From contig NZ_JAENII010000002.1 in assembly GCF_016595525.1 (NCBI RefSeq), positions 434,001-498,000 of the forward strand: a DNA stretch of 64,000 bases, written 5' to 3'. The translations under genes and the position numbers were made by a program. This document shows positions 1-64,000 of the stretch, piece by piece. The DNA is from Haloferula rosea. Its GTDB lineage: Bacteria > Verrucomicrobiota > Verrucomicrobiia > Verrucomicrobiales > Akkermansiaceae. Under the pieces are notes generated by a model. That model ran no database searches, was not told where the DNA came from, and was given only the letters and a program-made list of their open reading frames with translations. Position 1 is the first letter of the stretch; each line of letters starts with the position of its first letter.

Positions 1-55
1 TTTCCGGTATACTCCCTTAGCAGGGGAGCGCTTTCGACCACTCAGCCACCGGTCC
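1..55 (-). tRNA. tRNA-Ser(GCU), truncated by the window edge
   Basis: Read on the complement from base 55 downward: acceptor half GGACCGG, then TG, D-arm GCTGAGTGGTCGAAAGC, and anticodon stem CTCCC/GGGAG around the loop CTGCTAA, giving anticodon GCT (serine, AGC/AGU codons). What follows looks like the start of the long variable arm of a class II tRNA. The T-arm and 3' end lie outside the window. The GTGGCTGAGTGGTCGAAAG block is typical of bacterial tRNA-Ser. Confidence 0.93.
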
Positions 56-319
56 GGGTAGCGGGTCGCGCGGAGATTGTACAGGCGAAGCGGATTGGTC
101 AACCACCCGAAACAAAAATTCTGCATTGTGGATTTGGTGGATCCTTCCGGTTGCTAGGGGTTGGAATGGCAGGGAGAGCGTCAGCGGGCAGGGTACTGCG
201 GCCGATGGTTGGGCCATGACCCGAATGGCCGTTGTCGTGTCAGAGTGGTGTGAACCGGCATGACCTCGATCGTGAAGAGGGCTTGCACCAAAACGAGGGG
301 CTGATTCGCTTCCTTGGTA
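56..319. other. Intergenic region without a recognisable gene
   Basis: About 260 bases between the tRNA 5' end and the first protein gene. I see no convincing reading frame, terminator or RNA motif. It should contain the tRNA promoter (minus strand) and the promoter of the lipoprotein gene (plus strand), but no good -35/-10 pair stands out. Confidence 0.5.
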
Positions 320-745
320 ATGAAACTTTGGTTGAGCAGGTGGATCCCGGTGTTGGTGGCATTTTCAATGGGTGCGTGTGGATGGTTCGGTGAGGAAGAA
401 GAAGAGAAAGAGGTGTCGAAGACCGCCCCACGATTGGTCGGGCGCGTGGCGTCGATCCATGAATCGGAGGGCTTCGTACTGATCGAGAATTTCCGCAGCC
501 TGACTCTGGGCGAGGGACTGCTACTGTCGACACGGGGGGAGGAGGGTCGTGCATCGACGCTCGTGGTGAGTGGCGAGAAGATGGGGCGCTACGCGGCTGC
601 CGACCTGAAGTCAGGCACGCTTGAGGTGGGTGATGAGGTGTATGCACGACCACTTCTTGCAGAAGAGCCATCGACGGACCTCGAATGGCAGAATTCGACG
701 CCAAGCACGGAAAGTCCGGATGAACCGGGCAGTCCAAGCCCCTGA
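320..745 (+). CDS. Small predicted lipoprotein of unknown function
   Basis: About 141 residues. The N-terminus is basic and hydrophobic and ends in a lipobox-like FSMGAC, so a type II signal peptide with lipidation of that Cys is likely. An acidic run (EEEEEKE) follows directly, then a roughly 70-residue beta-rich segment (GRVASIHESEGFVLIEN, then VGDEVYARPL) and a Ser/Pro-rich tail. The ATG at 320 was preferred to an in-frame TTG two codons upstream because it begins the basic signal-peptide region. No known domain is recognised. The RVASI...FVLIE...GEGLLLSTRG pattern looks like a small beta-barrel, but that is inference. It stands alone between a tRNA and a regulator gene. Confidence 0.6.
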   Translation: MKLWLSRWIPVLVAFSMGACGWFGEEEEEKEVSKTAPRLVGRVASIHESEGFVLIENFRSLTLGEGLLLSTRGEEGRASTLVVSGEKMGRYAAADLKSGTLEVGDEVYARPLLAEEPSTDLEWQNSTPSTESPDEPGSPSP

Positions 746-771
746 ATTTTAAAGGAATCCCGACAGGGTTG

Positions 772-789
772 ATAAATTTTATAATTTAT
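772..789. promoter_or_regulatory. 18-bp AT-rich palindrome, candidate MarR operator
   Basis: ATAAATT-TTAT-AATTTAT is a perfect 7-bp inverted repeat with a 4-bp spacer. It lies in the AT-rich patch about 90 bp before the marR-family gene. MarR dimers usually bind 16-20 bp palindromes in their own promoter, and TATAAT- and TATACT-like -10 elements overlap or abut the site. Autoregulation is therefore plausible but is inferred from position and symmetry only. Confidence 0.5.
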
Positions 790-880
790 ACTTGCGAAAG
801 GTCAGGGGAGCTTGCTAGCTTCCTCCTCGTAATGGCTGTGCTCCCCTTACATGTCCCAACATTGAACACTACAACCAGCC

Positions 881-1342
881 ATGAAATTGAGCACCTCGGA
901 CCCCCAGGGTCCTACATTGACAGCTGACGCGAACCGCCTTGCTGACTTCGTCCTGTTCACGCAGCGCAGCTGCATCCTGAACCTCTCGACGAAACTCAAC
1001 AAGGGCAACGTCTCGTTTCCCCAGTTCTTCCTACTCGCCTACCTTTCGAGCGAAGAATATCTGACCATGTCAGATATCGCGAAAAAGATGGGTCACTCGA
1101 CCGCTGCGGCCACTGGCCTCGTCGATCGTTTGGAAAAACTTGGATACGTCGAGCGGGTTCACGCTGCGGAAGATCGCCGCAAGATTATGGTTCGAATCAC
1201 CCAGAAGGGCGTCGAACTCGTATCAAAAATGCGGAAGGAAATCGCAACTGACCTTGCCGGAATCTTGTCCGAAATGGATGAGGATCAGGCAGAAGCAGTC
1301 GAGCACACGAAGCGCGCGCTGAAGAGCCGCGAAATTGCGTGA
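881..1342 (+). CDS. MarR-family winged-helix transcriptional regulator
   Basis: 153 residues, the usual MarR length. The winged HTH covers roughly residues 60-115: LTMSDIAKKMGHSTAAAT holds the first helices and the recognition helix, and DRLEKLGYVERVHAAEDRRK is the recognition-to-wing part with the characteristic DRR wing tip. Flanking helices would form the dimer interface. MarR proteins are dimeric repressors that usually sense small phenolic or oxidative ligands; the ligand here is unknown. An 18-bp palindrome upstream suggests autoregulation, and a strong intrinsic terminator lies 50 bp downstream, so the gene appears monocistronic. Confidence 0.9.
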   Translation: MKLSTSDPQGPTLTADANRLADFVLFTQRSCILNLSTKLNKGNVSFPQFFLLAYLSSEEYLTMSDIAKKMGHSTAAATGLVDRLEKLGYVERVHAAEDRRKIMVRITQKGVELVSKMRKEIATDLAGILSEMDEDQAEAVEHTKRALKSREIA

Positions 1343-1388
1343 GCATCGATCGCCGCTAAAGTCCCCCCAAATTATTGGCGGATCGCAT

Positions 1389-1435
1389 GCGCCTCCGTTA
1401 CGCTTCCAAGCGTGACGGAGGCGCTCTCGTTTTTA
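1389..1435 (+). terminator. Rho-independent terminator after the marR-family gene
   Basis: The arms GCGCCTCCGTTACGCTT and AAGCGTGACGGAGGCGC (1389-1405 and 1408-1424) pair along 17 positions with one G-T wobble, and TCTCGTTTTT follows. It is the strongest intrinsic-terminator shape noticed in the window. The 3' arm contains the GTG start of the next gene, and the T-run encodes its Ser-Phe-Leu, so termination or structure here could control that gene as well. Confidence 0.8.
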
Positions 1436-2071
1436 GACCCCTTGAAGGAAATCTCCGGAGTCCGGGTCGATTTCGTGGAACGCATTGACGGGATCAATGT
1501 GAATGGTGAGCGGGACGAAGTTTTGGAACGCTTGGATCCAGCGCATCGATTGCGGGCAAGGAGCCTTTCGGGATCGGAGCATTGGTGGAAAGCCGAGCAG
1601 GTGCACGGAGGGGATGTCGCCGTGGTTGAAGACACCGGGGCAAGCCGCATGATTCCCGGGGTTGATGGTTTGGTCACCCGTCTTCGTGGAGAGACCTTGG
1701 GGATTTATGTGGCGGATTGTGGTGCCATCTGGATGGCGGACCGACGGACGGGAGCGGTGGGGCTCCTGCATTCGGGCAAGAAGGGAACGGAAGCCAATAT
1801 CCTAAAGCGTGGAGTGGAGGCGCTGACCGGGATCTCGGGATCCGCTCCAGGGGATCTTGTCGTGGTGCTCGGACCGTGCATCCGCCCACCCCACTATGAG
1901 GTCGATTTCGCTGCCACGATCCGCAATCAGGCATCCGACCTCGGCGTGGGAGGGTATCATGATTGCGGGATCGATACGGCGGGTGATCCCGACCGCTACT
2001 ACAGCTATCGTATGGAGCGGGGGCGGACGGGGAGGATGTTGGCATTGATTGTCGGCGGAGCGGAAGCATGA
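1412..2071 (+). CDS. pgeF: Laccase-domain protein, PgeF/YfiH (peptidoglycan editing factor) family
   Basis: 219 residues of the DUF152/Cu-oxidase-4 fold. Family members are now viewed as purine nucleoside phosphorylases/adenosine deaminases or as peptidoglycan editing factors that remove misincorporated L-Ser. The conserved His-Cys-His set is present: QVHG, VADCGAIW and LLHSGKKGT (usually HAGWRG), and the family's GPCI and YSYR motifs follow. The motif after the second His is unusual. The GTG at 1412 was kept because the residues that follow (FLDPLKEISGVRVDF) align with the N-terminus of the family. It lies inside the upstream terminator stem, and TTG 1442 is a fallback. The frame ends 7 bases before ispE, so the two are probably cotranscribed. 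Confidence 0.82.
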   Translation: MTEALSFLDPLKEISGVRVDFVERIDGINVNGERDEVLERLDPAHRLRARSLSGSEHWWKAEQVHGGDVAVVEDTGASRMIPGVDGLVTRLRGETLGIYVADCGAIWMADRRTGAVGLLHSGKKGTEANILKRGVEALTGISGSAPGDLVVVLGPCIRPPHYEVDFAATIRNQASDLGVGGYHDCGIDTAGDPDRYYSYRMERGRTGRMLALIVGGAEA

Positions 2072-2078
2072 TCCGGGC

Positions 2079-2915
2079 ATGATCGTCGAAGCGCCAGCCA
2101 AGTTGAATTTGTCCCTGCGCGTGCTCAGGCGGCGGGGGGACGGATTCCATGATATCGAGTCCATCATGGTCCGGCTCCCCGGCCTGCATGACGAGTTGGA
2201 GATTCAAGCGGCTGAGAATGACGGTTTTTCCTGCGATGCGCCGGGCGTGCCGACGGATGGGTCCAATCTGGTCGTCAAGGCATTGAATCTCTTTCGGCGG
2301 GAGACCGGAAGCACGGACAGTTGGAACATCCGATTGACCAAGCGGGTGCCACACGGGGCTGGTCTTGGCGGGGGAAGCAGTGATGCGGCCTTCACGCTGC
2401 AAGCACTCAACGAGCTCTCCGGAAACCCTGTCGAGAATGAGCGGTTGTTGGAGATCGCGGGGGCTTTGGGATCTGACGTGCCCTTTTTCCTGGGCGAAGA
2501 GGTGGCGAAGGTGAGTGGCCGCGGTGAGAAGCTCGCAGTTTGCGAGCCTGTGCCTGCCATGCCGGTGGTTCTGCTGAAGCCATCTTTCGGTGTGTCGACG
2601 CCCGGAGCCTACAAGGCGTGGAAAGACAGCACCGAGATTCCGGGAATTGCCTATGGTTCCCAAGCCATGCCTTGGGGTGACTTGGTCAACGACTTGGAGC
2701 GACCCGTGTTCGCCAAGCACCGGATGCTTGCGGAAATGAAGATGTGGCTGCTCGAACGTCCTGAGGTGAACGCGGCCATCATGAGTGGATCAGGTTCCAC
2801 GATGTTTGCGGTGCTTGAGTCGCCCGACGATGCATCGACCGTTGTCGGTGGCGCGCTGCGCGAGGTGGACCCGACCCTCTGGTCGTGGAGTGGCTGGACG
2901 GCGGGTGTCCGCTAG
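2079..2915 (+). CDS. ispE: 4-diphosphocytidyl-2-C-methyl-D-erythritol kinase
   Basis: 278 residues. IspE phosphorylates the 2-hydroxyl of CDP-methylerythritol in the non-mevalonate (MEP) isoprenoid pathway, in the cytoplasm. It is a GHMP kinase: the N-terminal APAKLNLSL carries the conserved Lys, the glycine-rich ATP loop is PHGAGLGGGSSDAA, the catalytic Asp is in ALGSDVPFFL, and the C-terminal motif is MSGSGSTMFAV. The ATG at 2079 (MIVEAPAKLN) fits the family start better than the upstream in-frame TTG at 2049, which overlaps pgeF. It ends about 25 bases from the stop of the convergent porin gene. Confidence 0.96.
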   Translation: MIVEAPAKLNLSLRVLRRRGDGFHDIESIMVRLPGLHDELEIQAAENDGFSCDAPGVPTDGSNLVVKALNLFRRETGSTDSWNIRLTKRVPHGAGLGGGSSDAAFTLQALNELSGNPVENERLLEIAGALGSDVPFFLGEEVAKVSGRGEKLAVCEPVPAMPVVLLKPSFGVSTPGAYKAWKDSTEIPGIAYGSQAMPWGDLVNDLERPVFAKHRMLAEMKMWLLERPEVNAAIMSGSGSTMFAVLESPDDASTVVGGALREVDPTLWSWSGWTAGVR

Positions 2916-2939
2916 GGATACCCGTGGGGATTGGGTGGA

Positions 2940-4616
2940 TCACCACCAGGATTCCATCTGCACGCCCCAGCTGAAGCCCTCGGTTTCTAGGGCGTAGTCG
3001 GTGCCGCCGACCTGACCTCGCTGGCCATCATTCCAGAAAGCATAGGTGAGGAATGCCCGCAAGACGGGGCGGGAGTAGAACTCGTCTCCGAGGGAGACCT
3101 GCGGAGCGATGGTGAATTTCCCCAATGACCCGCTGCTCCCGTTCGGGGAATTCGAGATCCAGTCAAAGCCACCTTCAAATGCGATCGAGGCCCATTCGTT
3201 CAAATGCCAGATCGGGCGCAGACCGGCGGAAACCCAGTGTTGCTCCGGCAAATTGGAGCCAAAATCGGTGTACTGATAGACCAAGGCCGTTCCAAGCGAG
3301 ACGCACTCCCATGGTTTGACCACCACGTGGTCGGTTGCCCGGAAACGCCACGATTCGTCCGGGTCGGGGCGGATGAAGGTGCCGTTCGGGTCGGTGAAGG
3401 TATCAAAGCCGGAGGTGAAGGTTTTTGCTGGCCCGGTGCCGATGGCAATGGAGGTCTTGTGGACGCTGTTCTCATCGAGGAATCCCTCTGTAGTCCTGAG
3501 AAGGGTGAGGGCAACGCCATCGGAGTCTTCCGCCTTGCGGCCGCTGGCGTCGAAGCCGGAGTTGGCCTTTGAGTAGGTGAATCCAAGTTCGCCCTTGCCG
3601 CCGAAAAACGGCCAGTCGTAGTAGCGGACATCGATGTTTGTTTTGCTGAAGCCTGCGAGGTTCGTTGGATCCGGAGTGCCGGGAATGTCATAGATCCCGC
3701 TCTCCGTGCTGCCGCCGATCCAAGCGAGGGCGAACTTGCCGGGACCCATGCTCACGTCCTCGATGCCGGCTCCACCTCCGCTCATGTTCCAGAAATAGAA
3801 ATCGTTGATGTGAATGTCGTGACGTCGGTAGAAACGATTTCCTGCCCAGATCTTGGCCTCCGGATCTCCAGGGATGATGTTGGCGAACGAGGCCCAGATC
3901 TCGGGCACAGCGAACGTGGTGCTCGTGCCAGAGCCGTAGTCTGAGTAGGGATTGACGTAGGAAAGTCTCAGATTCCACTGGGAGACCACACCTTGGATGG
4001 CTTTTTCGCTGGGGTCGTAGAGTGCGAAACTTCCAGGGGTGAAGAAGGTTTTCGAGAAGAGCAATTCACCGTAGTTCTCGGCCTCGTTGCCGAGGCGGTA
4101 CTTTGAAACTCCGGGAAGTCCAAAGGCTCGCAAGGGGCCACCCGCGTCGCTGCGGCCGTATCCGGCCCGGAAGTATCCACTGATGTCCAGATACCCTTCC
4201 AAGACCTGCTCGATCCGGTCGGCCAGGGCTTCCTGCTCGGCGCTCTGAGGGCGGTAATTCCGGGACTCGGTGTCGCCTCGGAAGCTCTCTTTGACCTCGT
4301 CGTAGGCCTCAAGGGCATGGTCTTCCGGCATCATTTCCTCCTCGCCCATCACGGTCTCCCGGGGTTCGACGTCCGCGGGGACGCTTCGACGCGGCGCACT
4401 GGATGGAGCAGGGGGGACTGGATTCGGCTCGTCCCGAGCCTCAAGCTCCTTGATCCGGGCTTCCAGTTGGTTGATGCGGCCCTCGTAGTCCTGACGGATG
4501 GCGTCGAGTTCCTTGCGGAGAGCGGCAGCAATGGCTGGATCAAGTTCGTCTTCTGCGGATGCGGTGGCGAGACATCCCAGGATCGCCGCGGTGAGGACAA
4601 ATGGGTTTTTGTTCAC
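2940..4616 (-). CDS. Outer-membrane carbohydrate porin, LamB/ScrY-like
   Basis: About 558 residues. A signal peptide (VLTAAILGCLATASA) is followed by a short coiled coil (about 25-60: LRKELDAIRQDYEGRINQL), a Pro/Ser linker and a large beta-barrel. The barrel start ISGYFRAGYGRSDAGG and the blocks GNEAENYGELLF, WAGNRFYRRHDIHINDFYFW and SGGGAGIEDV resemble maltoporins, and the protein ends near an aromatic residue (...QMESWW) as outer-membrane proteins do. ScrY-type porins also carry an N-terminal coiled coil. GTG 4616 was chosen because it puts a basic residue directly before the signal core; the frame stays open to TTG 4661. It probably takes up oligosaccharides and is last in a minus-strand run after pyk. 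Confidence 0.82.
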   Translation of the reverse strand: MNKNPFVLTAAILGCLATASAEDELDPAIAAALRKELDAIRQDYEGRINQLEARIKELEARDEPNPVPPAPSSAPRRSVPADVEPRETVMGEEEMMPEDHALEAYDEVKESFRGDTESRNYRPQSAEQEALADRIEQVLEGYLDISGYFRAGYGRSDAGGPLRAFGLPGVSKYRLGNEAENYGELLFSKTFFTPGSFALYDPSEKAIQGVVSQWNLRLSYVNPYSDYGSGTSTTFAVPEIWASFANIIPGDPEAKIWAGNRFYRRHDIHINDFYFWNMSGGGAGIEDVSMGPGKFALAWIGGSTESGIYDIPGTPDPTNLAGFSKTNIDVRYYDWPFFGGKGELGFTYSKANSGFDASGRKAEDSDGVALTLLRTTEGFLDENSVHKTSIAIGTGPAKTFTSGFDTFTDPNGTFIRPDPDESWRFRATDHVVVKPWECVSLGTALVYQYTDFGSNLPEQHWVSAGLRPIWHLNEWASIAFEGGFDWISNSPNGSSGSLGKFTIAPQVSLGDEFYSRPVLRAFLTYAFWNDGQRGQVGGTDYALETEGFSWGVQMESWW

Positions 4617-4678
4617 TGCCTGCAACCATGCTCCGGCGCAGCATGTTAGGTCAAGGCACAAGCCGGGGAGTTCCCGGA

Positions 4679-6082
4679 TCAGGCGTGGTGGAGGATGATT
4701 GAGTTGGCAGCGATGTGGTTCGAAAGAATGTCCGAGACGATGACCAACGGAGTGCCGGGTTTGAGGTTCTCGGACTCGATCAGGAAATTCGCCGCCCGCT
4801 GGACGGTCTCGTCGATGCTCGCCGCAAAGGGAAGTTTGAAGGCGGTGACATTCCGCGTGAGGGCGAGCTGCCGACAGACCAGATTCTTCGGGGTGAATGC
4901 GTAGAACTCCGAGGTGCGTGGACGAAGCATCGCGGTGTGGTTGGCAAGCACACCACGGCGTGTCAGGACCACCAAGCGCGCATCCGGCAATGAGTCAGCG
5001 AGGGTGACCGCGGCACGGGCGGTCTTCTGCCTTTCGTCTCTCAGAAGGACGTCCTGCCCATAGCCCAAGCCGCCGGATCGTTCGATGCGTGAGGTGATCT
5101 TGACGAGCACTTCGAGGCAGCGCAGCGGGTGTTTGCCGATACTCGTTTCACCGGACAGCATCAGCGCGTCCGCCTCTTCATAAGCGGCATTCGAGCAGTC
5201 GGTGACTTCCGCGCGGGTCGGGGTCGGGTTCTGAATCATGGATTCCAGAAGCTGGGTGGCCACGATGACGCGACGCCCCAGTTCGTGGCAGCGCTTGATG
5301 ATGCGACGCTGCAGAATGGGGAGTTCCTCGAAAGCGACCTCGATGCCAAGGTCCCCACGAGCAATCATGATGGCATCCGATGCCTGAATGATGGCATCGA
5401 TGTTCCTGACCGCCTCCTGGTCCTCGATCTTTGCGATGATCTGAGCGGTTCCTTCAAGCGCCTGCACGGCATCACGCAATTCATGGACGTGGGCCGCATC
5501 CCGGACGAAAGAACCCGCGACGTAGTCGGCTTCGCATTCAATCGCGAGAGCCAGGTCCTTGTGGTCCTTCTCGGTCATCGCCGGCAGGTTGAGTCGCGTG
5601 CCCGGAAGATTGATGTGACGGCGGGATCCGAGGGTTCCGGCGTTCTTCACTTCGCAGAGGATACGGTCGTCCTTACGAGTGCGGATTTCCATCAGGAGGG
5701 TGCCATTGTCGACCACGAGAGTGCGTCCCTCGGCGACATCATCCATCATTCCTCCGTAGTTGACGGTAGTGGAAAGGGGCACCGTGGGTTCGGTTCCTTC
5801 GCGGCGGAATTCAACGAGATCGCCAATCTTCAGCTCGTAGGGAGTTTCGACATCCCCTGTCCGGATGGAAGGTCCTGTTAGATCGAAGAGCAGGGCTACA
5901 TGGGCCATGCGTGCGTTGGCCTGCTGACGGATCTTCCGTGACATGTCACGTGCCCACTCATGCTTGGCGTGGCTCATGTTGAGCCGGAACACGTTCGCTC
6001 CGATGTCGATCAACTGGCCGATGATCTCGGCGGACTCGGTGGCTGGACCGAGGGTGGCGATGAGCTTGGTTCTGCGTGACAT
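4679..6082 (-). CDS. pyk: Pyruvate kinase
   Basis: 467 residues. It transfers phosphate from phosphoenolpyruvate to ADP, the last step of glycolysis. The N-terminus RRTKLIATLGPATES and FRLNMSHAKHEW are the classic first motifs. AKIEDQEAVRNIDAII carries the catalytic Lys and metal-binding Glu, MIARGDLGIEV completes the active site, and ATQLLESMIQNPTPTRAEV is the family signature. The C-terminal domain is present, so the enzyme is full length. The gap after mrp is only 11 bases, so the two genes are probably cotranscribed. Confidence 0.97.
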   Translation of the reverse strand: MSRRTKLIATLGPATESAEIIGQLIDIGANVFRLNMSHAKHEWARDMSRKIRQQANARMAHVALLFDLTGPSIRTGDVETPYELKIGDLVEFRREGTEPTVPLSTTVNYGGMMDDVAEGRTLVVDNGTLLMEIRTRKDDRILCEVKNAGTLGSRRHINLPGTRLNLPAMTEKDHKDLALAIECEADYVAGSFVRDAAHVHELRDAVQALEGTAQIIAKIEDQEAVRNIDAIIQASDAIMIARGDLGIEVAFEELPILQRRIIKRCHELGRRVIVATQLLESMIQNPTPTRAEVTDCSNAAYEEADALMLSGETSIGKHPLRCLEVLVKITSRIERSGGLGYGQDVLLRDERQKTARAAVTLADSLPDARLVVLTRRGVLANHTAMLRPRTSEFYAFTPKNLVCRQLALTRNVTAFKLPFAASIDETVQRAANFLIESENLKPGTPLVIVSDILSNHIAANSIILHHA

Positions 6083-6093
6083 GAGATTCGGGG

Positions 6094-7140
6094 TCAGGAG
6101 GTGAGTGAGCCTGCGATTTTTTGAGCCGCGTCGCGAAGCGCTTCGGCAGCGGCACTCGGAGCATCGGGCGTGCCGACAATGGGACGACCTTGGTCACCGG
6201 ATTCCCGGACGGGGAGTTCGATCGGGATCTGGGCGAGAAGCGGGACCTTCAGGTGCTCTGCTTCCCGCTTGCCGCCTCCTTCACCGAAGATCGGGTAGCG
6301 GGTTCCGTGATCGCATTCGAACCATGCCATGTTCTCGATGAGTCCGAGGATCCGTACATTAACCTTGGCAAACATGGAGACCGCCTTGCGGGCATCGATG
6401 AGCGCGACTTCCTGCGGGGTGGTGACGATGACGGCGCCATCGACGGCCACGGTCTGCACGATCGTCAGTTGGATGTCGCCGGTGCCAGGAGGCAGGTCGA
6501 GGATGAGGTAGTCGAGTTCGCCCCATTCGACCTGGCGGAGGAATTGCTGGGTGTATCGGGTGGCCATGGGGCCGCGAACGATGACCGGAGAGCGTTCTTC
6601 AAGGAGGAAGCCCATCGACATCAGTTTGATGCCATCCACTTCAATCGGGATGATCTCGTCGCGGTCGTTGGCCATCGGGCGCTCGTCTGAGCCAAACATC
6701 ATCGCGACCGAGGGGCCGTAGAGGTCGCAATCGCACAGGCCGACCTTGGCGCCGGTCTTGGCGAGTGCGACAGCCAGGTTGGCTGCCACGGTGGACTTTC
6801 CGACCCCTCCCTTGCCGGAGCCAACGGCGATGATTTTCTTCACTCCGGGAATCGACGAGGTGCCCGTGGTGTCTGCGGGACCGGCGCTCTGTCCCGGTGG
6901 GTCCTTGATTTCGATATCGACGGTGATTTCTCCGAGGTCCGGGATCTCGGCCAAGGCGGCATGGCAGTCCTTGAAGATTTTCTCAGGGACGTCGGGATCC
7001 TTCGTCTGGACTTCGATCAGGACCCTGGTGTGCCCGGAGCTGATCTGAATGTCCTTGAGGAGACCGAATGAGACGATGTCGCGAGAGAAGCCCGGATAGC
7101 GAACGTTGCTGAGGGCTTGCTTGATGAGGTCGGCTGTCAT
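6094..7140 (-). CDS. mrp: Mrp/ApbC-type iron-sulfur carrier ATPase
   Basis: 348 residues. An N-terminal DUF59/MIP18 domain (about 1-90, ALSNVRYPGFSRDI) precedes a deviant-Walker P-loop domain with VGSGKGGVGKSTVAANLA, then DCDLYGPS and the Walker B segment LDLPPGTGD. The family binds and transfers 4Fe-4S clusters to apoproteins in the cytoplasm. The usual CxxC near the C-terminus is not evident here: I see NMAWFECDHG with a single Cys, so cluster binding may differ. It sits between rpoN and pyk on the same strand. Confidence 0.93.
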   Translation of the reverse strand: MTADLIKQALSNVRYPGFSRDIVSFGLLKDIQISSGHTRVLIEVQTKDPDVPEKIFKDCHAALAEIPDLGEITVDIEIKDPPGQSAGPADTTGTSSIPGVKKIIAVGSGKGGVGKSTVAANLAVALAKTGAKVGLCDCDLYGPSVAMMFGSDERPMANDRDEIIPIEVDGIKLMSMGFLLEERSPVIVRGPMATRYTQQFLRQVEWGELDYLILDLPPGTGDIQLTIVQTVAVDGAVIVTTPQEVALIDARKAVSMFAKVNVRILGLIENMAWFECDHGTRYPIFGEGGGKREAEHLKVPLLAQIPIELPVRESGDQGRPIVGTPDAPSAAAEALRDAAQKIAGSLTS

Positions 7141-7202
7141 GGATGCGAAGCTTCAGTATCACAATTTGGCGAATAGCAAACTCCCGCTTGGTGTTGGCTT
7201 CA

Positions 7203-8603
7203 TCATGAGAAGGTCCGGCGGAGATGCGAGGGGAGGATGCCGAGTTGGTCGCGATACTTGGCTACGGTTCGGCGGGCGACGGGAATGCCTTGGGCTTTCA
7301 ATGCCTTGGCGAGGCCCTCATCCGAGAGCGGCTTCTTCGGGTCCTCCTTGGCGATCAGTTCCTGCATGGCTTCGCGAACTCCAGCATTCGAGACCTCCTT
7401 GCCGTCAGCGGTCTGGTATCCTGCTGCAAAGAACGCGCGCATTTCCATCAATCCGTGGGGCGTAAGAACGTACTTTCCGGCCACCGCGCGAGAGACGGTT
7501 GTCGCGTGAAGTTCCAGTTCATCCGCCACCACATTCATGGTCAGGGGTCGAAGGAAGCGGGGACCCTTTTCGAAGAATTCCGGCTGGTGCTCGATGAGTT
7601 TGTCCGCGATCGCCAGGATGGTCTCCTGGCGGAGAGACAGGGAGCGGATCAGCGTGCGGCCTTCGCGGATATTTTCCCGGAGGAACTGACGGGCTTTCGT
7701 GTCATTGCCGGTCTTGCCGAGCAGGTCCTTGTAGAAATCACTGATCTGGAGGCGGGGCAGATACTCATTGGTGAGTCGTGCGTGCCAGCCGGCATCTTCG
7801 CGCTCGATGATGACGTCGGCACGGATGATCGGGTTCCCGGTTGGATCAAATTCGCCGCCGGGGTTGGGTGTCAGACGACTGATGGCGATGGCTGCCTCCG
7901 AAACCCGCTCGACACTGGTTCCCAGCGAGCGGGCAATCTGGGGGAAGCGCTTGCGCGCCAGATCTTCGAGGTGGTCGCGAACAATCCGATATTCGAGGGA
8001 GTCAATCTGCTGCTGGCGCTCGAGCTGGAGGAGCAGGGAGTCACGGAGGTCGATGGCACCGATGCCTGCGGGATCGAAGCTGCGAATCAAGGCGGTGGCT
8101 TCATCGATCGCCTCACGTCCGAGGCCGAGGCGAATGCCAAGATCCTCCGGTTTCATGTCGAAGAACCCGCGTGCGTCGAGGTTGCCCAAGAGGGCCTCGG
8201 CGGCGACCCGGACATCGGGTTCGATGAGCGCCAACTTGAGTTGTGAGGCGAGGTGCTGCTGGAGGGTTTCCGGGGCGACCAAGGAGTTGTAAAGGTGCTC
8301 GCGACGCTCCTCGTCATCGGAGGTCCAGGACTGATTCCTGCGCTCCATGATCTCGAGGTCGCGCCAGTCGTCATCCGTCTCGTTCAAATGATCGAGTGAA
8401 TCCGCGGTGTCTTCGGCGGGCGCTTCGGCATCCAGCGACACCGATTCCGTCGTGTCTTCCAGCACTGGGTTGGTCTCTAGAGCGGTCCGAACCATCTGGG
8501 TGAGCTCCATGGAATTCGCCTGCAGGATCTCCAGGCTGCGCCGCATCTGCGGGGCGAGGGACTGCTGTTGCGAAAGGGATTGGTGGAGCGAGTGCTCGGC
8601 CAT
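7203..8603 (-). CDS. rpoN: RNA polymerase sigma-54 factor
   Basis: 466 residues. Region I at the N-terminus (SLSQQQSLAPQMRRSLEILQ) is the Gln/Leu-rich activator-response part, an acidic region II follows, then the core-binding domain (FDPAGIGAIDLRDSLLLQ) and the HTH/RpoN-box end (ARRTVAKYRDQLGILPS). The RpoN box ARRTVAKYR reads -24 promoter elements. Sigma-54 needs AAA+ enhancer-binding activators; none is encoded in this window. The gene is divergent from the UDP-glucose pyrophosphorylase across an AT-rich intergenic region. Confidence 0.97.
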   Translation of the reverse strand: MAEHSLHQSLSQQQSLAPQMRRSLEILQANSMELTQMVRTALETNPVLEDTTESVSLDAEAPAEDTADSLDHLNETDDDWRDLEIMERRNQSWTSDDEERREHLYNSLVAPETLQQHLASQLKLALIEPDVRVAAEALLGNLDARGFFDMKPEDLGIRLGLGREAIDEATALIRSFDPAGIGAIDLRDSLLLQLERQQQIDSLEYRIVRDHLEDLARKRFPQIARSLGTSVERVSEAAIAISRLTPNPGGEFDPTGNPIIRADVIIEREDAGWHARLTNEYLPRLQISDFYKDLLGKTGNDTKARQFLRENIREGRTLIRSLSLRQETILAIADKLIEHQPEFFEKGPRFLRPLTMNVVADELELHATTVSRAVAGKYVLTPHGLMEMRAFFAAGYQTADGKEVSNAGVREAMQELIAKEDPKKPLSDEGLAKALKAQGIPVARRTVAKYRDQLGILPSHLRRTFS

Positions 8604-8719
8604 GATGAGGTCGGGGATTACCGCGAAGTGCCGACACTCAAGAGATTTGCGGAGCGCTTATGAAGCACAAAATATGCCAAACGAAATATTTATTTCTTGC
8701 GAAATGGAAAATGTCGTTT

Positions 8720-8742
8720 GTGACCTTTGAACGTGACCTTTG
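8720..8742. repeat. Two direct copies of GTGACCTTTG upstream of the pyrophosphorylase gene
   Basis: GTGACCTTTG occurs at 8720-8729 and again at 8733-8742, a 13-bp period, within the divergent rpoN/pyrophosphorylase promoter region. A small AT-rich inverted repeat, GAAAT-ATTT-ATTTC, lies just upstream at 8683-8696. These could be activator or repressor half-sites. No regulator is known for them. Confidence 0.4.
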
Positions 8743-8788
8743 GTCATGCTTGCACTCCCCTTCCGGCGACCACTTTTTCCAGAAAATC

Positions 8789-10147
8789 ATGAGCACCCCA
8801 GATTTCGAGCCATTTCGCAACAAGATGACGTCAGCAAATGTGATGGAGCCGGCCATCATGGCGTTTCAGCAGAGCTACGAGGCACTGTGCCGCAATGAAA
8901 CGGGGATGATCGACGAGTCGTCCCTCGATCCGGTTGGTGGCCTGCCGGAACATGTTGAGACCGGTGAATCCTTCGATCCGGAGCTCCTCGCCAAGACCGT
9001 TGTGATCAAGTTGAATGGAGGGCTTGGCACAAGCATGGGCTTGGAGAAGGTGAAAAGCCTCCTCGAGGTGAGGAAAGGCACCACCTTCCTCGATCTGATC
9101 GTGCGTCAGATCCAGTCGCTCCGCGAGTCGACCGGGGCGCCGGTCAGGCTGCTGCTGATGAATAGCTTCAGTTCCAGTTCGGACACGCTCGGACACCTTG
9201 CTGAACATGCGCCGGATGGTTTGCGGGAGGCGGGCGAGGTTGAATTGATGCAGAATCAGGTTCCGAAAATCGACGCGGCGACGCTTCAGCCGGTGGCGTG
9301 GCCGAATCAGCCTGATCTGGAATGGTGTCCACCCGGCCATGGGGACCTTTATCCGGCGCTTGTGGGTAGTGGTTGGTTGGACCGGCTTCTGGCAGACGGC
9401 GTGCGGTATGCGTTCGTTTCAAATTCCGACAACCTCGGCGCGGTGCTGTCTCCGGAGTTGTTGCGTTGGTTTGCGGCCTCGGACGCACCCTTCCTGATGG
9501 AGGTGACCCGAAGGACGGCAGCTGACCGGAAGGGAGGGCATCTCGCGGTAAGGAAGGCGGACGGTCAGCTGTTGCTGCGTGAAGTCGCCCAGTGCCCGGA
9601 CAGCGACCTGGATTCATTCCAAGACATCACGCGGCACCAATTCTTCAATACGAATTCGATCTGGCTGCGTCTGGATCTTCTGAAGAAGAAATTGGACGAG
9701 TGTGGTGGGGTGATCCCCCTGCCGATGATCCGCAACAGGAAGACCGTGGACCCGAGGGACCCGGAGTCGACACCGGTCATTCAACTTGAAGTGGCGATGG
9801 GTGCGGCGATCGAGAGTTTCGAAGGGGCTCAGGCCATCGAAGTGCCACGCTCGAGGTTCGCGCCGGTGAAGACGACGGCTGACCTTTTTGCGCTGCGTTC
9901 GGATGCCTACCACGTCAGCGAAGCGGGGTGTGTGTCATTGATTCCTGAACGCGAGGGGCGACCTCCGGTCGTGTCCTTGGACAGTCGCTACAAATTCGTG
10001 GATTCCCTGGATGCCCTCGGCATGCCGTCGCTCGCTGAGTGCGACTCCTTGACGGTGAAGGGGGAAGTCAGGTTTGAAGACGGGGCGGTGATTCGTGGGG
10101 AGGCTTCGTTTGAAGATGAGACGGTGCCGCCCGGGGTTCACGGTTGA
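8789..10147 (+). CDS. UTP-glucose-1-phosphate uridylyltransferase, eukaryote-like UDPGP family
   Basis: About 452 residues. It makes UDP-glucose from UTP and glucose-1-phosphate for glycan and cell-envelope synthesis. The nucleotide-binding start VVIKLNGGLGTSMGLEK is diagnostic of the eukaryotic/plant-type UDPGP family rather than of bacterial GalU. The motif VSNSDNLGAV, the segment LMEVTRRTAADRKGG and a C-terminal beta-helix part (LTVKGEVRFEDGAVIRGEA) also fit. The ATG at 8789 (MSTPDFEPF) was chosen; the open frame back to 8660 passes through AT-rich promoter-like sequence. The next gene downstream is a sugar-phosphatase-like HAD protein. Confidence 0.92.
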   Translation: MSTPDFEPFRNKMTSANVMEPAIMAFQQSYEALCRNETGMIDESSLDPVGGLPEHVETGESFDPELLAKTVVIKLNGGLGTSMGLEKVKSLLEVRKGTTFLDLIVRQIQSLRESTGAPVRLLLMNSFSSSSDTLGHLAEHAPDGLREAGEVELMQNQVPKIDAATLQPVAWPNQPDLEWCPPGHGDLYPALVGSGWLDRLLADGVRYAFVSNSDNLGAVLSPELLRWFAASDAPFLMEVTRRTAADRKGGHLAVRKADGQLLLREVAQCPDSDLDSFQDITRHQFFNTNSIWLRLDLLKKKLDECGGVIPLPMIRNRKTVDPRDPESTPVIQLEVAMGAAIESFEGAQAIEVPRSRFAPVKTTADLFALRSDAYHVSEAGCVSLIPEREGRPPVVSLDSRYKFVDSLDALGMPSLAECDSLTVKGEVRFEDGAVIRGEASFEDETVPPGVHG

Positions 10148-10218
10148 CCGGGGGTGTGGCAAATTTGCTCGTTTTGAGTCCTTGCCATCTCCGTCCTGAG
10201 TGATACGCCCTCCGCGCA

Positions 10219-10836
10219 ATGGCAACTGTTGGTGCTTTGGAACTACCGGCCGATGGCTTCGACGCCGTCGTTTTCGACTGTGATGGAACGTTGGTGAATT
10301 CGATGCCTGCCCATTTCGAGGCGTGGTGCGAAGCCCTGACCTACTATGGCGCGGCAAACGTGTTCCAAGAGGACGTTTTCTATGCGATGGGGGGGCGCCC
10401 AACCACGGACATCGTCGTCGAATTGAACTCCGAGTATGGGTTGAAATTGGACCCTGCAGCCGTGGCGATGAAGAAGCGCGAGGCGTTTCTCAATCGGCTG
10501 GGAAGCATCGAGTTGATCGATGAGGTGGTGGATTTCGCGCGTTCATGCCGGGGTCGTCTCCCGATGGCGATTGCGACCGGAGGTACCCGCCTGGTGATCG
10601 AGAAGACGCTGCAGGCGGTCGGGATCTCGGACCTTTTCGACGATGTGATTTCTGCGGATGACGTGCAGGTCGGAAAGCCGGATCCGGAGGTGTTCCTGAA
10701 GGCTGCTGCCATTCTCGGGGTTGAACCGGGGCGTTGTCTTGCGCTTGAGGATGCACCGGCGGGCATCATGTCGGCCCAGCGGGCGGGCATGCAGGTGGTT
10801 GCCGTGCCTGCGCCATTGAATGTCCTCCAGCCCTAG
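10219..10836 (+). CDS. HAD-superfamily hydrolase, beta-phosphoglucomutase/phosphatase-like
   Basis: 205 residues, subfamily IA. Motif I is FDCDGTLVNSMP with nucleophile and acid Asp, followed by a helical cap that begins AHFEAW. Motif II is AIATGGTR, where the usual Ser/Thr position is met by Thr. The motif III Lys is in VGKPDPEVF and motif IV is ALEDAPAGI. Such enzymes dephosphorylate or isomerise sugar phosphates. The position just after a UDP-glucose pyrophosphorylase gene suggests a sugar-phosphate substrate, but that is inference. A 70-base gap and a promoter-like region separate the two genes. Confidence 0.88.
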   Translation: MATVGALELPADGFDAVVFDCDGTLVNSMPAHFEAWCEALTYYGAANVFQEDVFYAMGGRPTTDIVVELNSEYGLKLDPAAVAMKKREAFLNRLGSIELIDEVVDFARSCRGRLPMAIATGGTRLVIEKTLQAVGISDLFDDVISADDVQVGKPDPEVFLKAAAILGVEPGRCLALEDAPAGIMSAQRAGMQVVAVPAPLNVLQP

Positions 10837-10903
10837 TTCGGTCTCTGCTTCGGTGCTCAACTGTCGCGTGGCGGTAGTGGGGGAGCGAGGACGGTCAAAA
10901 TTT

Positions 10904-10920
10904 GAATCGATTGTCGATTC
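10904..10920. promoter_or_regulatory. 17-bp palindrome upstream of guaB, candidate operator
   Basis: GAATCGA-TTG-TCGATTC is a perfect 7-bp inverted repeat ending 38 bases before the guaB ATG. Its position suits a repressor operator or part of the promoter, and guaBA operons are often under purine control. It does not look like a PurR box from Proteobacteria, and no purine riboswitch is visible. Confidence 0.4.
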
Positions 10921-10958
10921 AGGCTTGATTCCCGGGCCGCTCCTCCATTGACTCCGCC

Positions 10959-12413
10959 ATGGCGGACATCACCCTTGGGTTATCTTTCGACGACGTCCTT
11001 TTGCAGCCGCGTTTGAGTGCTGTATTGCCTTCGACCGTGGATCTTTCCACGCATGTCACGGACTCGATTGCGTTGCGTATTCCCGTGGTCTCTGCGGCCA
11101 TGGACACGGTTTCCGAATCCGAGTTGGCCATCGCCTTGGCCCGTGAAGGGGGCATGGGGGTGATTCACCGGGCCTGCTCGATCGAGCAGCAAGCTTCGAT
11201 GGTCTCCCGGGTGAAGCGCTCGGAGAATGCGGTGATTCTCAAGCCTCTGACGGTTGAGAAGCATCAGAAGGTCCACGAAGTCATGGACATCATGGCGGAG
11301 CATGGGTTCTCCGGCTTTCCCGTGGTGGATGAAAACTACATCCTCGAAGGGATGATCACGGGTCGGGATATCCGATATCTCGACAAGGAGGATGCCACGG
11401 TCGAAGAGGTGATGACTCCACTTGACCGCTTGGTCACCGCTCCGCCGTCCACTGAGTTGGAGGAGGCGCGCCGGATTCTCTATCAGAACCGTATCGAGAA
11501 GCTTCCATTGGTCGATGCCAACGGGCGATTGGCGGGTCTGATCACAGGTGCCGACCTCGAGAAACGTGCGGCATTTACCGACGCTGCCAAGGATCCGAGC
11601 GGGCGGCTCCGCTGCGGAGCTGCAGTCGGCGTGGGCCCTGATGCGGTTCAGCGTGCCGAGGCCGTTCTCGAGGCGGGTGCGGACGGTTTGTTCATCGATG
11701 CGGCGACCGGCCATACAGCGCGGGTGATGGAAGTGATCGAGCAACTTCGCAACCTCTCGGATCGCCCCGTCGTCGCAGGCAATGTCGTCACGGAGCAAGG
11801 GGCGATCGACTTGGTGAATGCGGGTGCGAGCGCGGTGAAAGTGGGCGTAGGTCCTGGCTCGATCTGTACCACCCGGGTGATTGCCGGAGTGGGCATGCCT
11901 CAATTCACTGCCATTCAGAACGTGGCTCCGCATTGCCGCAAACACGGGGTGAAAGTCATTGCTGACGGGGGAATCCGTTACTCGGGCGATGTGGTGAAGG
12001 CGATTGCTGCCGGAGCCGACCTCGTCATGCTGGGTTCGATTCTCGCGGGAACTCGCGAGAGTCCCGGTCAAACGGTCTACTCTCAGGGTCGTCGTTTCAA
12101 AACCTACCGAGGAATGGGATCGATCGGCGCCATGAAAAAAGGGGCAGGTGACCGCTACAGCCAGAATTCGTCGGGCAAGCTGGTCGCCGAGGGGGTTGAG
12201 GGGCGGGTGCCTTACAAGGGGCCGCTGGCCGATGTGATCTTCCAGTTGATGGGAGGGCTTCGATCCGGCATGGGCTATGTCGGTGCATCGTCTCTGGAGG
12301 AACTCCGCGAACGTGCCACCTTCACACGGATCACTCCCGGCGGACTTCGGGAAAGCCACGTGCACGATATCGTGATCACCGAGGAGCCTACCAACTATCA
12401 GCCGATCAGCTGA
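10959..12413 (+). CDS. guaB: Inosine-5'-monophosphate dehydrogenase
   Basis: 484 residues. It oxidises IMP to XMP with NAD+, the committed step to guanine nucleotides. It opens with [15 protein letters not shown] and holds a pair of CBS domains at about 95-210 (for example [18 protein letters not shown]). The catalytic Cys loop is [15 protein letters not shown], and the flap [11 protein letters not shown] follows. The lengths of both domains are normal. It lies 16 bases ahead of guaA, a usual operon. Confidence 0.98.
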
Positions 12414-12429
12414 CCATTCCAAGAACGCC

Positions 12430-13953
12430 ATGCAGGAAAAACAACACGTTGCCGTTCTCGATTTCGGCTCCCAGTATACCCAGTTGATCGTCCGCCGAGT
12501 GCGGGAACTCGGTTATTTTGCGAAACTCTACACCCTTGAGGATTTTCCTAACATCGGGGAACCGGGTGCCATCATTCTTTCCGGCGGTCCGAAGAGCACG
12601 AGTGAGCCTGATGCTCCCGACCTCGACTTCGAGCAACTTGATGCCTTCGGCGTTCCGGTTCTCGGGGTTTGCTACGGGATGCAACTGCTGAACATCAAGT
12701 TCGGAGGGAGCGTGGAGGCCAGCGACCGACGGGAATACGGGCCGGCCAAGCTTTTCCCCGTGGAGCCCGCCGGTCTCTACGAGGGGCTGGCGCATGACTC
12801 CCAGGTGTGGATGAGTCACTCCGATACGGTGCAGGATCTCGCGGACAATTGCACGGTGTTGGCGCGCAACCAGCACGGGACTCCGGTTTCTTTGAAGTGG
12901 GGGGAGCGCTACTTCGGGATTCAATTCCACCCTGAAGTGACGCACAGCCATGAAGGCACGCGGATCCTCCACAATTTCCTTCTTCAAGCCGAGGCGCTTG
13001 AGCCGTTCAGGATCGAGGACTTCAAGGAAGAGGTAATTCAGGGGATCCGTGAAAAAGTCGGCAACAAGCAGGTTGTTTGCGGTGTATCCGGGGGAGTGGA
13101 TAGTACGGTGCTTGCCGTATTATTGCACGAGGCCGGTGCGAATGTCCGGGCGATCTTTGTCGATCACGGGCTGATGAGGAAGGACGAGGGCGAGGAGGTC
13201 CGCAACAACTTCCATCGCATGGGTGTTCCGATTGAAACGGTTGACGCTTCGGAAATGTTCCTGCGGGAGCTTGCCGGTCAGAAGGAGCCTGAGAAGAAGC
13301 GGGAGATCATCGGCAATCTGTTCATCGACGTTTTCTGGGATTCGGTGGGCGACGCGGAGCTCCTCGCGCAGGGAACGCTTTACCCGGATGTCATCGAAAG
13401 TGCCTCGAACGCGAATTCGAAGGCTTCGAAGATCAAGACGCACCACAACCGGGTCGATCGCATTCTTGAGCTTCAGGCCCAGGGCAAGGTGCTGGAGCCG
13501 CTGGCCGAACTGTTCAAGGACGAGGTTCGTGCTCTGGGCACTTCCCTCGGAATTCCTCAGGACATCCTCAACCGTCACCCCTTCCCAGGCCCTGGACTCG
13601 CGGTCCGCTGTCCCGGGGAGATCGACGAATACCGTTTGAAGATCATTCGTGAGTGCGATGCGATCTTCATCGGTCATCTCAAGGAACACGGATGGTATGA
13701 CAAGGTCTGGCAAGCGTATGCCGCATTGGTGCCGGTGAAGACGGTGGGGGTGAAAGGGGATGAGCGCAGCTACGAGTGGGCGATTTCGCTGCGAGCTGTG
13801 ATCAGTGAGGACGCGATGACCGCGGATTGGGTGGAACTGCCCTATTCGATCCTCAGGGAGACCAGCCACGACATTCTGAACGAAGTCGATGGGATCAATC
13901 GCGTCCTTTACGACGTCTCCACGAAGCCGCCGGCCAGTATCGAGTGGGAATGA
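12430..13953 (+). CDS. guaA: GMP synthase (glutamine-hydrolysing)
   Basis: 507 residues. It aminates XMP to GMP using glutamine and ATP. The N-terminal class I glutamine amidotransferase has its nucleophile in GVCYGMQLL and its His/Glu pair in IQFHPEVTHS. The ATP-pyrophosphatase domain starts with the P-loop GVSGGVDSTV. The C-terminal dimerisation domain ends in PPASIEWE, as in most GuaA proteins. It is cotranscribed with guaB, and the stop codon lies in the left arm of a small palindrome shared with the convergent gene. Confidence 0.98.
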   Translation: MQEKQHVAVLDFGSQYTQLIVRRVRELGYFAKLYTLEDFPNIGEPGAIILSGGPKSTSEPDAPDLDFEQLDAFGVPVLGVCYGMQLLNIKFGGSVEASDRREYGPAKLFPVEPAGLYEGLAHDSQVWMSHSDTVQDLADNCTVLARNQHGTPVSLKWGERYFGIQFHPEVTHSHEGTRILHNFLLQAEALEPFRIEDFKEEVIQGIREKVGNKQVVCGVSGGVDSTVLAVLLHEAGANVRAIFVDHGLMRKDEGEEVRNNFHRMGVPIETVDASEMFLRELAGQKEPEKKREIIGNLFIDVFWDSVGDAELLAQGTLYPDVIESASNANSKASKIKTHHNRVDRILELQAQGKVLEPLAELFKDEVRALGTSLGIPQDILNRHPFPGPGLAVRCPGEIDEYRLKIIRECDAIFIGHLKEHGWYDKVWQAYAALVPVKTVGVKGDERSYEWAISLRAVISEDAMTADWVELPYSILRETSHDILNEVDGINRVLYDVSTKPPASIEWE

Positions 13954-13966
13954 CCGTGCTCGGTCA
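13951..13966. terminator. Short hairpin spanning two convergent stop codons
   Basis: TGACCG-TGCT-CGGTCA forms a 6-bp stem with a 4-base loop. Its left arm begins with the TGA of guaA and its right arm ends in the TGA (complement) of the amidase gene. No T-run follows on either strand, so it could be a weak bidirectional barrier or chance. Confidence 0.35.
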
Positions 13967-14824
13967 GTCCTGATTCCATCGTTTCAGGATATCGCCATAG
14001 GCGTCGATCCTACGGTCTCGGAAGAAGGGCCAGATCCTGCGGAAATCCTCGACTTGCTTCAGGTTGATGTCGTGGAGGATGATCTCCTCCTGGTCCTCGG
14101 TGCCCTTGGCTTCAATCACGCCATAGGGATTGCAGACGAAGGACTGGCCCCAGAATTCCGTATCGGCTTCCTTGCCGATGCGATTCACGGCGGCAACATA
14201 GCATCCGTTGGCGACCGCATGCCCTCGCTGGACTGTCTCCCATGCACAGTGCTGGGCTGATCCGAGTTCATCCTTTTCCTCGGGAAGCCAACCAATCGCG
14301 GTTGGGTAGATCAGGATCTCGGCGCCGCCCAAGGCCATCAAGCGTGCCGCCTCCGGATACCATTGGTCCCAGCAGACAAGCACGCCCAAACGGCCGAACC
14401 TGGTGTTCCATACCGGCCAGGAAGTGTCTCCCGGCGTGAAGTAGAACTTCTCCTCAAATCCCGGATCCTGAGGAATGTGTGCCTTCCGGTAGATGCCAAG
14501 CATCGATCCATCCGCGTCGTGAACCACCGCCGTGTTGTGATACAGGCCGGGACCGCGCTTTTCGAAATGGGAGGATACAATGACGATCCCCAATTCTGTG
14601 GCCAGGTCGCCAAGTCTTTGTGTTGACGATCCGGGAATCTCCTCAGCCAGATCAAACTGGTCGGTGTCTTCGACGACGCAGAAATAGGGGGTCAGAAACA
14701 ACTCTTGGGTGACGACAATCTGGGCGCCATCTTTCGCGCTCTGGCGTATCAGTTCCTCATGGTGGGTGAGGGCGGTCTCCTGATCCGGAAACGCGCGGGA
14801 CTGAAGTAGGGCGATGCGAGGCAT
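13964..14824 (-). CDS. aguB: N-carbamoylputrescine amidase (carbon-nitrogen hydrolase)
   Basis: 286 residues of the nitrilase superfamily. The Glu-Lys-Cys catalytic set is visible: VTQELFLTPYF, YRKAHIPQDPGFEEKFYF and LVCWDQWYPEAARL. The family-specific segment PTAIGWLPEEKDELGSAQ matches plant and bacterial AguB, which converts N-carbamoylputrescine to putrescine, CO2 and ammonia. Its usual partner, agmatine deiminase (AguA), is not encoded in this window. Convergent with guaA. Confidence 0.92.
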   Translation of the reverse strand: MPRIALLQSRAFPDQETALTHHEELIRQSAKDGAQIVVTQELFLTPYFCVVEDTDQFDLAEEIPGSSTQRLGDLATELGIVIVSSHFEKRGPGLYHNTAVVHDADGSMLGIYRKAHIPQDPGFEEKFYFTPGDTSWPVWNTRFGRLGVLVCWDQWYPEAARLMALGGAEILIYPTAIGWLPEEKDELGSAQHCAWETVQRGHAVANGCYVAAVNRIGKEADTEFWGQSFVCNPYGVIEAKGTEDQEEIILHDINLKQVEDFRRIWPFFRDRRIDAYGDILKRWNQD

Positions 14825-14883
14825 GCAGGAAAGCTAGGGTGGGGCCCGCCTCCGGGTCCAACCCTGAATGCGTGATCCGTCTC

Positions 14884-15486
14884 CTAGAGTCGGCTTACAG
14901 CCCGAGCCACCGCGATGCCCACGCCGCCAATATCTTCAGGAAGGGGTTCCTTGCTGATCAGTAGACCGGCCTCGTCGATACTCATGACTTCACCTTGCTC
15001 GAAATCCACGATCACCTTCGGTCCGTCGAACCGCAGTGCACTTTCCCGGCTTTCAGCGTTGATGATCGCATCGGGTTGGAAGTCGCCTGATGAGGCCAGG
15101 ATTTCGGACATGTCCAGAGGTCCGCCGGTGACGTAGATGGGAATGGTCAGTTGGACCGCAGCGCTTTGGGTGCCACGGAAGGTCTCGGTGGTGTCCGAGG
15201 GGAGCATGGCGGGGATCGCGAAAGAAAGGACCCCGATGATGATGGCAGTGGCTCCAACGGCTGGAGTGGAGAAGAAACGCACGGCTCGCTGGAAGAAGTT
15301 TTCCACCGGTGCAGGTGGTTCGATCACCAATCGGCGAGTGGCTGGCGGCGCGGGTGCAAAGCGCTGCTGAAGATCGGCCAACAATCCGGCTGGGATGGCT
15401 GGAGCGACTTCATCGGGATGGAGGCGCAGGCTGCCTTGAAGGATCCGACGCGTGGTGTCGAGATGGTTTGGGAGGTTAACATCCAT
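14884..15486 (-). CDS. Single-TM protein downstream of a sigma factor, possible anti-sigma factor
   Basis: 200 residues with no domain I recognise. A soluble N-terminal part (about 1-70) is followed by one TM segment near 75-95 (VGATAIIIGVLSFAIPAML), then a roughly 100-residue presumably periplasmic part that mentions neither Cys nor His motifs. This arrangement, and the position 37 bases after a sigma-70-like gene, match anti-sigma factors. The N-terminal part lacks the HxxxCxxC zinc motif of ZAS anti-sigmas. The first 20 residues plus ELLADLQQRF-like helices could bind sigma, which is inference. A hairpin lies between the two genes. Confidence 0.6.
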   Translation of the reverse strand: MDVNLPNHLDTTRRILQGSLRLHPDEVAPAIPAGLLADLQQRFAPAPPATRRLVIEPPAPVENFFQRAVRFFSTPAVGATAIIIGVLSFAIPAMLPSDTTETFRGTQSAAVQLTIPIYVTGGPLDMSEILASSGDFQPDAIINAESRESALRFDGPKVIVDFEQGEVMSIDEAGLLISKEPLPEDIGGVGIAVARAVSRL

Positions 15487-15503
15487 GGCTATATCATCAA
15501 TCG

Positions 15504-15519
15504 CAGACCATCAGGTCTG
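15504..15519 (-). other. Small hairpin between the sigma gene and its membrane partner
   Basis: CAGACC-ATCA-GGTCTG, a 6-bp perfect stem in the 37-base gap. There is no T-tract in the direction of transcription, so it is more likely an mRNA processing or translation-balance element than a terminator. Confidence 0.3.
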
Positions 15520-15523
15520 ATTT

Positions 15524-16450
15524 TCAATAAACGAAACTTTCTCTAATTTTTTCCAAGGCCTCTTGAATCCGCTCATTCAGAACTCTTCGGCGCGTGGAGG
15601 CCGATGCATTGGATTTGACCCCGTATCGGCTGCAAAAATCGCTCCGCTCAATGAGATCCTGAATCGTTGCCGATTGGGCGACAAACAGGGTGTAGATCAG
15701 ATCCCATTCATCAGTGCTGAGGGCCTCGCGGCACTCGTGGTAAATGTGTTCGAAGTTGATGGTACCTGGCGCTGAACCACGATCTTCGAACTGCATCGGG
15801 CGGTCCGGGTCATCGTGAAGTGCGTCGAGGCTCTCCCCGCTGTTGGGTCGGTTCTTCAGGGTGGACTGACGCCGGTACCAGTCGATGGCGCGGAAGCCGA
15901 CGATGCGGGTGTGAAGGGGGATCAGTTCCTCAAATACCACGGGATCAAGGATCGGAGCCTTTTTGTCGTGTTCGCGAACGCGGGTGAGTTCGACCAAGGT
16001 ATCATTGAAAACCTCGTCGGCATCATGCCCCCGAATCCCTTTTCGTGCGAGAGTAGCGAGGGCGAGGGGGCGCAGGAGTTGAGGGAGACCATTCCATTCG
16101 CGGTCCTGAAAACCACGGTCAGCATCGAAACGCTGGAGCCGATCAAGATCCAGGTTCCTGTCGTAGCGGGAATCCTCCGGATCGTGGTGGACCTGGGGAT
16201 CAGAAACCTTGCGTCGTTTCTCGGCAACAAGTTGCCGGGTCGCTCGGGCAGCTTCTTCCAAGGCCTTGGCCGTGAATTCAGCTTCCGAGGGGAACTCGTC
16301 GTAGTCGAGCGACACGTTGCGGATGCATTGCTCGGCAATATGCTCCGCTTCGTCCTCAGAAATGAGGACGCCTTCGATGGGGCGTCTGGCACGGGTCCAA
16401 CAGGCCTGCCAACAGCGCTCCAACTGTGTGGGACATACAGTGGGGGACAT
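15524..16450 (-). CDS. Divergent sigma-70-family (ECF-like) RNA polymerase sigma factor
   Basis: 308 residues, much longer than a usual 180-200 residue ECF sigma. Residues about 125-200 look like region 2: LARKGIRGHDADEVFNDTLV is the 2.1-2.2-like helix, and FRAIDWYRRQST corresponds to the 2.3-2.4 part, where ECF sigmas have ARNLAIDWLRR. Residues about 236-305 would be region 4 (CREALSTDEWDLIYTLF, then an HTH-like YGVKSNASASTRRRVLNER). The first 120 residues are an extra charged helical domain (SEDEAEHIAEQCIRN). It sits between the CHAT protease gene (105 bases upstream) and the one-TM protein gene, apparently as one operon. The assignment rests on pattern resemblance and needs a profile search. 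Confidence 0.6.
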   Translation of the reverse strand: MSPTVCPTQLERCWQACWTRARRPIEGVLISEDEAEHIAEQCIRNVSLDYDEFPSEAEFTAKALEEAARATRQLVAEKRRKVSDPQVHHDPEDSRYDRNLDLDRLQRFDADRGFQDREWNGLPQLLRPLALATLARKGIRGHDADEVFNDTLVELTRVREHDKKAPILDPVVFEELIPLHTRIVGFRAIDWYRRQSTLKNRPNSGESLDALHDDPDRPMQFEDRGSAPGTINFEHIYHECREALSTDEWDLIYTLFVAQSATIQDLIERSDFCSRYGVKSNASASTRRRVLNERIQEALEKIRESFVY

Positions 16451-16555
16451 GGCTGGTGTGCCGCGAATAAATCCAAAAAAAGAAGGATTCGCAAGCTTCT
16501 AATGCATCTTAATTTTCAAGATGTTGGCCGAAACGTGGAAAAGTGGAGCAGATTT

Positions 16556-19228
16556 TTATTTTTTGATGTCCTTCCGAGCGTGTCGGAGAAGACGCTTGGT
16601 GAGCCAGCGAGCAGCTACCGCCGCCACTATGACCAAGACCAGGAAAGGCCATGTCGGTCGATGTGATTTCAACGGCTCGAGATCGATTTTGTCCCCTCCT
16701 TGGAGCGGGCCGGTTTGGCTCAGGTTGAAGGGGGCATAGCGGAGGACCGAAGCTTCGAAACCAGCATCCGTCGCTTTGGGCAAATATTCAGACTGTGTTT
16801 GCCAGAGGGCCTGCCCAATGCGCTCTGAATGAAGGGCCAACTGGTAGAACCTCTCCATGAATGCTGGGGTCGATTGATCGGAAACCGGCCACAAGGCGAC
16901 AGCGACTTCACTCGCACCTGCTTGAATGAAGGCGCGCTGGAGACCTAGCAGACCCTCACCGTTCACGGGCGTACCCGCCCCTGAGTCGCACGAGGAGAGA
17001 GTGACGAGTCGAGTGCCCTTGAGATCGAGTTCGGCGATCTCCTCTGGAAACAGCAGGTCATCGCCTGTTTCGGGCAGCTGCAGGTCCCATCGGGCGCCCC
17101 GGTAGAGGACGAGACCGCTCGAACGAAGGAGTTCAGCGCTTTCATCGAAATCCAATGCGGTGCTTGAGCTAGGAGCATCGGGCCCGGTGTAGAACGCGTG
17201 GCAACCGAGATGCAGCACGGAATTCGTATCCGGCAGCGAAGCCATCCTTTCCTCTGTTACTTCGCGACCTTGGAGGAAGAGTGAGTCTTTCGGAGCGAGT
17301 CGGCGAAGACTGTCCGCTTCGCGGGAAGTCCCTGGCATTGGCTCGAGATCCGAAAGAATTGCCTGCAGGGTGTGGGGTTCAGGAGGGCTCTCCGGCGACG
17401 GAAAGTCTGAGATGGTGAGGACCGTCCAAGGAGCTGAGTCCATTCGCTTCAATACCGAGGTGCGAGTGAGATCCCGTCCGCTGGCGACACGGGTGACTTG
17501 ATGCAAGCGGTGACACAGTGGCTTGCCTTCTGAATCGAGCAGCGCGGCAAGGGGGAGGAAGTGGAGTGCCCCGTCGGGGCTGAATGCCACATGGTCGACC
17601 TCGGGCGAGAGGAGGCGCGCGACAGGTTCCCAAAATTCATTTTCCAGCCCTTTGAGGATGATTTGGAGCGTCAAGGCAGGAGCTTTCGCTTCTTGATCGC
17701 CCGCGATGACTGCCGATTGCCACACCAATCGTTCCCGCATGACTGACAGCCAATCAAGGAGCTGGGACTCAGAACCGAGTGGAATCCACTGAGGTAGGTC
17801 CGTCGGTGTCACGAGAATCGCTCCATATTGAGGGCCAAGCTCTGAATCCAAAGGTTGAAAACGGCACGCGTCGATGAACGCGCTGTTCGGAGGCAAGGCA
17901 TTCTGGATCTGTGTCCAGTCCGGCAGAGGCTCTTGGGACAGGCCACCGAGCATGCTGTCCAAGAGTCGACCTTTTGATGCCAGAAGGACGTTCGCGATGG
18001 CAATCGCATCGCCTTCGATGCAAGGCAGGGAAACCAAATCGAAGCGCTCCAGAAAGTTCAGCCGGTCTCGCTCGCTGCCATGCAGCACAAGCTCTTCGAG
18101 GAGTTCGAGGCCGCTACGGGTGGCAGCGTCCACTCGCTCACGACTATCGTTCGATTCCATCAGGAGAGCGTTGCGTGCGAGATTGCGCAGGATCTCAGCG
18201 GTTCGCAGGTGGGCACCATCCCCATGGAGCTGCCGCTGGAGACGGAGAGCCCGCTGCAAGGCCTCATCCGCGGCGGGATAGTCGCCGAGCATCTGCTCTG
18301 CAGTTCCCAGATTATTGAAGTGGGTGATGAGTGCCGGGTGCTCAGGCCCCAATCGGGTAGTCGCGATCTCCAGAGCTTCCGAGAATGCCGCTTTGCCTTC
18401 CTCAGGATCGCCCTGTGAAAGGGCGAGAGTTCCCTGATTGTTGATGTATGGAAGTGCCTTGATCGGGTCCGAGTGGAACAATTCCCGTGCTTTATCGGCC
18501 ACGGCCCGCGTCTCAGCCTCACCCTCGACGCTATGACCCAGGCGGAGGAGGGAGAGAGCCCGTTGACTTCGAATGGATAGCGAGAGCTCGGGATCCTCCC
18601 GGCCCAGTTCCTGCGCCGCAGAAAAATCTTCAATCGCCTTCGCATGGCTTCCCAAGGTGTGTCGTAGGCGGCCTCGGTGGCTTAGAATGCGGGCCCTGCG
18701 GACGAATTGATCGGCCGGAGTCGCATCGAGTGCCTGATCCAGCAAGGCGCCCACCTCGGTGTAGCGCCCTTGCTGGAGGAGGTTCAAGGCGAGGTGGTCG
18801 AGGCTGTCGATCAGGCTCAGGCTGTTTGAGCTTTGCTCTTCTCGAGCCTTGATCACATCTCTGAGAATTTCCTCGGATCGCTCAAGCTGGCCCAGATCCT
18901 GGAGGCATAGGGCCAGAGCTTCCCGGGCGTCGGGTAAGCCAGGATCACCCCGTAAGAGCTCGCAAGCTCGTGTCAGATGGCGGATCGCCTCGTTGGCTTT
19001 GCCAAGCTGGCGTTCAACGATACCAAGGGCCTGAAGACTACGGCCGAGGGAGATTCCTGCATCGGGAGACGGGTTTTCATCAATCGCAAGCTCCCATTCC
19101 TGCACCAAGGCCTGTAATTCCAGCTCTGCTGCCGCTGGGTCCCCCATGTCCAATGCCCGTGCGGGGATGGAGAGTTGGATGAGTAAAGCGATGCAGAGCC
19201 AATGGCTGGTCCGGAAGGGGCTTCCCAC
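16556..19228 (-). CDS. CHAT-domain protease with TPR repeats, signal peptide and C-terminal TM anchor
   Basis: 890 residues. An N-terminal signal sequence (WLCIALLIQLSIPARALD) leads into about ten TPR-like repeats (about 30-370, for example GKANEAIRHLTRACELL and LGPEHPALITHFNNLGTAEQ). A CHAT (caspase/HetF with TPRs) domain covers about 520-835. The catalytic pair is intact: His677 in HLGCHAFYTG and Cys747 in TLSSCDSGAG. A TM segment near 861-876 precedes a basic cytoplasmic end (KRLLRHARKDIKK). Topology therefore puts TPRs and protease in the periplasm, anchored in the inner membrane. It is divergent from a TPS-domain exoprotein gene and leads an apparent operon with a sigma-like factor. The substrate is unknown; the exoprotein or the anti-sigma-like protein are candidates. 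Confidence 0.9.
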   Translation of the reverse strand: MGSPFRTSHWLCIALLIQLSIPARALDMGDPAAAELELQALVQEWELAIDENPSPDAGISLGRSLQALGIVERQLGKANEAIRHLTRACELLRGDPGLPDAREALALCLQDLGQLERSEEILRDVIKAREEQSSNSLSLIDSLDHLALNLLQQGRYTEVGALLDQALDATPADQFVRRARILSHRGRLRHTLGSHAKAIEDFSAAQELGREDPELSLSIRSQRALSLLRLGHSVEGEAETRAVADKARELFHSDPIKALPYINNQGTLALSQGDPEEGKAAFSEALEIATTRLGPEHPALITHFNNLGTAEQMLGDYPAADEALQRALRLQRQLHGDGAHLRTAEILRNLARNALLMESNDSRERVDAATRSGLELLEELVLHGSERDRLNFLERFDLVSLPCIEGDAIAIANVLLASKGRLLDSMLGGLSQEPLPDWTQIQNALPPNSAFIDACRFQPLDSELGPQYGAILVTPTDLPQWIPLGSESQLLDWLSVMRERLVWQSAVIAGDQEAKAPALTLQIILKGLENEFWEPVARLLSPEVDHVAFSPDGALHFLPLAALLDSEGKPLCHRLHQVTRVASGRDLTRTSVLKRMDSAPWTVLTISDFPSPESPPEPHTLQAILSDLEPMPGTSREADSLRRLAPKDSLFLQGREVTEERMASLPDTNSVLHLGCHAFYTGPDAPSSSTALDFDESAELLRSSGLVLYRGARWDLQLPETGDDLLFPEEIAELDLKGTRLVTLSSCDSGAGTPVNGEGLLGLQRAFIQAGASEVAVALWPVSDQSTPAFMERFYQLALHSERIGQALWQTQSEYLPKATDAGFEASVLRYAPFNLSQTGPLQGGDKIDLEPLKSHRPTWPFLVLVIVAAVAARWLTKRLLRHARKDIKK

Positions 19229-19379
19229 GATGGGTGAGCATAGCGATTCTCACTATTTTGGAAATCCTGAATTTCCTGTGCGATTGAAGACCTTACAGGA
19301 TCGGTCGAACCCTCCGGCCAGTCCCCCAAATCGGGGTCGCCCGCGAATCCCGACTCAGCTGCATTCCGCAATTCCCCGT

Positions 19380-19433
19380 CCCTCAATAATCAATGAATAT
19401 TAAAAAGTTCTTTGAGGGCAGAGCCATTCATTG
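19380..19433. promoter_or_regulatory. Overlapping inverted repeats in the CHAT/TpsA divergent promoter region
   Basis: Two interleaved perfect inverted repeats: CCCTCAA (19380-19386) with TTGAGGG (19412-19418), and CAATGAAT (19391-19398) with ATTCATTG (19426-19433). They sit in an AT-rich island in the 255-base space between the CHAT gene and the TPS exoprotein gene. The arms are mutually exclusive as RNA hairpins, and as DNA they could be two operators. Function is inferred from position only. Confidence 0.45.
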
Positions 19434-19483
19434 TAAATATTCGCTAGCTCGCACCCACGAGTTTCCAAAATCTCCCTTGGATC

Positions 19484-20575
19484 ATGAAAACTGTCCCACT
19501 CCCCTGGAGGGCGCTCACGGCGACCCTCTGCGTATCCTTTTTGCCTGCCCAAGGCCCCGTTCTCAGCACGCCTGGAAGCGCGACTTGGGAGACGATCGAC
19601 ACGCCCAGCGGTAGTCGGACGAATTTCACAATTTTTGACGACACGGTTTTTGACTGGGCGCATTTGAATCTGGCGGAAGGGAGCGAGCTGTATTTCGATT
19701 TTGTGGGTGGCAACAGCGTTCTGAACTATCTGACAGGTTCCGGGAGTCACACGATTGCGGGGCAGGTTGGATCAAATGGTTCGGTGGGCTTCTTTGCTCC
19801 GAATGCAGACTTGAACATTACCGGCAATATCGTGGCTGACAGTGTTACGATTGCGACGCTCGATGTGGCGCCAGGAGACGTTCAGGACGGTGGGGGATTT
19901 CGGCTTACTGGCCCAACCGGGTGGAATCGATTGAGGATTTCCGGCAATATCGAGGCGACCGGGGGCGATGTCGTCATTGCCGGCAGGGACGTGAGCATCA
20001 TGGAATCTGCCCAGCTTTCTGCCGCTGGAGCGATCATGATCGGTGGAGGAACCGACGTGAGCATCGCGGGTTCGGGAGCGACTCGCTTGACCGAGGCGAG
20101 TGGTTCGGGATTTGTCCTTCACTTGGGCGAAACGCGGGCCAATCGGATCGAAGTTGCGGCCGGCAGTGAAATCATCAACCGTGGACGCTTGGGTGAGCAG
20201 GGCGCGAAGGTGTTCCTCTCGGTTGGCGAGGATGGCAAAATCACCAACGAAGGAACCGGGATCATCGTTCCGAACGCTGTGTTCGACGGGGCTTTTGATC
20301 CGAAGGGGACTCCAATTGATCCGAAGGATGGCGATGCAGCAGCGGCAATCAATGAGAGCAATCTGAAGGTGCCAGAGTTGCGACGCCCCAATGGTTCGCG
20401 CGTTGTCAGGGCAAAGTCGGTGAACTACACCACGACCATTTCCGCCTCAAGTGACGGCGCGCGCGACTCTTCTTCAAAGCCAAAGAGCACCGTGGCCAAA
20501 AACCGGAACAAACCGTCGCTCATGCGCCAGTCGTCATTTTTCAGCATGCGGGGTGGAAAGAAGGCGAAGCCTTAG
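19484..20575 (+). CDS. Small two-partner-secretion exoprotein (TPS/filamentous-haemagglutinin N-terminal domain)
   Basis: 363 residues. A signal peptide (ALTATLCVSFLPAQG) is followed by a recognisable TPS domain: FDWAHLNLAEGSELYFDF, then NSVLNYLTGSGSHTIAGQV and GSVGFFAPNADLNITGNI. These match the F-L-L-G...N-LNRVTG...I-G...G-V-L-NP-G pattern of the FHA N-terminal domain, though the NP becomes AP. Beta-helix-like repeats continue to about 260 (GGDVVIAGRDVSIME, IMIGGGTDVSIAGSG). The tail is charged and basic (SSKPKSTVAKNRNK...KKAKP). TpsA proteins are usually well over 1000 residues, so this one is little more than the secretion domain. Its likely transporter is the TpsB gene 1.8 kb downstream. 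Confidence 0.8.
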   Translation: MKTVPLPWRALTATLCVSFLPAQGPVLSTPGSATWETIDTPSGSRTNFTIFDDTVFDWAHLNLAEGSELYFDFVGGNSVLNYLTGSGSHTIAGQVGSNGSVGFFAPNADLNITGNIVADSVTIATLDVAPGDVQDGGGFRLTGPTGWNRLRISGNIEATGGDVVIAGRDVSIMESAQLSAAGAIMIGGGTDVSIAGSGATRLTEASGSGFVLHLGETRANRIEVAAGSEIINRGRLGEQGAKVFLSVGEDGKITNEGTGIIVPNAVFDGAFDPKGTPIDPKDGDAAAAINESNLKVPELRRPNGSRVVRAKSVNYTTTISASSDGARDSSSKPKSTVAKNRNKPSLMRQSSFFSMRGGKKAKP

Positions 20576-20599
20576 GGAAAGGCAACCTCTCACCAGCAC

Positions 20600-22069
20600 T
20601 TACTCTGCAGCCAAGCGTGCAGGGATCCACTCGAGCTTGTAGAAGCAACGAACACCTACTCTGGGTCGAGGCTGAACCTGGATGTTTGCAGTGCTCTCGG
20701 CTTCTTCATACTCGACGATGGGTTCACCTGTCAGGAGATCAAATCGGAGTGAATCAACGGGGCCACCTGAGACGGGAACCGGCGCGTCCTCAGTCAAGAC
20801 CGCATCGTCCAAGATGGTGATGGCCACCCGGCCTTCTTGCTTCTGACCAATATGGACATACCTCTCGACCTCCATCCAATCCTTGAGGTTCGTGGAGCAA
20901 AGTAGTCTCCACGAACTTCCATCGCGAAGTGTTGAGGTCCCACTCGTATTGAGCAGGTCTTCACTGATGGTGAAATCGAGCATCGTGAAACCATTGGCAC
21001 GCCGAACCGCAATGGCCGGGGGGGTGCTGGATGAATTCAGGGGGTCGTAGCCGAAGAATCGCTCCAGTTCATCGGGAGTGCCGTCCGAGTCGAAGTCGTT
21101 GTCGAGTTGGACAACTCGCACCTTGCTCTCGGAGTCGCTCGTATACGCCCGAGCCTTGAGAAGGTTCTCCACCTCGGATGGGTTGAGGCCCGGTTGTCTG
21201 CCGAGCTCTGCGAGGGCCGTGGCTGCGACAATCGCAGTTGCGGGACTCGTGCCCGTCATGGGAGTGGTCTGGCCGACTGAATGACTTTCAGGGTGGAAGG
21301 TTTGCACGTTGACACCCGGCGCGTGGACGTCCACCGCATCGCCCGAGTTTGAGCTCGCAAGAGGGGCATGGCCTTGGTCGGAAGCGCCAACGCAAATCAC
21401 GCCATCCATGGTGCCATAAGCAGCTGGGATGTATGCTGAGGCATCCGAGCCTTCATTCCCCGCCGCAACCACGACGGTCATGCCGCGTCCGACTGCTTCG
21501 CTGATTCTCGCCTCAAGGAATGTGCTGGATGCCGGCTCGCTCGAACCATTGGCAATGCAGACCACCGAAGGTGTTCCTGGGTTATCAATGAAATGATTGA
21601 TGGCCTCCCCGAGTGCGGTGACCAATAGCCCGACCGTCGAAGACGTCTCCTCACCGTCAGGGTAGATGTCAAAGCTGACGACTTCGATCTCGGTTCCTCT
21701 GGCAACCCCTGCCTCGGGACCGGCAATCACGGAGAGCACCTGAGTGCCATGGGTGAAGGCGCTTGAGCTCGTTGGGTCACCTTGGCCCCGGATGAGTTGC
21801 GAATCCTCCAAAGTGAGGATGTTGTTGGTGTCGAACCAACCCGACGCGTTGTCGACCGCAGTGTCGATCAAATAGAGTCGGACCTTGTGAGGTGTTTCCG
21901 GAAACACGTAGCTCAATTCCGGAGCTGCCGTGTCCGCGTCGTTGAGGGCCGAAAGCACCCAGTCCGTCGCCTCTTGTGAGGCGTGCGGCGTGATGGGAAT
22001 GGGTTCTTTGCCTGCCAACGGCAGGATGCCTGCGCAGGCTGTGAAGAAACGGAGAAAACGTATCAGCAT
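20600..22069 (-). CDS. Secreted subtilisin-family (S8) serine peptidase
   Basis: 489 residues. A signal peptide (FLRFFTACAGILPLAG) precedes a catalytic domain of about 60-310 with the full triad: Asp69 (YLIDTAVD), His107 (FTHGTQVLSVIAG), Ser275 (MTGTSPATAIVAA), and the oxyanion Asn205 (VAAGNEGSDA). After the domain comes a calcium-binding-type stretch (DNDFDSDGTPDELERFFGYD), then a roughly 130-residue C-terminal domain of a type common in PVC secreted proteins (LLCSTNLKDWMEV). It lies between the TPS exoprotein and its transporter, convergent with the first and divergent from the second. By analogy with SphB1, it could mature the exoprotein. Confidence 0.92.
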   Translation of the reverse strand: MLIRFLRFFTACAGILPLAGKEPIPITPHASQEATDWVLSALNDADTAAPELSYVFPETPHKVRLYLIDTAVDNASGWFDTNNILTLEDSQLIRGQGDPTSSSAFTHGTQVLSVIAGPEAGVARGTEIEVVSFDIYPDGEETSSTVGLLVTALGEAINHFIDNPGTPSVVCIANGSSEPASSTFLEARISEAVGRGMTVVVAAGNEGSDASAYIPAAYGTMDGVICVGASDQGHAPLASSNSGDAVDVHAPGVNVQTFHPESHSVGQTTPMTGTSPATAIVAATALAELGRQPGLNPSEVENLLKARAYTSDSESKVRVVQLDNDFDSDGTPDELERFFGYDPLNSSSTPPAIAVRRANGFTMLDFTISEDLLNTSGTSTLRDGSSWRLLCSTNLKDWMEVERYVHIGQKQEGRVAITILDDAVLTEDAPVPVSGGPVDSLRFDLLTGEPIVEYEEAESTANIQVQPRPRVGVRCFYKLEWIPARLAAE

Positions 22070-22332
22070 GAAAGTTGGCGGTCTTTAACGGGTTGATATA
22101 GGGGATTCGGAATGGTGGGTCGAGGATATACTAACATGATTGCTATATCTTAAAATATTGTAAAAAAGATATATCAGGCGGTCTTCAATTGATGAAAATA
22201 CATAAAATAAACACATATTGAACATATTGAGAACTTGGTTGTCCGTGCCTACTGGATTTTGCCTTGGGTTGATCGATGCAAGGGGCTAAAAGTCGGGTGG
22301 TTCAAATCTCATCGCTGCGAACCCCTTGAATC
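22070..22332. promoter_or_regulatory. AT-rich divergent promoter region with repeats (subtilase/TpsB)
   Basis: 263 bases without a gene. They hold an 8-bp perfect inverted repeat (TATATCTT at 22144-22151, AAGATATA at 22166-22173) around an AT-only loop, two tandem copies of ACATATTGA (22213-22221 and 22222-22230), and a CAAGGGG/CCCCTTG pair (about 22274-22328) whose second arm ends just before the TpsB ATG. These could be operators for opposite promoters plus a translation-control stem. No known consensus is matched. Confidence 0.45.
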
Positions 22333-24015
22333 ATGGGCAGTCGAACTAAGAATAATGTGCTCCGAACCTTGTGTGGCTTGGGGATGGTCTGCATGGTGCA
22401 GGGGCAGCTCCTGCCCGGAGTGGATCCCCGACTACCTGCTCCTCAGCCTGTGGAATCGATCCCCGGGGTTGTCAGCGAAGAGGTGCAGGCGCTGGAGAAC
22501 GATCCGATTCTTATCGAAGTTTTTTTGGGAATCCGGCTCGATACTTGGTCGCAAGAAGGAAATTTTGAGTCGGTTTCGTCCGGTTTGAAGGCAAGGGATG
22601 GTCTTCTGGTGCCATCCCCGAAGACCCTCGCTGCGCGACTCGAGACCTTTCTGGGGCATTCACTCAAGCAGTCGGATCTCTGGCGGATCGGTGATATTCT
22701 GCTCAGCCACTACGATATCGAGGGTTATCCCGTGGTGAACGTGGAGGCACCGGAGCAGAGCTTTGAAGGAGGTCAACTCGTGTTGATTGTTGAGCTGGGC
22801 CGATTTGCCAGGGTCGGAGTCACTCGTCCCATTTACGGGTGCCCCGAGGTCATTGAGGCGGGCCTTCACCTTCGTGAAGGAGAGGTCCTGCGTCGTTCGG
22901 AGATTGATGACCAACTCGGGTGGTATGGTCGGTCGATTTTCAGGCGGCCCCGATTGTTCGTGTCTCCCGGTGACGAGCCTGCAACCGCGGATGTTTTGAT
23001 TGGTCTCGAGGAATCCAGGCCATGGAGGGTGACGACGGGCTACGACAACAGTGGTACTGACCTCCTTGGCAAGGACCGGTTTCAGCTTGGTGTTGCAGGC
23101 ATGACGCCTGCCGAGCATGTGATTTCATGGCAGACCGTCGTTGGGATGCCGGTGTCCTCACTGAGTGCCCACGCGTTGAGTTGGGAGATTCCGCTGCATC
23201 GCTATCACCAGACGATTCGCTTCGATGCGGCCTACGCGAGGGTGGATGATCGCTATTTGTCGAACGGACTTCCGCTCGACAACCAGGGAGCTTCCTGGGC
23301 GGTTTCGGGACTCCATCGATTCCAGTTGCCGTCATATCGCGGGTGGAGGCACAACGTGTTGTCAGGGTTCGAGGTGAAGGGGACAGATCAGTTCGTCCTG
23401 TTCGGATCGGGGAGGTTCGCACCCGGGGAAGTGCGGTTCGTGCATGCGAAGGTGGGCTACGACCTTCATCGTAGTTGGGAGAATGCCGGGGTCGGTCTGG
23501 ATGCCTCGGTAGTGGCTTCTCCGGGAAACTTGATTTCCGGGAATGATGATATCGACTTCAAGGCATATGATTTTTCAGCTGACTCAAGCTATGTGATTGC
23601 CAGGGCAGCTGGACAGGGTTGGTGGTCACCGGGAGGAGATTGGCGGATCGGTCTACGGGGAGCCATCCAGTTGGCCGACTCAAGACTCCTTCCTTCGGAG
23701 CAATTCGCGGCTGGAGGGTATCAGACGGTAAGAGGTGTATCCGAGCGTGAGTACATTGCCGACCAAGGATGGCATTCGAGTCTTGAGGTGTTCACCCCGG
23801 CCTGGAGGCCGATCAACCGATGTCAGGTTCGTTTTCTCGGCTTCCTTGATCATGCGTCTTTGGGAAATCGCGGGGGTGCTTCGACTTCACTCACCGGCAC
23901 CGGAGTCGGGTTGAGGTTGATGTTCGGCCGTTGGGTGGACCTTCGACTTGACCACGGTTGGCGGCTGGACGAGCCCGGCGGTCAAACGCACCTTGGGCTC
24001 CGTTTCACCTACTGA
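22333..24015 (+). CDS. TpsB/FhaC-type outer-membrane transporter (ShlB/HecB family)
   Basis: 560 residues. A signal peptide (LCGLGMVCMVQGQLLPG) is followed by a Pro-rich linker, two POTRA-like domains (about 45-130 and 145-220, with SHYDIEGYPVVNVEAPEQ and LRRSEIDDQLGWY), then a 16-strand barrel to a C-terminal aromatic (HLGLRFTY). A VRG(Y/F)-like lid motif is present (YQTVRGVSEREYIAD), the hallmark of Omp85/TpsB proteins. It exports TpsA proteins across the outer membrane; the TPS-domain protein upstream is the obvious client. ATG 22333 gives a normal TpsB N-terminus. Confidence 0.9.
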   Translation: MGSRTKNNVLRTLCGLGMVCMVQGQLLPGVDPRLPAPQPVESIPGVVSEEVQALENDPILIEVFLGIRLDTWSQEGNFESVSSGLKARDGLLVPSPKTLAARLETFLGHSLKQSDLWRIGDILLSHYDIEGYPVVNVEAPEQSFEGGQLVLIVELGRFARVGVTRPIYGCPEVIEAGLHLREGEVLRRSEIDDQLGWYGRSIFRRPRLFVSPGDEPATADVLIGLEESRPWRVTTGYDNSGTDLLGKDRFQLGVAGMTPAEHVISWQTVVGMPVSSLSAHALSWEIPLHRYHQTIRFDAAYARVDDRYLSNGLPLDNQGASWAVSGLHRFQLPSYRGWRHNVLSGFEVKGTDQFVLFGSGRFAPGEVRFVHAKVGYDLHRSWENAGVGLDASVVASPGNLISGNDDIDFKAYDFSADSSYVIARAAGQGWWSPGGDWRIGLRGAIQLADSRLLPSEQFAAGGYQTVRGVSEREYIADQGWHSSLEVFTPAWRPINRCQVRFLGFLDHASLGNRGGASTSLTGTGVGLRLMFGRWVDLRLDHGWRLDEPGGQTHLGLRFTY

Positions 24016-24070
24016 GATCCCGTTGCCGGTTCGGAGTTCCCGATTTGGAAATCTCGACTAGGCTTGCCTG

Positions 24071-24994
24071 GTGGAAGGTGATCATCGTTGGTTCAAGGTG
24101 TTCCCGCCGGTTTTGCTGTGCGCCGTGCTCTGGGGAAGTGCCTTTCCCGGGATCAAGACGGTATACCGCTTGTGGGACGAGGGTGGCGTGGACATCGGTT
24201 TACCGGAGATGTGGTGGTTCGCGGGAGTAAGATTCGTGATCGCAGGTTCGGCGTTGCTTCTCGTGGCTCGAGCTCCGCTGCAGGAATTGCGATCGGCCTC
24301 GAAGGCCGGGATCCTGCGGTTCTCGCTTTATCAAACCGCCGGCCAGTACCTATTCTTTTACTGGGGCGTCGCATTGGCCAGCGGGAGTTTGGCAGGCTTG
24401 CTGGTCTCGAGTGGTAGCTTCTGGTGGATGCTCCTTGCTCCGTTGTTGGCAGGGTCTCCGTGGCCAACACTGCGTCAGTGGGGTGCGGTGGGGATCGGTG
24501 CGATTGGACTGCTGGTGGCGACTGCGGACCCCGGCATGGGCGCGGGTCGTCCATGGTTGGGGGCGGCATTGCTCATCGCGGCCACGGGGTTGGGCGCTCT
24601 TGGGCTCATCGAGTTCGGCAAACTGCGCCCCGCAATCGGGGCTCGTGCCGCGACGGGCTACTCCCTCCTGTTTGGAGGGCTGATCCTCTTGGCTTTCGGG
24701 GGTCGCGCCTTTCTCGCTGCAGATGTCCTGATGAGTCCAGCGGTGATCGGTCTGACCCTGTGGCTGGCCTTTGTCTCGGCAGCCGCGTTCAGTCTGTGGA
24801 ATCACCTGTCGACCCGCCATCCGATGCCACTGCTCGCAGGCTACCGGTTTCTGATCCCTCTGGCCGGCATGCTGGAGTCCCTCGCGTTCCTACCTGGAGA
24901 GTCGGCCGGGGTTGGACTTTGGGTCGGGGCGATCCTGATCGTTTCAGCGCTGATCCTTTCCCAACGCTGGAAAGCTGGACGACTACCGAAGTGA
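24071..24994 (+). CDS. EamA/DMT-family membrane transporter
   Basis: 307 residues with about ten predicted TM helices in two five-helix EamA repeats. The first begins PPVLLCAVLWGSAFPGIK, a common RhaT/EamA start, and the second begins near ALLIAATGLGALGLIEF. Such proteins export or import metabolites; the substrate cannot be told from sequence. The GTG at 24071 was taken as the start because the TM core begins 12 residues later. Its 3' end overlaps the end of the convergent ligA by 12 bases. Confidence 0.85.
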   Translation: MEGDHRWFKVFPPVLLCAVLWGSAFPGIKTVYRLWDEGGVDIGLPEMWWFAGVRFVIAGSALLLVARAPLQELRSASKAGILRFSLYQTAGQYLFFYWGVALASGSLAGLLVSSGSFWWMLLAPLLAGSPWPTLRQWGAVGIGAIGLLVATADPGMGAGRPWLGAALLIAATGLGALGLIEFGKLRPAIGARAATGYSLLFGGLILLAFGGRAFLAADVLMSPAVIGLTLWLAFVSAAAFSLWNHLSTRHPMPLLAGYRFLIPLAGMLESLAFLPGESAGVGLWVGAILIVSALILSQRWKAGRLPK

Positions 24995-27229
24995 ATCGAG
25001 GTCTTCCTCAGCGATGATCTTCACGCCCAGTTTCTCGGCTTTGTCACGCTTGGAACCTCCACCATCGCCCGCGAGCAGGTAGTCGGTGTTGCTTGAGATG
25101 GATCCGCTTACCTTTGCTCCAAGAGCTTCGAGTCGCTTCTTCATTTCGCCCCGACTTACGCTCAGCGTTCCAGTCAATACGATGGTCAGACCGGTAAACG
25201 GGAGGTTGCTTGAGTCGATCTCTGCGGGTTTCGGAAGATACGCCTCGGGTGTCGGATTGATGCCGATTTCCTGAAGCCGCTCAATCACGTGGAGACCTGC
25301 CTTCGACTCGAAGAAGGTCAGCACGCTTTCGGCAACCACAACGCCCACATCCGGGCTGACCTCAAACGGCTGAAGCTGAGCCCGGATCTCGGCTATGTGC
25401 GCCTTGAGTTGTTCGTGGAGGGTGCTTCGTCGTTCCTTTTCCCCAGCGTCGGCAGGTGGGTTGTCCTTGTTCCGCGGGGAGATTCGCTTGCGTTCCGTTT
25501 CGAGGGCTGCAGCATCGATGATCTGCCGGAGCACGGGACTGTTCGCAAGAGTAAGCAAGTCAGCGTGGAGTCGGGCGAGCTCACGGGCTGCAGACTCTCC
25601 GACCTGACGAATTCCCATGGCGAACAACCAGCGGTCGAGGGGGCGGCTCTTTGCTTCCTCGAGTGCCGAAAGAACCTTGTTTCCATTTTTTTCGCCAAAT
25701 CTCCTCGGATCGTCCTCCGTGCCCAGGTTGAGGTCGGCCAGTTGTTCCAGCGTGAGATTGAAGAGATCGAGGGGAGTGCTGCACAGGCCAGACCGGACCA
25801 AAGCTTCTGCCACGGTTTCGCCTACGCCATCGATATCGAGGGCCTTGCGTGAGGTGAACTGCTTGATCTTCGAGACGGCCTGCGCGGGGCATTCGAAATT
25901 GCTGCATCGCCATGCAACAAATCCTTCCTCCCTGGCGATGGGGCCTCCGCAGGAAGGACATGCATTTCCGACATGCTCAGGAAGCGAGAAAGCGGTGGTG
26001 TTGGCGGGGCGCTTGTCGGTGATGACCTTGGCAATGGCCGGGATGATCTCTCCAGCCTTTTCGATGAGGACCCTGTCGCCAATGCGGATGTCCTTCCTAT
26101 GGATCTCCTCTTCATTGTGAAGGGTTGCCCGTGAAACGGTCGTGCCTGACACGAAGACCGGTTCAAGCTCGGCGACGGGGGTGAGCACGCCGGTCCTCCC
26201 CACCTGGATGGTGATCGACTTGAGGATCGTTTCCTTCTGCTCCGGCCTGAACTTGTATGCCGCAGCCCACCTCGGTGCACGGGACCTGAAGCCCAGTGTA
26301 CGACGTTCCCCGTAGTCGCGGACCTTGATGACGGCTCCATCGGTCGCATAGGGTAGCGAGTGGCGTTCATTGTCAATGCGCCCGACCGCTTCCAGCAGCT
26401 CCTCGAGGGTTGATGCCTCGAACAGGGGTTGGTTTCGAGGGAGTCCCAGCTTTCCGATGAGCCCCGTGAAGTCATCTTCATTGGAAAGTGCAGGGCCATC
26501 GTATTCTCCAAGGCCATGGGCGAGAAACTCGAGAGGGCGGCTGGCAGCGATTCGGGGATCGAGTTGTTTGAGCGTCCCTGCGGTGGCATTGCGTGGGTTG
26601 ACGAAGGTGGCCTCACCCTGCTCATCCCGCTCTTCGTTCATCTTGGCGAAGGCTTCGTTCGGCATGAAGATCTCGCCGCGGACCTCGATGAGCTGGGGCG
26701 CTGGTGACGGAAGGTTCAGCGGAATGCTGCGGATCGTGCGTGCATTGTGCGTGATGTCATCGCCCGTCCTGCCATCGCCGCGGGTTGCGGCGTAACTCAA
26801 GCTTCCATTGCGATAGACGAGGGTGACGGCAACGCCATCGATCTTCGGTTCCACTGTGACCTTGACTTCGTTTCTCTGGAGGTTTTTCTGCAACCTCTCG
26901 TAGAATGCGATGAGTTCTGCCTCCGGGACATCATGGGTCTCGGCATCGAGTTCGAACACGTCATCGATCGAGAGCATCGGGACGAGGTGTTGGACCTGCT
27001 TGAATCCTTCGATGGGTTCACCTCCAACACGCTGAGTCGGTGAATTCGAATCAGCGAATTCCGGATGTTTCTTCTCCAAATCCTCGAGTTCTCGGAAGAG
27101 CGCATCGTAGTCGGCATCGCTGATTTCCGGGGAGGCGTCGGTGTAGTAGAGTCGGTTGTGGTGTTCGAGTTGAGCGCGAAGCTCTGAAACTCGTTGGGCC
27201 GGGTCCTCTTGCTCGAAAAGATCGTCCAT
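24983..27229 (-). CDS. ligA: NAD-dependent DNA ligase
   Basis: 748 residues. It seals nicks during replication and repair using NAD+. Domain Ia is at the N-terminus (LRAQLEHHNRLYYT), the adenylated Lys is in VEPKIDGVAVTLVY, and the OB domain follows. The four-Cys zinc finger is CPSCGGPIAREEG...CSNFECPA. A helix-hairpin-helix region (about 480-640) carries a longer-than-usual charged insert (TERKRISPRNKDNPPADAG), and a BRCT domain closes the protein (FTGLTIVLTGTLSVSRGEM). It is the last gene of a minus-strand group. Confidence 0.97.
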   Translation of the reverse strand: MDDLFEQEDPAQRVSELRAQLEHHNRLYYTDASPEISDADYDALFRELEDLEKKHPEFADSNSPTQRVGGEPIEGFKQVQHLVPMLSIDDVFELDAETHDVPEAELIAFYERLQKNLQRNEVKVTVEPKIDGVAVTLVYRNGSLSYAATRGDGRTGDDITHNARTIRSIPLNLPSPAPQLIEVRGEIFMPNEAFAKMNEERDEQGEATFVNPRNATAGTLKQLDPRIAASRPLEFLAHGLGEYDGPALSNEDDFTGLIGKLGLPRNQPLFEASTLEELLEAVGRIDNERHSLPYATDGAVIKVRDYGERRTLGFRSRAPRWAAAYKFRPEQKETILKSITIQVGRTGVLTPVAELEPVFVSGTTVSRATLHNEEEIHRKDIRIGDRVLIEKAGEIIPAIAKVITDKRPANTTAFSLPEHVGNACPSCGGPIAREEGFVAWRCSNFECPAQAVSKIKQFTSRKALDIDGVGETVAEALVRSGLCSTPLDLFNLTLEQLADLNLGTEDDPRRFGEKNGNKVLSALEEAKSRPLDRWLFAMGIRQVGESAARELARLHADLLTLANSPVLRQIIDAAALETERKRISPRNKDNPPADAGEKERRSTLHEQLKAHIAEIRAQLQPFEVSPDVGVVVAESVLTFFESKAGLHVIERLQEIGINPTPEAYLPKPAEIDSSNLPFTGLTIVLTGTLSVSRGEMKKRLEALGAKVSGSISSNTDYLLAGDGGGSKRDKAEKLGVKIIAEEDLDSLR

Positions 27230-27328
27230 CTCGAAGCCATTCTGGTCCGGATTGCGCAGGGGTGAATCCCAAAGTCGTGGTGAACCGGATGAAGTGCCCG
27301 ATTCGGTGGAATCGTTTGGGCGGTCGGA

Positions 27329-27715
27329 TCAATCCGCAAGCATCCTCCGGAAGGGGAGGAAGAGAATTGCCCCGGTCAATGCGCCGAGGAAATCGGCTGT
27401 CAGATCATAGATGTCGTTGCCGTGGCGCCCGGGTACGAGTGATTGGTGGTATTCGTCGAGGACGCCGACGAGGGTCACAATGACTGTCACGAGCACCACA
27501 CGTTTCCAGGGGTGATCAAGTGGCCTCCAGCGGAACATGGCCGCGGAGAGGAGTCCTGCCCCTCCAAAGAAGTAGCCAAAGTGCAGCACCTTGTCGGATG
27601 CCTGGAAGGTCAGCGGCGGAGGCACGTGGTGGACCCGGGAAGAGAGCCACCATAGCGCACAGAACCACAGGGTGAATCCGGCGAACCAAATTCCCGCATG
27701 CCGGGGCAGTCGCAT
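27329..27715 (-). CDS. VanZ-like small membrane protein
   Basis: 128 residues with four hydrophobic segments. The VanZ-like signature is DKVLHFGYFFGGAGLLS and a later GVLDEYHQSLVPGRHGNDIYDLTADFLGAL-type segment (key residues DE-HQ, GR, D--D---N/D--G). VanZ domains occur in many membrane proteins of uncertain function and in teicoplanin resistance. ATG 27715 was chosen over an upstream in-frame start that would run into the preceding gene. It lies 11 bases after the BrnA gene. Confidence 0.85.
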   Translation of the reverse strand: MRLPRHAGIWFAGFTLWFCALWWLSSRVHHVPPPLTFQASDKVLHFGYFFGGAGLLSAAMFRWRPLDHPWKRVVLVTVIVTLVGVLDEYHQSLVPGRHGNDIYDLTADFLGALTGAILFLPFRRMLAD

Positions 27716-27726
27716 TCCGGTCAGCA

Positions 27727-28011
27727 CTACTGCTTGCGCAGTTCGTCCTCGAGGCGCTCCGCCAGCCACTGCTTCATCATCGACTGGTAGTTGAGGAAGC
27801 GGGTGCGTGCGATCCGCTTGATGCGGGAAAGCATGCGCGGGTCGAAGCGCAGAGTGATGGTCGTGGACTCGCGCGAGTCCGGCTGGTGAATCGATCCGGC
27901 CATGAGGCGCCCATCGAGTTCATGATCCATCCAGAACTTGGCTTCCTCCTCTTCGCCGTCGAAATCCGGGATTTCTTCCCACTGCTTGATGGTTTCCATG
28001 TCGGCGCTCAT
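27727..28011 (-). CDS. brnA: BrnA-type antitoxin (ribbon-helix-helix)
   Basis: 94 residues. The N-terminal part IPDFDGEEEEAKFW and the C-terminal CopG/RHH-like segment (TTITLRFDPRMLSRIKRIAR) are typical of BrnA/CopG antitoxins. The beta strand TTITLRF would read DNA, so the protein probably represses its own operon and neutralises the BrnT toxin. The start overlaps the end of brnT by 4 bases (ATGA), showing translational coupling. Toxin-first order is normal for BrnTA. Confidence 0.82.
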   Translation of the reverse strand: MSADMETIKQWEEIPDFDGEEEEAKFWMDHELDGRLMAGSIHQPDSRESTTITLRFDPRMLSRIKRIARTRFLNYQSMMKQWLAERLEDELRKQ

Positions 28012-28286
28012 TTGAATTCAGCGTATTTGCGTTCGTAAAACCGGGCTTCTCCTTCGCTCATGTCCCGTGCCGCGATGACACGAGCGGTTTTCCCATTGGT
28101 CCAGAAGCAAAGAAACAGGAGTCGATCACCGATGCTCCTGCCGAGTGCGTAGAAGCGGGTTTCACCATCGGAGCGGTCGGTATCGGGAAGGAATTTGATG
28201 GCGAAGGGGTCCTCCATCGCCTCCTCGATCTCCCGAGGCTTGATGTCCTTGATGTCGAAATGGACGTTGATGAGGTCGAGTTCCAT
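28008..28286 (-). CDS. brnT: BrnT-family toxin (RelE-like ribonuclease)
   Basis: About 92 residues from ATG 28286 (MELDLINVHFD). The family pattern is present: EEAMEDPFAIKF (usual 'F-EA---F-DP'), RFYALGRSIGDRLLFLCFW, and RVIAARDMSEGEARFYERK, which matches the conserved RVISAR-M---E---YE end. BrnT toxins cleave mRNA. The open frame runs further upstream, but its N-terminal part is antisense-like Arg/Pro-rich and overlaps the preceding gene, so it was left out. The toxin gene starts 58 bases after the FecR-domain gene. Confidence 0.8.
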   Translation of the reverse strand: MELDLINVHFDIKDIKPREIEEAMEDPFAIKFLPDTDRSDGETRFYALGRSIGDRLLFLCFWTNGKTARVIAARDMSEGEARFYERKYAEFK

Positions 28287-28344
28287 GTGTGCCCCGAGAG
28301 AGAAACCTGAATATCTGCCGGGGGGAAGAGGAAATAACGTGGGA

Positions 28345-29178
28345 TCAATTGGGAGCCTGGGTTCCAGTCTCTCCCGGGAACGTGGGATTGGTCGGCGGCT
28401 CCGGTTCGATTCCGCCATGTCTCTCTGGTTCGACCGCCGGTCGCTGTGGCTGGCGTGCGTCCGTGAGGCTGCGGCTCCCGCGCGATCCTGGGCCGGAGAT
28501 GACCCGGCGCGTGGGCGTCAGGTTGCCATTCCGCTTTGCGTCCTTCTGCTGATCGACGGTCTGGGCGATTGCCTCGTTCGCAGAAGTGGGCAGCGGGCCA
28601 AAGACGCTTCCACCTGCCAAAGCCGATGTGGCCAAGAGTTTGGCAACATCGATCGTAATCGGTGCAGGGATGGCCCTCGCATTCGGATGCATCACGATCA
28701 TTTGCCCGGCGGGGACGAGCACAGGCTCCTTCTGACCCTTCAGATAGAGCTTCTGGGTGCCCTCAAGAGTCAGGAGTTTGACCCATTGCCCGGGGCTGTA
28801 TTCGAACATCGATGTGGTGCCGGTGATGGCTGCGGTGACCGTGGCGGTACGAATCGTGGCACCTCCCGCGTTCTTGGGGACTTGAAGAAGCACCGAGCCT
28901 TGCTTGAGTTCGACTTCCCGGCCGCCAGAGCGAAAGCTGAAGATCGAATTCTGACCAAGGCGGGTCACAGTGTCGTCCTGAAAGGCGAGTTCGGCGCGCG
29001 ACTTCCGGCCGGTCTGCAGTGAAGTGGAGCCACTGATGGTTTCGCCGATTTGGGCAGCCCGGGGGCTGGCGGATTTTGCCAGAACGCGCACGTCATTGAC
29101 CGCTTGGGTGACCTTTGCGGACTGGAGTGGCTCACCGAATGCGGTGAGCGTCAGGAGGGGAAAGAGGAGAAGTTTCAC
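28345..29178 (-). CDS. FecR-domain periplasmic protein
   Basis: About 278 residues. A signal peptide (VKLLLFPLLTLTAFG) is followed by a FecR domain (about 45-150): ISGSTSLQTGRKSRAELAF, RLGQNSIFSF, and LKQGSVLLQVPKNAGGATI, then TATVTAAITGTTSMFEY. Pro/Arg-rich sequence ends the protein. FecR itself is an anti-sigma periplasmic sensor in Proteobacteria; free-standing FecR-domain proteins of this type probably bind or modulate surface structures. GTG 29178 lies 4 bases after the stop of the barrel gene, so the two are cotranscribed. An alternative upstream start would overlap that gene. Confidence 0.88.
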   Translation of the reverse strand: MKLLLFPLLTLTAFGEPLQSAKVTQAVNDVRVLAKSASPRAAQIGETISGSTSLQTGRKSRAELAFQDDTVTRLGQNSIFSFRSGGREVELKQGSVLLQVPKNAGGATIRTATVTAAITGTTSMFEYSPGQWVKLLTLEGTQKLYLKGQKEPVLVPAGQMIVMHPNARAIPAPITIDVAKLLATSALAGGSVFGPLPTSANEAIAQTVDQQKDAKRNGNLTPTRRVISGPGSRGSRSLTDARQPQRPAVEPERHGGIEPEPPTNPTFPGETGTQAPN

Positions 29179-29182
29179 GGTT

Positions 29183-30118
29183 TTAGAAGCTGAAGATGAG
29201 ACCGAGGCCGACACCTGCCTGCCAGGCTGAGAAGTCATTCACCCCGAGTGGGGAGTTGGAGTCGTTGTCGCTGTAAAACACGCTGGTGTAGGCCGAAGCG
29301 TGCGGATGAAAGTTCCACGCCAGCTCGACACCAAGCGTGTGATTCCAATCCTCACGTCCTCCATTGTCGAAATCCCAGAATGCTCCACGCCACGACATCG
29401 TCGTGCGGAGGTCGTTGAGGATCCAGTAGGTGTAGCTGAGGTCCGCCGCATATTCCTGCCGTTCAAGGCGCTCCGGATTGGCATCGATATCGAATGCCGC
29501 GCTGACTCCTGCCGCCAGGTGATGCCTTGAGCGAACGAAGAGGTCCTTCTGAAGCCCGGTGCGGATTCGCTGGGCGGAGTAGTTGCCTCGTGACCAGCTT
29601 CCTGTTGTAAGGCGTTGGTACTCATAGCGTGCGTAGAAGACAGTGTCGTCCAGATCCACAAGGGTCTTCACGACACCGAGGTGACCGCGGAAGTTCTCGA
29701 AGTCGAGCGCATTGGATGACTCGAACTGGTAAAACTCCTGGATCAAGCCGAAATCTGCGAACCAACCCGCGGCAATCTTCGGCTGCCATGCCATCCCGAC
29801 GAGGGCGGAGGCATACCAGGATTCATCTTCGAGTGCTCGGAACTGGGCCGGGGCGTTGTCCGTGTAGGCAAAGTCGAGATTGGCAAACACATGGACGGGG
29901 GGAGGTCCGTCGTAGGGACTGAGCACCTGCTGGACTCCGAAATCTGAGTCACCCGGAGAGAAGGGGGCTTGAATGGGTTCTTCGGCCGCACGATCCGGAT
30001 CGAAATCACGGGCGTCGTAAACCGGGGAATCGGAGCCGGCAAATGTGCCGAATTCCGAGAGAATGTCGCCTTGCAAGGCAAATGGGACACTGAGGAGGAG
30101 TAAGCACGGGGCTTTCAT
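29183..30118 (-). CDS. Outer-membrane beta-barrel protein, unassigned family
   Basis: 311 residues. Signal peptide (LLLLSVPFALQG), acidic linker, then about a dozen amphipathic strands (VHVFANLDFAYTDNA, DTVFYARYEYQRLTTG, ADLSYTYWILNDLRTTMSW) and a C-terminal Phe (GLGLIFSF), the classic Bam recognition end. The family is not recognised; verrucomicrobial genomes hold many such barrels next to FecR-domain genes. It is divergent from the CHASE2 cyclase with about 50 bases between, so the two units could share regulation. Confidence 0.75.
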   Translation of the reverse strand: MKAPCLLLLSVPFALQGDILSEFGTFAGSDSPVYDARDFDPDRAAEEPIQAPFSPGDSDFGVQQVLSPYDGPPPVHVFANLDFAYTDNAPAQFRALEDESWYASALVGMAWQPKIAAGWFADFGLIQEFYQFESSNALDFENFRGHLGVVKTLVDLDDTVFYARYEYQRLTTGSWSRGNYSAQRIRTGLQKDLFVRSRHHLAAGVSAAFDIDANPERLERQEYAADLSYTYWILNDLRTTMSWRGAFWDFDNGGREDWNHTLGVELAWNFHPHASAYTSVFYSDNDSNSPLGVNDFSAWQAGVGLGLIFSF

Positions 30119-30168
30119 CGGCTTTAATCTATGTTAGACGGTTAGCAGGTTATGGGAGGTGGAACGAC

Positions 30169-32109
30169 ATGACAAGAAGTACCTCGGCAGAAGGGCACGG
30201 TTGGCGACGAACGTTGCTTGTTGCGATCTGTGCTGTCGTGGCGGTCTGGCTGGTGGTGGATCGGTTGCCAGCTGGACGAAGGATCGTGGATCGGGTGGAC
30301 CGGGTGCTGCTCGATGAGCTGCTTCGGTATGGCGAGGGTGCCTCGGTGAGGGATGATTTCGTTTTGTTGGGTATCGACGATGCGAGTCTCGGGAATTTCG
30401 GAGCCGGGGAGGACGAGGTGGCGTCCAATCCCGTGCTGAAGATGATGACATCCCGCTTTCCATGGGATCGGAGGGTGTGGGCTAGCGTGATTGATCGGCT
30501 CGCTGATGCAGGAGCTCGATGTATCGTGGTCGACCTCATTCTTGATGCTCCCAGCGACCCTGTCGCGGATCAGGCTCTTGCCGAGGCGATCGGGCGTCAC
30601 AAGGATCGTGTGATTCTGGCGTCATCCCTCGCGCCCACAGCCCAGTCCGGGGGGGACTCATTCGCCAATCTCGAACCCTATGATCCCTTTCTCGGGTTCA
30701 ACTATGATACGCGGGTCGGATTCGCGAATTTTCAGGTCGACCCGGTGGATGGTGTGGTCCGGGAGGCCCGCTACCGGACGACTCTGGGTCGGGAGAACGG
30801 TCGCGAGTTGATGGGCGAGGAGGAACTCATGTCCCTCGCGGGCAGGGTCATCGAGATGATGGGTGGAGAGGTTCCGGAAGGAGAGCGGATGTTGAGGTTC
30901 GCGCACGGGGGTGAGTTGGGTGCGACAGAAGTTTATGCACCGGTGAGTCTTGCGGAGGTGTTCATGGAGGCGACTTGGAAGGGGAATTTCCAATCAGGTG
31001 ATTTTTTCCGGGATAAGGTGGTGATCATCGGGCCGGTTGCACCGAGATTTCAAGACATCCACGCCACGCCGGTTGGTCCCCTAACAGGACCTCAGTTGCA
31101 CTTGCAGGCAGCCACCTGCGGTCTTGAAGGGGCGTTCGTTCGCGAAAGCTCGAGGCCAACCACGGTTTTTTGGCTCGGTGCGCTTGCTTCCGTCGCGTTT
31201 CTTCCATGGTTTCGTCGGCCGGTTCCTGCTGCCATGGCCGCCTTGGGGGTGGTGGCAGCGGTGATGATCGTCGCCTTTTCCTGTGTGCAGTACGGGGCGC
31301 TGTGGGTGCCGGTGGTTTCCGGGGTGGTGGTGGTGGTGGTGAGTTTTGTCGCGACCCAGGTTGACCGTCTTTTGCGCGAGCAGTTCGAGCGGAGACGGCT
31401 GCGCCATGCATTCCGGCGTCTGGTGTCGAGGGATGTGGCCGATCGTTTGGTGGATGATCCCACGAAGTATCGTGAGATGGCGGCGGGGCGGGTGAGGGAG
31501 GTGGTCGTGCTGTTTTCGGACGTGCGTGGCTTCACCGCGCGATCCGAGCGCCAAAGTCCGCAGGAAACCGTCCAGCAGTTGAATGAGTATCTGAGCGCGA
31601 TGGTGAAAGTGGTTTTCCGACATGGTGGGACGCTCGACAAGTTCATCGGCGATGCGGTCATGGCGCATTGGGGTGCGCTGGACGACGGGCATGAGGGCGA
31701 TCACACGATGTCCGCGCTCGTGACTGCCCGCGAGATGCAGAAGGAACTGAGGAACCTGAATGATGTGTGGATGGCTCAGGGAAGCGAGCCGCTCGAGATC
31801 GGGATCGGCTTGCATCGTGGCGAGGTGATTGCCGGAGAGATTGGCTCAGAGGAACGGAGTGAGTTCGGAGTGATTGGTGATGCGGTGAACCTGAGTTCCC
31901 GCCTGGAGGGCCTATGCAAGCCGTTCGGGGCAGAGATCATCTACTCGGAGCTGATTTCGGAGGGTGAGTCGGCGGTCGATCTGGGACGGGTTCGGGTCAA
32001 AGGGAGACACGAATCGGTCCGCCTGTTTGCCGAGGGGGACACCCGCCGAATACGAGCCAGGCTCGAAGCAATCCAGCCAGAGGGTGACGGCGTCCGGGAT
32101 CTCTCCTGA
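30169..32109 (+). CDS. CHASE2-sensor class III adenylate cyclase
   Basis: 646 residues. One N-terminal TM helix (LLVAICAVVAVWLVV), a large extracytoplasmic CHASE2 domain (about 40-320, LLGIDDASLGNFGAG), three TM helices (about 330-400, including a GVVVVVVSF run coded by GTG repeats), then a cytoplasmic cyclase domain (about 430-620). The metal Asp residues are in VLFSDVRGFTARSE and FIGDAVMAHWGA, the adenine-specifying Lys in LDKFIGD, and the transition-state Asn/Arg in DAVNLSSRLE. It should make cAMP on sensing an outside signal. A good Shine-Dalgarno (GGGAGGTGG) precedes the ATG. Confidence 0.93.
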   Translation: MTRSTSAEGHGWRRTLLVAICAVVAVWLVVDRLPAGRRIVDRVDRVLLDELLRYGEGASVRDDFVLLGIDDASLGNFGAGEDEVASNPVLKMMTSRFPWDRRVWASVIDRLADAGARCIVVDLILDAPSDPVADQALAEAIGRHKDRVILASSLAPTAQSGGDSFANLEPYDPFLGFNYDTRVGFANFQVDPVDGVVREARYRTTLGRENGRELMGEEELMSLAGRVIEMMGGEVPEGERMLRFAHGGELGATEVYAPVSLAEVFMEATWKGNFQSGDFFRDKVVIIGPVAPRFQDIHATPVGPLTGPQLHLQAATCGLEGAFVRESSRPTTVFWLGALASVAFLPWFRRPVPAAMAALGVVAAVMIVAFSCVQYGALWVPVVSGVVVVVVSFVATQVDRLLREQFERRRLRHAFRRLVSRDVADRLVDDPTKYREMAAGRVREVVVLFSDVRGFTARSERQSPQETVQQLNEYLSAMVKVVFRHGGTLDKFIGDAVMAHWGALDDGHEGDHTMSALVTAREMQKELRNLNDVWMAQGSEPLEIGIGLHRGEVIAGEIGSEERSEFGVIGDAVNLSSRLEGLCKPFGAEIIYSELISEGESAVDLGRVRVKGRHESVRLFAEGDTRRIRARLEAIQPEGDGVRDLS

Positions 32110-32182
32110 GTCTTCTGGATCCGCTTCGTGTCATCACCGTGTTAATTCGTAGGAATTTCGAGTCTCGGAACGTTCTTCCTTC

Positions 32183-33304
32183 ATGCACAATTTTTTATCC
32201 CATCCGTTGGTGGTCTTCACTGGGCTGGTTCTTGGCACGGCATCCGCCGAGTCCGTCCGGGTTTACTTTGGCACGGGAGGCAATGAGGGCATTCACTCTG
32301 CCCTTCTCGACGAGGAAACCGGCGAATTACGTGGGATGAAGATGGCGGTCGAAGCTTCTGGTGCAGGGTTTCTCGCACTCAGCAAGGATGGCCGGTCACT
32401 GTATTCGACCGCCTCGGGCAAGGATCGACAGGGAGCAGTCAACTCGTATGAAATCAGCCCGGAGGGTGCGCTCGAGTTGCGAAACAGCCAGCCATCGATG
32501 GGTCGTGGTGCCTGCTTCGTCGGCCTGGATCAAACGAACCAGATGGTGATGGTGGCGAACTACGGCAGTGGTAGTGTAGCGGCACTCGGCATCGGTGATG
32601 ATGGTTCCCTTGAGAAGTCGGTGTCATTCTTTGAGCACGAGGGGTCGAGCGTGAATGCGAAGCGGCAGCAAGAACCCCATGCGCATTCCATCTACGCGGG
32701 GCCCGATAATCAATTCGCGTATGCGCCGGACCTCGGAACCGACGAGGTCGTGATCTATCGGATGGAACCAGCCGAGGCGAAGCTCATGAAGGCGGGGGCC
32801 GCGAAAATGCCGCCGGGATCAGGTCCGCGGCACATGAAGTTCTCAACCGACGGCAAGCTGGCCTACGTGCTCAGCGAGCTGACCCTCACGGTGGTGGCCT
32901 TCTCACGTGATCCGGAATCCGGCCAGTTGTCACAGAAACAAGTGGTGAGTGTGCTGCCTGATGGCGAATCGACGGATGGCATGACCTGCTCCGAAATCCT
33001 CGTGAGTTCGGACGGCAGATTCGTTTACACCGCGAACCGGGACACAGCCGGGAAGGGGAGGGACAGCTTGTCGGTTTTGAAGGTCCTGGACGGAGGTGGG
33101 CTTGAACGCATCCAGACCATCGGCGCTGAGGTCAGCATCCCCCGCAACATCAATCTCAGTCCCAGTGGCAAGTGGCTTCTGGTGGCAGGTCAGAAGGCAG
33201 GGGGCATCCCGGTCTTTTCCGTGGGTGAGAATGGAATGCTCGCCTTCTCGGATCAGCGCGTGGATTTGAATTCAGCCATGTGTGTGGTCTTCCATACGAA
33301 GTAG
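32183..33304 (+). CDS. Lactonase-family seven-bladed beta-propeller, signal peptide
   Basis: 373 residues. A signal peptide (LVVFTGLVLGTASAE) is followed by six or seven propeller blades of the 6-phosphogluconolactonase/YbhE type: FLALSKDGRSLYSTA, KQQEPHAHSIY-like (QEPHAHSIYAGPDNQ) and SGPRHMKFSTDGKLAYV with the conserved His/Arg, then IPRNINLSPSGKWLLVAG. Cytoplasmic Pgl of this fold opens 6-phosphogluconolactone, but the secretion signal points to a different sugar lactone outside the cytoplasm. Verrucomicrobia and Planctomycetes carry several such secreted paralogues. Confidence 0.9.
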   Translation: MHNFLSHPLVVFTGLVLGTASAESVRVYFGTGGNEGIHSALLDEETGELRGMKMAVEASGAGFLALSKDGRSLYSTASGKDRQGAVNSYEISPEGALELRNSQPSMGRGACFVGLDQTNQMVMVANYGSGSVAALGIGDDGSLEKSVSFFEHEGSSVNAKRQQEPHAHSIYAGPDNQFAYAPDLGTDEVVIYRMEPAEAKLMKAGAAKMPPGSGPRHMKFSTDGKLAYVLSELTLTVVAFSRDPESGQLSQKQVVSVLPDGESTDGMTCSEILVSSDGRFVYTANRDTAGKGRDSLSVLKVLDGGGLERIQTIGAEVSIPRNINLSPSGKWLLVAGQKAGGIPVFSVGENGMLAFSDQRVDLNSAMCVVFHTK

Positions 33305-33321
33305 GGAAAGGAGAGGGCCGG

Positions 33322-33816
33322 CTAGCGCTGCGATTCCGTCCAGCGGATGTTGGTCAGGAGCCAGGTGCCGTCGACCTTTTCCCAGTCGCTGGTCACGTTG
33401 AGGATCCCATCCACCGGACGCCTCGTCGGCAGGTCGACGATGGCGTCGACCCGGAAGCTGACGGTAGCGGTGTCTCCGTCGTGCAGAACCTCATCGAACG
33501 AGAGGTCGGCGAAGGTGATCTCCTTGCAGTAAGATGCTGCCCCTGAGTAGAGCGCCGAAGCGGTATCCCGCGCGACGGAGCGTGTCACCGGGGCGTCGAA
33601 GCTTTCCGGAGGGTCAAGAGCCACCTGTCTGGCAAGGTATTTGGCCAGATGGGCGCCACGTGCCTTCCGGCCCGGGTCGCTCATGCCGGGTGGAACACTC
33701 GCGGTGTCGAGAAGAGAACCGACCCTGCGCTGAAGAACCTGGGTCGGAGAGAACCACCAGGCAACGAAAGCGCCCGCAACCACCACGGCAAGAAGCACCA
33801 TCAGGATCCGTTTCAT
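33322..33816 (-). CDS. Membrane-anchored protein with NTF2/SnoaL-like shape, unknown function
   Basis: 164 residues from ATG 33816. One N-terminal TM (ILMVLLAVVVAGAFVAWWF), then about 135 residues with alternating helices and strands that end in DGTWLLTNIRWTESQR, a pattern seen in NTF2-like 'YybH/SnoaL' lumen proteins (VDAIVDLPTRR, LNVTSDWEKVDGTWLL). Whether it truly belongs to that family cannot be decided by eye. It is divergent from rodA (126 bases) and convergent with the lactonase gene. Confidence 0.72.
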   Translation of the reverse strand: MKRILMVLLAVVVAGAFVAWWFSPTQVLQRRVGSLLDTASVPPGMSDPGRKARGAHLAKYLARQVALDPPESFDAPVTRSVARDTASALYSGAASYCKEITFADLSFDEVLHDGDTATVSFRVDAIVDLPTRRPVDGILNVTSDWEKVDGTWLLTNIRWTESQR

Positions 33817-33942
33817 GTATGGAACCCTGACCTCGATCTCCGCGGTCTCAAGCTGGAATCCTTGAAGGTGGCTTTGATTTCGATCGTTCCGGAGGATTCC
33901 GTCTTGCGCTGGCCGGTCGATCTGGTCGAGCGTTCGGCGTCG

Positions 33943-35172
33943 ATGACCCCATTCCTGCAAAAGCTACTTCGGATCAACTGGTGGTTGGTCGCGCCCATGT
34001 ATGGGCTGCTGGTCTTCGGGGTCTTCGCCATCGAAAGTGCGGCGCGACATCTTCCGGGTGGGGGTGAGTCATTTGCCAGTGCGCAGAAGCGGTGGATCCT
34101 CATTGGGTCCGCGGTCTTCGTGGCGACTTCCCTGATCGACTACCGCTGGTTCCGTTGGCTGGGAATTCCGATGTATGCGGTGGGTGTGGGCTTGTGCGCC
34201 GCCATCATGAATTCCGACAGCGAGGTGCACCAATTCACGATTGGAGGGCTGAGTTTCCAGCCTGCGCAGCTGGCGATCGCATCGGGCATCCTCATGCTCT
34301 CGTGGCTGCTTCAGGATCTACCCCGATTGGGATCGAAAATTCCCAAGGTGGGCTGGTTGCTCAAGGAGCCGGTAGTGAAGATCGGGATCATTGGGTTGCT
34401 TGCCGGCATCCCGTTTCTCGTGGTGGTGAAAATGGGCGACATGGGCTCCGCGCTGGTGTGGATTCCCGTGGCTCTGGTGGCCCTGATTGTGAGCGGTGTG
34501 CCGTTCCGGTATCTGACCTGCATGGCGTCCGTTGGGCTTGCCGTCCTGCCGCTCCTGTACTTCGTGGTGTTGCCGAAAGCCTCTGAGCGCGGAATGGCGC
34601 GGATCGAGTTGTTCCTCGACATGCTTCAGGACAAGCAGGTGGATGTGAGTGGCGATGCGTGGGCACCTTACAACATCGCGATTGCGGTTGGTCATGCCGG
34701 CTGGTCGGGCACCGGATGGATGTCCACCGCCGATCAGGGGTCGATGCACGACAGGCGGCTGATTCCATTCCACACCGCGCACAACGATTTCATCTTTCCC
34801 GTGATCGCCGAGGAGCAGGGGTTTCGTGGAGGAATGCTGCTCATCGCAGGCTTTGCCCTGCTTCTTGTCGTCTGTCTGTTCATTGCGACGGCGGCACGGG
34901 ATCCGATGGGGCGATTGCTCGTCTGTGGCGTGGTGGCGCTGTTCTTCGCGCACATTTTCGAGAATATCGGCATGTGCATCCAACTGATGCCGATCACGGG
35001 CATCCCGCTGCCTCTGATCAGTTACTCGGGAACCTTCGCCGTCATGTGCATGTTCCTCCTCGGGCTCGTGCAGAGCGTGTGGATCCACCGCAAGCCAATC
35101 CGTGCCTATGAGCCGGTGGCCAAGGAGGAGACTCAGGACCCTGGATTGATCCTCTCCAACGAGATCCGATAG
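33943..35172 (+). CDS. rodA: SEDS protein, RodA/FtsW/SpoVE family (probably RodA)
   Basis: About 409 residues, ten TM helices. SEDS proteins are peptidoglycan glycosyltransferases that work with a class B PBP. The conserved loop HTAHNDFIFPVIAEEQGF and the C-terminal MPITGIPLPLISYSGTF are family signatures, and YNIAIAVGHAGWSGTGW precedes them. The start segment RINWWLVAPMYGLLVFG resembles RodA ('-DW-L'). No PBP2 gene lies nearby. The frame is open for about 100 codons upstream, but that part is Arg/His/Pro-rich and overlaps the divergent gene, so ATG 33943 was chosen. Its 3' end overlaps the convergent gene by 40 bases. Confidence 0.9.
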   Translation: MTPFLQKLLRINWWLVAPMYGLLVFGVFAIESAARHLPGGGESFASAQKRWILIGSAVFVATSLIDYRWFRWLGIPMYAVGVGLCAAIMNSDSEVHQFTIGGLSFQPAQLAIASGILMLSWLLQDLPRLGSKIPKVGWLLKEPVVKIGIIGLLAGIPFLVVVKMGDMGSALVWIPVALVALIVSGVPFRYLTCMASVGLAVLPLLYFVVLPKASERGMARIELFLDMLQDKQVDVSGDAWAPYNIAIAVGHAGWSGTGWMSTADQGSMHDRRLIPFHTAHNDFIFPVIAEEQGFRGGMLLIAGFALLLVVCLFIATAARDPMGRLLVCGVVALFFAHIFENIGMCIQLMPITGIPLPLISYSGTFAVMCMFLLGLVQSVWIHRKPIRAYEPVAKEETQDPGLILSNEIR

Positions 35173-35402
35173 GCGTCGGCATCAAATGGTCGTCCGCTGC
35201 GGACCACCTGGTCGGTGATCTCGGCAAGGCATCGTGCGATTGCTTCGCGGGCCTCACCCTCGTCCAGTCCGGCTGTCAGGAGCCGCTTGAATGTCTTGGA
35301 GACGTAGGGGGTGTCCGGAGATTGGAGTTGCTGGTCAACGGCGGCCAGGAGTTCGTCGAAGAAGGCGTCGGCGGCTTCGTCACCATCGAAAGGGATCTTC
35401 AT
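35133..35402 (-). CDS. Small conserved-looking hypothetical protein
   Basis: 89 residues, acidic and helical, no Cys or TM. It begins MKIPFDGDEAADAFFDELLA and carries a second helical stretch (AREAIARCLAEITDQVV), ending with FDADAYRISLERINPGS. Its start overlaps the end of the rluD-like gene by 4 bases (ATGA), a strong coding sign, and its 3' end overlaps the convergent rodA. No family recognised. It may be a helper cotranscribed with the pseudouridine synthase. Confidence 0.7.
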   Translation of the reverse strand: MKIPFDGDEAADAFFDELLAAVDQQLQSPDTPYVSKTFKRLLTAGLDEGEAREAIARCLAEITDQVVRSGRPFDADAYRISLERINPGS

Positions 35403-36328
35403 TCGGTGGGCAGGGGTGAGTTCATGAGGGTGAGCCAGGGATCAAACTCGGAAGGGATCGGCGCCTCAATCGAGAGGCGGCGACCATCATCAGGATGGTC
35501 GATTGCCAAGCGCCAGGCGTGGAGCATCAGGCGCCCGGGCTTGGCCTTTTGTCGAGCAGGCTTGGCGTAGATGGGGTCGCCAAGGAGGGGGCAGCCGACG
35601 TGGAGCATGTGGACGCGGATCTGGTGGGTGCGACCGGTGTGGAGATGGCACAGGACGAGTGACGAGCCGGACTCTGGATCGTGAGCGAGCTTCTCGTAGT
35701 CGGTGATCGAAGGCTTGCCTCCAGGTGGATTGACGACCGCCATCTTGAGGCGATTGACCGGATGTCGACCGATATGGGTGAAGACAGTGTCCCGTTCCCT
35801 GCCAGGCGAACCTTGTACGACGGCTAGGTAGCGCTTGTCGGTGGTGCGATCTGCAAACTGCGCCACGAGGGATTGGTGGGCGGCATCGGTCTTGGCGACC
35901 ACGAGGCAGCCCGAGGTGTCCTTGTCCAGTCGGTGGACGATTCCGGGTCGTTCGGAGCCGCCAATGGTCGAAAGTTTGCCATCACAGTGATGCAGCAGTG
36001 CATTCACCAAGGTGCCCGTCGGGTTGCCGGCTGCCGGGTGGACGACCATTCCCGCGTCCTTGTTGAGGACGAGAAGGGCATCGTCCTCATGGAGGATGCG
36101 CAGAGGAATGTTCTCCGCCAGAGCTTCGTCCGGCACCTCCTCCGGGATATCGACCTGGATGGTGTCGCCCATGGACAGACTATCACGGGGTTTGGCCTTC
36201 TTGCCGTTGAGGAGAATGTATTGCTCACGAATCAACGTCTGAATGCGTGAGCGTGAGAGATCGTTCAGTCGCCCTGCGAGGTAGGCATCCATGCGGGGCC
36301 CCTCTTTGCTGTCGACGACGATTTCCAT
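35399..36328 (-). CDS. rluD: RluA/RluD-family 23S rRNA pseudouridine synthase
   Basis: About 309 residues. An N-terminal S4 RNA-binding domain (MDAYLAGRLNDLSRSRIQTL, then ILLNGKKAKPRDSLSMGDTI) is followed by the RluA catalytic domain with the active Asp in IVHRLDKDTSGCLVVAKTD and the later HLHTGRTHQIRVHM. RluD makes pseudouridines at 1911, 1915 and 1917 in helix 69 of 23S rRNA in E. coli; which RluA paralogue this is cannot be fixed. ATG 36328 (MEIVVDSKEG) was chosen as the family-like start. Confidence 0.9.
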   Translation of the reverse strand: MEIVVDSKEGPRMDAYLAGRLNDLSRSRIQTLIREQYILLNGKKAKPRDSLSMGDTIQVDIPEEVPDEALAENIPLRILHEDDALLVLNKDAGMVVHPAAGNPTGTLVNALLHHCDGKLSTIGGSERPGIVHRLDKDTSGCLVVAKTDAAHQSLVAQFADRTTDKRYLAVVQGSPGRERDTVFTHIGRHPVNRLKMAVVNPPGGKPSITDYEKLAHDPESGSSLVLCHLHTGRTHQIRVHMLHVGCPLLGDPIYAKPARQKAKPGRLMLHAWRLAIDHPDDGRRLSIEAPIPSEFDPWLTLMNSPLPTE

Positions 36329-36455
36329 GACGGGGTGAACATCGGTGGGCAAGCTCCCGGCTGTCAATCGTCCGGGCGAAAGCCGGGGCATGTATGGCAA
36401 ATATTTCGAATCTTTGAAGTTTTCTCAGCCCGGCTGGGTATCTAAGGTCTGCGAA

Positions 36456-38870
36456 ATGTCGTCGGAAGGGATCGCATATTGCCACGCATGTGGTGGGCCG
36501 ATGGATGTATCCAAGGTGGAGCCGTTCACCAATGTCGCGTGCCCTGAATGTGGGAAACACACCCGGGTGAAGCGTGAGTTTGGCCCCTACACGCTCAGTC
36601 GGCGACATGCGATTGGCGGCATGAGTCTGGTCTTCGTGGCCCAGGACAACACGCTGGGTCGCGAGGTGATCGTCAAGATCCTCAACGAGGAGTATTCGGC
36701 CGACGAGAAGCGCATTTCCGCCTTCGAGGAGGAGGCTCGCATCACCGCTTCGATCAGTCACCCCAATGTGGTCCGGGTATTCACCACCGGGCGTGCCTTC
36801 GATCGATTCTATATCGCGATGGAGTTCGTGACCGGTGGTCATTTCGAGCACCACATCTCAGAGCGGGGGACGATTCCCGAGGCCGAGGCCCTGCCACTGG
36901 CGGTTCACGTGGCTTCGGGCCTCAAGGCAGCGAAGGCATGTGGGCTGATCCACCGGGATGTGAAACCGGGCAACATCCTCCTCGATAGCAATGGCAGCGC
37001 GAAGCTGGTTGATTTCGGATTGGCTCTCGTCACGAAGGGAGGGAAGGCCACCGCCAGCGAAATATGGGCCACGCCGTACTACGTTCCTCCCGAGACCATC
37101 GAGGGCGCCGAGGAGGACTTCAGGTCGGACATCTATGCCTTCGGTGCCACGATGTATCACGCGCTGGCAGGTAAGCCCCCGTGCAACGAGGAGTCGATGG
37201 ATACCAAGCGGCTTCGCGAGGCGAAGCAGCAGATCCTGCCGCTGCAGAAGGCGGCGAGGTGGCTTCATCCAGAGACATGCGCAATCATTGATCGGTGCAT
37301 GGCTTATGCGCCGGATGATCGATTCCGGTCCTACGACGATTTGATTGCGGCGCTGAAGTCGGCGGAGCAGGGACTTGGGACCGATATCCCGAAGCCCGCG
37401 AAGACAGCGGTGCCGGCTCCATCCAGCGGACGTCGACGGGGGGGGACACCACTTGGCCAGAAGGTTGCGTTGGCTTCCGCGGTCCTCGTCGTTCTGGTCG
37501 CGATTGCTTTCAGCGCTAAAATGGTCCTCGGGACCGACGGCCCTGGAAACGGGTCGGTCAAACCGCCAATTGCGGGGGGTGATCCAGGCAAACAGCCGGG
37601 GAACGAAGGGTCCGGGTCAACGCCCGGGGAACGGGATGGAGCGACCAGTCTGGCCGTGGCCAAACAGTATGTGGCAGCCGGCGAAGCATTGCAGAACGGC
37701 ACCTACTCTGAAGCCGCCAATCTCTTCGGTGTCGTGCGGGATCACCCGAATGTGTTGGAGCCGACCGGCACCTGGGCGGCTTCAGAGTCCATCATCGCAT
37801 CGTATCTGGATGGTGATTCCGCCGCCGCCAAGTCAGGCATCAAGAAGGCGCTCAGCCACCTGCAGGACGCCAAGGGGGTGAACGGTCGCGTTCGGAGCCG
37901 CCTCCAGGGAATCTTCAGGGATCTTGGCAAGGTCAGCCCGATCAAAGCGGAGGAGAGCAAGGTTGCGGGAGGCAATGAGGATGCGCTGGTCTGGATGCTT
38001 TGCGGTTTGAAGAACTGGGATCAGGGGATGATCGAGGAAGCACTTCCCTTCTTTCAGCAGGTAAGCTCCCTCAAGGTGAAGCGGGATCAGGCATGGGTGG
38101 AGCCCTACAAGGCGCTCGCTGATGCCTACCTGGAGGATGCAAAACGGCTTCGTCGCGCGGAGCCGAGGACCTTCCGAGTGGCAGGCAACGAGGCACGCAC
38201 GATGGCGGATGAATTGCACGGAGTCATTGGGCAACTGCAGACCAAGGGGCGTGCCCGGTTCAACGTGCGGTGCTGGCAGCTTGAGCTTGAGCGTTTGGCT
38301 CGGAAGTCGGGTGGTCCGCCCGTCGGAAACCCTGATCCGGTGGTTCGTGTGGCGCGTGATCCTGAAGGGCTTGATCGACTCTTGAAGGCCTGCAAATTCG
38401 CGGATGCGGAGAAACTGGTTCGGCAGTGGAAGCCCGCTGACCAAGAGTCGCGAAAGCGGCGGTCTGCCTACCTGCAACTGGTTCAGGCCTCGCGCTCGTT
38501 CCTCGCGGAGTTGGGCGAGGCATCGGAGGCGCGGGAGACCAGCCTGAAGATGGTGGCTCGGGACGGTAGGGAGTTCAGCAAGGTTGTGGGTGGCGGTGCG
38601 CATCGACTGATCCTCGTCGGAGAGGATGGCGCCGAAGTCAGCCTGTCATGGCCGAAGATCGAACCAGACAGCCTGATCGAACTCCACCGGGAATTGGTCA
38701 AAGGCGGGGGCTCCGACCTGGAGAGTATTCGCCGTCACGAGAGGGCGGTAGCCTTTGATTTCGTGGCAGGAGATCGTGACCGCGCCCGCGAGGCGGCAGG
38801 ACGTCTTTCCGAGGTGTCCGATCTGTTCCAGCGTCGATGGAGTGAGGTCTCGTTGGCCATCAAGGACTGA
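36456..38870 (+). CDS. Transmembrane Ser/Thr protein kinase with N-terminal zinc ribbon
   Basis: 804 residues. A short zinc ribbon (Cys9, Cys12, Cys29, Cys32: YCHACGG...VACPECGK) precedes the Hanks-type kinase domain (about 43-300). The Gly-rich loop is IGGMSLVF, the catalytic Lys is Lys74 (VIVKIL), the loop is HRDVKPGN (Asp168) and DFG is Asp186, so the kinase appears active. A TM helix follows (about 336-357), then a long extracytoplasmic helical part with TPR-like segments (ALQNGTYSEAANLFGVV). Such kinases are frequent in PVC bacteria and probably couple an outside signal to phosphorylation inside. The next gene is a topoisomerase subunit; no obvious link. Confidence 0.92.
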   Translation: MSSEGIAYCHACGGPMDVSKVEPFTNVACPECGKHTRVKREFGPYTLSRRHAIGGMSLVFVAQDNTLGREVIVKILNEEYSADEKRISAFEEEARITASISHPNVVRVFTTGRAFDRFYIAMEFVTGGHFEHHISERGTIPEAEALPLAVHVASGLKAAKACGLIHRDVKPGNILLDSNGSAKLVDFGLALVTKGGKATASEIWATPYYVPPETIEGAEEDFRSDIYAFGATMYHALAGKPPCNEESMDTKRLREAKQQILPLQKAARWLHPETCAIIDRCMAYAPDDRFRSYDDLIAALKSAEQGLGTDIPKPAKTAVPAPSSGRRRGGTPLGQKVALASAVLVVLVAIAFSAKMVLGTDGPGNGSVKPPIAGGDPGKQPGNEGSGSTPGERDGATSLAVAKQYVAAGEALQNGTYSEAANLFGVVRDHPNVLEPTGTWAASESIIASYLDGDSAAAKSGIKKALSHLQDAKGVNGRVRSRLQGIFRDLGKVSPIKAEESKVAGGNEDALVWMLCGLKNWDQGMIEEALPFFQQVSSLKVKRDQAWVEPYKALADAYLEDAKRLRRAEPRTFRVAGNEARTMADELHGVIGQLQTKGRARFNVRCWQLELERLARKSGGPPVGNPDPVVRVARDPEGLDRLLKACKFADAEKLVRQWKPADQESRKRRSAYLQLVQASRSFLAELGEASEARETSLKMVARDGREFSKVVGGGAHRLILVGEDGAEVSLSWPKIEPDSLIELHRELVKGGGSDLESIRRHERAVAFDFVAGDRDRAREAAGRLSEVSDLFQRRWSEVSLAIKD

Positions 38871-38946
38871 GCCGATTTCGCGAGCAAGCGATGGAGGCTT
38901 GCGTCCGGGCTGACTCGGCGGTTAACTTTTCTTAAGTAATTACCCC

Positions 38947-40803
38947 ATGGCTGCAGAATACACCGAAGCCGACATCAAGTCGCTGGATTGGAGAGAGCAC
39001 ATCCGCCTCAGGCCGGGGATGTACATCGGCAAGCTTGGCGACGGCACCTCAGCGGACGACGGCATTTACGTTCTTCTGAAGGAGGCTTTGGACAACTCGA
39101 TTGACGAGCACATCATGGGCTACGGCAAGGAGATCCACATCAATATCGATGAGGTCGGCCGGGTGGAAGTGCGGGACTTCGGGCGCGGGATCCCCTTGGG
39201 TAAACTCTACGACTGTGCGGCTCAGATCAATACCGGTGCCAAGTATGACAGCGAGGCATTCAAGAAGTCGGTGGGTCTGAATGGTGTCGGGATCAAGGCG
39301 GTGAATGCCTTGTCGGAGTTCTTCGAGATCCAAGCGTGGCGCGAATCCAAAACGAAGGCCATCGAGTTCTCGAAGGGCACGGTCGTGGAGGAGATGAAAC
39401 GTCCCAAGGCGGATGATTCGGACACTGGCACCCGGCTCGCCTTCGAGGTCGATCGATCGATTTTTCCGAAGCGGACCAATTTCAAGCATGCGTATGTCGA
39501 ACGCATGTGCCGCTACTACAGTTACTTGAATCCGGGACTGTCACTGGTTTTCAACGGCAAGCGCTTCCGCTCGAAGAATGGCCTGATGGATCTCCTCGCG
39601 GAGGAGATGGAAAGTGAACCGCTTTACGGGCCGGTGCATTTGAAGGGGAAGGATATCGAGATTGCCTTCACACACACGCCGGACAGCGGTGAGGAATACT
39701 ACAGTTTCGTCAATGGTCAGAACACCACCCAAGGCGGCACGCACCTCGCGGCCTTCCGTGAAGCGCTGGTGCAGGTGGTGCGCGGCTTCTACAACAAACA
39801 GTATGACCCGAGTGATATCCGCGCGGGGATCGAGGCGGCCATTTGCGTGAGGATCGAGGAGCCCGTCTTTGAATCCCAGACGAAGACCAAGCTCGGTTCT
39901 GCCACGGTATCGCCCGATGGTGAAACACTCCGGACCTTCATTGGAAACTTCCTCAAGGAGCACCTCGACAACTATCTCCACAAGAACTCCCAAGCGGCCG
40001 AAGCCTTGCAGAAGCGGATTCTCGCTGCGGAGAAGGAGCGCAAGGAACTGAAGGGAGTGAAGAAGCTCGCTCGCGAGAGGGCCCGCCAGTCGAAGGTCCA
40101 CAACAAGAAGTTGCGTGACTGTCGGGCCCACCTGAACAGCAAGCACAAGCTGCGTGAAGAGAGCACCTTGTTCATCACCGAGGGGGATTCGGCATCGGGT
40201 TCCATTACCAAAAGCCGCAACGTGGAAACCCAGGCGGTGTTCTCACTCCGGGGCAAGCCACTCAATACTTTCGGACTCGGAAAGAAGGTTGTTTATGAGA
40301 ACGAGGAGTTCGCCCTGTTGCAGGCGGCCCTTGGGATCGAGGACGGCATCGAGAAACTTCGCTACAACCGGGTGGTGGTGGCAACGGATGCCGATGTGGA
40401 CGGAATGCACATCCGGTTGCTGCTGCTGACCTTCTTCCTGCAGTTCTTCCCGGAAATCATCCGCGAAGGGCACCTGCATATCCTGCAAACCCCGTTGTTC
40501 CGGGTGAGGAACAAGAAGGAAACCATCTACTGCTATGATGAGGAAGCGAAGGACAAGGCCCTCGCCAAACTTGGCAAGGCAGCCGAGATCACGCGCTTCA
40601 AGGGACTCGGCGAGATTTCTCCTGATGAATTCAAATTCATGATTGGCCCGGACATGCGCCTCGATCCCGTGGAGTTTGAAGAAGGGAAAGGGGTGAAGGA
40701 ACTGCTCGCCTTCTACATGGGCAAGAACACTCCGGACCGTCAGGAATACATCATCAACAACTTGAGGGAGGATGTAGACCGCCAGGTCGGCGATGCCGCT
40801 TGA
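38947..40803 (+). CDS. parE: Type IIA topoisomerase subunit B (ParE/GyrB-like)
   Basis: 618 residues, ATPase subunit of DNA gyrase/topoisomerase IV. GHKL ATPase motifs are present: [23 protein letters not shown], and [15 protein letters not shown]. The transducer contains [10 protein letters not shown]. The TOPRIM domain has [11 protein letters not shown] and [11 protein letters not shown], and the C-terminal FKGLGEI closes the enzyme. Length (under 640) and the end fit ParE-type proteins. No ParC/GyrA gene follows; the next gene is convergent, so the A subunit must be elsewhere. Confidence 0.93.
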
Positions 40804-40818
40804 TCCTGACCTGATCCA

Positions 40819-41613
40819 TCAGGGCTTCTGAAAGACGAGGAAGTGCTGCCAAGGCAGGAAGTCGTGATTGACCACGAACTTCAGGCCGACGACTTCCATC
40901 TCACGAATCACCTGATCCTCGCTCATCTTGTGGAGGGGCTTGATGGGAACGTCGGGGTCTTCGGCGCGATATTCGAGAAGGATGACCCTTCCTCCCGGAC
41001 GGAGCGCTTCGACGATGGATTCCATCATCTCGAAAGGATGGGAAAACTCGTGGTAAGCATCGACCATCAGGGCGGCATCGATCGTCTCAGGTTCCAAACC
41101 GACGTCCTCGATGCTGCCGAGTTGCGTCGTGACGTTGCCGATTCCGTCCGCCTCGGCCCGGGCCTCGATGTGGGCGATCATTTCGGGTTGGATGTCGACT
41201 GCAACCACTCGTCCCTCGGGCACCATTGAAGCCATCCGGAAGGTGTAATATCCGGAGCCCGCGCCGATATCGGCCACGGTGGCATCGGGGGCGAAATCAA
41301 GTGCCGCGACCGCCCGGCTCGGCGCTTCCTCACTTTCTCTGGAATCCCTTTCCAGCCATTGGAGTCCCTGATGACCCATGACCCTGGCGATTTCCCGGTT
41401 CAGGTAGAACTTGCCGATCCCGTCGACGCTGGCATCACCCTCGGTATATCCCGGATGGGTGGAAACCAGAGGCTTGGGCACCGGCGCAGCTTTACCCAGT
41501 TTCGGAAGATTCAGACCTGATTCCGGGGGTGGCCCATCTCCGCGCCATGGGTGCCAGACCAGCAGGCCGATCAGTAGCGCGAACGCGAGCGGAAAAATGA
41601 GAGCCTTCTTCAT
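40819..41613 (-). CDS. Class I SAM-dependent methyltransferase with N-terminal membrane anchor
   Basis: 264 residues. An N-terminal hydrophobic segment (ALIFPLAFALLIGLLVW) is followed by a Pro-rich linker and a methyltransferase domain (about 100-220) with motif I VADIGAGSGYYTFRMAS, VAVDIQPEMIA and the acidic loop MVDAYHEFSHPFEMME, then LRPGGRVILLEYR. This is the UbiE/MT11 type. An enzyme of this type needs SAM, which is cytoplasmic, so the segment is more likely a signal anchor than a cleaved peptide, and the topology is worth a look. Convergent with the topoisomerase gene. Confidence 0.87.
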   Translation of the reverse strand: MKKALIFPLAFALLIGLLVWHPWRGDGPPPESGLNLPKLGKAAPVPKPLVSTHPGYTEGDASVDGIGKFYLNREIARVMGHQGLQWLERDSRESEEAPSRAVAALDFAPDATVADIGAGSGYYTFRMASMVPEGRVVAVDIQPEMIAHIEARAEADGIGNVTTQLGSIEDVGLEPETIDAALMVDAYHEFSHPFEMMESIVEALRPGGRVILLEYRAEDPDVPIKPLHKMSEDQVIREMEVVGLKFVVNHDFLPWQHFLVFQKP

Positions 41614-41708
41614 CCCTGAGAATGGCGGAATGTATCATGGATCCCCTCAGGGGCGAGCCTCGAATCCGGGATTGTCGGCGGAGCGGAATTCTGACAGCGT
41701 CCCGCCTG

Positions 41709-42323
41709 ATGGCGAAATTCCCTCGATTCCTGATCCCTGGCCTCGCCCTGCAGCTTCTGGCTTCGTGTGGCAGCAGCGGGCCTGTCGAGGTCCCCGACGA
41801 AGGGACGCCCCAGCAGGTGGCCCGGGTGAAGAGCGGAGAGATGTTCGACGACGACTCGGAGAAGATTCTCGGTCGCTATGGAGCGATGAACCCGGTGCTT
41901 GCGGGGCAGAGCGGAGGAACTGCAGCGGAAGCGTCAACGGTGAACCAACAGTTCAATCAGGGCTACAACAAGAAGGCTTTTGAAGGGAAGAGCTACGAGC
42001 GGAAGGCCTTCTGGGGACAGAAGGACTACAGCAAGCAGGTCTTTCAGGGCGATTCAGGGAACAAGAATTTCAACAAGGGGGCCCGTGAGGGCAGCCAGTG
42101 GGCTTCGGAGGGGGCCCTCGTGTCCGGAGAATCCGGTCGCTCCTTCGATAAGGGGCGCGACTTCGGAGGAAGCGCCCGTGAAGGCTCACAGCGTCGACTT
42201 GATCGTCCCTCGGATGCTGAGGTCGATGTGCGGCGCGCGGTCTACAAGCAGCCCGAGGTCGAGGATGTGCAGCGCAAGCGCGCACTCACGGTCGATGATA
42301 CCCGCTCGCTTCTCGGGCGCTGA
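41709..42323 (+). CDS. Predicted lipoprotein with aromatic/charged repeats
   Basis: 204 residues from ATG 41709. A lipobox (LQLLASC) ends a type II signal peptide, then comes an acidic stretch and a Gly/Ser/Lys/Arg-rich region with loose repeats built on 'K-F-G' or 'K-F-Q-GD' (for example KAFEGKSYERKAFWGQ, KQVFQGDSG, GAREGSQWASEG, GSAREGSQRR). No known family. The repeats could be a flexible wall- or surface-binding tether. Upstream in-frame codons that precede the ATG are dissimilar to a signal peptide and were left out. It ends 6 bases before the convergent gene's stop. Confidence 0.75.
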   Translation: MAKFPRFLIPGLALQLLASCGSSGPVEVPDEGTPQQVARVKSGEMFDDDSEKILGRYGAMNPVLAGQSGGTAAEASTVNQQFNQGYNKKAFEGKSYERKAFWGQKDYSKQVFQGDSGNKNFNKGAREGSQWASEGALVSGESGRSFDKGRDFGGSAREGSQRRLDRPSDAEVDVRRAVYKQPEVEDVQRKRALTVDDTRSLLGR

Positions 42324-42329
42324 ACTCGA

Positions 42330-42992
42330 TCAGTCGCGCGGGATCGCGTCGATGATGATTTTCTTGAGTTTCATCCACGGGATCGGTTTTCCCTCGAGGA
42401 AGGCGGACTGCGCCACGGTCAAACGGATGGACCCAAGCTCCGGATAAAGATCCCTCAGGTAAGAGGAGAGACAGCGGCTGGGCGGTGCGGTCTGTTCGAT
42501 GGAAAAGTCGGGGAGCTGGGTGAGGAGGTTCTTTTTCCAAGCCGCCACACAGTCTCCCTCGATGGCACGTCGCGAATCGAACTCAAACAGGACTCGGCCC
42601 GGCTCCAGATCGACAGAGGTATCGACTGACAGGTGAATGGTTTTTTCCTGTCTCTTCAGAGATGCCTCGATGCGTGACTGAAGGTTCTCCAGAAAGGAAA
42701 GTTTGCTCCGTCGGTCGAGCTTCTCGCGCTGGTCATCGGTCAGGCCTTTGGCGAACGCACTCCACCTGGCCTCGTCTTCGGGGTGCTTGTTGAGATCAAT
42801 CAGCAGACGGGTAACGTCCGAATGGAGGAGCGGAGCATGGAGCTTCATCGCAATCCCCTGCGCAAGGTTCAGTGCGCCGGGAGACCATCCGGTGGAGGAA
42901 GTGAGTTGGTCTTCCTTTCCCTTGAAGGTGATCCGGTGCCACTCAGGAACCGTGGAGACCGCGGTCTCACATGTGGGGATGTAGGTGATCAT
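42330..42992 (-). CDS. Degenerate N-formylglutamate-amidohydrolase-like protein
   Basis: 220 residues from ATG 42992. The order of motifs matches the FGase/HutG2 family: IPTCETA at the start, SSTGWSPGALNLAQ, TRLLIDLNK, IHLSVDTSVD, and a C-terminal IRLTVAQ. However, the residues that bind the metal or substrate in active enzymes are changed: CEHG becomes CETA, SHRGWDPGAL becomes SSTGWSPGAL and HLSVHSFTP becomes HLSVDTSVD. The fold is probably kept while amidase activity is probably lost. It lies after tamA on the same strand with a 16-base gap, so it may be cotranscribed with tamA-tamB. No histidine-degradation genes are near. Confidence 0.72.
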   Translation of the reverse strand: MITYIPTCETAVSTVPEWHRITFKGKEDQLTSSTGWSPGALNLAQGIAMKLHAPLLHSDVTRLLIDLNKHPEDEARWSAFAKGLTDDQREKLDRRSKLSFLENLQSRIEASLKRQEKTIHLSVDTSVDLEPGRVLFEFDSRRAIEGDCVAAWKKNLLTQLPDFSIEQTAPPSRCLSSYLRDLYPELGSIRLTVAQSAFLEGKPIPWMKLKKIIIDAIPRD

Positions 42993-43008
42993 GGGAAAAT
43001 GTCGCTCT

Positions 43009-45021
43009 TCAGAAAGTGGCACCAATGGCGAAATGCCAGGTTCCACTCGGGTCCCGGCCATCACGGGTGAGGTTGTGACCATACTCGAGCCGTGCCGGCC
43101 CGATGGGTAGGTTGATGCGGAGTCCTAGTCCAACGGCAATTTCAGGATCCGACATTCCGAAGTCCTCCCAATTCGTGGTCAGGCCGCCGGCATCAACGAA
43201 GGCGACTGCGCGAAGTGGTCCGGCGACGGCCCGGATGTACTCGAAATTGGTCACCCAGTAGGCTTCCCCGCCCGTCGGGTAACCCGTGATCGACCATGGC
43301 CCCAACTCCCGCTCGCGGAAGCTACGCACCGAGTTGGCCCCGCCGAGGAAGAACCTTTGATCGATCGGCAGATTGTTGGTTCCACCGTCAGAGATCAGAA
43401 GACCTCCCCGTGCACCGACCGAGAACTGGGAGCTCTCCGACAACTTGTAGTGCCACGAACCCTCGAGCTGGAGTCGAGCGAACAGACTTGAATTGTCGGT
43501 GAGGACGGCTCCGATTTCGACTGGGGCGGCGACATGCCAACCGCTGGTAGGGAGGGCCGCATTGTCACGGTAGTCCAGCATCTGGTTGAATCTCAGTGCC
43601 GCATAAATGTAGTCATCGTCGCCTAGATCGGGGAGGGGCAGGCCGTCCGCGGTGTTCACAATATAGGCCAAGGCTCCGCCATATTCGGTCGAGTAATGCT
43701 CGGTGACCTTGTGATTGATCCGTGCGCCTAGACCACTCCGCAAACTCTTGAAGCCCTCGTAGTCCTTCGACAGCGCGAACAGTCGGACGGTGCCCTGCAG
43801 ATCCGTTCCCCAAAGCCATGGATCCGTCAGGGAAATGTCACCTAACAGGGAACGTTGGGTGATCTCGAATCCGGCGCTGAAGTTCCACAGCTTCCCGCGG
43901 AAGTTCCGGTCGTAGTAGGAGGCTCCCAAGATCATGCCCTCGAAGGTGTCGTAACCGACGGTGGTCGAAATGCCCCGCGCCTTGCCCTCCTTGAAATGCA
44001 GTGTGACATCGACGACGTTGCCGGAGGACTTGTCGAATTCCGTTCTGACGCTTTCGAAGGCACCGGTGGAAACGATCTCTCCGATGCGCTTTTGGGCGAG
44101 TGGGCCGTCAAGGATCCCGCCCTTGAGCGGTTCGAGGCGGGCGGCAATTCTGGAGGGATCGGTCTTTTCCAGTCCTTTGAGGGTGATGCTCCCCAGTTCG
44201 AACCTCCGGCCTTCAGTGATGATGAAGCGGGGTCTCACCTTGAGCGTTTCAAATTCCAGCTTCATCCGGATCTTCGCATTCAGGAAGCCGGCCTTGCTGA
44301 ACTGCTCGACCACCCGTGCCCGGATGCTGTTGAGATTCGGTCCCGTCGCAGGCAGACCGACAAGGTCGGCAACGGCGTCCTTCAGGCCAGGGGTTGTCTG
44401 CCCTTCAAAGATGGGTGCGCCGATCATGGAGATGCCGCCGGCATCGACATTGAAGACAAAATCCACCTTGCCGGTTTCCGGGTTGTCGGTGCGTGACTTC
44501 AGGGTGATGTCCGCGTCGTAGAACCCGATGCTTTGCATCTGTTGCTCCATCAGGGCAATGCCCGCATCCACGTCCTCGTCCCTGAGTGGATAGTTGTCCA
44601 AGGAAAGCCCGGTCGCCCTTTTTTGCGGGGTCAGCTTGAAGAGCCCCACGAGGGCTTCGTTCAGCTTTGGGTTCGGCACGTCTTCCACCGTGATGCTGCC
44701 GAGCACGTCCCTAGGCCCTTCGATGACGCGAAGTCGGATGGTCCGGTTGTTGACCAGCTTCCACTTGACCAAGGCATCATTGAAGCCGGCAAGCTGAAGG
44801 TCCTGCTCCACCAGGAATGCGGCGTCTGCGGCCCGCCAACGTGTGGCCTCGTGCAGAAGAATGTGGTCGAGCCGCCCGCCCAGTTTGCTCAAAATCTCTG
44901 CCTCGGACAGGGTCGAGGACCCAATGATGCGGATTTCTGTCTTCTGCTTGTCCGCGGCCGACACCGCGGTGACGAGCATGGTCGACCAAAGGAAGAGAGC
45001 AATCAGAGGGTTGCGGGACAT
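43009..45021 (-). CDS. tamA: Omp85-family outer-membrane assembly protein, TamA/BamA-like
   Basis: 670 residues. A signal peptide (LWSTMLVTAVSAAD) is followed by about four POTRA domains (about 27-345; for example TEIRIIGSSTLSEAEILSKL and FELGSITLKGLEKTDPSRI) and a 16-strand barrel (about 350-670). The lid-like motif is ANSVRSFRERELGP, with Ser replacing the usual Gly of VRGF, and the end is WHFAIGATF, a C-terminal aromatic. The gene for TamB ends at its start with a 1-base overlap (TGATG), so this is a TamAB-type pair that moves proteins or lipids across the envelope. Confidence 0.9.
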   Translation of the reverse strand: MSRNPLIALFLWSTMLVTAVSAADKQKTEIRIIGSSTLSEAEILSKLGGRLDHILLHEATRWRAADAAFLVEQDLQLAGFNDALVKWKLVNNRTIRLRVIEGPRDVLGSITVEDVPNPKLNEALVGLFKLTPQKRATGLSLDNYPLRDEDVDAGIALMEQQMQSIGFYDADITLKSRTDNPETGKVDFVFNVDAGGISMIGAPIFEGQTTPGLKDAVADLVGLPATGPNLNSIRARVVEQFSKAGFLNAKIRMKLEFETLKVRPRFIITEGRRFELGSITLKGLEKTDPSRIAARLEPLKGGILDGPLAQKRIGEIVSTGAFESVRTEFDKSSGNVVDVTLHFKEGKARGISTTVGYDTFEGMILGASYYDRNFRGKLWNFSAGFEITQRSLLGDISLTDPWLWGTDLQGTVRLFALSKDYEGFKSLRSGLGARINHKVTEHYSTEYGGALAYIVNTADGLPLPDLGDDDYIYAALRFNQMLDYRDNAALPTSGWHVAAPVEIGAVLTDNSSLFARLQLEGSWHYKLSESSQFSVGARGGLLISDGGTNNLPIDQRFFLGGANSVRSFRERELGPWSITGYPTGGEAYWVTNFEYIRAVAGPLRAVAFVDAGGLTTNWEDFGMSDPEIAVGLGLRINLPIGPARLEYGHNLTRDGRDPSGTWHFAIGATF

Positions 45022-48000
45022 CAGCGGAAACGAAGGAGGTAGGTAACTTTGGCGCGTGAATAGCCTTCCTCAGAAATGCCTGCGGTCAGCAACCAGTTCT
45101 CGTCGAGGTTGAAGGTCACGGAGTTGAATGTCCGACTGCTGTAAGCCTCCTGCTCGCCGACCTGGAAGTCGACATTGTCCAGGAGCTTGAAGAGCGGGCG
45201 CAGGGTCTTCACCGCGCCGATGCGACCCCGTCGCATCTCTTCAATCACGAGTTGGGCGGCTCGCGCGGATGCCGCACTTGGATCGGCCAGTCCCTCGGTC
45301 GTGGTGCCGGTGGCAATGAGGGTGAGGATCTCGGCTTCCGGGAGAGGGGGGTTCGAGGTGGGTTGGATCACCGGATTCGAAACACTTCCGTAGATGTAGA
45401 TGTCAATCTGGTAGGGGCGGACCGTGGATTCGCCCTTGATGTTCAGACGCGGATTGAATGGCTGGTCGGGGTTGAATGTGACCGTGCCGGATTGGATCGT
45501 CAGAGCACTGAATGGAAGCTGTGCCACGACTTCCCGCAGCTTGGCTCCACCGCTTGGACGGGGTGCCCCGACCGTGCCTCCGATGCGGGCATCGAGATAA
45601 ATCTCGCCGCCCGCCAGATTTCCTCGGATCAGGAAGGGCGTGGAGGTGGCGAGACCGAGATCCAGCTTCCAGTTTTTGAATGGCTCCGGAATGGCGGCCA
45701 GCATTTCTGCCGGAGTATCGCTGTCGATGGATGGCAGAGAAGGTTCGGCAGTCGGACTGATCGGACTTCCAATGGGAAGAATCTCGAAATCCTTGTAGAT
45801 CAGGCTGTCCACAATCTTGATCGAGCCCCCGAGCGTGGCGGATTCCCATGGCCCGCTGAGTTTCAGGTCGGTGGACGCCCTGACGATCATCGAGTCGTTC
45901 CGCAGCACGGGAAGTGCCCGACCCGTTACCGTGAGGTCGAACCCGGCGGGCTTGAAGGCGTCCAAATCGACTTTGCCGGACATGTCAATGGTGCCTGAAG
46001 CGAGGTTGGCAGTGAAGTTCTGTATGACGGCCGCTTCTTCGGTCACTTCGATACTCAATTCGGCCTTGTTGAGGTCAGGCTTCGACGCCTGGTGCCAGTC
46101 CAGACTTCCGCCCTCGAGGGAGATGGTCGCCTTCGGTTTGGGTTCTCCTACGGTTCCAGTAACCAGAGCGACGAGGTTCACCATACCCGAGGCCTTCCTG
46201 ACGCCGGGAATCTGGGCTCCAAATGGTTCAAGGTTGAAGTTGGAGACCCGGAGTTCTGCATCCAGAGGGGCCTGGGTCGCGGTTTCGGGATCGTTGGCCC
46301 ATTGCTTCGGTTCCCACGAGGTCACTGCATTGATCGTGGCCTTCGGATAGTCTGGAACCATGATCTCGCCGTCGAGCTTCAGCGTCTTCTCCTTCGCGCT
46401 GGCCACGAACTTGAGATCGGCAGGTGGGATTTCACTCTGGGAAATCAACCCGACATTGGTGGCACTGAGGGTTGCGTCGAGAATGGGATCCGCGGGGGTG
46501 CCCGTGAGATCGATCTGCAAGGTGCCCCGGCTGTCGTCCGGGAAGCGGACCGTTTCAGGAAGAAACCGATGCAGCGTGCTCAAGGCGAGATCCGGAGTGT
46601 CGAGGTCGACCTTGATGGGTCGCTCGAGTTTGAGCAACGCCTTCCAATCGGCAGGATTTTCGGGCAGGGGGATCTCGGCGGTGCCGGAGGCAAGTGGGGT
46701 TTCACCCTCCTTCCAGACCAGTTCCTCGACTCGGAGAGTCTGGTTGGCCAGTTCGGCCTTGGCGACGAAGGTCTGATCGCCGGTCTCGAGTCTGAGGGTT
46801 TCCAACTCCAGTGACTCCGGCCAAGTGTAGGTCGCCTTGCCGACGACTTCGATCAGAGGGTTGACCTCTGGATCACCGTTCTGCCATTCGAAGTTCTCGA
46901 TCTCAAGGTCGCCGCGGTGAACGACTTCACGAACCTCACCGCTACCCGACCAGGCGAGGGTGCCCTGCATGCCGGTGGGTAGTCTGATTCCGAAGGGAAG
47001 CAACCAAGGTTCCAGAGAAGTGGGGGAGAAGGCATCCAGAGCCGCGGTGCCCTCATACGCCACCTTCTTGGGATCGAAGCCTCCGTCGAATTTCAAGCCT
47101 GGCAATGTCAAGGATCCGGCGATGGGGACATCCGGGCTCCAATTCGCCTTCAATTGGATGGGCGGAGCTTCTTCGTTGGGGACGATGCTGACGGTCGCCA
47201 CGGCATCCTCCGGCATCGCATCCGCGAAATCGGTCGTTGCGGAAATCCTGATGAGCCCGTTTGGGGGCATGGGACGATCTTCTCCGGGAGTAAAGCGATC
47301 CCGGACCTCGGTCAGGATCGATCGGATCTCTGACAACGAGACTTCGGCTGCGGCACGGAGGGGAAGGAAGTTGTTGGATCGGTCGATATCGGCGGTGGCA
47401 TCGAGGACAAGTGGCGAGCCCTCGGGGGCAAGTGTCACCTTCGCCTCGACCCTGTCTTCAGCAAGGGTGGCCTTCAGGGTGATTTCCTCGCTACTCCATC
47501 CATCGTAGTCAAAGTCACTCACGCCCAGCTCAATCACCGCATCAAGGGTCTCGATGCCGCCGGTGAAATCGGTGACAGTGGCATCGAGTGCGGTCAGGGT
47601 GGCATCGACCGGGATCTCGATCTTGGCAATCCGCTCGACCTCCGCAACTGGCAATGGCGGGCCTTTCATCACCAGATCGATGGATGTCAGATCGGTGGTC
47701 AGATCGATTCTGGTCTCGCCGATGAAGAGCGAGCCCGAATAGTCAGCTGGTTGACCGATGGTGGCGGACACCTCGGCGAGTGAGACACCCTCAAGCAGCC
47801 ACAACTCATCGACATCAATCCGGCTGGGCTCCCAGGTGATCGTGGGCGTCTGGGCCGGGATGCGCCGATCCTGAGGCAAGGTCATTTCCCCGAGTTCGGC
47901 CCGGAAATCAGAGCTGCCGGGAGCATGATGCAAATTGGTGGGCTCGAGGGCATACACCAGTTCTTCGCCCCGGCGGATCGTCACGGACAAATTCTCAATC

Positions 48001-48479
48001 GACACATCCACTGGAAGCAGTCGACCCCGGATGTCGGCGAGGGTTTTCTCGAGGTCGAGTGGTTCCTTCTCTTCCTCGGGTTCCTCCTCCTTGGGGGCGG
48101 CATCGAGGTCCACCTCAACGTGCAGTCCATTGACTTCGATGGCTTCAACCTGGCCCTTGATGGCATCCAGCAGTGAATAGCGGACCTCAAGGCCATCGAT
48201 GCTGGCCTGGTGGACGACAGTGTCGCTACTGAGCTCGAGGCCGACGACTCGAATGGGACCCGAGGTCAGCCTGCCCTCCAATTGGAACTCGGCCTTGTAT
48301 CCCAGATCCGGGAGGTAGGCCTGAGCGACGCGTTGTCCCAACCAGCGCCAACCTGGTCCATCGAGCCACACGAGCACGGCAATGAGGACGAAGAGAGTCC
48401 ACCATCGCTTCTTTTTCCACCTGGGTCGCTTCGAGCGCGCGCTTGGAGTGGGGGGCTTTTCGGTTTCCTCCTCGCTCAT
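45021..48479 (-). CDS. tamB: Translocation and assembly module protein TamB
   Basis: 1152 residues. The N-terminal cytoplasmic part is basic, a TM segment follows (WWTLFVLIAVLVWLDG), then a very long beta-rich (AsmA/DUF490-like) periplasmic part and a conserved C-terminal TamB domain (about 900-1152: SALTIQSGTVTFNPDQPF, IKGESTVRPYQIDIYIYG, ILTLIATGTTTEGL). The length is similar to E. coli TamB (1259). TamB is a taco-shaped lipid-transfer protein spanning the periplasm and works with TamA. It is divergent from the K+ channel gene. Confidence 0.9.
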   Translation of the reverse strand: MSEEETEKPPTPSARSKRPRWKKKRWWTLFVLIAVLVWLDGPGWRWLGQRVAQAYLPDLGYKAEFQLEGRLTSGPIRVVGLELSSDTVVHQASIDGLEVRYSLLDAIKGQVEAIEVNGLHVEVDLDAAPKEEEPEEEKEPLDLEKTLADIRGRLLPVDVSIENLSVTIRRGEELVYALEPTNLHHAPGSSDFRAELGEMTLPQDRRIPAQTPTITWEPSRIDVDELWLLEGVSLAEVSATIGQPADYSGSLFIGETRIDLTTDLTSIDLVMKGPPLPVAEVERIAKIEIPVDATLTALDATVTDFTGGIETLDAVIELGVSDFDYDGWSSEEITLKATLAEDRVEAKVTLAPEGSPLVLDATADIDRSNNFLPLRAAAEVSLSEIRSILTEVRDRFTPGEDRPMPPNGLIRISATTDFADAMPEDAVATVSIVPNEEAPPIQLKANWSPDVPIAGSLTLPGLKFDGGFDPKKVAYEGTAALDAFSPTSLEPWLLPFGIRLPTGMQGTLAWSGSGEVREVVHRGDLEIENFEWQNGDPEVNPLIEVVGKATYTWPESLELETLRLETGDQTFVAKAELANQTLRVEELVWKEGETPLASGTAEIPLPENPADWKALLKLERPIKVDLDTPDLALSTLHRFLPETVRFPDDSRGTLQIDLTGTPADPILDATLSATNVGLISQSEIPPADLKFVASAKEKTLKLDGEIMVPDYPKATINAVTSWEPKQWANDPETATQAPLDAELRVSNFNLEPFGAQIPGVRKASGMVNLVALVTGTVGEPKPKATISLEGGSLDWHQASKPDLNKAELSIEVTEEAAVIQNFTANLASGTIDMSGKVDLDAFKPAGFDLTVTGRALPVLRNDSMIVRASTDLKLSGPWESATLGGSIKIVDSLIYKDFEILPIGSPISPTAEPSLPSIDSDTPAEMLAAIPEPFKNWKLDLGLATSTPFLIRGNLAGGEIYLDARIGGTVGAPRPSGGAKLREVVAQLPFSALTIQSGTVTFNPDQPFNPRLNIKGESTVRPYQIDIYIYGSVSNPVIQPTSNPPLPEAEILTLIATGTTTEGLADPSAASARAAQLVIEEMRRGRIGAVKTLRPLFKLLDNVDFQVGEQEAYSSRTFNSVTFNLDENWLLTAGISEEGYSRAKVTYLLRFR

Positions 48480-48588
48480 TCGGGCTCATCTTGGACCCGA
48501 CGGAGGAGATCGGCAACCTCTCGATCAATCATTGTGGCAATTGTTTCGAGGGCTTGCGGGATGATCCTGGCCTTGGCACGTTAGGCAC

Positions 48589-49398
48589 ATGGTCGATGAG
48601 GTGGGAGCCAAGGAAAAGTGGCGGAAGATCATTTTCGAAGCCGAGACGCCCTCGGGCCGGCTCTTTGATGTCATCATTCTTTGGCTGATCGTGATCAGCG
48701 TGGTGGTGGTGATGCTGGAAACGGTGGATCCGATCGAGGCGAAAGTGGGGAACACCTTCTACATTCTGGAGTGGATCTTCACCGGGGTGTTCACCTTCGA
48801 ATACATCGGCCGATTGATGACTTCGAGGCATCCGACAAAATACGCGAAGTCGTTCTTCGGGATCGTCGATCTGTTGTCGATCCTGCCGAGTTACATCGGG
48901 TTGTTCATACCGGGTGGGCAGGCGCTGATGGTGGTCCGGGTGCTGAGGCTCCTCCGGGTGTTCCGGGTGCTGAAGATGGTCCGCCACATCCGAGGATCGA
49001 CCATCCTGATGCGGGCTCTTTTCCAGAGCAGGGCGAAGATCACGGTCTTCTTTGTCACACTGCTCCTGATCACGCTGATCGCCGGTACACTGATGTATCT
49101 GGTCGAGGGAGATAGTAGCGGATTCACGAGCATTCCGACCTCTGTTTACTGGGCAGTGGTGACCGTGACCACGCTGGGCTACGGAGACCTGGCCCCGATC
49201 ACACCCGCGGGGAAGCTGCTGACATCCCTTCTGGTGCTGACAGGATACGCAATTCTTGCGGTTCCAACCGGGATCGTGACCGCCGAGATCGCCAAGGCGG
49301 ATTCCAATGAAACTTCGGTAGCCTGCCCGTCATGCGGGGTGCATGGGCACCTCCCGGATGCGAAGTTCTGCAGGCGATGTTCGGCTGAGCTCCATTGA
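48589..49398 (+). CDS. Voltage-gated potassium channel with C-terminal zinc ribbon
   Basis: 269 residues, six TM helices. The voltage sensor S4 carries a row of Arg/Lys (RVLRLLRVFRVLKMVRH), and the selectivity filter is TVTTLGYGDLAP (TLGYGD at residues 195-200), so it is a KvAP/Kch-type channel. After S6 a zinc ribbon ends the protein: Cys246, Cys249, Cys261 and Cys264 (CPSCG...CRRCSAEL). That last domain is not usual in Kv channels and could gate by metal or redox. The gene stands alone between tamB and the pilus cluster. Confidence 0.93.
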   Translation: MVDEVGAKEKWRKIIFEAETPSGRLFDVIILWLIVISVVVVMLETVDPIEAKVGNTFYILEWIFTGVFTFEYIGRLMTSRHPTKYAKSFFGIVDLLSILPSYIGLFIPGGQALMVVRVLRLLRVFRVLKMVRHIRGSTILMRALFQSRAKITVFFVTLLLITLIAGTLMYLVEGDSSGFTSIPTSVYWAVVTVTTLGYGDLAPITPAGKLLTSLLVLTGYAILAVPTGIVTAEIAKADSNETSVACPSCGVHGHLPDAKFCRRCSAELH

Positions 49399-49569
49399 TG
49401 GGAGACGCATCGTGAATACCCTGTTCCTACCTGAGCGAGAGAAGATCGACCCTGCCCGTGCGGCTTGTTGACAAAGGGGGAGGGGCTTGACCAATGTCTC
49501 ACAAGCAGCGGGCCGTCGATTGTCCAGCAATCACCCGCAGCCAAGGATCCAAGGCCCACCCAAGAACCC

Positions 49570-51228
49570 GTGTTTTCTAACGAAGATTATCTGGCTGACC
49601 TGCTCGTTGAAGCAGGCAGCGTTACCCAAGAACAGGTCGATGCCGCTCGAGGCAGCGGCAATTCCATCATTGAGTCGCTGCTCGATTCCACTGAACTCAC
49701 CGAATCGACGATTGCTTCAGTACTCGCTGCCAATGCGGGGATTGAAGCCATTGACCTGGATGGTCTGACGGTCAGCCCGGAGGTCAGCGATGCGATCAGC
49801 AATGAAATGGCATGCCGGTTCAAGGTCATCCCGGTCGCTGATGATGGGATTTACCTGACGGTGGCCGTGGCCGATCCATTCGATTTCGAAACGATGGACA
49901 GCCTGCCTCAGGTCCTCGGTCGCGAGTTGAGTTTCGTGTGTGCGCCCTACTCCGCGCTCCAGAATTTCCTCAAGCAGTTCTACGGTGCTGAGGATGAAAT
50001 GGCGATGGGCATGGACGTCGCCGGGGGTGCCGAAGGGGCCGAAGCCGACGACAGCGATGCGCCCATCATTCGCCTCGTGCAGGGCATGCTGGCGGATGCG
50101 ATGAAGATGGGCTGCTCGGACATTCACATCGAACCCCTGGAGACGTCGGTGCGGATTCGTTACCGGATCGATGGTCGCCTCGTGGAGGTCGACAATCACC
50201 CGAAGAAACTTCTTCCCGCGATCATCGCCCGTCTGAAGGTGATGAGTGGCTCCATGTCGATCGCGGAAAAACGACTACCACAGGACGGTCGGATCCAGCT
50301 GAAGGCCGGGGACAAGGAGATCGACCTCCGGGTTTCATCCGTGCCATCGAACCACGGCGAGTCGATCGTCATGCGTATTCTCGACAAGTCGGCCCTTGTG
50401 CTCGGTTTGCCTGAATTGGGATTCTTTTCGGATGACCAGAGCACCTTCGAAGAGCTGATCGGCCTGCCGGACGGCATTATCCTCGTCACCGGACCGACGG
50501 GTTCAGGTAAAACGACCACGCTGTATACCTGCTTGAACGTGATCAACCGGCCGGACCGGAAGATCATCACGGTTGAAGACCCGGTCGAATACGAGCTTCC
50601 GGGGATCAATCAGGTGATGGTCAAGGCCGACGTCGGCATGACCTTTGCCGCAGCCCTCCGCTCCATGCTTCGTCAGGCTCCGAACATCATCATGATTGGT
50701 GAGATTCGGGATGCCGAGACCGCGAACATCGCGATCAACGCGGCGCTGACCGGTCACTTGGTGCTTTCGACGCTCCACACCAACGACGCGCCATCGGCAG
50801 TGGCTCGTCTTGCCGATATCGGGATCAAGCGCTTCCTCATCGCTTCGGCGGTTCGGGCGGTGCTTGCCCAGCGCTTGGTCCGCAAGCTGTGCCCGGTGTG
50901 CAAACAGCCCGCCACGCTCAATGAAAAGCAACTGCGGGCGCTCAATCTCGATGCCAGCCGCCTGGCTGAGAGCACCATCATGGGCCCCAGCGGTTGCGAG
51001 AAGTGCCGCGGAGGCGGTTATAAGGGCCGGATGGGCATTTTTGAGCTGTTCCAGATCGATGACGAAGTCCGCCACATGGTGAACGAAAACCTGACCACTT
51101 CCCAACTCCGCAAGCGTGCCCGCGAGCTGGGCATGCGCTCCATGCGGGAAGATGGCATCCGCAAGGTCCAGGCAGGCGTAACCTCGGCGGAGGAAGTGCT
51201 TCATGTGACCATGTCCGACGCCGACTGA
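49570..51228 (+). CDS. gspE: GspE/PulE-type secretion or pilus assembly ATPase (first copy)
   Basis: About 552 residues from GTG 49570 (VFSNEDYLADLLVEAG). An N-terminal MshEN/GspE-N domain (about 1-150) precedes the ATPase domain: Walker A GPTGSGKTTT, Asp box HIEPLETSVRIRYRIDG, Walker B IIMIGEIRDAETA, and a His box LSTLHTNDA. A four-Cys zinc finger (CPVCKQPATLN...CEKCRGGGYKG) is present. It powers pilin or pseudopilin assembly at the inner membrane. The start is uncertain: the frame is open to TTG 49465, but a TTGACA -35-like element falls inside that extension. Confidence 0.92.
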   Translation: MFSNEDYLADLLVEAGSVTQEQVDAARGSGNSIIESLLDSTELTESTIASVLAANAGIEAIDLDGLTVSPEVSDAISNEMACRFKVIPVADDGIYLTVAVADPFDFETMDSLPQVLGRELSFVCAPYSALQNFLKQFYGAEDEMAMGMDVAGGAEGAEADDSDAPIIRLVQGMLADAMKMGCSDIHIEPLETSVRIRYRIDGRLVEVDNHPKKLLPAIIARLKVMSGSMSIAEKRLPQDGRIQLKAGDKEIDLRVSSVPSNHGESIVMRILDKSALVLGLPELGFFSDDQSTFEELIGLPDGIILVTGPTGSGKTTTLYTCLNVINRPDRKIITVEDPVEYELPGINQVMVKADVGMTFAAALRSMLRQAPNIIMIGEIRDAETANIAINAALTGHLVLSTLHTNDAPSAVARLADIGIKRFLIASAVRAVLAQRLVRKLCPVCKQPATLNEKQLRALNLDASRLAESTIMGPSGCEKCRGGGYKGRMGIFELFQIDDEVRHMVNENLTTSQLRKRARELGMRSMREDGIRKVQAGVTSAEEVLHVTMSDAD

Positions 51229-51260
51229 AGACCCAAGACCATTTCAAAAGACCCTTTTCC

Positions 51261-52934
51261 ATGGATAGCAACCAGCTAGTAGAACTCTTCACCAGTCGGG
51301 GAATGATCGACCGTTCCCTCGGTCAGGAAATCCTCAACGAGGTGGAGAACAGCGGCAAGGAGGCAGCCGAAGTGCTCGCCGATTTCCAAGTCATTCAAAA
51401 CAAGGCCGATGTCTGGCCGGTGATCGCTTCCGAGCTCGGAGCCGAGTTGGTCGAGCTCTCGGATTGGACTCCACCTGAAGAAGTCCTCGCGCTGATGCCG
51501 TCGGGGACAGCGCGGCTTCATGGCGCACTTCCGGTGAGCTTCAGCGATGAAGGCCTGCACGTCGTACTCGTGGACCCCATGAATCCACAGACCCTCGAGG
51601 ATCTCAGGTTTACCCTGGGACGGGAGTTGGTGCTCATGGTGGCCCCGGACTACCAGGTGGAGGAGAAGATCAATGACTGCTATGGCGGCGATGGTCAGGG
51701 GATGGATGCCATCCTTGAACAACTTGAATTTGGCGGCGAAGGGGAATTGAACCCCGCTGAGCTCGAGAACGAGGCGAATTCAGCTCCGATCATCCGCTAC
51801 GTGGATCTGGTCCTTTATCAGGCGATCAAGGAGCGTGCATCCGACATCCACTTCGAGCCCTTCGAGAAGGACTTCAAGATCCGCTACCGGGTGGATGGGT
51901 CGCTCTATGAAATGGCTCCTCCGCCGGTTCACCTCGCGCTGCCGATCATTTCGCGGGTGAAGGTGATGGCGAACATGAACATCGCCGAGCGACGCGTCCC
52001 TCAAGACGGCCGGATCGTGAAGCAGGTGGGCGACCGCCAGGTGGACATGCGGGTTTCCTCACTGCCGACCCACCATGGCGAGTCCGTCGTGTTGCGGGTT
52101 TTGGACCGGTCATCGGTCAATCTCTCCCTCGAGGCTCTCGGCCTGCCCGACCACATCTTCGAATACATCGGTGAGACGATCGAGAAACCGAACGGGATCT
52201 TCATTGTCACCGGGCCGACGGGTGCGGGCAAGACAACCACACTTTATGCGGGACTGCGGCGGATCAACACGATCGATCATAAACTACTGACCGCAGAGGA
52301 TCCGGTCGAATATGACATCGATGGAATCATTCAGATTCCCGTGAACGAGGCGATCGGGCTCGACTTCCCGCGGGTGCTGCGGGCCTTCCTTCGTCAGGAC
52401 CCCGACCGGATCATGGTGGGGGAGATGCGCGACTTGGAAACGGCGCAGATCGCCATTCAGGCATCGCTGACGGGTCACTTGGTGCTTTCCACGTTGCACA
52501 CGAATGATGCGCCGGGTGCGGTGACTCGTTTGGTCGACATGGGATGCGAACCGTTCCTGGTTGCAGCTTCTCTTGAAGGGGTGCTGGCTCAGCGATTGGT
52601 CCGGACGATCTGTGCGGACTGCAAGGCTCCGTATGAGCCGAACGAGGCCATTCTTACTCAGCTGGGCATTGCTCCCCACGAGTTGGGCGACAAGGACTTC
52701 TTCACCGGCAAGGGCTGCGATACCTGTGGTGACAGCGGCTATAAGGGCCGTGCCGGCCTCTATGAGTTGCTCGACATCACGGATCCGGTCCGGGAGCTGA
52801 TCACCGACCGGGCTCCGACGGTGGTCATCAAGCAGAAGGCCATGGAACATGGCATGACCACGCTCCGCGAAGATGGTCTTCGCAACATCTACCTTGGCAG
52901 GACGACGATTGAGGAAGTGCTTAAGTATACTTAA
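51261..52934 (+). CDS. gspE: GspE/PulE-type assembly ATPase (second copy)
   Basis: 557 residues, same domains as the preceding gene: an N-terminal MshEN-like region (MDSNQLVELFTSRGMIDRSL), Asp box HFEPFEKDFKIRYRVDG, Walker A GPTGAGKTTT, Walker B RIMVGEMRDLETA, the LSTLHTNDAP motif, and the zinc finger CADCKAPYEP...CDTCGDSGYKGR. The two copies are only moderately alike, so both are probably kept for distinct work (for example two pilus forms or a heteromer). 32 bases separate them. Confidence 0.94.
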   Translation: MDSNQLVELFTSRGMIDRSLGQEILNEVENSGKEAAEVLADFQVIQNKADVWPVIASELGAELVELSDWTPPEEVLALMPSGTARLHGALPVSFSDEGLHVVLVDPMNPQTLEDLRFTLGRELVLMVAPDYQVEEKINDCYGGDGQGMDAILEQLEFGGEGELNPAELENEANSAPIIRYVDLVLYQAIKERASDIHFEPFEKDFKIRYRVDGSLYEMAPPPVHLALPIISRVKVMANMNIAERRVPQDGRIVKQVGDRQVDMRVSSLPTHHGESVVLRVLDRSSVNLSLEALGLPDHIFEYIGETIEKPNGIFIVTGPTGAGKTTTLYAGLRRINTIDHKLLTAEDPVEYDIDGIIQIPVNEAIGLDFPRVLRAFLRQDPDRIMVGEMRDLETAQIAIQASLTGHLVLSTLHTNDAPGAVTRLVDMGCEPFLVAASLEGVLAQRLVRTICADCKAPYEPNEAILTQLGIAPHELGDKDFFTGKGCDTCGDSGYKGRAGLYELLDITDPVRELITDRAPTVVIKQKAMEHGMTTLREDGLRNIYLGRTTIEEVLKYT

Positions 52935-53019
52935 TCTTACGACCCTGATTTTCCAGTCGCCACCGGCCCCATCTCTGATCCAAGATCACTCATCCTTTTC
53001 CTAAAAAAACTCCAATTCC

Positions 53020-54318
53020 ATGCCACAGTTTGAATTCACCGCTGCTGACGCAAAAGGAGAGCAATTGACCGGCTCGGTCGATGCTCCGAACGAAGCCGAA
53101 GCCATCAGCCAATTGCGCACCCAGGGATACTATCCGCTGCAGGTGGTCGAAGCCGGCAAGGGCACGCTTGCTCCGCAGAAGAAAAAGGCAGCCAAGAAGA
53201 AGGCGAAGCCGAGCAAGAAGGGCACCGCACCCAAGGGGAAGGCGACCACAGGCGGCCGCATCAAGCCAAAGGTGCTGATGATTTTCACCCGCCAGCTCGC
53301 GACCCTGATCGATTCGGGTCTGCCATTGCTTCGCGGTCTGACCGTGCTCGGCAAGCAGGAGCCAAGCCCAGTGCTCAGGGGAACCCTTGGCGCACTCGCG
53401 GACTCGGTGCAATCGGGTTCGACCTTCTCCGAGGCGCTCGCGCAGCACCCGAAGATCTTCAACAAGCTCTACGTCAACATGGTGAAAGCCGGTGAGCTTG
53501 GTGGTGTGCTCGAAGTCGTTCTCCTCCGTCTTGCGGAATATCAGGAGAAGGCGGCGAAGCTGAAGAACAAGATTGTCTCCGCGATGGTCTATCCGGTGAT
53601 CGTGATGTTCATCGCCGTCGCGATCCTCATCTTCCTGATGCTGGTGATCGTGCCCAAGTTCGAGGCCATGTTTGCCGAGATGGAAGGCACCGAATTGCCC
53701 ATGATCTCCAAAGTGGTCTTCGGAACTTCCCAATTCTTCCTCAGTGCCAGCGTCGGCATCATTCCAAACGTGGTGTGGTTCATCCTCGCCGCCGTCGGCA
53801 TCGGTATTGGATTCAGCGCCTGGGGTAAAACCAAGGGCGGGCGTAATGCCATCGACAAGCTCAAGCTGAAGGCCCCGATTTTCGGTGATATCCAGCGGAA
53901 GAGCGCCGTCGCGCGGTTCTCGCGGACTCTCGGAACGCTCGTCACTTCGGGTGTGCCGATTCTTCAAGCCCTCAACATCACCCGGGACACGGCCGGCAAC
54001 GTGGTGATTTCCAAGGCGATCGAAGAGGTGCACACGGCGGTCAAGGAGGGTGAATCAATTGTTTCGCCGCTCCAGGCTTCCGGAGTCTTCCCCGGGATGG
54101 TGATTTCGATGGTCGACGTGGGTGAGGAAACCGGTCAGCTGCCCGAGATGCTACTGAAGGTCGCCGATGTCTATGACGACGAAGTGGACAACGCAGTGAC
54201 CGCCCTGACATCGATTCTCGAGCCCATCATGATCGTGATTCTCGCTCTCGTTGTGGGATCGGTTGTGTTTGCACTCTTCCTGCCTTTGATTAAGGTGATT
54301 CAAGAGGTGGGTCAGTAA
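53020..54318 (+). CDS. gspF: Inner-membrane platform protein GspF/PilC
   Basis: 432 residues. An N-terminal beta domain (FEFTAADAKGEQLTGSVDA) is followed by a Lys/Ala-rich linker (about 55-82, KKKAAKKKAKPSKKG), then two GspF repeats (FTRQLATLIDSGLPLLRGL and FSRTLGTLVTSGVPILQAL) and three TM helices (for example IVMFIAVAILIFLMLVIVP). The linker is unusually basic for the family. It joins the ATPase to the pseudopilin in the membrane platform. Confidence 0.94.
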   Translation: MPQFEFTAADAKGEQLTGSVDAPNEAEAISQLRTQGYYPLQVVEAGKGTLAPQKKKAAKKKAKPSKKGTAPKGKATTGGRIKPKVLMIFTRQLATLIDSGLPLLRGLTVLGKQEPSPVLRGTLGALADSVQSGSTFSEALAQHPKIFNKLYVNMVKAGELGGVLEVVLLRLAEYQEKAAKLKNKIVSAMVYPVIVMFIAVAILIFLMLVIVPKFEAMFAEMEGTELPMISKVVFGTSQFFLSASVGIIPNVVWFILAAVGIGIGFSAWGKTKGGRNAIDKLKLKAPIFGDIQRKSAVARFSRTLGTLVTSGVPILQALNITRDTAGNVVISKAIEEVHTAVKEGESIVSPLQASGVFPGMVISMVDVGEETGQLPEMLLKVADVYDDEVDNAVTALTSILEPIMIVILALVVGSVVFALFLPLIKVIQEVGQ

Positions 54319-54346
54319 TTGGCCTGCTCAAACCCATTCAATCGAC

Positions 54347-54904
54347 ATGAAACATCAATCGCGCCCACAAACCCATCGCGCCGGTTTCACCCTGATGGAA
54401 CTGCTGGTGGTCATCAGCATCATCGTCATCCTCTCCGGATTGACCGTCGGTGGCTTTGCCTTCGTGAATCAGAAACAGGCAAAGAGTCAGGCCGAGATCC
54501 AGATCGGTCTGCTTCAGCTCGCTCTAGAGGACTACAAGTCCGACAACGGCGAGTATCCGGTCGGGCGGTCATCCACGGGAACCGGGCAGACCGGAAACAT
54601 CTACGACGCCTTGTTCCCCTCGAATTCGAACGAGAAGGTGTATCTTCCCGAGCTCGACCCCAAAAATGACAGCCAAGGTTGGCTTGGTGGCCAAACTTCC
54701 GGCACGCGGCTGACGATTTACGACCCATGGGGCACCGAGTATTATTACCGCTGCAACGATCCGGCTCGTCCGACCCGGAGCTACTCGGCAAATCCCGACT
54801 TCGACTTGTGGTCTGCAGGCCCGGACGGGAAAACGAATGCTGGAAGTCGGGGGTCGTATGACCCCGAACACCCGGACAACCTCGACGACATCCGAGGTTG
54901 GTGA
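54347..54904 (+). CDS. gspG: Type II secretion major pseudopilin GspG-like
   Basis: 185 residues. The type IV prepilin cleavage site G/FTLMELLVVISIIVI is classic, with the Glu at +5 in the mature form. The GspG-type body follows: EIQIGLLQLALEDYKSDNGEYP and later DPWGTEYYYRCN and DFDLWSAGPDGKTN, including the conserved acidic calcium-loop residues near the end. It is the last gene of the gspE-gspE-gspF run and is closed by a strong terminator 10 bases after its stop. No prepilin peptidase or secretin lies near. Confidence 0.94.
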   Translation: MKHQSRPQTHRAGFTLMELLVVISIIVILSGLTVGGFAFVNQKQAKSQAEIQIGLLQLALEDYKSDNGEYPVGRSSTGTGQTGNIYDALFPSNSNEKVYLPELDPKNDSQGWLGGQTSGTRLTIYDPWGTEYYYRCNDPARPTRSYSANPDFDLWSAGPDGKTNAGSRGSYDPEHPDNLDDIRGW

Positions 54905-54913
54905 TTCTTCTTC

Positions 54914-54940
54914 AAAGCCCGCGTCACCGCGGGCTTTGTT
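54914..54940 (+). terminator. Intrinsic terminator closing the gspE-gspE-gspF-gspG operon
   Basis: AAAGCCCGCG-TCAC-CGCGGGCTTT: a perfect 10-bp stem and a 4-base loop, with a short T-rich 3' arm end (CTTTGTTG). It starts 10 bases after the gspG stop. A/T flanks make it able to act from both strands. Confidence 0.85.
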
Positions 54941-55028
54941 GCGTCTGCTCAGCGCGACAGAAGAGAATTGTCGTTCGTGGTGCAAATGCTCTCGACGGCG
55001 GCAACTTATGGCGTCTTGCTCTGTGCCG

Positions 55029-55733
55029 ATGACTGACGAGACCCCAGAGGTTCCCGAAGAGAAGGCCGCCAAGAAGGCGACCAAGAAGAAGGTGGCCCGG
55101 AAACGTGCTGCGAAACCCAAGGTCGAGGAGACCGCGAACGTCGAGGAGCCCAAGGCTTCTCCTTCGCCCACCGAAGATCAACCCAAGAAAGATGCTCCCA
55201 CCGCCAAGGTGGAGGGCAAGACCAGCGACGAGTCGACCAACGAGTCTGCCAGGCCCAAGTCCGAGGCGAGGGCTGAACAAGCCCGCTCCACGGATGCTTC
55301 GAGCGATGACTCCGCCGAACCGGAGGTGCGCCGCATTTCGAAGAAGCCGGGCGAAACCCCGGTCGAAACCGTTCGCTCCCGCGGAGGTGGCAAACCTCGG
55401 AAGGTCGAACCGAGCGATGACGCTTCCTCAGATGCACCTGACGGCCCGCCTGTGATCAGTGAACCTCCGTCCAATGAAGAAGGAGGGGGGAACAAGCGTC
55501 GCCGCCGTCGCCGTCGCAAGGGGGGGCAGGGCGATGACGCCGAAGAACAGAGCCAGGCCCCACGCCCGAAACTCGATGCCGAGCAGGTGGCCAAGAAGGC
55601 GTGGAAGATCTATTTGGCGGAAGTGAGCGAGGAAGGACTTGCTCTGATTTCCGATCAGGATGCGCGTGAGCTGAGCCGTCGGAGTTTCCGCCTCGCGGAA
55701 GTCTTCCTCGAAGAGGCTACGAAGCATCGTTGA
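55029..55733 (+). CDS. Lys/Ala-rich histone-H1-like charged protein with conserved C-terminal segment
   Basis: About 234 residues from ATG 55029. The N-terminal 40 residues are an H1-like run (EEKAAKKATKKKVARKRAAK), then a long disordered acidic/Ser/Pro-rich middle with an Arg block (KRRRRRRRKGG), as seen in some Rho and RNase E proteins. The last 50 residues are ordered and helical (KKAWKIYLAEVSEEGLALIS, then LSRRSFRLAEVFLEEATKHR). It may bind nucleic acid. Another in-frame ATG lies at 55008; the frame farther upstream overlaps gspG and the terminator, and is not coding. Overlaps the convergent gene by 17 bases. Confidence 0.7.
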   Translation: MTDETPEVPEEKAAKKATKKKVARKRAAKPKVEETANVEEPKASPSPTEDQPKKDAPTAKVEGKTSDESTNESARPKSEARAEQARSTDASSDDSAEPEVRRISKKPGETPVETVRSRGGGKPRKVEPSDDASSDAPDGPPVISEPPSNEEGGGNKRRRRRRRKGGQGDDAEEQSQAPRPKLDAEQVAKKAWKIYLAEVSEEGLALISDQDARELSRRSFRLAEVFLEEATKHR

Positions 55734-56259
55734 GTCGTTCGCGCAGCCGGTTGGCAAGATCTGTCTTGCCGGTCGCTTGCGCCAACTCGATTCGCAGTTG
55801 AATGACCTGGGGGGATTCCCTCAGGTCATTGGTCATGCTGGCGAGCAGGTCAACGGCTGCATCGTGATCACCGATCGCGAGGGCGCCTTCCAACTGGGTC
55901 AGCTCATCCGGAACCTCGGCAGGCAGCGGAGGGCTCGTGTAGATGGCATCACGTGCCTGCTCCGGCAGTGTTTCCCGCTCCGGACCGTCCACGCTTTCGA
56001 GATACACGCATTCTTCGCCCTCTCGATGTCGCCTCCAGGCGTTCAGTGTGTTCACCACGAAGAAGCCGAGCAGCACGAAGCAGACCGGCATCAGGAACGG
56101 GCTGGTGGCGACTCCCACGATCATTCCGAACCACTCTCCGACCATGCCCGGGATGTGGCGTCCGAACCAACAGAGGATGAGGAACAGCCCGACGGCTGCG
56201 ATGACCAAGGAGCCCAGCACGATCTGGCGCCCGCGGCTCTCCGTTTGTTCGACCTTCAT
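55717..56259 (-). CDS. Two-TM protein with cytoplasmic helical tail, unknown function
   Basis: 180 residues. Two TM helices (VLGSLVIAAVGLFLILCWF and VATSPFLMPVCFVLLGFFVV), then a charged cytoplasmic part (about 75-180) with TPR-like helices near the end (LEGALAIGDHDAAVDLLASM, LRIELAQATGKTDLANRL). No family recognised. Helix-turn-helix repeats of TPR type could bind a partner. It is convergent with the H1-like gene, and the ends overlap. Confidence 0.7.
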   Translation of the reverse strand: MKVEQTESRGRQIVLGSLVIAAVGLFLILCWFGRHIPGMVGEWFGMIVGVATSPFLMPVCFVLLGFFVVNTLNAWRRHREGEECVYLESVDGPERETLPEQARDAIYTSPPLPAEVPDELTQLEGALAIGDHDAAVDLLASMTNDLRESPQVIQLRIELAQATGKTDLANRLRERLNDAS

Positions 56260-56356
56260 GCGACGGAAAGATGCACGATGAGCGGTCGGACGCGAGGGAA
56301 GAGAATGTTTTTAAAATAGCTTGAATATTTATAAAAACTAAAGTTTTCTTCCCAGC

Positions 56357-56539
56357 GTGCGGCTGATCGTAGTTTCCGGAGTATTTGTGTTCCTGCTGAT
56401 GGGGGCGATGCACGTGCTATCGAGTCAGCAAGGGGAAGATGCGGTAGCTTTGCCGCTCGAGGTTGGCATTCGCGTGCCGGTGGAGATTCTGAGGGATGGC
56501 GAGATGCCTGCGATTCAGGAGGTGATCGTTTCCCCGTAG
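56357..56539 (+). CDS. Possible small membrane protein (60 residues), low confidence
   Basis: A GTG-started frame with one hydrophobic segment (LIVVSGVFVFLLMGAMHV) and a short polar tail (VALPLEVGIRVPVEILRDGE). It fills the 338-base gap between the two-TM gene and cysS. An AT-rich patch at 56306-56345 upstream could be its promoter or that of the divergent gene. No Shine-Dalgarno is visible. A TM plus a compact tail is reasonable for a real small gene, but chance cannot be excluded; otherwise the gap shows nothing more. Confidence 0.4.
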   Translation: MRLIVVSGVFVFLLMGAMHVLSSQQGEDAVALPLEVGIRVPVEILRDGEMPAIQEVIVSP

Positions 56540-56597
56540 AGGTTTTTCCAGACCCCGCAGTTGCTTCGATGCAGGTCGGGCGCTAGGACACACGGCG

Positions 56598-57986
56598 ATG
56601 CGACTTTACGACACCATGTCGAGGGAGGAACGGGAGCTGCGTCCTCTCGATGGCAAGACCTTCCGTTTTTACTGCTGTGGACCGACCGTTTACGGTCCGG
56701 CTCACATTGGAAACTTCCGGACCTTCGTGATTCAGGATGTCCTCAGACGGGTTCTTGAAACCGGTGGGATGCGCACGCTTCATGTGCGCAACATCACCGA
56801 TGTCGACGACAAGACGATCCGGGATTCCCAGGCAGCGGGCAAGAGCCTGAAGGACTTCACGAATCAGTGGCTTGAGCGGTTTCACGACGACTGCAAGGCA
56901 CTGCAGTGTCTGCCACCCCACATCGAGCCCAGTGCGGTGGAACATTTGCCCCAGCAGGTCGCCATGATCGAGAAACTGGTGGAGAAGGGGCATGCCTATG
57001 CCGCCGATGATGGCTCGGTTTATTTCAAGATTTCGTCGTTTCCGGAATACGGCCGATTGAGCCATCTCGACACGCGGGAACTCGCCTTGGGCAAGACCCA
57101 GGAGTCGCGGGCGAACGCCGATGAGTATGAGAAGGACAGTCTCGCCGATTTCGTGCTTTGGAAGGCCCGACGACCGGAAGATGGGGAGAACTTCTGGTCG
57201 TCCCCATGGGGTGAGGGCCGCCCGGGTTGGCACCTCGAGTGTTCAGCGATGATCGAGGAATACCTTGGTGAATCCTTCGATCTCCACGGTGGCGGCGAGG
57301 ACCTGGTGTTTCCCCACCATGAGAACGAGATCGCTCAAAGTCAGTGTGCCTGCGGGGGCGGTTTCGCTGCCCACTGGTTTCACTCGACCCACCTGTTGGT
57401 GGATGGCGGCAAGATGTCGAAGTCGATCGGCAATCTATACACCATGGAGGATCTCGCCGCGAAGGGCTTCAGCGCCGCGGAAGTCCGTTACGTGCTGATC
57501 GGTGCCCATTACCGCAAGCAGTTGAATTTCACCCTCGATTCGCTCAGTGCCGCGCGCGAAGCGCTCGCCAAAATGGCGAAGGGGGCGCGTGCTCTTGCTG
57601 AGCGTGCCGGCAAGGGTCACGTCCTGACCGACGTGGATTTCGGGCCGTTCAAGTCTGCGTGGGAGGCGCTCACCGACGACCTTAACACACCCGGCGCGCT
57701 GGGTGGGATTTTCACAGGTCTGAAGGAATCCAACTCGCTGGAAGGTGAAGCTGCCGCGAAGGCGCTGGCCGGCCTGAATCGGGTTCTGCGAGCCCTCGGT
57801 ATCGAGCTTCCCGAGGAAGCGCCCCAAACGGAGGTGCCTGACGCCATTCGGGAGCTGGCAGAAGCCCGATGGGCCGCGAAGTCCGCCAAGGATTGGGCGA
57901 AGTCCGACACCCTTCGTGATGAGCTTGCCGCCCAGGGATGGGTGATGAAGGATGGACGCGACGGCTACGAACTCGAGCCCGCCTGA
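56598..57986 (+). CDS. cysS: Cysteinyl-tRNA synthetase
   Basis: 462 residues. Class I aaRS with HIGH-like motif GPAHIGNFRTF and the KMSKS loop in GGKMSKSIGN. Zinc ligands are in YCCGPTVYG, WHLECSAM and HGGGEDLVFPHHENE. The length is standard. It ends 4 bases ahead of the hemB start, so the two may be cotranscribed. Confidence 0.97.
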   Translation: MRLYDTMSREERELRPLDGKTFRFYCCGPTVYGPAHIGNFRTFVIQDVLRRVLETGGMRTLHVRNITDVDDKTIRDSQAAGKSLKDFTNQWLERFHDDCKALQCLPPHIEPSAVEHLPQQVAMIEKLVEKGHAYAADDGSVYFKISSFPEYGRLSHLDTRELALGKTQESRANADEYEKDSLADFVLWKARRPEDGENFWSSPWGEGRPGWHLECSAMIEEYLGESFDLHGGGEDLVFPHHENEIAQSQCACGGGFAAHWFHSTHLLVDGGKMSKSIGNLYTMEDLAAKGFSAAEVRYVLIGAHYRKQLNFTLDSLSAAREALAKMAKGARALAERAGKGHVLTDVDFGPFKSAWEALTDDLNTPGALGGIFTGLKESNSLEGEAAAKALAGLNRVLRALGIELPEEAPQTEVPDAIRELAEARWAAKSAKDWAKSDTLRDELAAQGWVMKDGRDGYELEPA

Positions 57987-57990
57987 AGAC

Positions 57991-58974
57991 ATGCACCTTC
58001 GCCCCCGACGCAACCGGAAGTCCGCCGCAGTCCGCTCGCTGGTCCGTGAGACCCGCCTGTCAGCCTCCGACTTTGTGTACCCCTTGTTCATTCACGAGAA
58101 GGAGGTGGATGAGGAGATTGAATCCATGCCGGGATGCAAGCGATGGTCTCTCGATGGTCTCGTTGCCGAAGCCCGCTCCGCCCATGAATTGGGAGTGCCC
58201 GCCGTCGTGCTTTTTCCGGCCATCGCCGACGAACTGAAAACACCCGGAGCAGAGGAAGCATGGAATCCGGATGGTCTGGTGCAACGAGCGGTGCGCCGCC
58301 TCAAGGAGGCTATCCCGTCACTGTGCGTGATCACGGACGTGGCGCTGGATCCCTACAACTCGGATGGGCATGACGGATTGGTGGCCCGAGATGGTGAGGG
58401 GACGATCCATGTGCTGAATGACGAGACGGTCGAGTGTCTCTGTCGCCAGGCATTGAGTCACGCTGAAGCCGGTGCGGACATCGTTTCGCCGAGTGACATG
58501 ATGGATGGCCGGGTCGCGATGATCCGCCACGAATTGGACTGCGAGGACTTTCTGGAGGTTTCGATTCTCAGCTACTCGGCCAAATATGCCTCGGCCTACT
58601 ACGGCCCTTTTCGAGGAGCCCTGGAGTCCGCCCCGAAGGATGGTGACAAGAAGACCTATCAGATGGATCCCGGGAATGCGCGCGAGGCCATCCGCGAGGT
58701 TGGCCTGGACGAAGCCGAGGGAGCAGACATGGTCATGGTCAAACCGGCCGGGCCCTATCTCGACATCATCGCCAGGGTGAGGGAAGCGACGGTGTTGCCG
58801 GTTGCAGCCTATCAGGTCAGTGGAGAGTATCTCATGATCGAGAGTGCCGGGGCAGCGGGATGGGTGGATACCAAGGCGGTGGCCCTCGAGTCGCTCACGG
58901 GGATCAAGCGCGCGGGCGCCGACATCATTCTGACCTACTACGCCAAACGTGCGGCACAGTGGTTGAAGGACTGA
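57991..58974 (+). CDS. hemB: Delta-aminolevulinic acid dehydratase (porphobilinogen synthase)
   Basis: About 327 residues from ATG 57991. It joins two 5-aminolevulinate molecules to porphobilinogen for haem and related tetrapyrroles. The active-site Lys pair is in ILSYSAKYASAYYGP and VMVKPAGPYL. The usual zinc-binding segment (DVxLCxYTxHGHCG) reads DVALDPYNSDGHDG here, with Asp in place of Cys, so this should be a zinc-independent (magnesium-type) enzyme, as in Pseudomonas. The upstream in-frame ATG at 57952 would overlap cysS, so it was not used. Confidence 0.96.
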   Translation: MHLRPRRNRKSAAVRSLVRETRLSASDFVYPLFIHEKEVDEEIESMPGCKRWSLDGLVAEARSAHELGVPAVVLFPAIADELKTPGAEEAWNPDGLVQRAVRRLKEAIPSLCVITDVALDPYNSDGHDGLVARDGEGTIHVLNDETVECLCRQALSHAEAGADIVSPSDMMDGRVAMIRHELDCEDFLEVSILSYSAKYASAYYGPFRGALESAPKDGDKKTYQMDPGNAREAIREVGLDEAEGADMVMVKPAGPYLDIIARVREATVLPVAAYQVSGEYLMIESAGAAGWVDTKAVALESLTGIKRAGADIILTYYAKRAAQWLKD

Positions 58975-58996
58975 GCGGGCCGAGTCTGGCGACTGC

Positions 58997-59872
58997 TTAT
59001 TCGACGTTCTGAACCTGCTCGCGGATCTTTTCGAGCTCGGTCTTTGCGCTGACGACCTTCTGCGCAATCGCAGCGTCGGAGGCTTTGGATCCGATTGTGT
59101 TGAATTCCCGATTCAGTTCCTGACAGAGGAAATCCAGCGGTCTGCCCACGGCGTCGTTACTATCGAAGAAGTCGGAGAAGGCGACGAAGTGGGCATCCAG
59201 TCGGGTCAGTTCCTCGCTGATGTCACAGCGGTCGGCAAAGAGACCAATCTCCCGTTGGACCCGGTCATCTGCGAGGTCGAGGTCGAGACCGGCATCGGCA
59301 AGGCGCTTGAGCAGCATCTCCCGATAGCGCTGAGGGCGCTCAGGGGCTTGGATTCCGATGTCGTGGCGGATCGATTTGAGCGTCTCGATCCGTTCCCGGA
59401 GGTCGACCGCGAGTTGTTCACCTTCGCGGGCGCGCATGTCGGAGAACTGGTTCAATGCCTCTTCCAACGCTGGCGCGACCAACTCCCAGACATGGTCAGG
59501 GGAAAGGCCCTGATCTTCCATGCGAATCACCCCGGGAGCTTTGAGGAAGTCGCTCGCGGTGGGTCGGACCTGGCGGCCGATCTGTTCGGAGAGATCGGCG
59601 AAAACGGCCTCCATTTGTCTGGCGAGGTGCGCGTCGAGGACCATGCCCTCGCCGCTGCCGCCAACCGGTGTGATTTGAACGCTGAGCTGAAGACGTCCGC
59701 GTGAAATGCGGGAGGAAGCCAGCTTGCGGATTCGGGCTTCGACTTCCGGAAGGTCGCGAATCCCCTGAATCACCACCTCCGCTTGCTTGCGGTTGACCCC
59801 GGCGATTTCGATGTTCGCGCTGCCGTGTTCGTTCGTCGCGGAGCCGCGACCGAATCCCGTCATTGAATGCAT
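58997..59872 (-). CDS. yicC: YicC-family endoribonuclease
   Basis: 291 residues. The N-terminal MTGFGRGS is a diagnostic start of YicC, and the DUF1732 end contains EELTRLDAHFVAFSDFF and LDFLCQELNREFNTIGSKA, the most conserved part. YicC proteins are RNases that help degrade small RNAs. The gene is 60 bases from tatC on the same strand and convergent with hemB. Confidence 0.95.
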   Translation of the reverse strand: MHSMTGFGRGSATNEHGSANIEIAGVNRKQAEVVIQGIRDLPEVEARIRKLASSRISRGRLQLSVQITPVGGSGEGMVLDAHLARQMEAVFADLSEQIGRQVRPTASDFLKAPGVIRMEDQGLSPDHVWELVAPALEEALNQFSDMRAREGEQLAVDLRERIETLKSIRHDIGIQAPERPQRYREMLLKRLADAGLDLDLADDRVQREIGLFADRCDISEELTRLDAHFVAFSDFFDSNDAVGRPLDFLCQELNREFNTIGSKASDAAIAQKVVSAKTELEKIREQVQNVE

Positions 59873-59932
59873 GGGGGAAGTAGATGGGATTCTCCTGAAT
59901 TCGACAAGCCCGGTGGGCGGGCCATTGCGATC

Positions 59933-61291
59933 TCAGTCACCTTTCCGCGGTTCGTCCTCGGCGTCCTTTTCCGGGTCGTTGGATGATTCATCGGAATCAT
60001 CCTCCGCGGTCAGATCCTCATCCGTGGCTTCGTCCTCGTAGTGCGGCTCGATGTAGTGCTCGTCACCGTAGTCTTCGTCGCTGTAATCCTCCTCCTCACC
60101 GGATTCATCGGCGTCCATGGAGGGTTCATCGAAGCTCTTCTCGTCGAGCACCGACTCATTATCCAGCGAAGGCTCGTCGAGCAGACGCTCCATCCTCTCG
60201 GAGTCCTCTTCCTCGGCCTCTTCCCGCTTCTTCTTGTTGTCGAACCAGGCAAGCCAGATGCAGGCCTCGTAGAGGATATACATCGGCACCGCCATCATCG
60301 AAAGGGTCAGGACATCGCCCGTCGGGGTGATGACCGCGGCAAGAACGACGATGGCGAGGATGGCGTAGCGTCGCGTTCTGGACATGGTTTCGAAGCTCAA
60401 CAGGCCGAGTTTCACCAGTGCCATGATGACGACGGGAAGCTCGAACGAGAGGCCGAAAACCAAGGTGAACTGGGTGGCAAACCCGATGTACCAACCGATC
60501 CGCCATTCCGAGGCGACTCCCAGTCCCTGGTCCCAGGTGAAGAAGAAGGCAAGGGCCCTCGGGAGGACGATGAAGTAGGCGAAGAGGACACCCACAAGGA
60601 ACAGGCCGAATCCGATCGCCATGGACGGCCAAAGGATTCCCTTCTCGTTCTGGTGGAGGCCCGGCAGGACGAACTGCAGCACGAAAAACAGGAGGAAGGG
60701 GAAAGACACCACGATGCCGGCGAAGAACGCCAGTTTCATCGACAGCATGAAGGTCTCCGTCGGTTTGAGGGATGACATCATGGTCAGGTCCGCTCCAGGC
60801 ACACTGTCGGGCTCGGCTTCGAGCTTGATCAGCTCGTCGAGCAAGTCGGTGGGTCCGCGGCCGCTTTCCGCCGCTTCCTTCAGAAAGGCGGCCTGCTGGT
60901 CCTCGGGCAGCGGTTTGCTGAGGCGCAGCGTCCGGATGACCTCGATGAGTTCCTGGGTTTCCTCGTCGAATCGGCCGAGGTAGGCATCCACTTCGCTCGG
61001 TTTGGCATAGATGGAACGATCGAGGATTTCCTTCGCCTTCTCCCATGTTGCCACCTCGAGCTCTTTGGGCATGGTCGCCTTCACGGTCTCGGCCCAGACA
61101 TTCTCCACCGGTTTGCGGAGGATATCCATGACCTGAGCCTGGAAGACAAAACAGCCGATGGTGGAAACCAGAAGCGTCAGCACAATCTGGGTGATCATCA
61201 CCCGGAGATCCTCGAGGTGCTCGAGAAACGGCTTCTCCATGTCGGGATTTGCGTCGTCCCGGAGTTTGAAAACCTTTTGCAGCAAGATCAT
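59933..61291 (-). CDS. tatC: Sec-independent translocase subunit TatC with insertion and acidic tail
   Basis: 452 residues against the usual 250-270. TatC motifs are present: the N-terminal FLEHLEDLRVMITQ with the Arg/Glu region that reads the twin-arginine signal, FPFLLFFVLQFVLPGLHQNEK-like core segments, and TPTGDVLTLSMMAVPMYILY. An extra loop of about 100 residues sits between TM1 and TM2 (about 65-170, periplasmic), and about 100 highly acidic residues follow the last TM (about 354-452). Both additions are probably lineage features. TatA/TatB genes are not in the window. Confidence 0.93.
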   Translation of the reverse strand: MILLQKVFKLRDDANPDMEKPFLEHLEDLRVMITQIVLTLLVSTIGCFVFQAQVMDILRKPVENVWAETVKATMPKELEVATWEKAKEILDRSIYAKPSEVDAYLGRFDEETQELIEVIRTLRLSKPLPEDQQAAFLKEAAESGRGPTDLLDELIKLEAEPDSVPGADLTMMSSLKPTETFMLSMKLAFFAGIVVSFPFLLFFVLQFVLPGLHQNEKGILWPSMAIGFGLFLVGVLFAYFIVLPRALAFFFTWDQGLGVASEWRIGWYIGFATQFTLVFGLSFELPVVIMALVKLGLLSFETMSRTRRYAILAIVVLAAVITPTGDVLTLSMMAVPMYILYEACIWLAWFDNKKKREEAEEEDSERMERLLDEPSLDNESVLDEKSFDEPSMDADESGEEEDYSDEDYGDEHYIEPHYEDEATDEDLTAEDDSDESSNDPEKDAEDEPRKGD

Positions 61292-61537
61292 GGAGTGCGG
61301 GCGGATACTTGGCGGGGATGGCGATCTTTCGCAAGTCTCGATCCACGAATGCGGGAGAGGGTGCCGCCAGCGACGTCGACAGGGCGGATTTGGCCTGAAA
61401 TTTCTGTCACAATCCGCTCGCCGGTGGGCAATCTCTTACAGCATGGATCGAGATTTTCGGGGAAACGGTCAAAAAAGTTCCAAGGATTTCGGCTGTTCCG
61501 TGTCGTTAGAATAGTAACGCGATGTATTCCGCCCGCC

Positions 61538-62098
61538 ATGAAACCTGCTCCAGCCGCCAGTGATGTCGGCGAGGTGCTGCCCTTCGGCCCGATGAATCAG
61601 GAGAAACCGACGCTCCGTGAGATCTTCGAGACCGAGGAAAGCCCACTTTTGCGCTTTGCCTATGGGATTCTCGGGCGGCGTGAGGTGGCCGAGGATCTGG
61701 TGCAGGAAGCATTTCTCCGGCTTCACGCGAACTGGGGGGAAGTGAGGAACCCGAAGGCCTGGCTCTATCGTTCGGTGCGGAACCTGGCGCTCAACCATCT
61801 GCGGGATCACAAGAAGGAGTGCGCCACCGAGGAAAGCCAGGAATGGGCGGTGGAGAAGGGGCCAAGAGAGGCGTTGGCGCGCATGGAGGCGGCGGGTGCG
61901 GTGCAGATGCTGGTGGCCGAATTGCCGGAGAAAGAGGCCGCACTCATCCATCTGAAATATCACGAGGGACTGCGCTATGAGCAGATCAGCGAACGCACGG
62001 GCCTGTCGGTCGGGAACGTAGGCTACAAGCTCCATCATCTTTTGAAGGGCCTTTCCGCATCCTTGCGGCGGATGGGAGTGGACAGCGCCGAGGGCTAG
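61538..62098 (+). CDS. ECF-type RNA polymerase sigma factor
   Basis: 186 residues from ATG 61538. Region 2 covers about 35-100 (LLRFAYGILGRREVAEDLVQ and the segment RNPKAWLYRSVRNLALNHLR). Region 4 covers about 130-180 (LPEKEAALIHLKYHEGLRYE and ISERTGLSVGNVGYKLHHLL). It lies 22 bases before a gene with an anti-sigma-like head, its likely partner. The 246-base gap to the divergent tatC should hold the sigma promoter. A TAGAAT at 61507 is a weak -10 candidate. Confidence 0.93.
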   Translation: MKPAPAASDVGEVLPFGPMNQEKPTLREIFETEESPLLRFAYGILGRREVAEDLVQEAFLRLHANWGEVRNPKAWLYRSVRNLALNHLRDHKKECATEESQEWAVEKGPREALARMEAAGAVQMLVAELPEKEAALIHLKYHEGLRYEQISERTGLSVGNVGYKLHHLLKGLSASLRRMGVDSAEG

Positions 62099-62120
62099 AG
62101 AAACCAGCGACACCAATGCC

Positions 62121-64000
62121 ATGAAAAACGATTCAGACCAACCACTCACGTCCGTGGAAGACGACGCTTTCGAGGCCCGGCTCGTGGCCTGGGTGCTCGG
62201 GGAAGCTTCCGCATTCGAGCAGGCGGAGCTGGAGACACTCTACCGCAGTGACCGGGAAGTCGCACTCTTCGTGGATCGCCTGCGGTTGCTCGATGGACTG
62301 ATCAAGGAGGAAGGGGAGGAGGTTTGGAGGCTTTCGGATGAAAGGAGAGCGAAAGTTCTGGCCTTGATGGGCGACAAACCTCCGGTGGTGGTCCGTCGTA
62401 TCAACCGTCAGTGGTGGAGCGTGGCGGCGGCAGCCGTGGTGATGGTCGTCGCAATCGGTGGAGCCCTGTCCACGATGGGGGTGAGACGCAGTGTGAAGAG
62501 TGAGAAGTCGGCTCCGGTCATCGTCAGTTACTCAGCACCTGCCGCGTCTCCCTCGGCGGCATCGGCCGATTCGCGGGAGTTTGCATTTCTTTCGGAGTAT
62601 GAGCCGCCGGAACTTCCGAATGGCCTCGCGAACGCGTCACATGCGATCGACGAAGAAGTTCAAGAACGGGCGCTCGCAGTCAATGAGTCCAATCGTAAGC
62701 TTCCCAATGCGATTGGCGGTGGGTTTCCGGTCACCCCGGCCACACCCACCGACTTCGATGCCGACGCGTGGGGTGGGTCGACCAGTCGGTCCGGGGCCGA
62801 CGAGCTGGGTCTGGAGCAGTTGGCCGATTCAGCACAGAGCGCTGAGTCTCAGGGTGAGGTGATCGCAGGTCACCTTGGAGATCGGAATTCGGTGCTTCGG
62901 AGTGAGATTCCGGCCAAGCTTTCCTCGAGCATGGCGAAGGTGATTGGGAGCAACTCGGCATCCCCCGCCGAGATCCCGGTTCCCGAGACCACCGTCCCAG
63001 ACCCGTCCACCTCCTTTGGAGATGGCGATGACTTCGGCGTTGGCTGGGGAGGCGCGATTGGTGGCGGTAGCGGCGGTGGTGGTTTCACCGGGCATATTGA
63101 ACCGACCGAACCGAGTGGCGTTCCAACAGTCGGTGATCTTCCTGGCGTGGGCAGTCTTTTTCAACGTGCGGGGGAGGTTGCTGATTCACCAGAGGAGCCG
63201 ACTTCCGATCCTTTCGCGGCTGCACCACCAAGGCTTGAGGCTCCCGTCGAAGAAGAGTCATTTGGTCGCTCGGTTGTGGATGCGAAGGAGCGAACTTCGG
63301 GCGCGGTTGCAGGAGGTGCAAAGGCGGAGGCTCAGAACATCGACGCGATCGGGGGCAACGATGGGAATGGTTTTGGCGGGATCGATGGGTCAGCCGTGGT
63401 GACAGGGGGAATGAATCGGGATCTCAGTGCATTGGAGGGCCGACCTGCTGGATCCACAGGAGACGGGCTTGAGAATCGCCATCGCTTTGGAATGGATATC
63501 GATGGTCGCGTGTCGGGGTGGGATAGCCGGAGCAAGCAGTCCGGCTTGCCGAACGAAGCGCTTGCGGAGCGTGAGGCATTGCAGCGGCAAGATGGGCTTT
63601 CCGAGTCTGATCGCCTGCTTCGGGAAGCTCGGAATAGCTATTCGGAAGGGGAGTATGATGAGGCCCTTGATCTTTATGCTGAGGGATTGGAGCGACTCCC
63701 GGATACTCCGGCTGCGGAGAGCCGACGCCTGTTCTTCAATGATTCGCTCGCTGATGCGGAGATCGCGGTGGCTGAGGAAGCAATTCGTGTCGGCCAGTAT
63801 GACAAGGCGAAGGACCTGCTGAAAGACGCTGCCGGAAGAGCTTCCGATTCGCGGCTGGCCGAGCAGAAATTGGAGGATCTCACGGACCCGATCCGGACTT
63901 CGCCCGCGCTTAGCGAGGAGCACAACCGCAAGGTCGATGACGTTCGCCGGGGTCTCTATCAGGGTGAAGGTCACTACAACCTCGGTCAGTATGACGAGGC
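62121..64000 (+). CDS. Anti-sigma-like, TM and TPR protein (partial, runs off the window)
   Basis: The frame from ATG 62121 is open for 626 codons to the end of the window. Residues 1-85 look like the helical head of PVC anti-sigma proteins (RLVAWVLGEASAFEQAELE), followed by one TM helix at about 98-119 (SVAAAAVVMVVAIGGAL). A long Gly/Ser/Pro-rich low-complexity stretch (about 130-470) leads to TPR-like repeats from about 490 (ARNSYSEGEYDEALDLYAEG, then VGQYDKAKDLLKDA). The TPR segment resembles the N-terminus of verrucomicrobial secretin-like (GspD/PilQ) proteins, so a secretin domain may follow beyond 64000; this is inference. Confidence 0.8.
   Translation, partial: MKNDSDQPLTSVEDDAFEARLVAWVLGEASAFEQAELETLYRSDREVALFVDRLRLLDGLIKEEGEEVWRLSDERRAKVLALMGDKPPVVVRRINRQWWSVAAAAVVMVVAIGGALSTMGVRRSVKSEKSAPVIVSYSAPAASPSAASADSREFAFLSEYEPPELPNGLANASHAIDEEVQERALAVNESNRKLPNAIGGGFPVTPATPTDFDADAWGGSTSRSGADELGLEQLADSAQSAESQGEVIAGHLGDRNSVLRSEIPAKLSSSMAKVIGSNSASPAEIPVPETTVPDPSTSFGDGDDFGVGWGGAIGGGSGGGGFTGHIEPTEPSGVPTVGDLPGVGSLFQRAGEVADSPEEPTSDPFAAAPPRLEAPVEEESFGRSVVDAKERTSGAVAGGAKAEAQNIDAIGGNDGNGFGGIDGSAVVTGGMNRDLSALEGRPAGSTGDGLENRHRFGMDIDGRVSGWDSRSKQSGLPNEALAEREALQRQDGLSESDRLLREARNSYSEGEYDEALDLYAEGLERLPDTPAAESRRLFFNDSLADAEIAVAEEAIRVGQYDKAKDLLKDAAGRASDSRLAEQKLEDLTDPIRTSPALSEEHNRKVDDVRRGLYQGEGHYNLGQYDE

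Follow-up and report, generated by a model that had tools for sequence, protein, structure and literature searches.

A six-gene cassette of Haloferula rosea and related bacteria that encodes a TPR-CHAT protease, an ECF-like sigma factor and a subtilase with a minimal two-partner secretion system

TPR-CHAT proteases are known mainly for cytosolic effector roles in immunity or development. In the DegS/RseA/RpoE system of E. coli, a periplasmic protease recognises an exported protein by its C-terminal tail and cuts a one-TM anti-sigma factor. The TPR-CHAT protease Csx29 of the type III-E CRISPR CASP-sigma system regulates transcription by cleaving the sigma inhibitor Csx30 (PMC10028731). In P. 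aeruginosa, the ECF sigma factor VreI and the anti-sigma factor VreR regulate the two-partner secretion (TPS) gene pdtA (PMC4971064), and in Bordetella the TPS exoprotein FhaB is acted on by the surface subtilisin SphB1 and by the periplasmic proteases CtpA and DegP (PMC8263021).

The locus described here resembles each of these systems in part. As in the Csx29/Csx30/CASP-sigma system, the genes of a TPR-CHAT protease, an ECF sigma factor and a putative protein inhibitor of that factor lie together. However, Csx29 is cytosolic and is activated by RNA via Cas7-11, whereas the CHAT protein here is apparently exported and membrane-anchored and is accompanied by a one-TM putative anti-sigma factor and a TPS system. 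Its export signal and C-terminal TM segment set it apart from the Craspase of type III-E CRISPR (a cytosolic TPR-CHAT protein with Cas7-11/gRAMP), and no CRISPR gene was found among the cassette genes or their annotated neighbours. As in VreI/VreR-PdtA, an ECF sigma factor and a putative membrane anti-sigma factor occur with a TPS exoprotein, but VreI is part of a cell-surface signalling system with a VreA component, and we know of no CHAT or S8 partner of VreI/VreR-PdtA. Signalling of the FecIR type was rejected for the locus, as the one-TM family has no FecR match in Pfam and the outer-membrane partner is a TpsB transporter, not a TonB receptor. As in FhaB/FhaC, a TPS exoprotein is found with a subtilisin and a predicted periplasmic protease, both with presumed substrates here; FhaB, however, is a very large adhesin that has a prodomain at its C terminus, its periplasmic proteases are not CHAT proteins, and that system has no dedicated sigma factor. 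Lastly, DegS is a PDZ serine protease, whereas the candidate for its role here is a TPR caspase-like protease.

The components and logic of the cassette have known analogues, and parts of it are published (VreI/VreR-PdtA, PMC4971064; Csx29, PMC10028731), which qualifies the statement of an earlier note on this DNA that no description with sigma and S8 partners was known; the whole six-gene combination was indeed not found in the literature searched. That search returned no pairing of a CHAT domain with two-partner secretion and none of Verrucomicrobia with two-partner secretion and a subtilisin, which is weak evidence as the search covered only a minority of subscription journals. The same literature gave no confirmation of CHAT-TPS neighbours in cyanobacteria, which the note had taken as known.

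The window is a stretch of 64,000 nucleotides, and the cassette occupies positions 14884-24015 of it. The open reading frames confirm six genes at the positions and on the strands first proposed, and the identities proposed for their products were borne out. With the window protein alone as query, Pfam gave no match for the one-TM protein (TM), the sigma factor (SIG) or the exoprotein (TpsA); the sigma and TPS assignments thus failed the simplest profile search but were rescued by fold comparison and by family profiles. AguB, GuaA, EamA and LigA were considered as parts of the cassette and rejected, all being flanking genes. An N-carbamoylputrescine amidase-like gene (13964-14824) flanks the cassette, and its position is kept in many congeners, which indicates a fixed chromosomal site.

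SIG (15524-16450, minus strand, 308 aa) was modelled with AF2 from an alignment of 21 homologues (pLDDT 84). The model has an extra N-terminal helical domain (residues 1-98), a sigma2 domain (99-202) and a sigma4 domain (226-308). The sigma2 domain superposes on that of SigW, RpoE and SigK (rmsd 2.2-3.3 A, Z about 10), and the sigma4 domain on that of SigD4 and SigL (rmsd 2.1-2.6 A, Z about 7); helical bundles may reach such Z scores by chance, but nearly all of the structures listed are sigma factors and the domain order is correct. The sequence signal is weak, with Sigma70_r2 matched weakly by 10 of 21 family members. The best E-value from Foldseek was only 0.03. The profile search of the PDB with the SIG alignment returned only ribosomal L13/L16, taken as chance matches; the identity of SIG was settled by fold comparison. 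SIG models as an ECF-like factor, with sigma2 and sigma4 folds, no sigma3 and the additional N-terminal domain. This last domain looked by eye like a second sigma2, for which profile-profile comparison gave no support. It is a conserved helical domain in which W14, P24 and R79 are invariant and an RRPxEGVL block is well conserved.

No sigma promoter common to the cassette genes was found, as spaced dyads across five genes and across clades do not beat shuffled sequences. Alignment of the upstream regions showed conserved AT-rich blocks inside each promoter, none of them common to several genes above the null. One such region is the AT-rich divergent interval between S8 and TpsB (22070-22332), which is kept in blocks among congeners. 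SIG may regulate its own cassette. The divergent SIG/TpsA intergenic region of eight other loci (L053, L055-L060 and L062) carries a strongly conserved TTAGAAGCTTGCAAAGCATTCTTTTTT-like block with the near-palindrome GCTTGCAAAGC, a possible regulator site.

The TM gene (14884-15486, minus strand, 200 aa) adjoins SIG. Its product has an N-terminal part of about 70 aa, one predicted TM segment at about residues 77-95 and a C-terminal part of about 100 aa. A single TM segment, beginning at residues 60-77, is predicted in 21 of 21 homologues, and the gene directly follows SIG at 35 of the 38 loci with SIG; of the other three loci, two are near contig ends. A single-TM gene directly after a sigma gene is the usual arrangement for a membrane anti-sigma factor. 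The protein is presumably oriented N-in, given the position of the TM segment and the absence of a signal peptide, which would put its N-terminal part in the cytoplasm and its C-terminal part in the periplasm. No known anti-sigma domain (zf-HC2, FecR, RskA etc.) was matched in Pfam by 21 members, a search that can miss divergent domains, and a PDB profile search with the family gave no match; for these reasons the anti-sigma role stays putative. The TM protein is best read, from its topology and gene position, as the cognate anti-sigma factor of SIG.

TpsA (19484-20575, plus strand, 363 aa) is a minimal TPS exoprotein, consisting of a signal peptide, a beta-helix TPS domain and a disordered basic tail. 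Its family profile matches the TPS domains of HxuA (6e-19), EtpA (2e-18) and HMW1 (3e-18), its AF2 model is a beta-helix that Foldseek matches to the HxuA TPS domain (7e-8), and three of its relatives match PF05860 (best 1.2e-13). TpsB (22333-24015, plus strand, 560 aa) is an outer-membrane transporter with a ShlB barrel (PF03865, 7e-14) and a POTRA domain (POTRA_2, 1e-4, just under the cut-off in the window protein). The two proteins have the domains of a two-partner (type Vb) secretion pair.

The tails of TpsA proteins close with a motif of the [KR]xx[SA]FF type and a basic stretch, which are conserved across families f1-f4; in the window the motif is RQSSFFSMRGG (residues 348-358; 20525-20557, plus strand). 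It is kept in three families beyond the genus of the window, though the TPS domain itself retains only about 20-26% identity in them. In 18 genomes of the genus, a DNA search pattern encoding SFFGxRGG gave 12 matches, all 12 inside TpsA tails, as compared to one match for the reversed control pattern. Within the genus this motif is found only in TpsA and is thus not a genome-wide sorting signal, which rules out a general C-terminal sorting tag there. Its conservation, its place in a disordered region and its restriction to one protein suggest a recognition element for a partner or a protease.

The small size of TpsA also bears on a role in anti-phage defence or contact-dependent inhibition (CDI), with CHAT or TpsA as the effector. 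Bacterial conflict systems do employ CHAT proteases, and CDI belongs among the TPS systems. However, CDI relies on a large CdiA with a C-terminal toxin and an immunity protein, whereas TpsA has only about 360 residues and no toxin domain, no immunity gene is present, PADLOC gives no match and both proteases appear to be exported. We regard such a role as highly improbable.

The CHAT gene (16556-19228, minus strand, 890 aa) encodes a TPR-CHAT caspase-like protease with a PF12770 match of 167 bits (7.5e-49) in addition to its TPRs. It is the only CHAT gene in the source genome (4.68 Mb, 69 contigs), which its named relatives place in Verrucomicrobiales close to Luteolibacter/Neoluteolibacter and Haloferula. 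The His/Cys dyad of the domain (H677 and C747) is invariant in 37 of 37 homologues. The apparently secreted subtilase S8 (20600-22069, minus strand, 489 aa) matches Peptidase_S8 (PF00082, 1e-21), and its Asp/His/Ser triad (D69, H107 and S275) is invariant in 24 of 24 homologues. Both active sites are therefore intact, as had been read from the window sequence. Cassette subtilases of other clades (L034:10720-13806, L039:3983-7249, L066:4409-7207 and L032:5083-8049) carry an N-terminal extension of about 500-600 aa, for which Pfam gave no match above cut-off and at most sub-threshold SBBP.

A hydrophobic N-terminal signal is found in most CHAT homologues, and those closest to the window also have a C-terminal TM segment and a basic end, as does the window protein. 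Some homologues have no C-terminal TM segment, and some of those have lipobox-like N-termini. The protease domain is predicted, from the signal sequence and the C-terminal TM segment, to face the periplasm as a membrane-anchored enzyme, which supports the periplasmic cysteine protease proposed in the earlier note.

All six genes occur in one locus at 16 loci in 15 genomes (G000, G002, G003, G006, G008, G010, G011, G013 twice, G014, G015, G017, G042, G103, G108 and G113), which represent five genera and four families. Gene order and orientation vary among these loci, with TpsA placed either between CHAT and S8 or between SIG and CHAT. The six genes are co-directional in G108 and G113, which belong to other families; there SIG-TM-TpsB-S8 come first, and TpsA and CHAT follow in one order or the other. 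Among 145 related genomes, CHAT (counted as P0003 relatives) is present in 41, SIG in 36 and both in 35. A full-length small TpsA occurs in 34 of the 36 genomes with SIG, a figure that would rise if the divergent TpsA genes of G108 and G113 were counted, and in one other genome (G080, 86% complete). The cassette S8 subfamily (E<=1e-50) was found in 28 genomes, all of which have SIG, and a divergent S8 adjoins CHAT in five further genomes with SIG. TpsB matches stronger than 1e-150 all come from genomes with SIG. These counts are partly phylogenetic and not independent, and presence is patchy by genus while spanning four families. Among 289 genomes sampled more widely across the phylum, SIG was confined to the same order, apart from one marginal match outside it. 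The linkage of the six genes is far above chance, and the earlier expectation that they would co-occur repeatedly in relatives held, both in the 16 loci and in the near-total co-occurrence by genome. A second, divergent SIG-TM-TpsB group was observed at L108:2612-5718 in G024, alongside another copy of the cassette elsewhere in that genome.

A conserved island, in which surface-protein genes (a TPS adhesin, unrelated envelope proteases and a sigma factor) travel together and act independently, could also produce linkage, and several congeners do have the genes spread over two or three sites. That the genes would be found apart in relatives had been named as grounds for refutation, and physically this is true of some congeners. 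However, the same genomes retain all of the genes, as fixed sub-pairs: SIG-TM with TpsA (e.g. G007, G009, G012, G032, G059 and G118) and S8-TpsB (e.g. G002, G004, G007, G009, G012, G027, G039, G048 and G051), and a divergent S8-TpsB pair persists where it is unlinked from CHAT. The functional link is thus strengthened by the split genomes. In addition, the genes are gained and lost jointly across the 145 genomes, the six genes have pairwise distances that correlate at 0.88-0.97, and in genomes with two or three cassettes all genes present in a given cassette fall in matching clades. An island of independent genes is already disfavoured by this evidence and we consider it improbable; co-occurrence, persisting sub-pairs, correlated distances and matching clades indicate instead that the cassette is a real functional unit.

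In three congeners (G007, G009 and G012), CHAT has none of the other cassette genes at its locus and SIG-TM-TpsA lie elsewhere. The lone CHAT at L049, L050 and L061, from three congeners, is about 50% identical, with SIG-TM-TpsA and S8-TpsB elsewhere in the same genomes; its neighbour is a DUF3108 protein in L049 and a protein of the same size in L050 and L061.

We propose, as a reading to which we give a little less than an even chance, that the cassette is a self-contained, self-regulating TPS module in which membrane-anchored proteolysis in the periplasm frees an ECF sigma factor. The small beta-helical TpsA would cross the outer membrane via TpsB, while the one-TM protein, as anti-sigma factor, would keep SIG at the inner membrane. 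CHAT, held in the periplasm by its C-terminal TM segment (or perhaps by a lipid in some relatives), would sense the state of TpsA, probably by binding with its TPRs the conserved basic SFF tail, which would leave the periplasm last. The protease would then cleave the periplasmic part of the anti-sigma factor, or the TpsA tail, so that sigma is freed and the cassette transcribed. S8 may mature or release TpsA. Each of these steps has a published precedent, in Csx29 (PMC10028731), in VreI and pdtA (PMC4971064) and in FhaB (PMC8263021). This reading is based on the gene identities, the intact catalytic residues, the co-inheritance, the topology predicted from sequence and the conserved tail; from these we infer the sigma/anti-sigma binding, the substrates of both proteases, the signal and the sigma regulon. 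Several results count against it, namely that no common promoter dyad was found, that the TM protein has no known anti-sigma domain, that CHAT is alone in three congeners, that some CHAT homologues have no C-terminal TM segment and that the co-occurrence by genome is partly phylogenetic.

The main rival is a maturation module like that of FhaB, in which periplasmic CHAT and surface or secreted S8 both process TpsA and the sigma/anti-sigma pair is not a CHAT substrate and only switches expression upon another envelope signal. We think this quite possible, if clearly short of an even chance. Bordetella FhaB is processed stepwise by periplasmic DegP and CtpA and by surface SphB1 (PMC8263021). The S8-TpsB pairing kept even when unlinked is in keeping with such a module, as is a TpsA tail that is conserved and disordered, which is expected of a processed or retained tail. 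Also, CHAT adjoins TpsA without SIG in two genomes of genus g11 (L063 and L065). However, at L048 and L057 CHAT is linked to SIG-TM with no S8 or TpsB nearby, and TpsA is a very small protein that lacks a large prodomain. As a separate observation, a gene beside CHAT/TpsA at L063:10917-12866 encodes an ankyrin-repeat protein that also carries a fused L,D-transpeptidase (YkuD) domain.

The proteolytic module admits a more specific form, a secretion-monitoring circuit in which the exported TPR-CHAT protease reads the SFF tail of its own TpsA and cuts the one-TM anti-sigma factor, and the ECF sigma factor couples expression to export. In this full form the proposal is unlikely, in our judgement; if true, the circuit would parallel DegS/RseA with a caspase-fold protease and would parallel Csx29/CASP-sigma outside the cytoplasm.

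In the cassette, a TPR-CHAT protein that is periplasmic by its sequence is accompanied by a minimal TPS exoprotein and a putative sigma/anti-sigma pair. Should proteolysis control the sigma factor, the logic that leads from TPR-CHAT to sigma in Csx29/CASP-sigma would extend to transmembrane signalling, and the cassette would offer a compact genetic model of the way in which bacteria sense the export status of a secreted type Vb protein. Because the SFF tail is conserved and the genes are almost always inherited together, this hypothesis can be tested directly.

Follow-up and report, generated by a model that had tools for sequence, protein, structure and literature searches.

Class I membrane anti-sigma factors such as RseA, MucA, RsiW and RslA have a helical N-terminal fold and one transmembrane (TM) helix, and their genes lie behind the gene of an ECF sigma factor. 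Passages of PMC7406223 describe class I anti-sigma domains as a three-helix bundle with an additional fourth helix, either with or without zinc. In cell-surface signalling of the FecR/PupR type, the inner-membrane anti-sigma factor has a periplasmic N domain of the secretin/TonB type (excerpts of PMC7186176): the periplasmic part of PupR contains an STN subdomain and needs both of its subdomains for transducer binding (same excerpts), and the contact between the anti-sigma N domain and the transducer governs proteolysis (PMC7186176 and PMC11637429, each in excerpt). In outline, this is the closest known mechanism to the one proposed for the sigma/anti-sigma-VWA unit described here. Two further protein types share domains with the unit: the Amuc_1098 type IV pilus secretin (PilQ) of Akkermansia, an abundant outer-membrane protein according to excerpts of PMC4960237, and the YfbK-type VWA proteins.

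The window, a stretch of 64,000 nucleotides of the Haloferula rosea genome, ends within this unit (Table 1). An earlier note, made from the letters of the window alone, had placed an ECF sigma factor gene at position 61538, followed by a long open frame, and both are confirmed: the sigma ORF product matches the Pfam profiles Sigma70_r2 (56.5 bits, cut-off 24) and Sigma70_r4_2 (41.7 bits, cut-off 25.7) above their cut-offs, as well as TIGR02937 (80 bits, cut-off 42.9). It is also true, as the note had stated, that the frame starting with the ATG at 62121 does not close before 64000; it stays open through the remaining 626 codons of the window. The whole ORF has 1,375 codons in the genome (L009:6122-10249), and its stop codon (L009:10247-10249) lies about 2.2 kb past the window; a stop soon after 64000, which the note had named as an argument against its own reading, does not occur. 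The combination of an anti-sigma-like head, a TM helix, a Gly/Ser/Pro-rich linker and TPRs in a single chain, directly behind the ECF sigma gene, is borne out too.

Table 1. Features of the sigma/anti-sigma-VWA locus within the window (residue numbers refer to the product of the second gene)
Feature	Positions	Strand	Description	Evidence
Candidate self-regulated ECF promoter, CCAAGG-N16-GTC	61480..61504	+	58 nt 5' of sigma start	
ECF sigma factor gene	61538..62098	+	186 aa, ATG 61538, stop at 62098	Sigma70 profiles, TIGR02937
Gene of anti-sigma/TM/mosaic/VWA protein	62121..64000, continues outside the window	+	open frame	
Predicted class I anti-sigma domain, cytoplasmic	62154..62369	+	residues 12-83, four helices	AlphaFold, Foldseek, VIA-align 2
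TM helix	62421..62477	+	residues 101-119, sole TM helix of the chain	hydropathy scan
Piece like PilQ/Amuc_1098 secretin near the barrel start	62484..62765	+	residues 122-215	secretin HMM
'Stalk' module	62907..63089	+	residues 263-323	stalk HMM, 68 bits
Start of secretin-derived TPR-N0-N1 block	63540..64000	+	residues 474-626 of 474-929 in the window	NF042912, secretin HMM

The second protein likewise has a predicted helical N-terminal fold, one TM helix and a gene behind an ECF sigma gene. Unlike RseA, MucA, RsiW and RslA, it carries 1,250 residues of mosaic and VWA outward, and its head is not recognised by family profiles. A structure model of the head (residues 1-95) was needed because profile searches and a PDB sequence search gave no clear anti-sigma family: the head sequence reaches 20.6 bits with NF052375 (cut-off 100), NCBIfam and Pfam scans of 60 aligned heads returned few, scattered and weak matches to anti-sigma families, and the PDB sequence search with the head profile returned no match. 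The AlphaFold model, built on the 60 aligned heads, consists of four helices with a pLDDT of 93-97 over residues 21-60. When it was compared with 350,542 PDB chains by Foldseek, all of the top ten hits were anti-sigma/sigma complexes (MucA, ChrR, RslA), each with a weak E-value of at least 0.6; VIA-align 2 has anti-sigma chains in the first seven of its nine rows, namely RslA (with the highest Z, a modest 6.0), MucA, RsiW, ChrR and RseA. Because the names of the fold matches agree, and because of gene order and topology, we call the head a predicted class I anti-sigma domain, supported at fold level; the Z values alone are modest. The anti-sigma-like head of the earlier note therefore stands by its predicted fold, but sequence profiles alone did not reveal the family; a head without sigma-binding similarity, the second argument that the note had raised against itself, was not what we found, the fold matches being anti-sigma complexes. 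A zinc anti-sigma domain was ruled out for the head, as the Hx3Cx2C motif (as given in excerpts of PMC7406223) is absent from the head consensus.

Part of the outward stretch is derived from a secretin. NF042912, the profile of the Amuc_1098 family type IV pilus outer membrane protein, matches the chain in three stretches, the best being residues 478-849 (465.9 bits, E 2.3e-139); the score is below the curated whole-protein cut-off of 750, which is expected for a chain that lacks the secretin half. With an HMM of 25 secretins, a TPR-N0 block (residues 474-850, 410 bits) and an N1 block (856-929, 59 bits) are found, and residues 122-215 match profile positions 611-692, around the barrel start (32 bits, E 1e-8). 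The secretins closest to this last piece are 31-38% identical, with the organism's own secretins at ranks 10 and 11 of 25, and residues 479-940 share 52% identity with the organism's own secretin at C8; for the three secretin pieces, the best ranks of the own secretins are 10, 2 and 3 of 25, never first. TPR_14 scores 20.6 bits in the window part, below its cut-off, and TPR_2 31.9 bits in the full chain (cut-off 27). STN (PF07660) reaches 19 bits (cut-off 28.4) inside the secretin N0 region; N0 and N1 are the secretin relatives of STN.

The TPR-N0-N1 block and the barrel-start-like piece are shared with Amuc_1098; unlike Amuc_1098, the protein has no secretin channel, and the block is carried by an anti-sigma protein. 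Within the 1,375-aa chain, the Secretin domain PF00263 scores 12.1 bits (cut-off 27.5) over 33 residues only, and a genome search found none at this locus, all four PF00263 matches of the genome lying elsewhere; with PF00263 absent at the locus, a secretin fused to the anti-sigma factor is ruled out. The hunch of the earlier note that the TPRs point to a secretin was right in so far as the TPR part is the periplasmic N-domain block of PilQ, but the channel is absent, and the C-terminus, where a secretin had been suspected, is a YfbK-type VWA module. Membership in FecR-type cell-surface signalling was rejected as well: the window's protein has no FecR domain at E-values up to 1, and the unit has no gene for a TonB-dependent transducer. 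The stalk module recurs in further TM-anchored proteins that this genome encodes (C55, C67 and C1, with 66%, 54% and 48% identity, respectively), where it is placed after the TM helix.

The C-terminal part has vWF_A (residues 941-1019), VWA (1036-1199) and YfbK_C (1217-1272) domains with 44.2, 55.7 and 78.6 bits, all above the Pfam cut-offs; the VWA domain is YfbK-type (PF12450, PF00092, PF12034). The MIDAS residues D1042, S1044, S1046, T1110 and D1140 are invariant in 83 of 83 VWA domains, and the metal site is intact. All three domains and the MIDAS are shared with YfbK-type proteins, but here the VWA belongs to one chain with an anti-sigma domain and a stretch that is hypervariable. A simpler sigma-YfbK pair is encoded elsewhere in the same genome (L167).

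The order of sigma gene, anti-sigma/VWA gene and the gene of a membrane protein of about 2,300 residues is kept in relatives from the Verrucomicrobiota and Planctomycetota. A contig scan returned 80 loci in Verrucomicrobiota, Planctomycetota, Lentisphaerota and Kiritimatiellota (81 with the window's own locus), which are not an unbiased sample, because the scan patterns were chosen partly from the sequence between TM helix and VWA. A sigma gene immediately precedes the anti-sigma/VWA gene in 66 of the 67 loci whose upstream DNA is available, and in 75 of the 76 that have downstream DNA the giant gene comes next; the two misses are L119, with a broken VWA frame that overlaps the sigma gene, and L115, at a contig end. 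As the three-gene order recurs at these frequencies, the ORF pair of the window is not a chance arrangement. Among matches ordered by E-value, a VWA-core match of more than 400 bits was counted in 31 of 141 genomes of the order.

In the genome of the window, the third gene is an ORF of 2,321 codons with a GTG start, directly after the 1,375-codon ORF; it is followed by an opposite-strand ORF that is argH-like by sequence and that we take to be argH. The giant protein has TM helices mid-chain and at its C-terminal end and no Pfam match, and the finding brings out a conserved membrane protein of this size that lacks one. Across 51 relatives, the 976 residues that precede its final TM helix have a mean column identity of 53%. 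The predicted model of residues 1315-2290 is confident and loosely packed (pLDDT 86.6, pTM 0.41) and has large beta domains like the N-terminal domain of M1 aminopeptidase and like ribophorin I/Ost1; structure comparison of this model identified no enzyme domain in these residues. Our main reading, to which we give slightly better than even odds (about 0.55), is that the three genes form an envelope-signalling unit of PVC bacteria, in which the borrowed pieces of the second protein act as bait or docking modules.

Between loci, both the head and the VWA domain are conserved, and the stretch between TM helix and VWA, which we call the bay, is a hypervariable mosaic. The proteins of L054, L055 and L059 have VWA domains that are 97% identical, heads with 91-93% identity and bays with 44-48% identity and lengths of 490, 798 and 1,041 residues; two versions from one MAG (L061 and L063) have 98% identity in the VWA and 58% in the bay. 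The whole protein varies between 679 and 1,821 aa in loci with upstream DNA, the shortest being truncated by a contig end. For a systematic comparison, 123 VWA-bearing ORFs were reduced to 87 by removing partial or repeat loci (those below L051 except L009) and four identical proteins, and to 85 bays by dropping L108 and L126, which have at most 60 residues before the VWA; some bays are cut at contig ends, and upstream DNA is absent in 14 of the 81 loci. PilQ pieces occur in 46 of the 85 bays, whereas none of 425 shuffled bays has one; among 789 further ORFs from these loci, a single one gave a match, of 20 bits, these being mechanically called control ORFs of at least 250 aa, many of which are not genes. 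Pieces of a Wzc-type kinase are present in 13 of 85 bays and in neither controls nor shuffles. In the protein from which these pieces stem, Wzz, GNVR (below cut-off) and AAA_31 domains are recognised, and all 18 Wzc pieces fall within profile positions 54-413, ahead of the AAA domain, with none from the kinase end; judged by the sequence, this is the periplasmic part between two TM helices. The stalk module is found in 15 of 85 bays. Some of the captured pieces have only 25-50 residues. At least one of the three sources is represented in 48 bays and none of them in 37, including all 14 planctomycete bays; the borrowed parts are therefore not needed for the core function. NCBIfam scans of ten bays added the Verru_Chthon cassette protein A (L075, L079), chain-length determinant proteins (L061) and autotransporter repeats (L061, L080, L101, L110). 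An assembly artefact is an unlikely source of the mosaic, because mosaics are also present in records of named strains (L056, L082, L086, L117, L123) and in single-contig genomes (G100, G120).

Several captured pieces are closest to the machines of the same genome. When 20 pieces from ten VWA proteins with an available own-genome secretin were compared with 25 secretins, the own-genome secretin came first for nine, in some cases by a wide distance to the next best (77% versus 58% identity in G132, 75% versus 58% in G140 and 79% versus at most 62% in G114). Self-genome searches found pieces with 66% identity to the own Wzc and 73% to the own PilQ in G114, two PilQ pieces in swapped order with 73-74% identity to the own gene in G100, PilQ and stalk pieces in G120, PilQ and Wzc pieces in G142 and Wzc pieces in G143; in the planctomycete G141, a search of the own genome returned no pieces. 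The idea that all bays are built from genes of their own genome is refuted by the planctomycete bay of L094, which has no source in its own genome, and by the 37 bays without any of the three sources. In a tree of eight captured TPR pieces and 26 secretin TPR blocks, eight changes are needed, at least six of them forced by well-supported branches; the captured pieces of G132, G140 and G142 are sister to the secretin of the same genome with bootstrap values of 99-100, the piece of the window's protein is placed without resolution, and a single clade of all captured TPR pieces is rejected (AU p 1.1e-46). The TPR pieces have thus been repeatedly captured or repeatedly overwritten; we use both terms because gene conversion after an older capture would look alike.

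For the same reason, the rejection of one clade does not speak clearly against one or a few ancient fusions that were kept similar to pilQ and wzc by ectopic gene conversion, a history that would fit either function of the pieces. Eight bays have circularly permuted pieces with matching ends (PilQ TPR in L056, L059, L134 and L135, Wzc in L052, L060, L061 and L063), and the four PilQ cases share a similar permuted order (about 110-160 to 255, then about 33 to 142) and differ in closeness to their own secretin, which speaks for such a history. However, close relatives differ in the pieces, in their order and in their sources, and we consider this history possible but doubtful.

The captured pieces are under constraint. 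Compared with the source in the same genome, dN/dS is 0.06-0.31 in 15 of 16 pairs, rough values as dS is near saturation in most pairs, and the sixteenth pair has a saturated dS. For captured pieces shared between relatives, dN/dS is mostly 0.17-0.37, with one recent pair at 0.68; the values for the VWA are 0.04-0.10. In the gene pair of L061 and L063, dS is 1.45 in the Wzc piece and 0.28 in the VWA core, a contrast that points to recombination of the bay. These values bear on a neutral account of the bay, namely a spacer with no sequence-specific role into which random duplications bring exported sequence, whereas inserts that are cytosolic or toxic are purged and envelope pieces alone are left. 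Such a filler would explain the loose length of the bay, the many bays with no recognisable pieces and the richness of the bay in low-complexity sequence, which probably makes it prone to recombination. It does not readily explain the low dN/dS, in pieces compared with their source as well as in most shared pieces (the recent pair being the exception), nor whole domains with matching ends, the repeated use of the same two machines or the near absence of these pieces from neighbouring ORFs (1 of 789), and we regard a purely neutral bay as unlikely. The outward part is a fast-changing patchwork whose pieces are copied from the pilus and capsule machinery of the cell itself, which suggests that cells employ duplicates of their own components for sensing.

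From the anatomy, the gene order, the hypervariability, the recurrent capture and the constraint on the captured pieces, all of them observed, a mechanism for the envelope-signalling unit can be proposed. In the second protein, the anti-sigma domain would keep the ECF sigma factor at the inner membrane. The metal-site VWA domain probably has a binding partner in the periplasm, in the simplest case the giant protein. The bay may serve as an input slot, in which a lineage would repeatedly place and update copies of the periplasmic domains of its own trans-envelope machines, the sources being the type IV pilus secretin PilQ, the Wzc-type capsule kinase and TM-stalk proteins. The copies would most likely be bait or docking sites: whatever binds or attacks the real machine would also bind the copy. 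A signal passed on through VWA and TM helix could then cause the anti-sigma factor to be cleaved, or opened, and the sigma factor to be freed; proteolysis is assumed here. The freed sigma factor would act on its own operon first.

A sharper form of this proposal, minus the attack part, is a sensor of assembly or occupancy, in which the captured PilQ and Wzc domains dock onto the normal partners of these machines and report assembly of pilus or capsule; the pieces would stay close to the host version, since the interface with the partner evolves in concert. The kinship of N0/N1 to STN fits here (in the window's protein, the STN match is below its cut-off), as the STN-type domains of anti-sigma factors in cell-surface signalling pair with the STN domains of transducers, and so do the domain-sized pieces with matching ends and the copies that are closest to PilQ of the same genome. 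For a monitor of housekeeping machines it would be odd, however, that bay content differs so widely among near-identical relatives, and that fragments, permuted orders and several unrelated sources are found; we think it rather unlikely that assembly is what is sensed.

The bait version of the envelope-signalling reading resembles plant NLR receptors with integrated decoys, which combine a conserved signalling core with a variable slot for copies of host proteins (excerpts of PMC10195085, PMC9528084 and PMC4759852). The likeness is one of analogy, with no homology, and no attacker is known for the bacterial unit. A bacterial immune-type sensor of this kind, in which phages, predators or rivals that target the secretin or the capsule kinase would hit the copy in a rapidly reshuffled slot and fire the sigma response, is the boldest reading and an improbable one. 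If the bait reading were true, bacteria and plant immune receptors would share an evolutionary solution; if the docking reading were true, a sigma system would be wired to the pilus and capsule machines of a large and poorly studied bacterial group. A borrowed piece may name the input of its sensor and thereby give genetics a way to find out which signals these sensors perceive. Excerpts of PMC8103513 and PMC4960237 describe neither an anti-sigma/VWA fusion nor secretin pieces outside secretins, and in the open-licence PMC literature we found no papers on the three-gene unit and no report of a sigma sensor that has recurrently, and in a lineage-specific way, received domains of the envelope machines of its own cell.

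The upstream regions of the sigma genes share a promoter-like block. In the locus DNA that was examined, no such block precedes the pilQ or wzc genes present there, so that it does not link the sigma factor to these genes. Its other matches in the window and these loci look random and do not reveal further sigma targets. The motif CCAAG-N14-20-GTC is present in 22 of 67 sigma upstream regions, compared with a mean of 1.9 (maximum 7) in shuffles and a mean of 2.9 (maximum 9) in random windows of the same loci. The blocks have a mostly fixed spacing and lie 48-82 nucleotides from the sigma start. The block at 61480-61504 has the fixed-spacing form and is, judged by its sequence, a putative self-regulated ECF promoter of the sigma operon.

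The giant membrane protein encoded just past the window, downstream of the sigma factor and VWA genes, is conserved and gave no match in a Pfam search. In BLAST (joined range), the C-terminal half also seems to align with an earlier stretch of the same protein, so the beta-saddle domains may have been duplicated internally.

One MAG, C1_MAG_00076, carries the locus in two versions, L061 and L063, which represent either two strains or two copies. Their cores are nearly identical and they differ in the bay, the hypervariable stretch between TM helix and VWA domain. Autotransporter-type beta repeats (PATR) are present in the bays of L080, L101 and L110, loci of Opitutia-type and other verrucomicrobial MAGs.

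In the Haloferula rosea genome (G000), residues 651-820 of its own pilus secretin are matched at 42-50% identity by four ORFs of about 280 aa that look exported. The same genome has a second, simpler pair of ECF sigma factor and YfbK-type VWA protein, in which the spacer is short and secretin pieces were not seen. Three further G000 proteins have an N-terminal TM-stalk in common (V-[IL]-V-S-Y followed by a Gly-rich tail) and differ in their C-termini.

In three other genomes, a PilQ-like segment (around secretin profile positions 516-590) lies inside a lipoprotein-like ORF of 329-351 aa, with a BlaI-type repressor and an M56 peptidase nearby; these loci are a second sort of envelope regulator carrying a secretin piece.

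Features and their coordinates
Feature	Position	Locus or genome
Giant membrane protein, 2,321 aa	L009:10299-17264	window's own locus, just outside window
Secretin-matching, exported-looking ORFs	G000:C5:111976-113045; C44:136495-136824; C44:154438-154767	L205, L206, L208, L209
ECF sigma and YfbK-type VWA pair	L167:1988-4689	G000:C44
TM-stalk protein, squalene-hopene-cyclase-like toroid at C-terminus	L164:462-1958	G000
TM-stalk protein, VWA domain at C-terminus	L165:820-1890	G000
TM-stalk protein, VWA domain by look at C-terminus	L166:970-2082	G000
Lipoprotein-like ORF with PilQ-like segment	L216:2944-5313	G114
Likewise	L240	G143
Likewise	L237	G142
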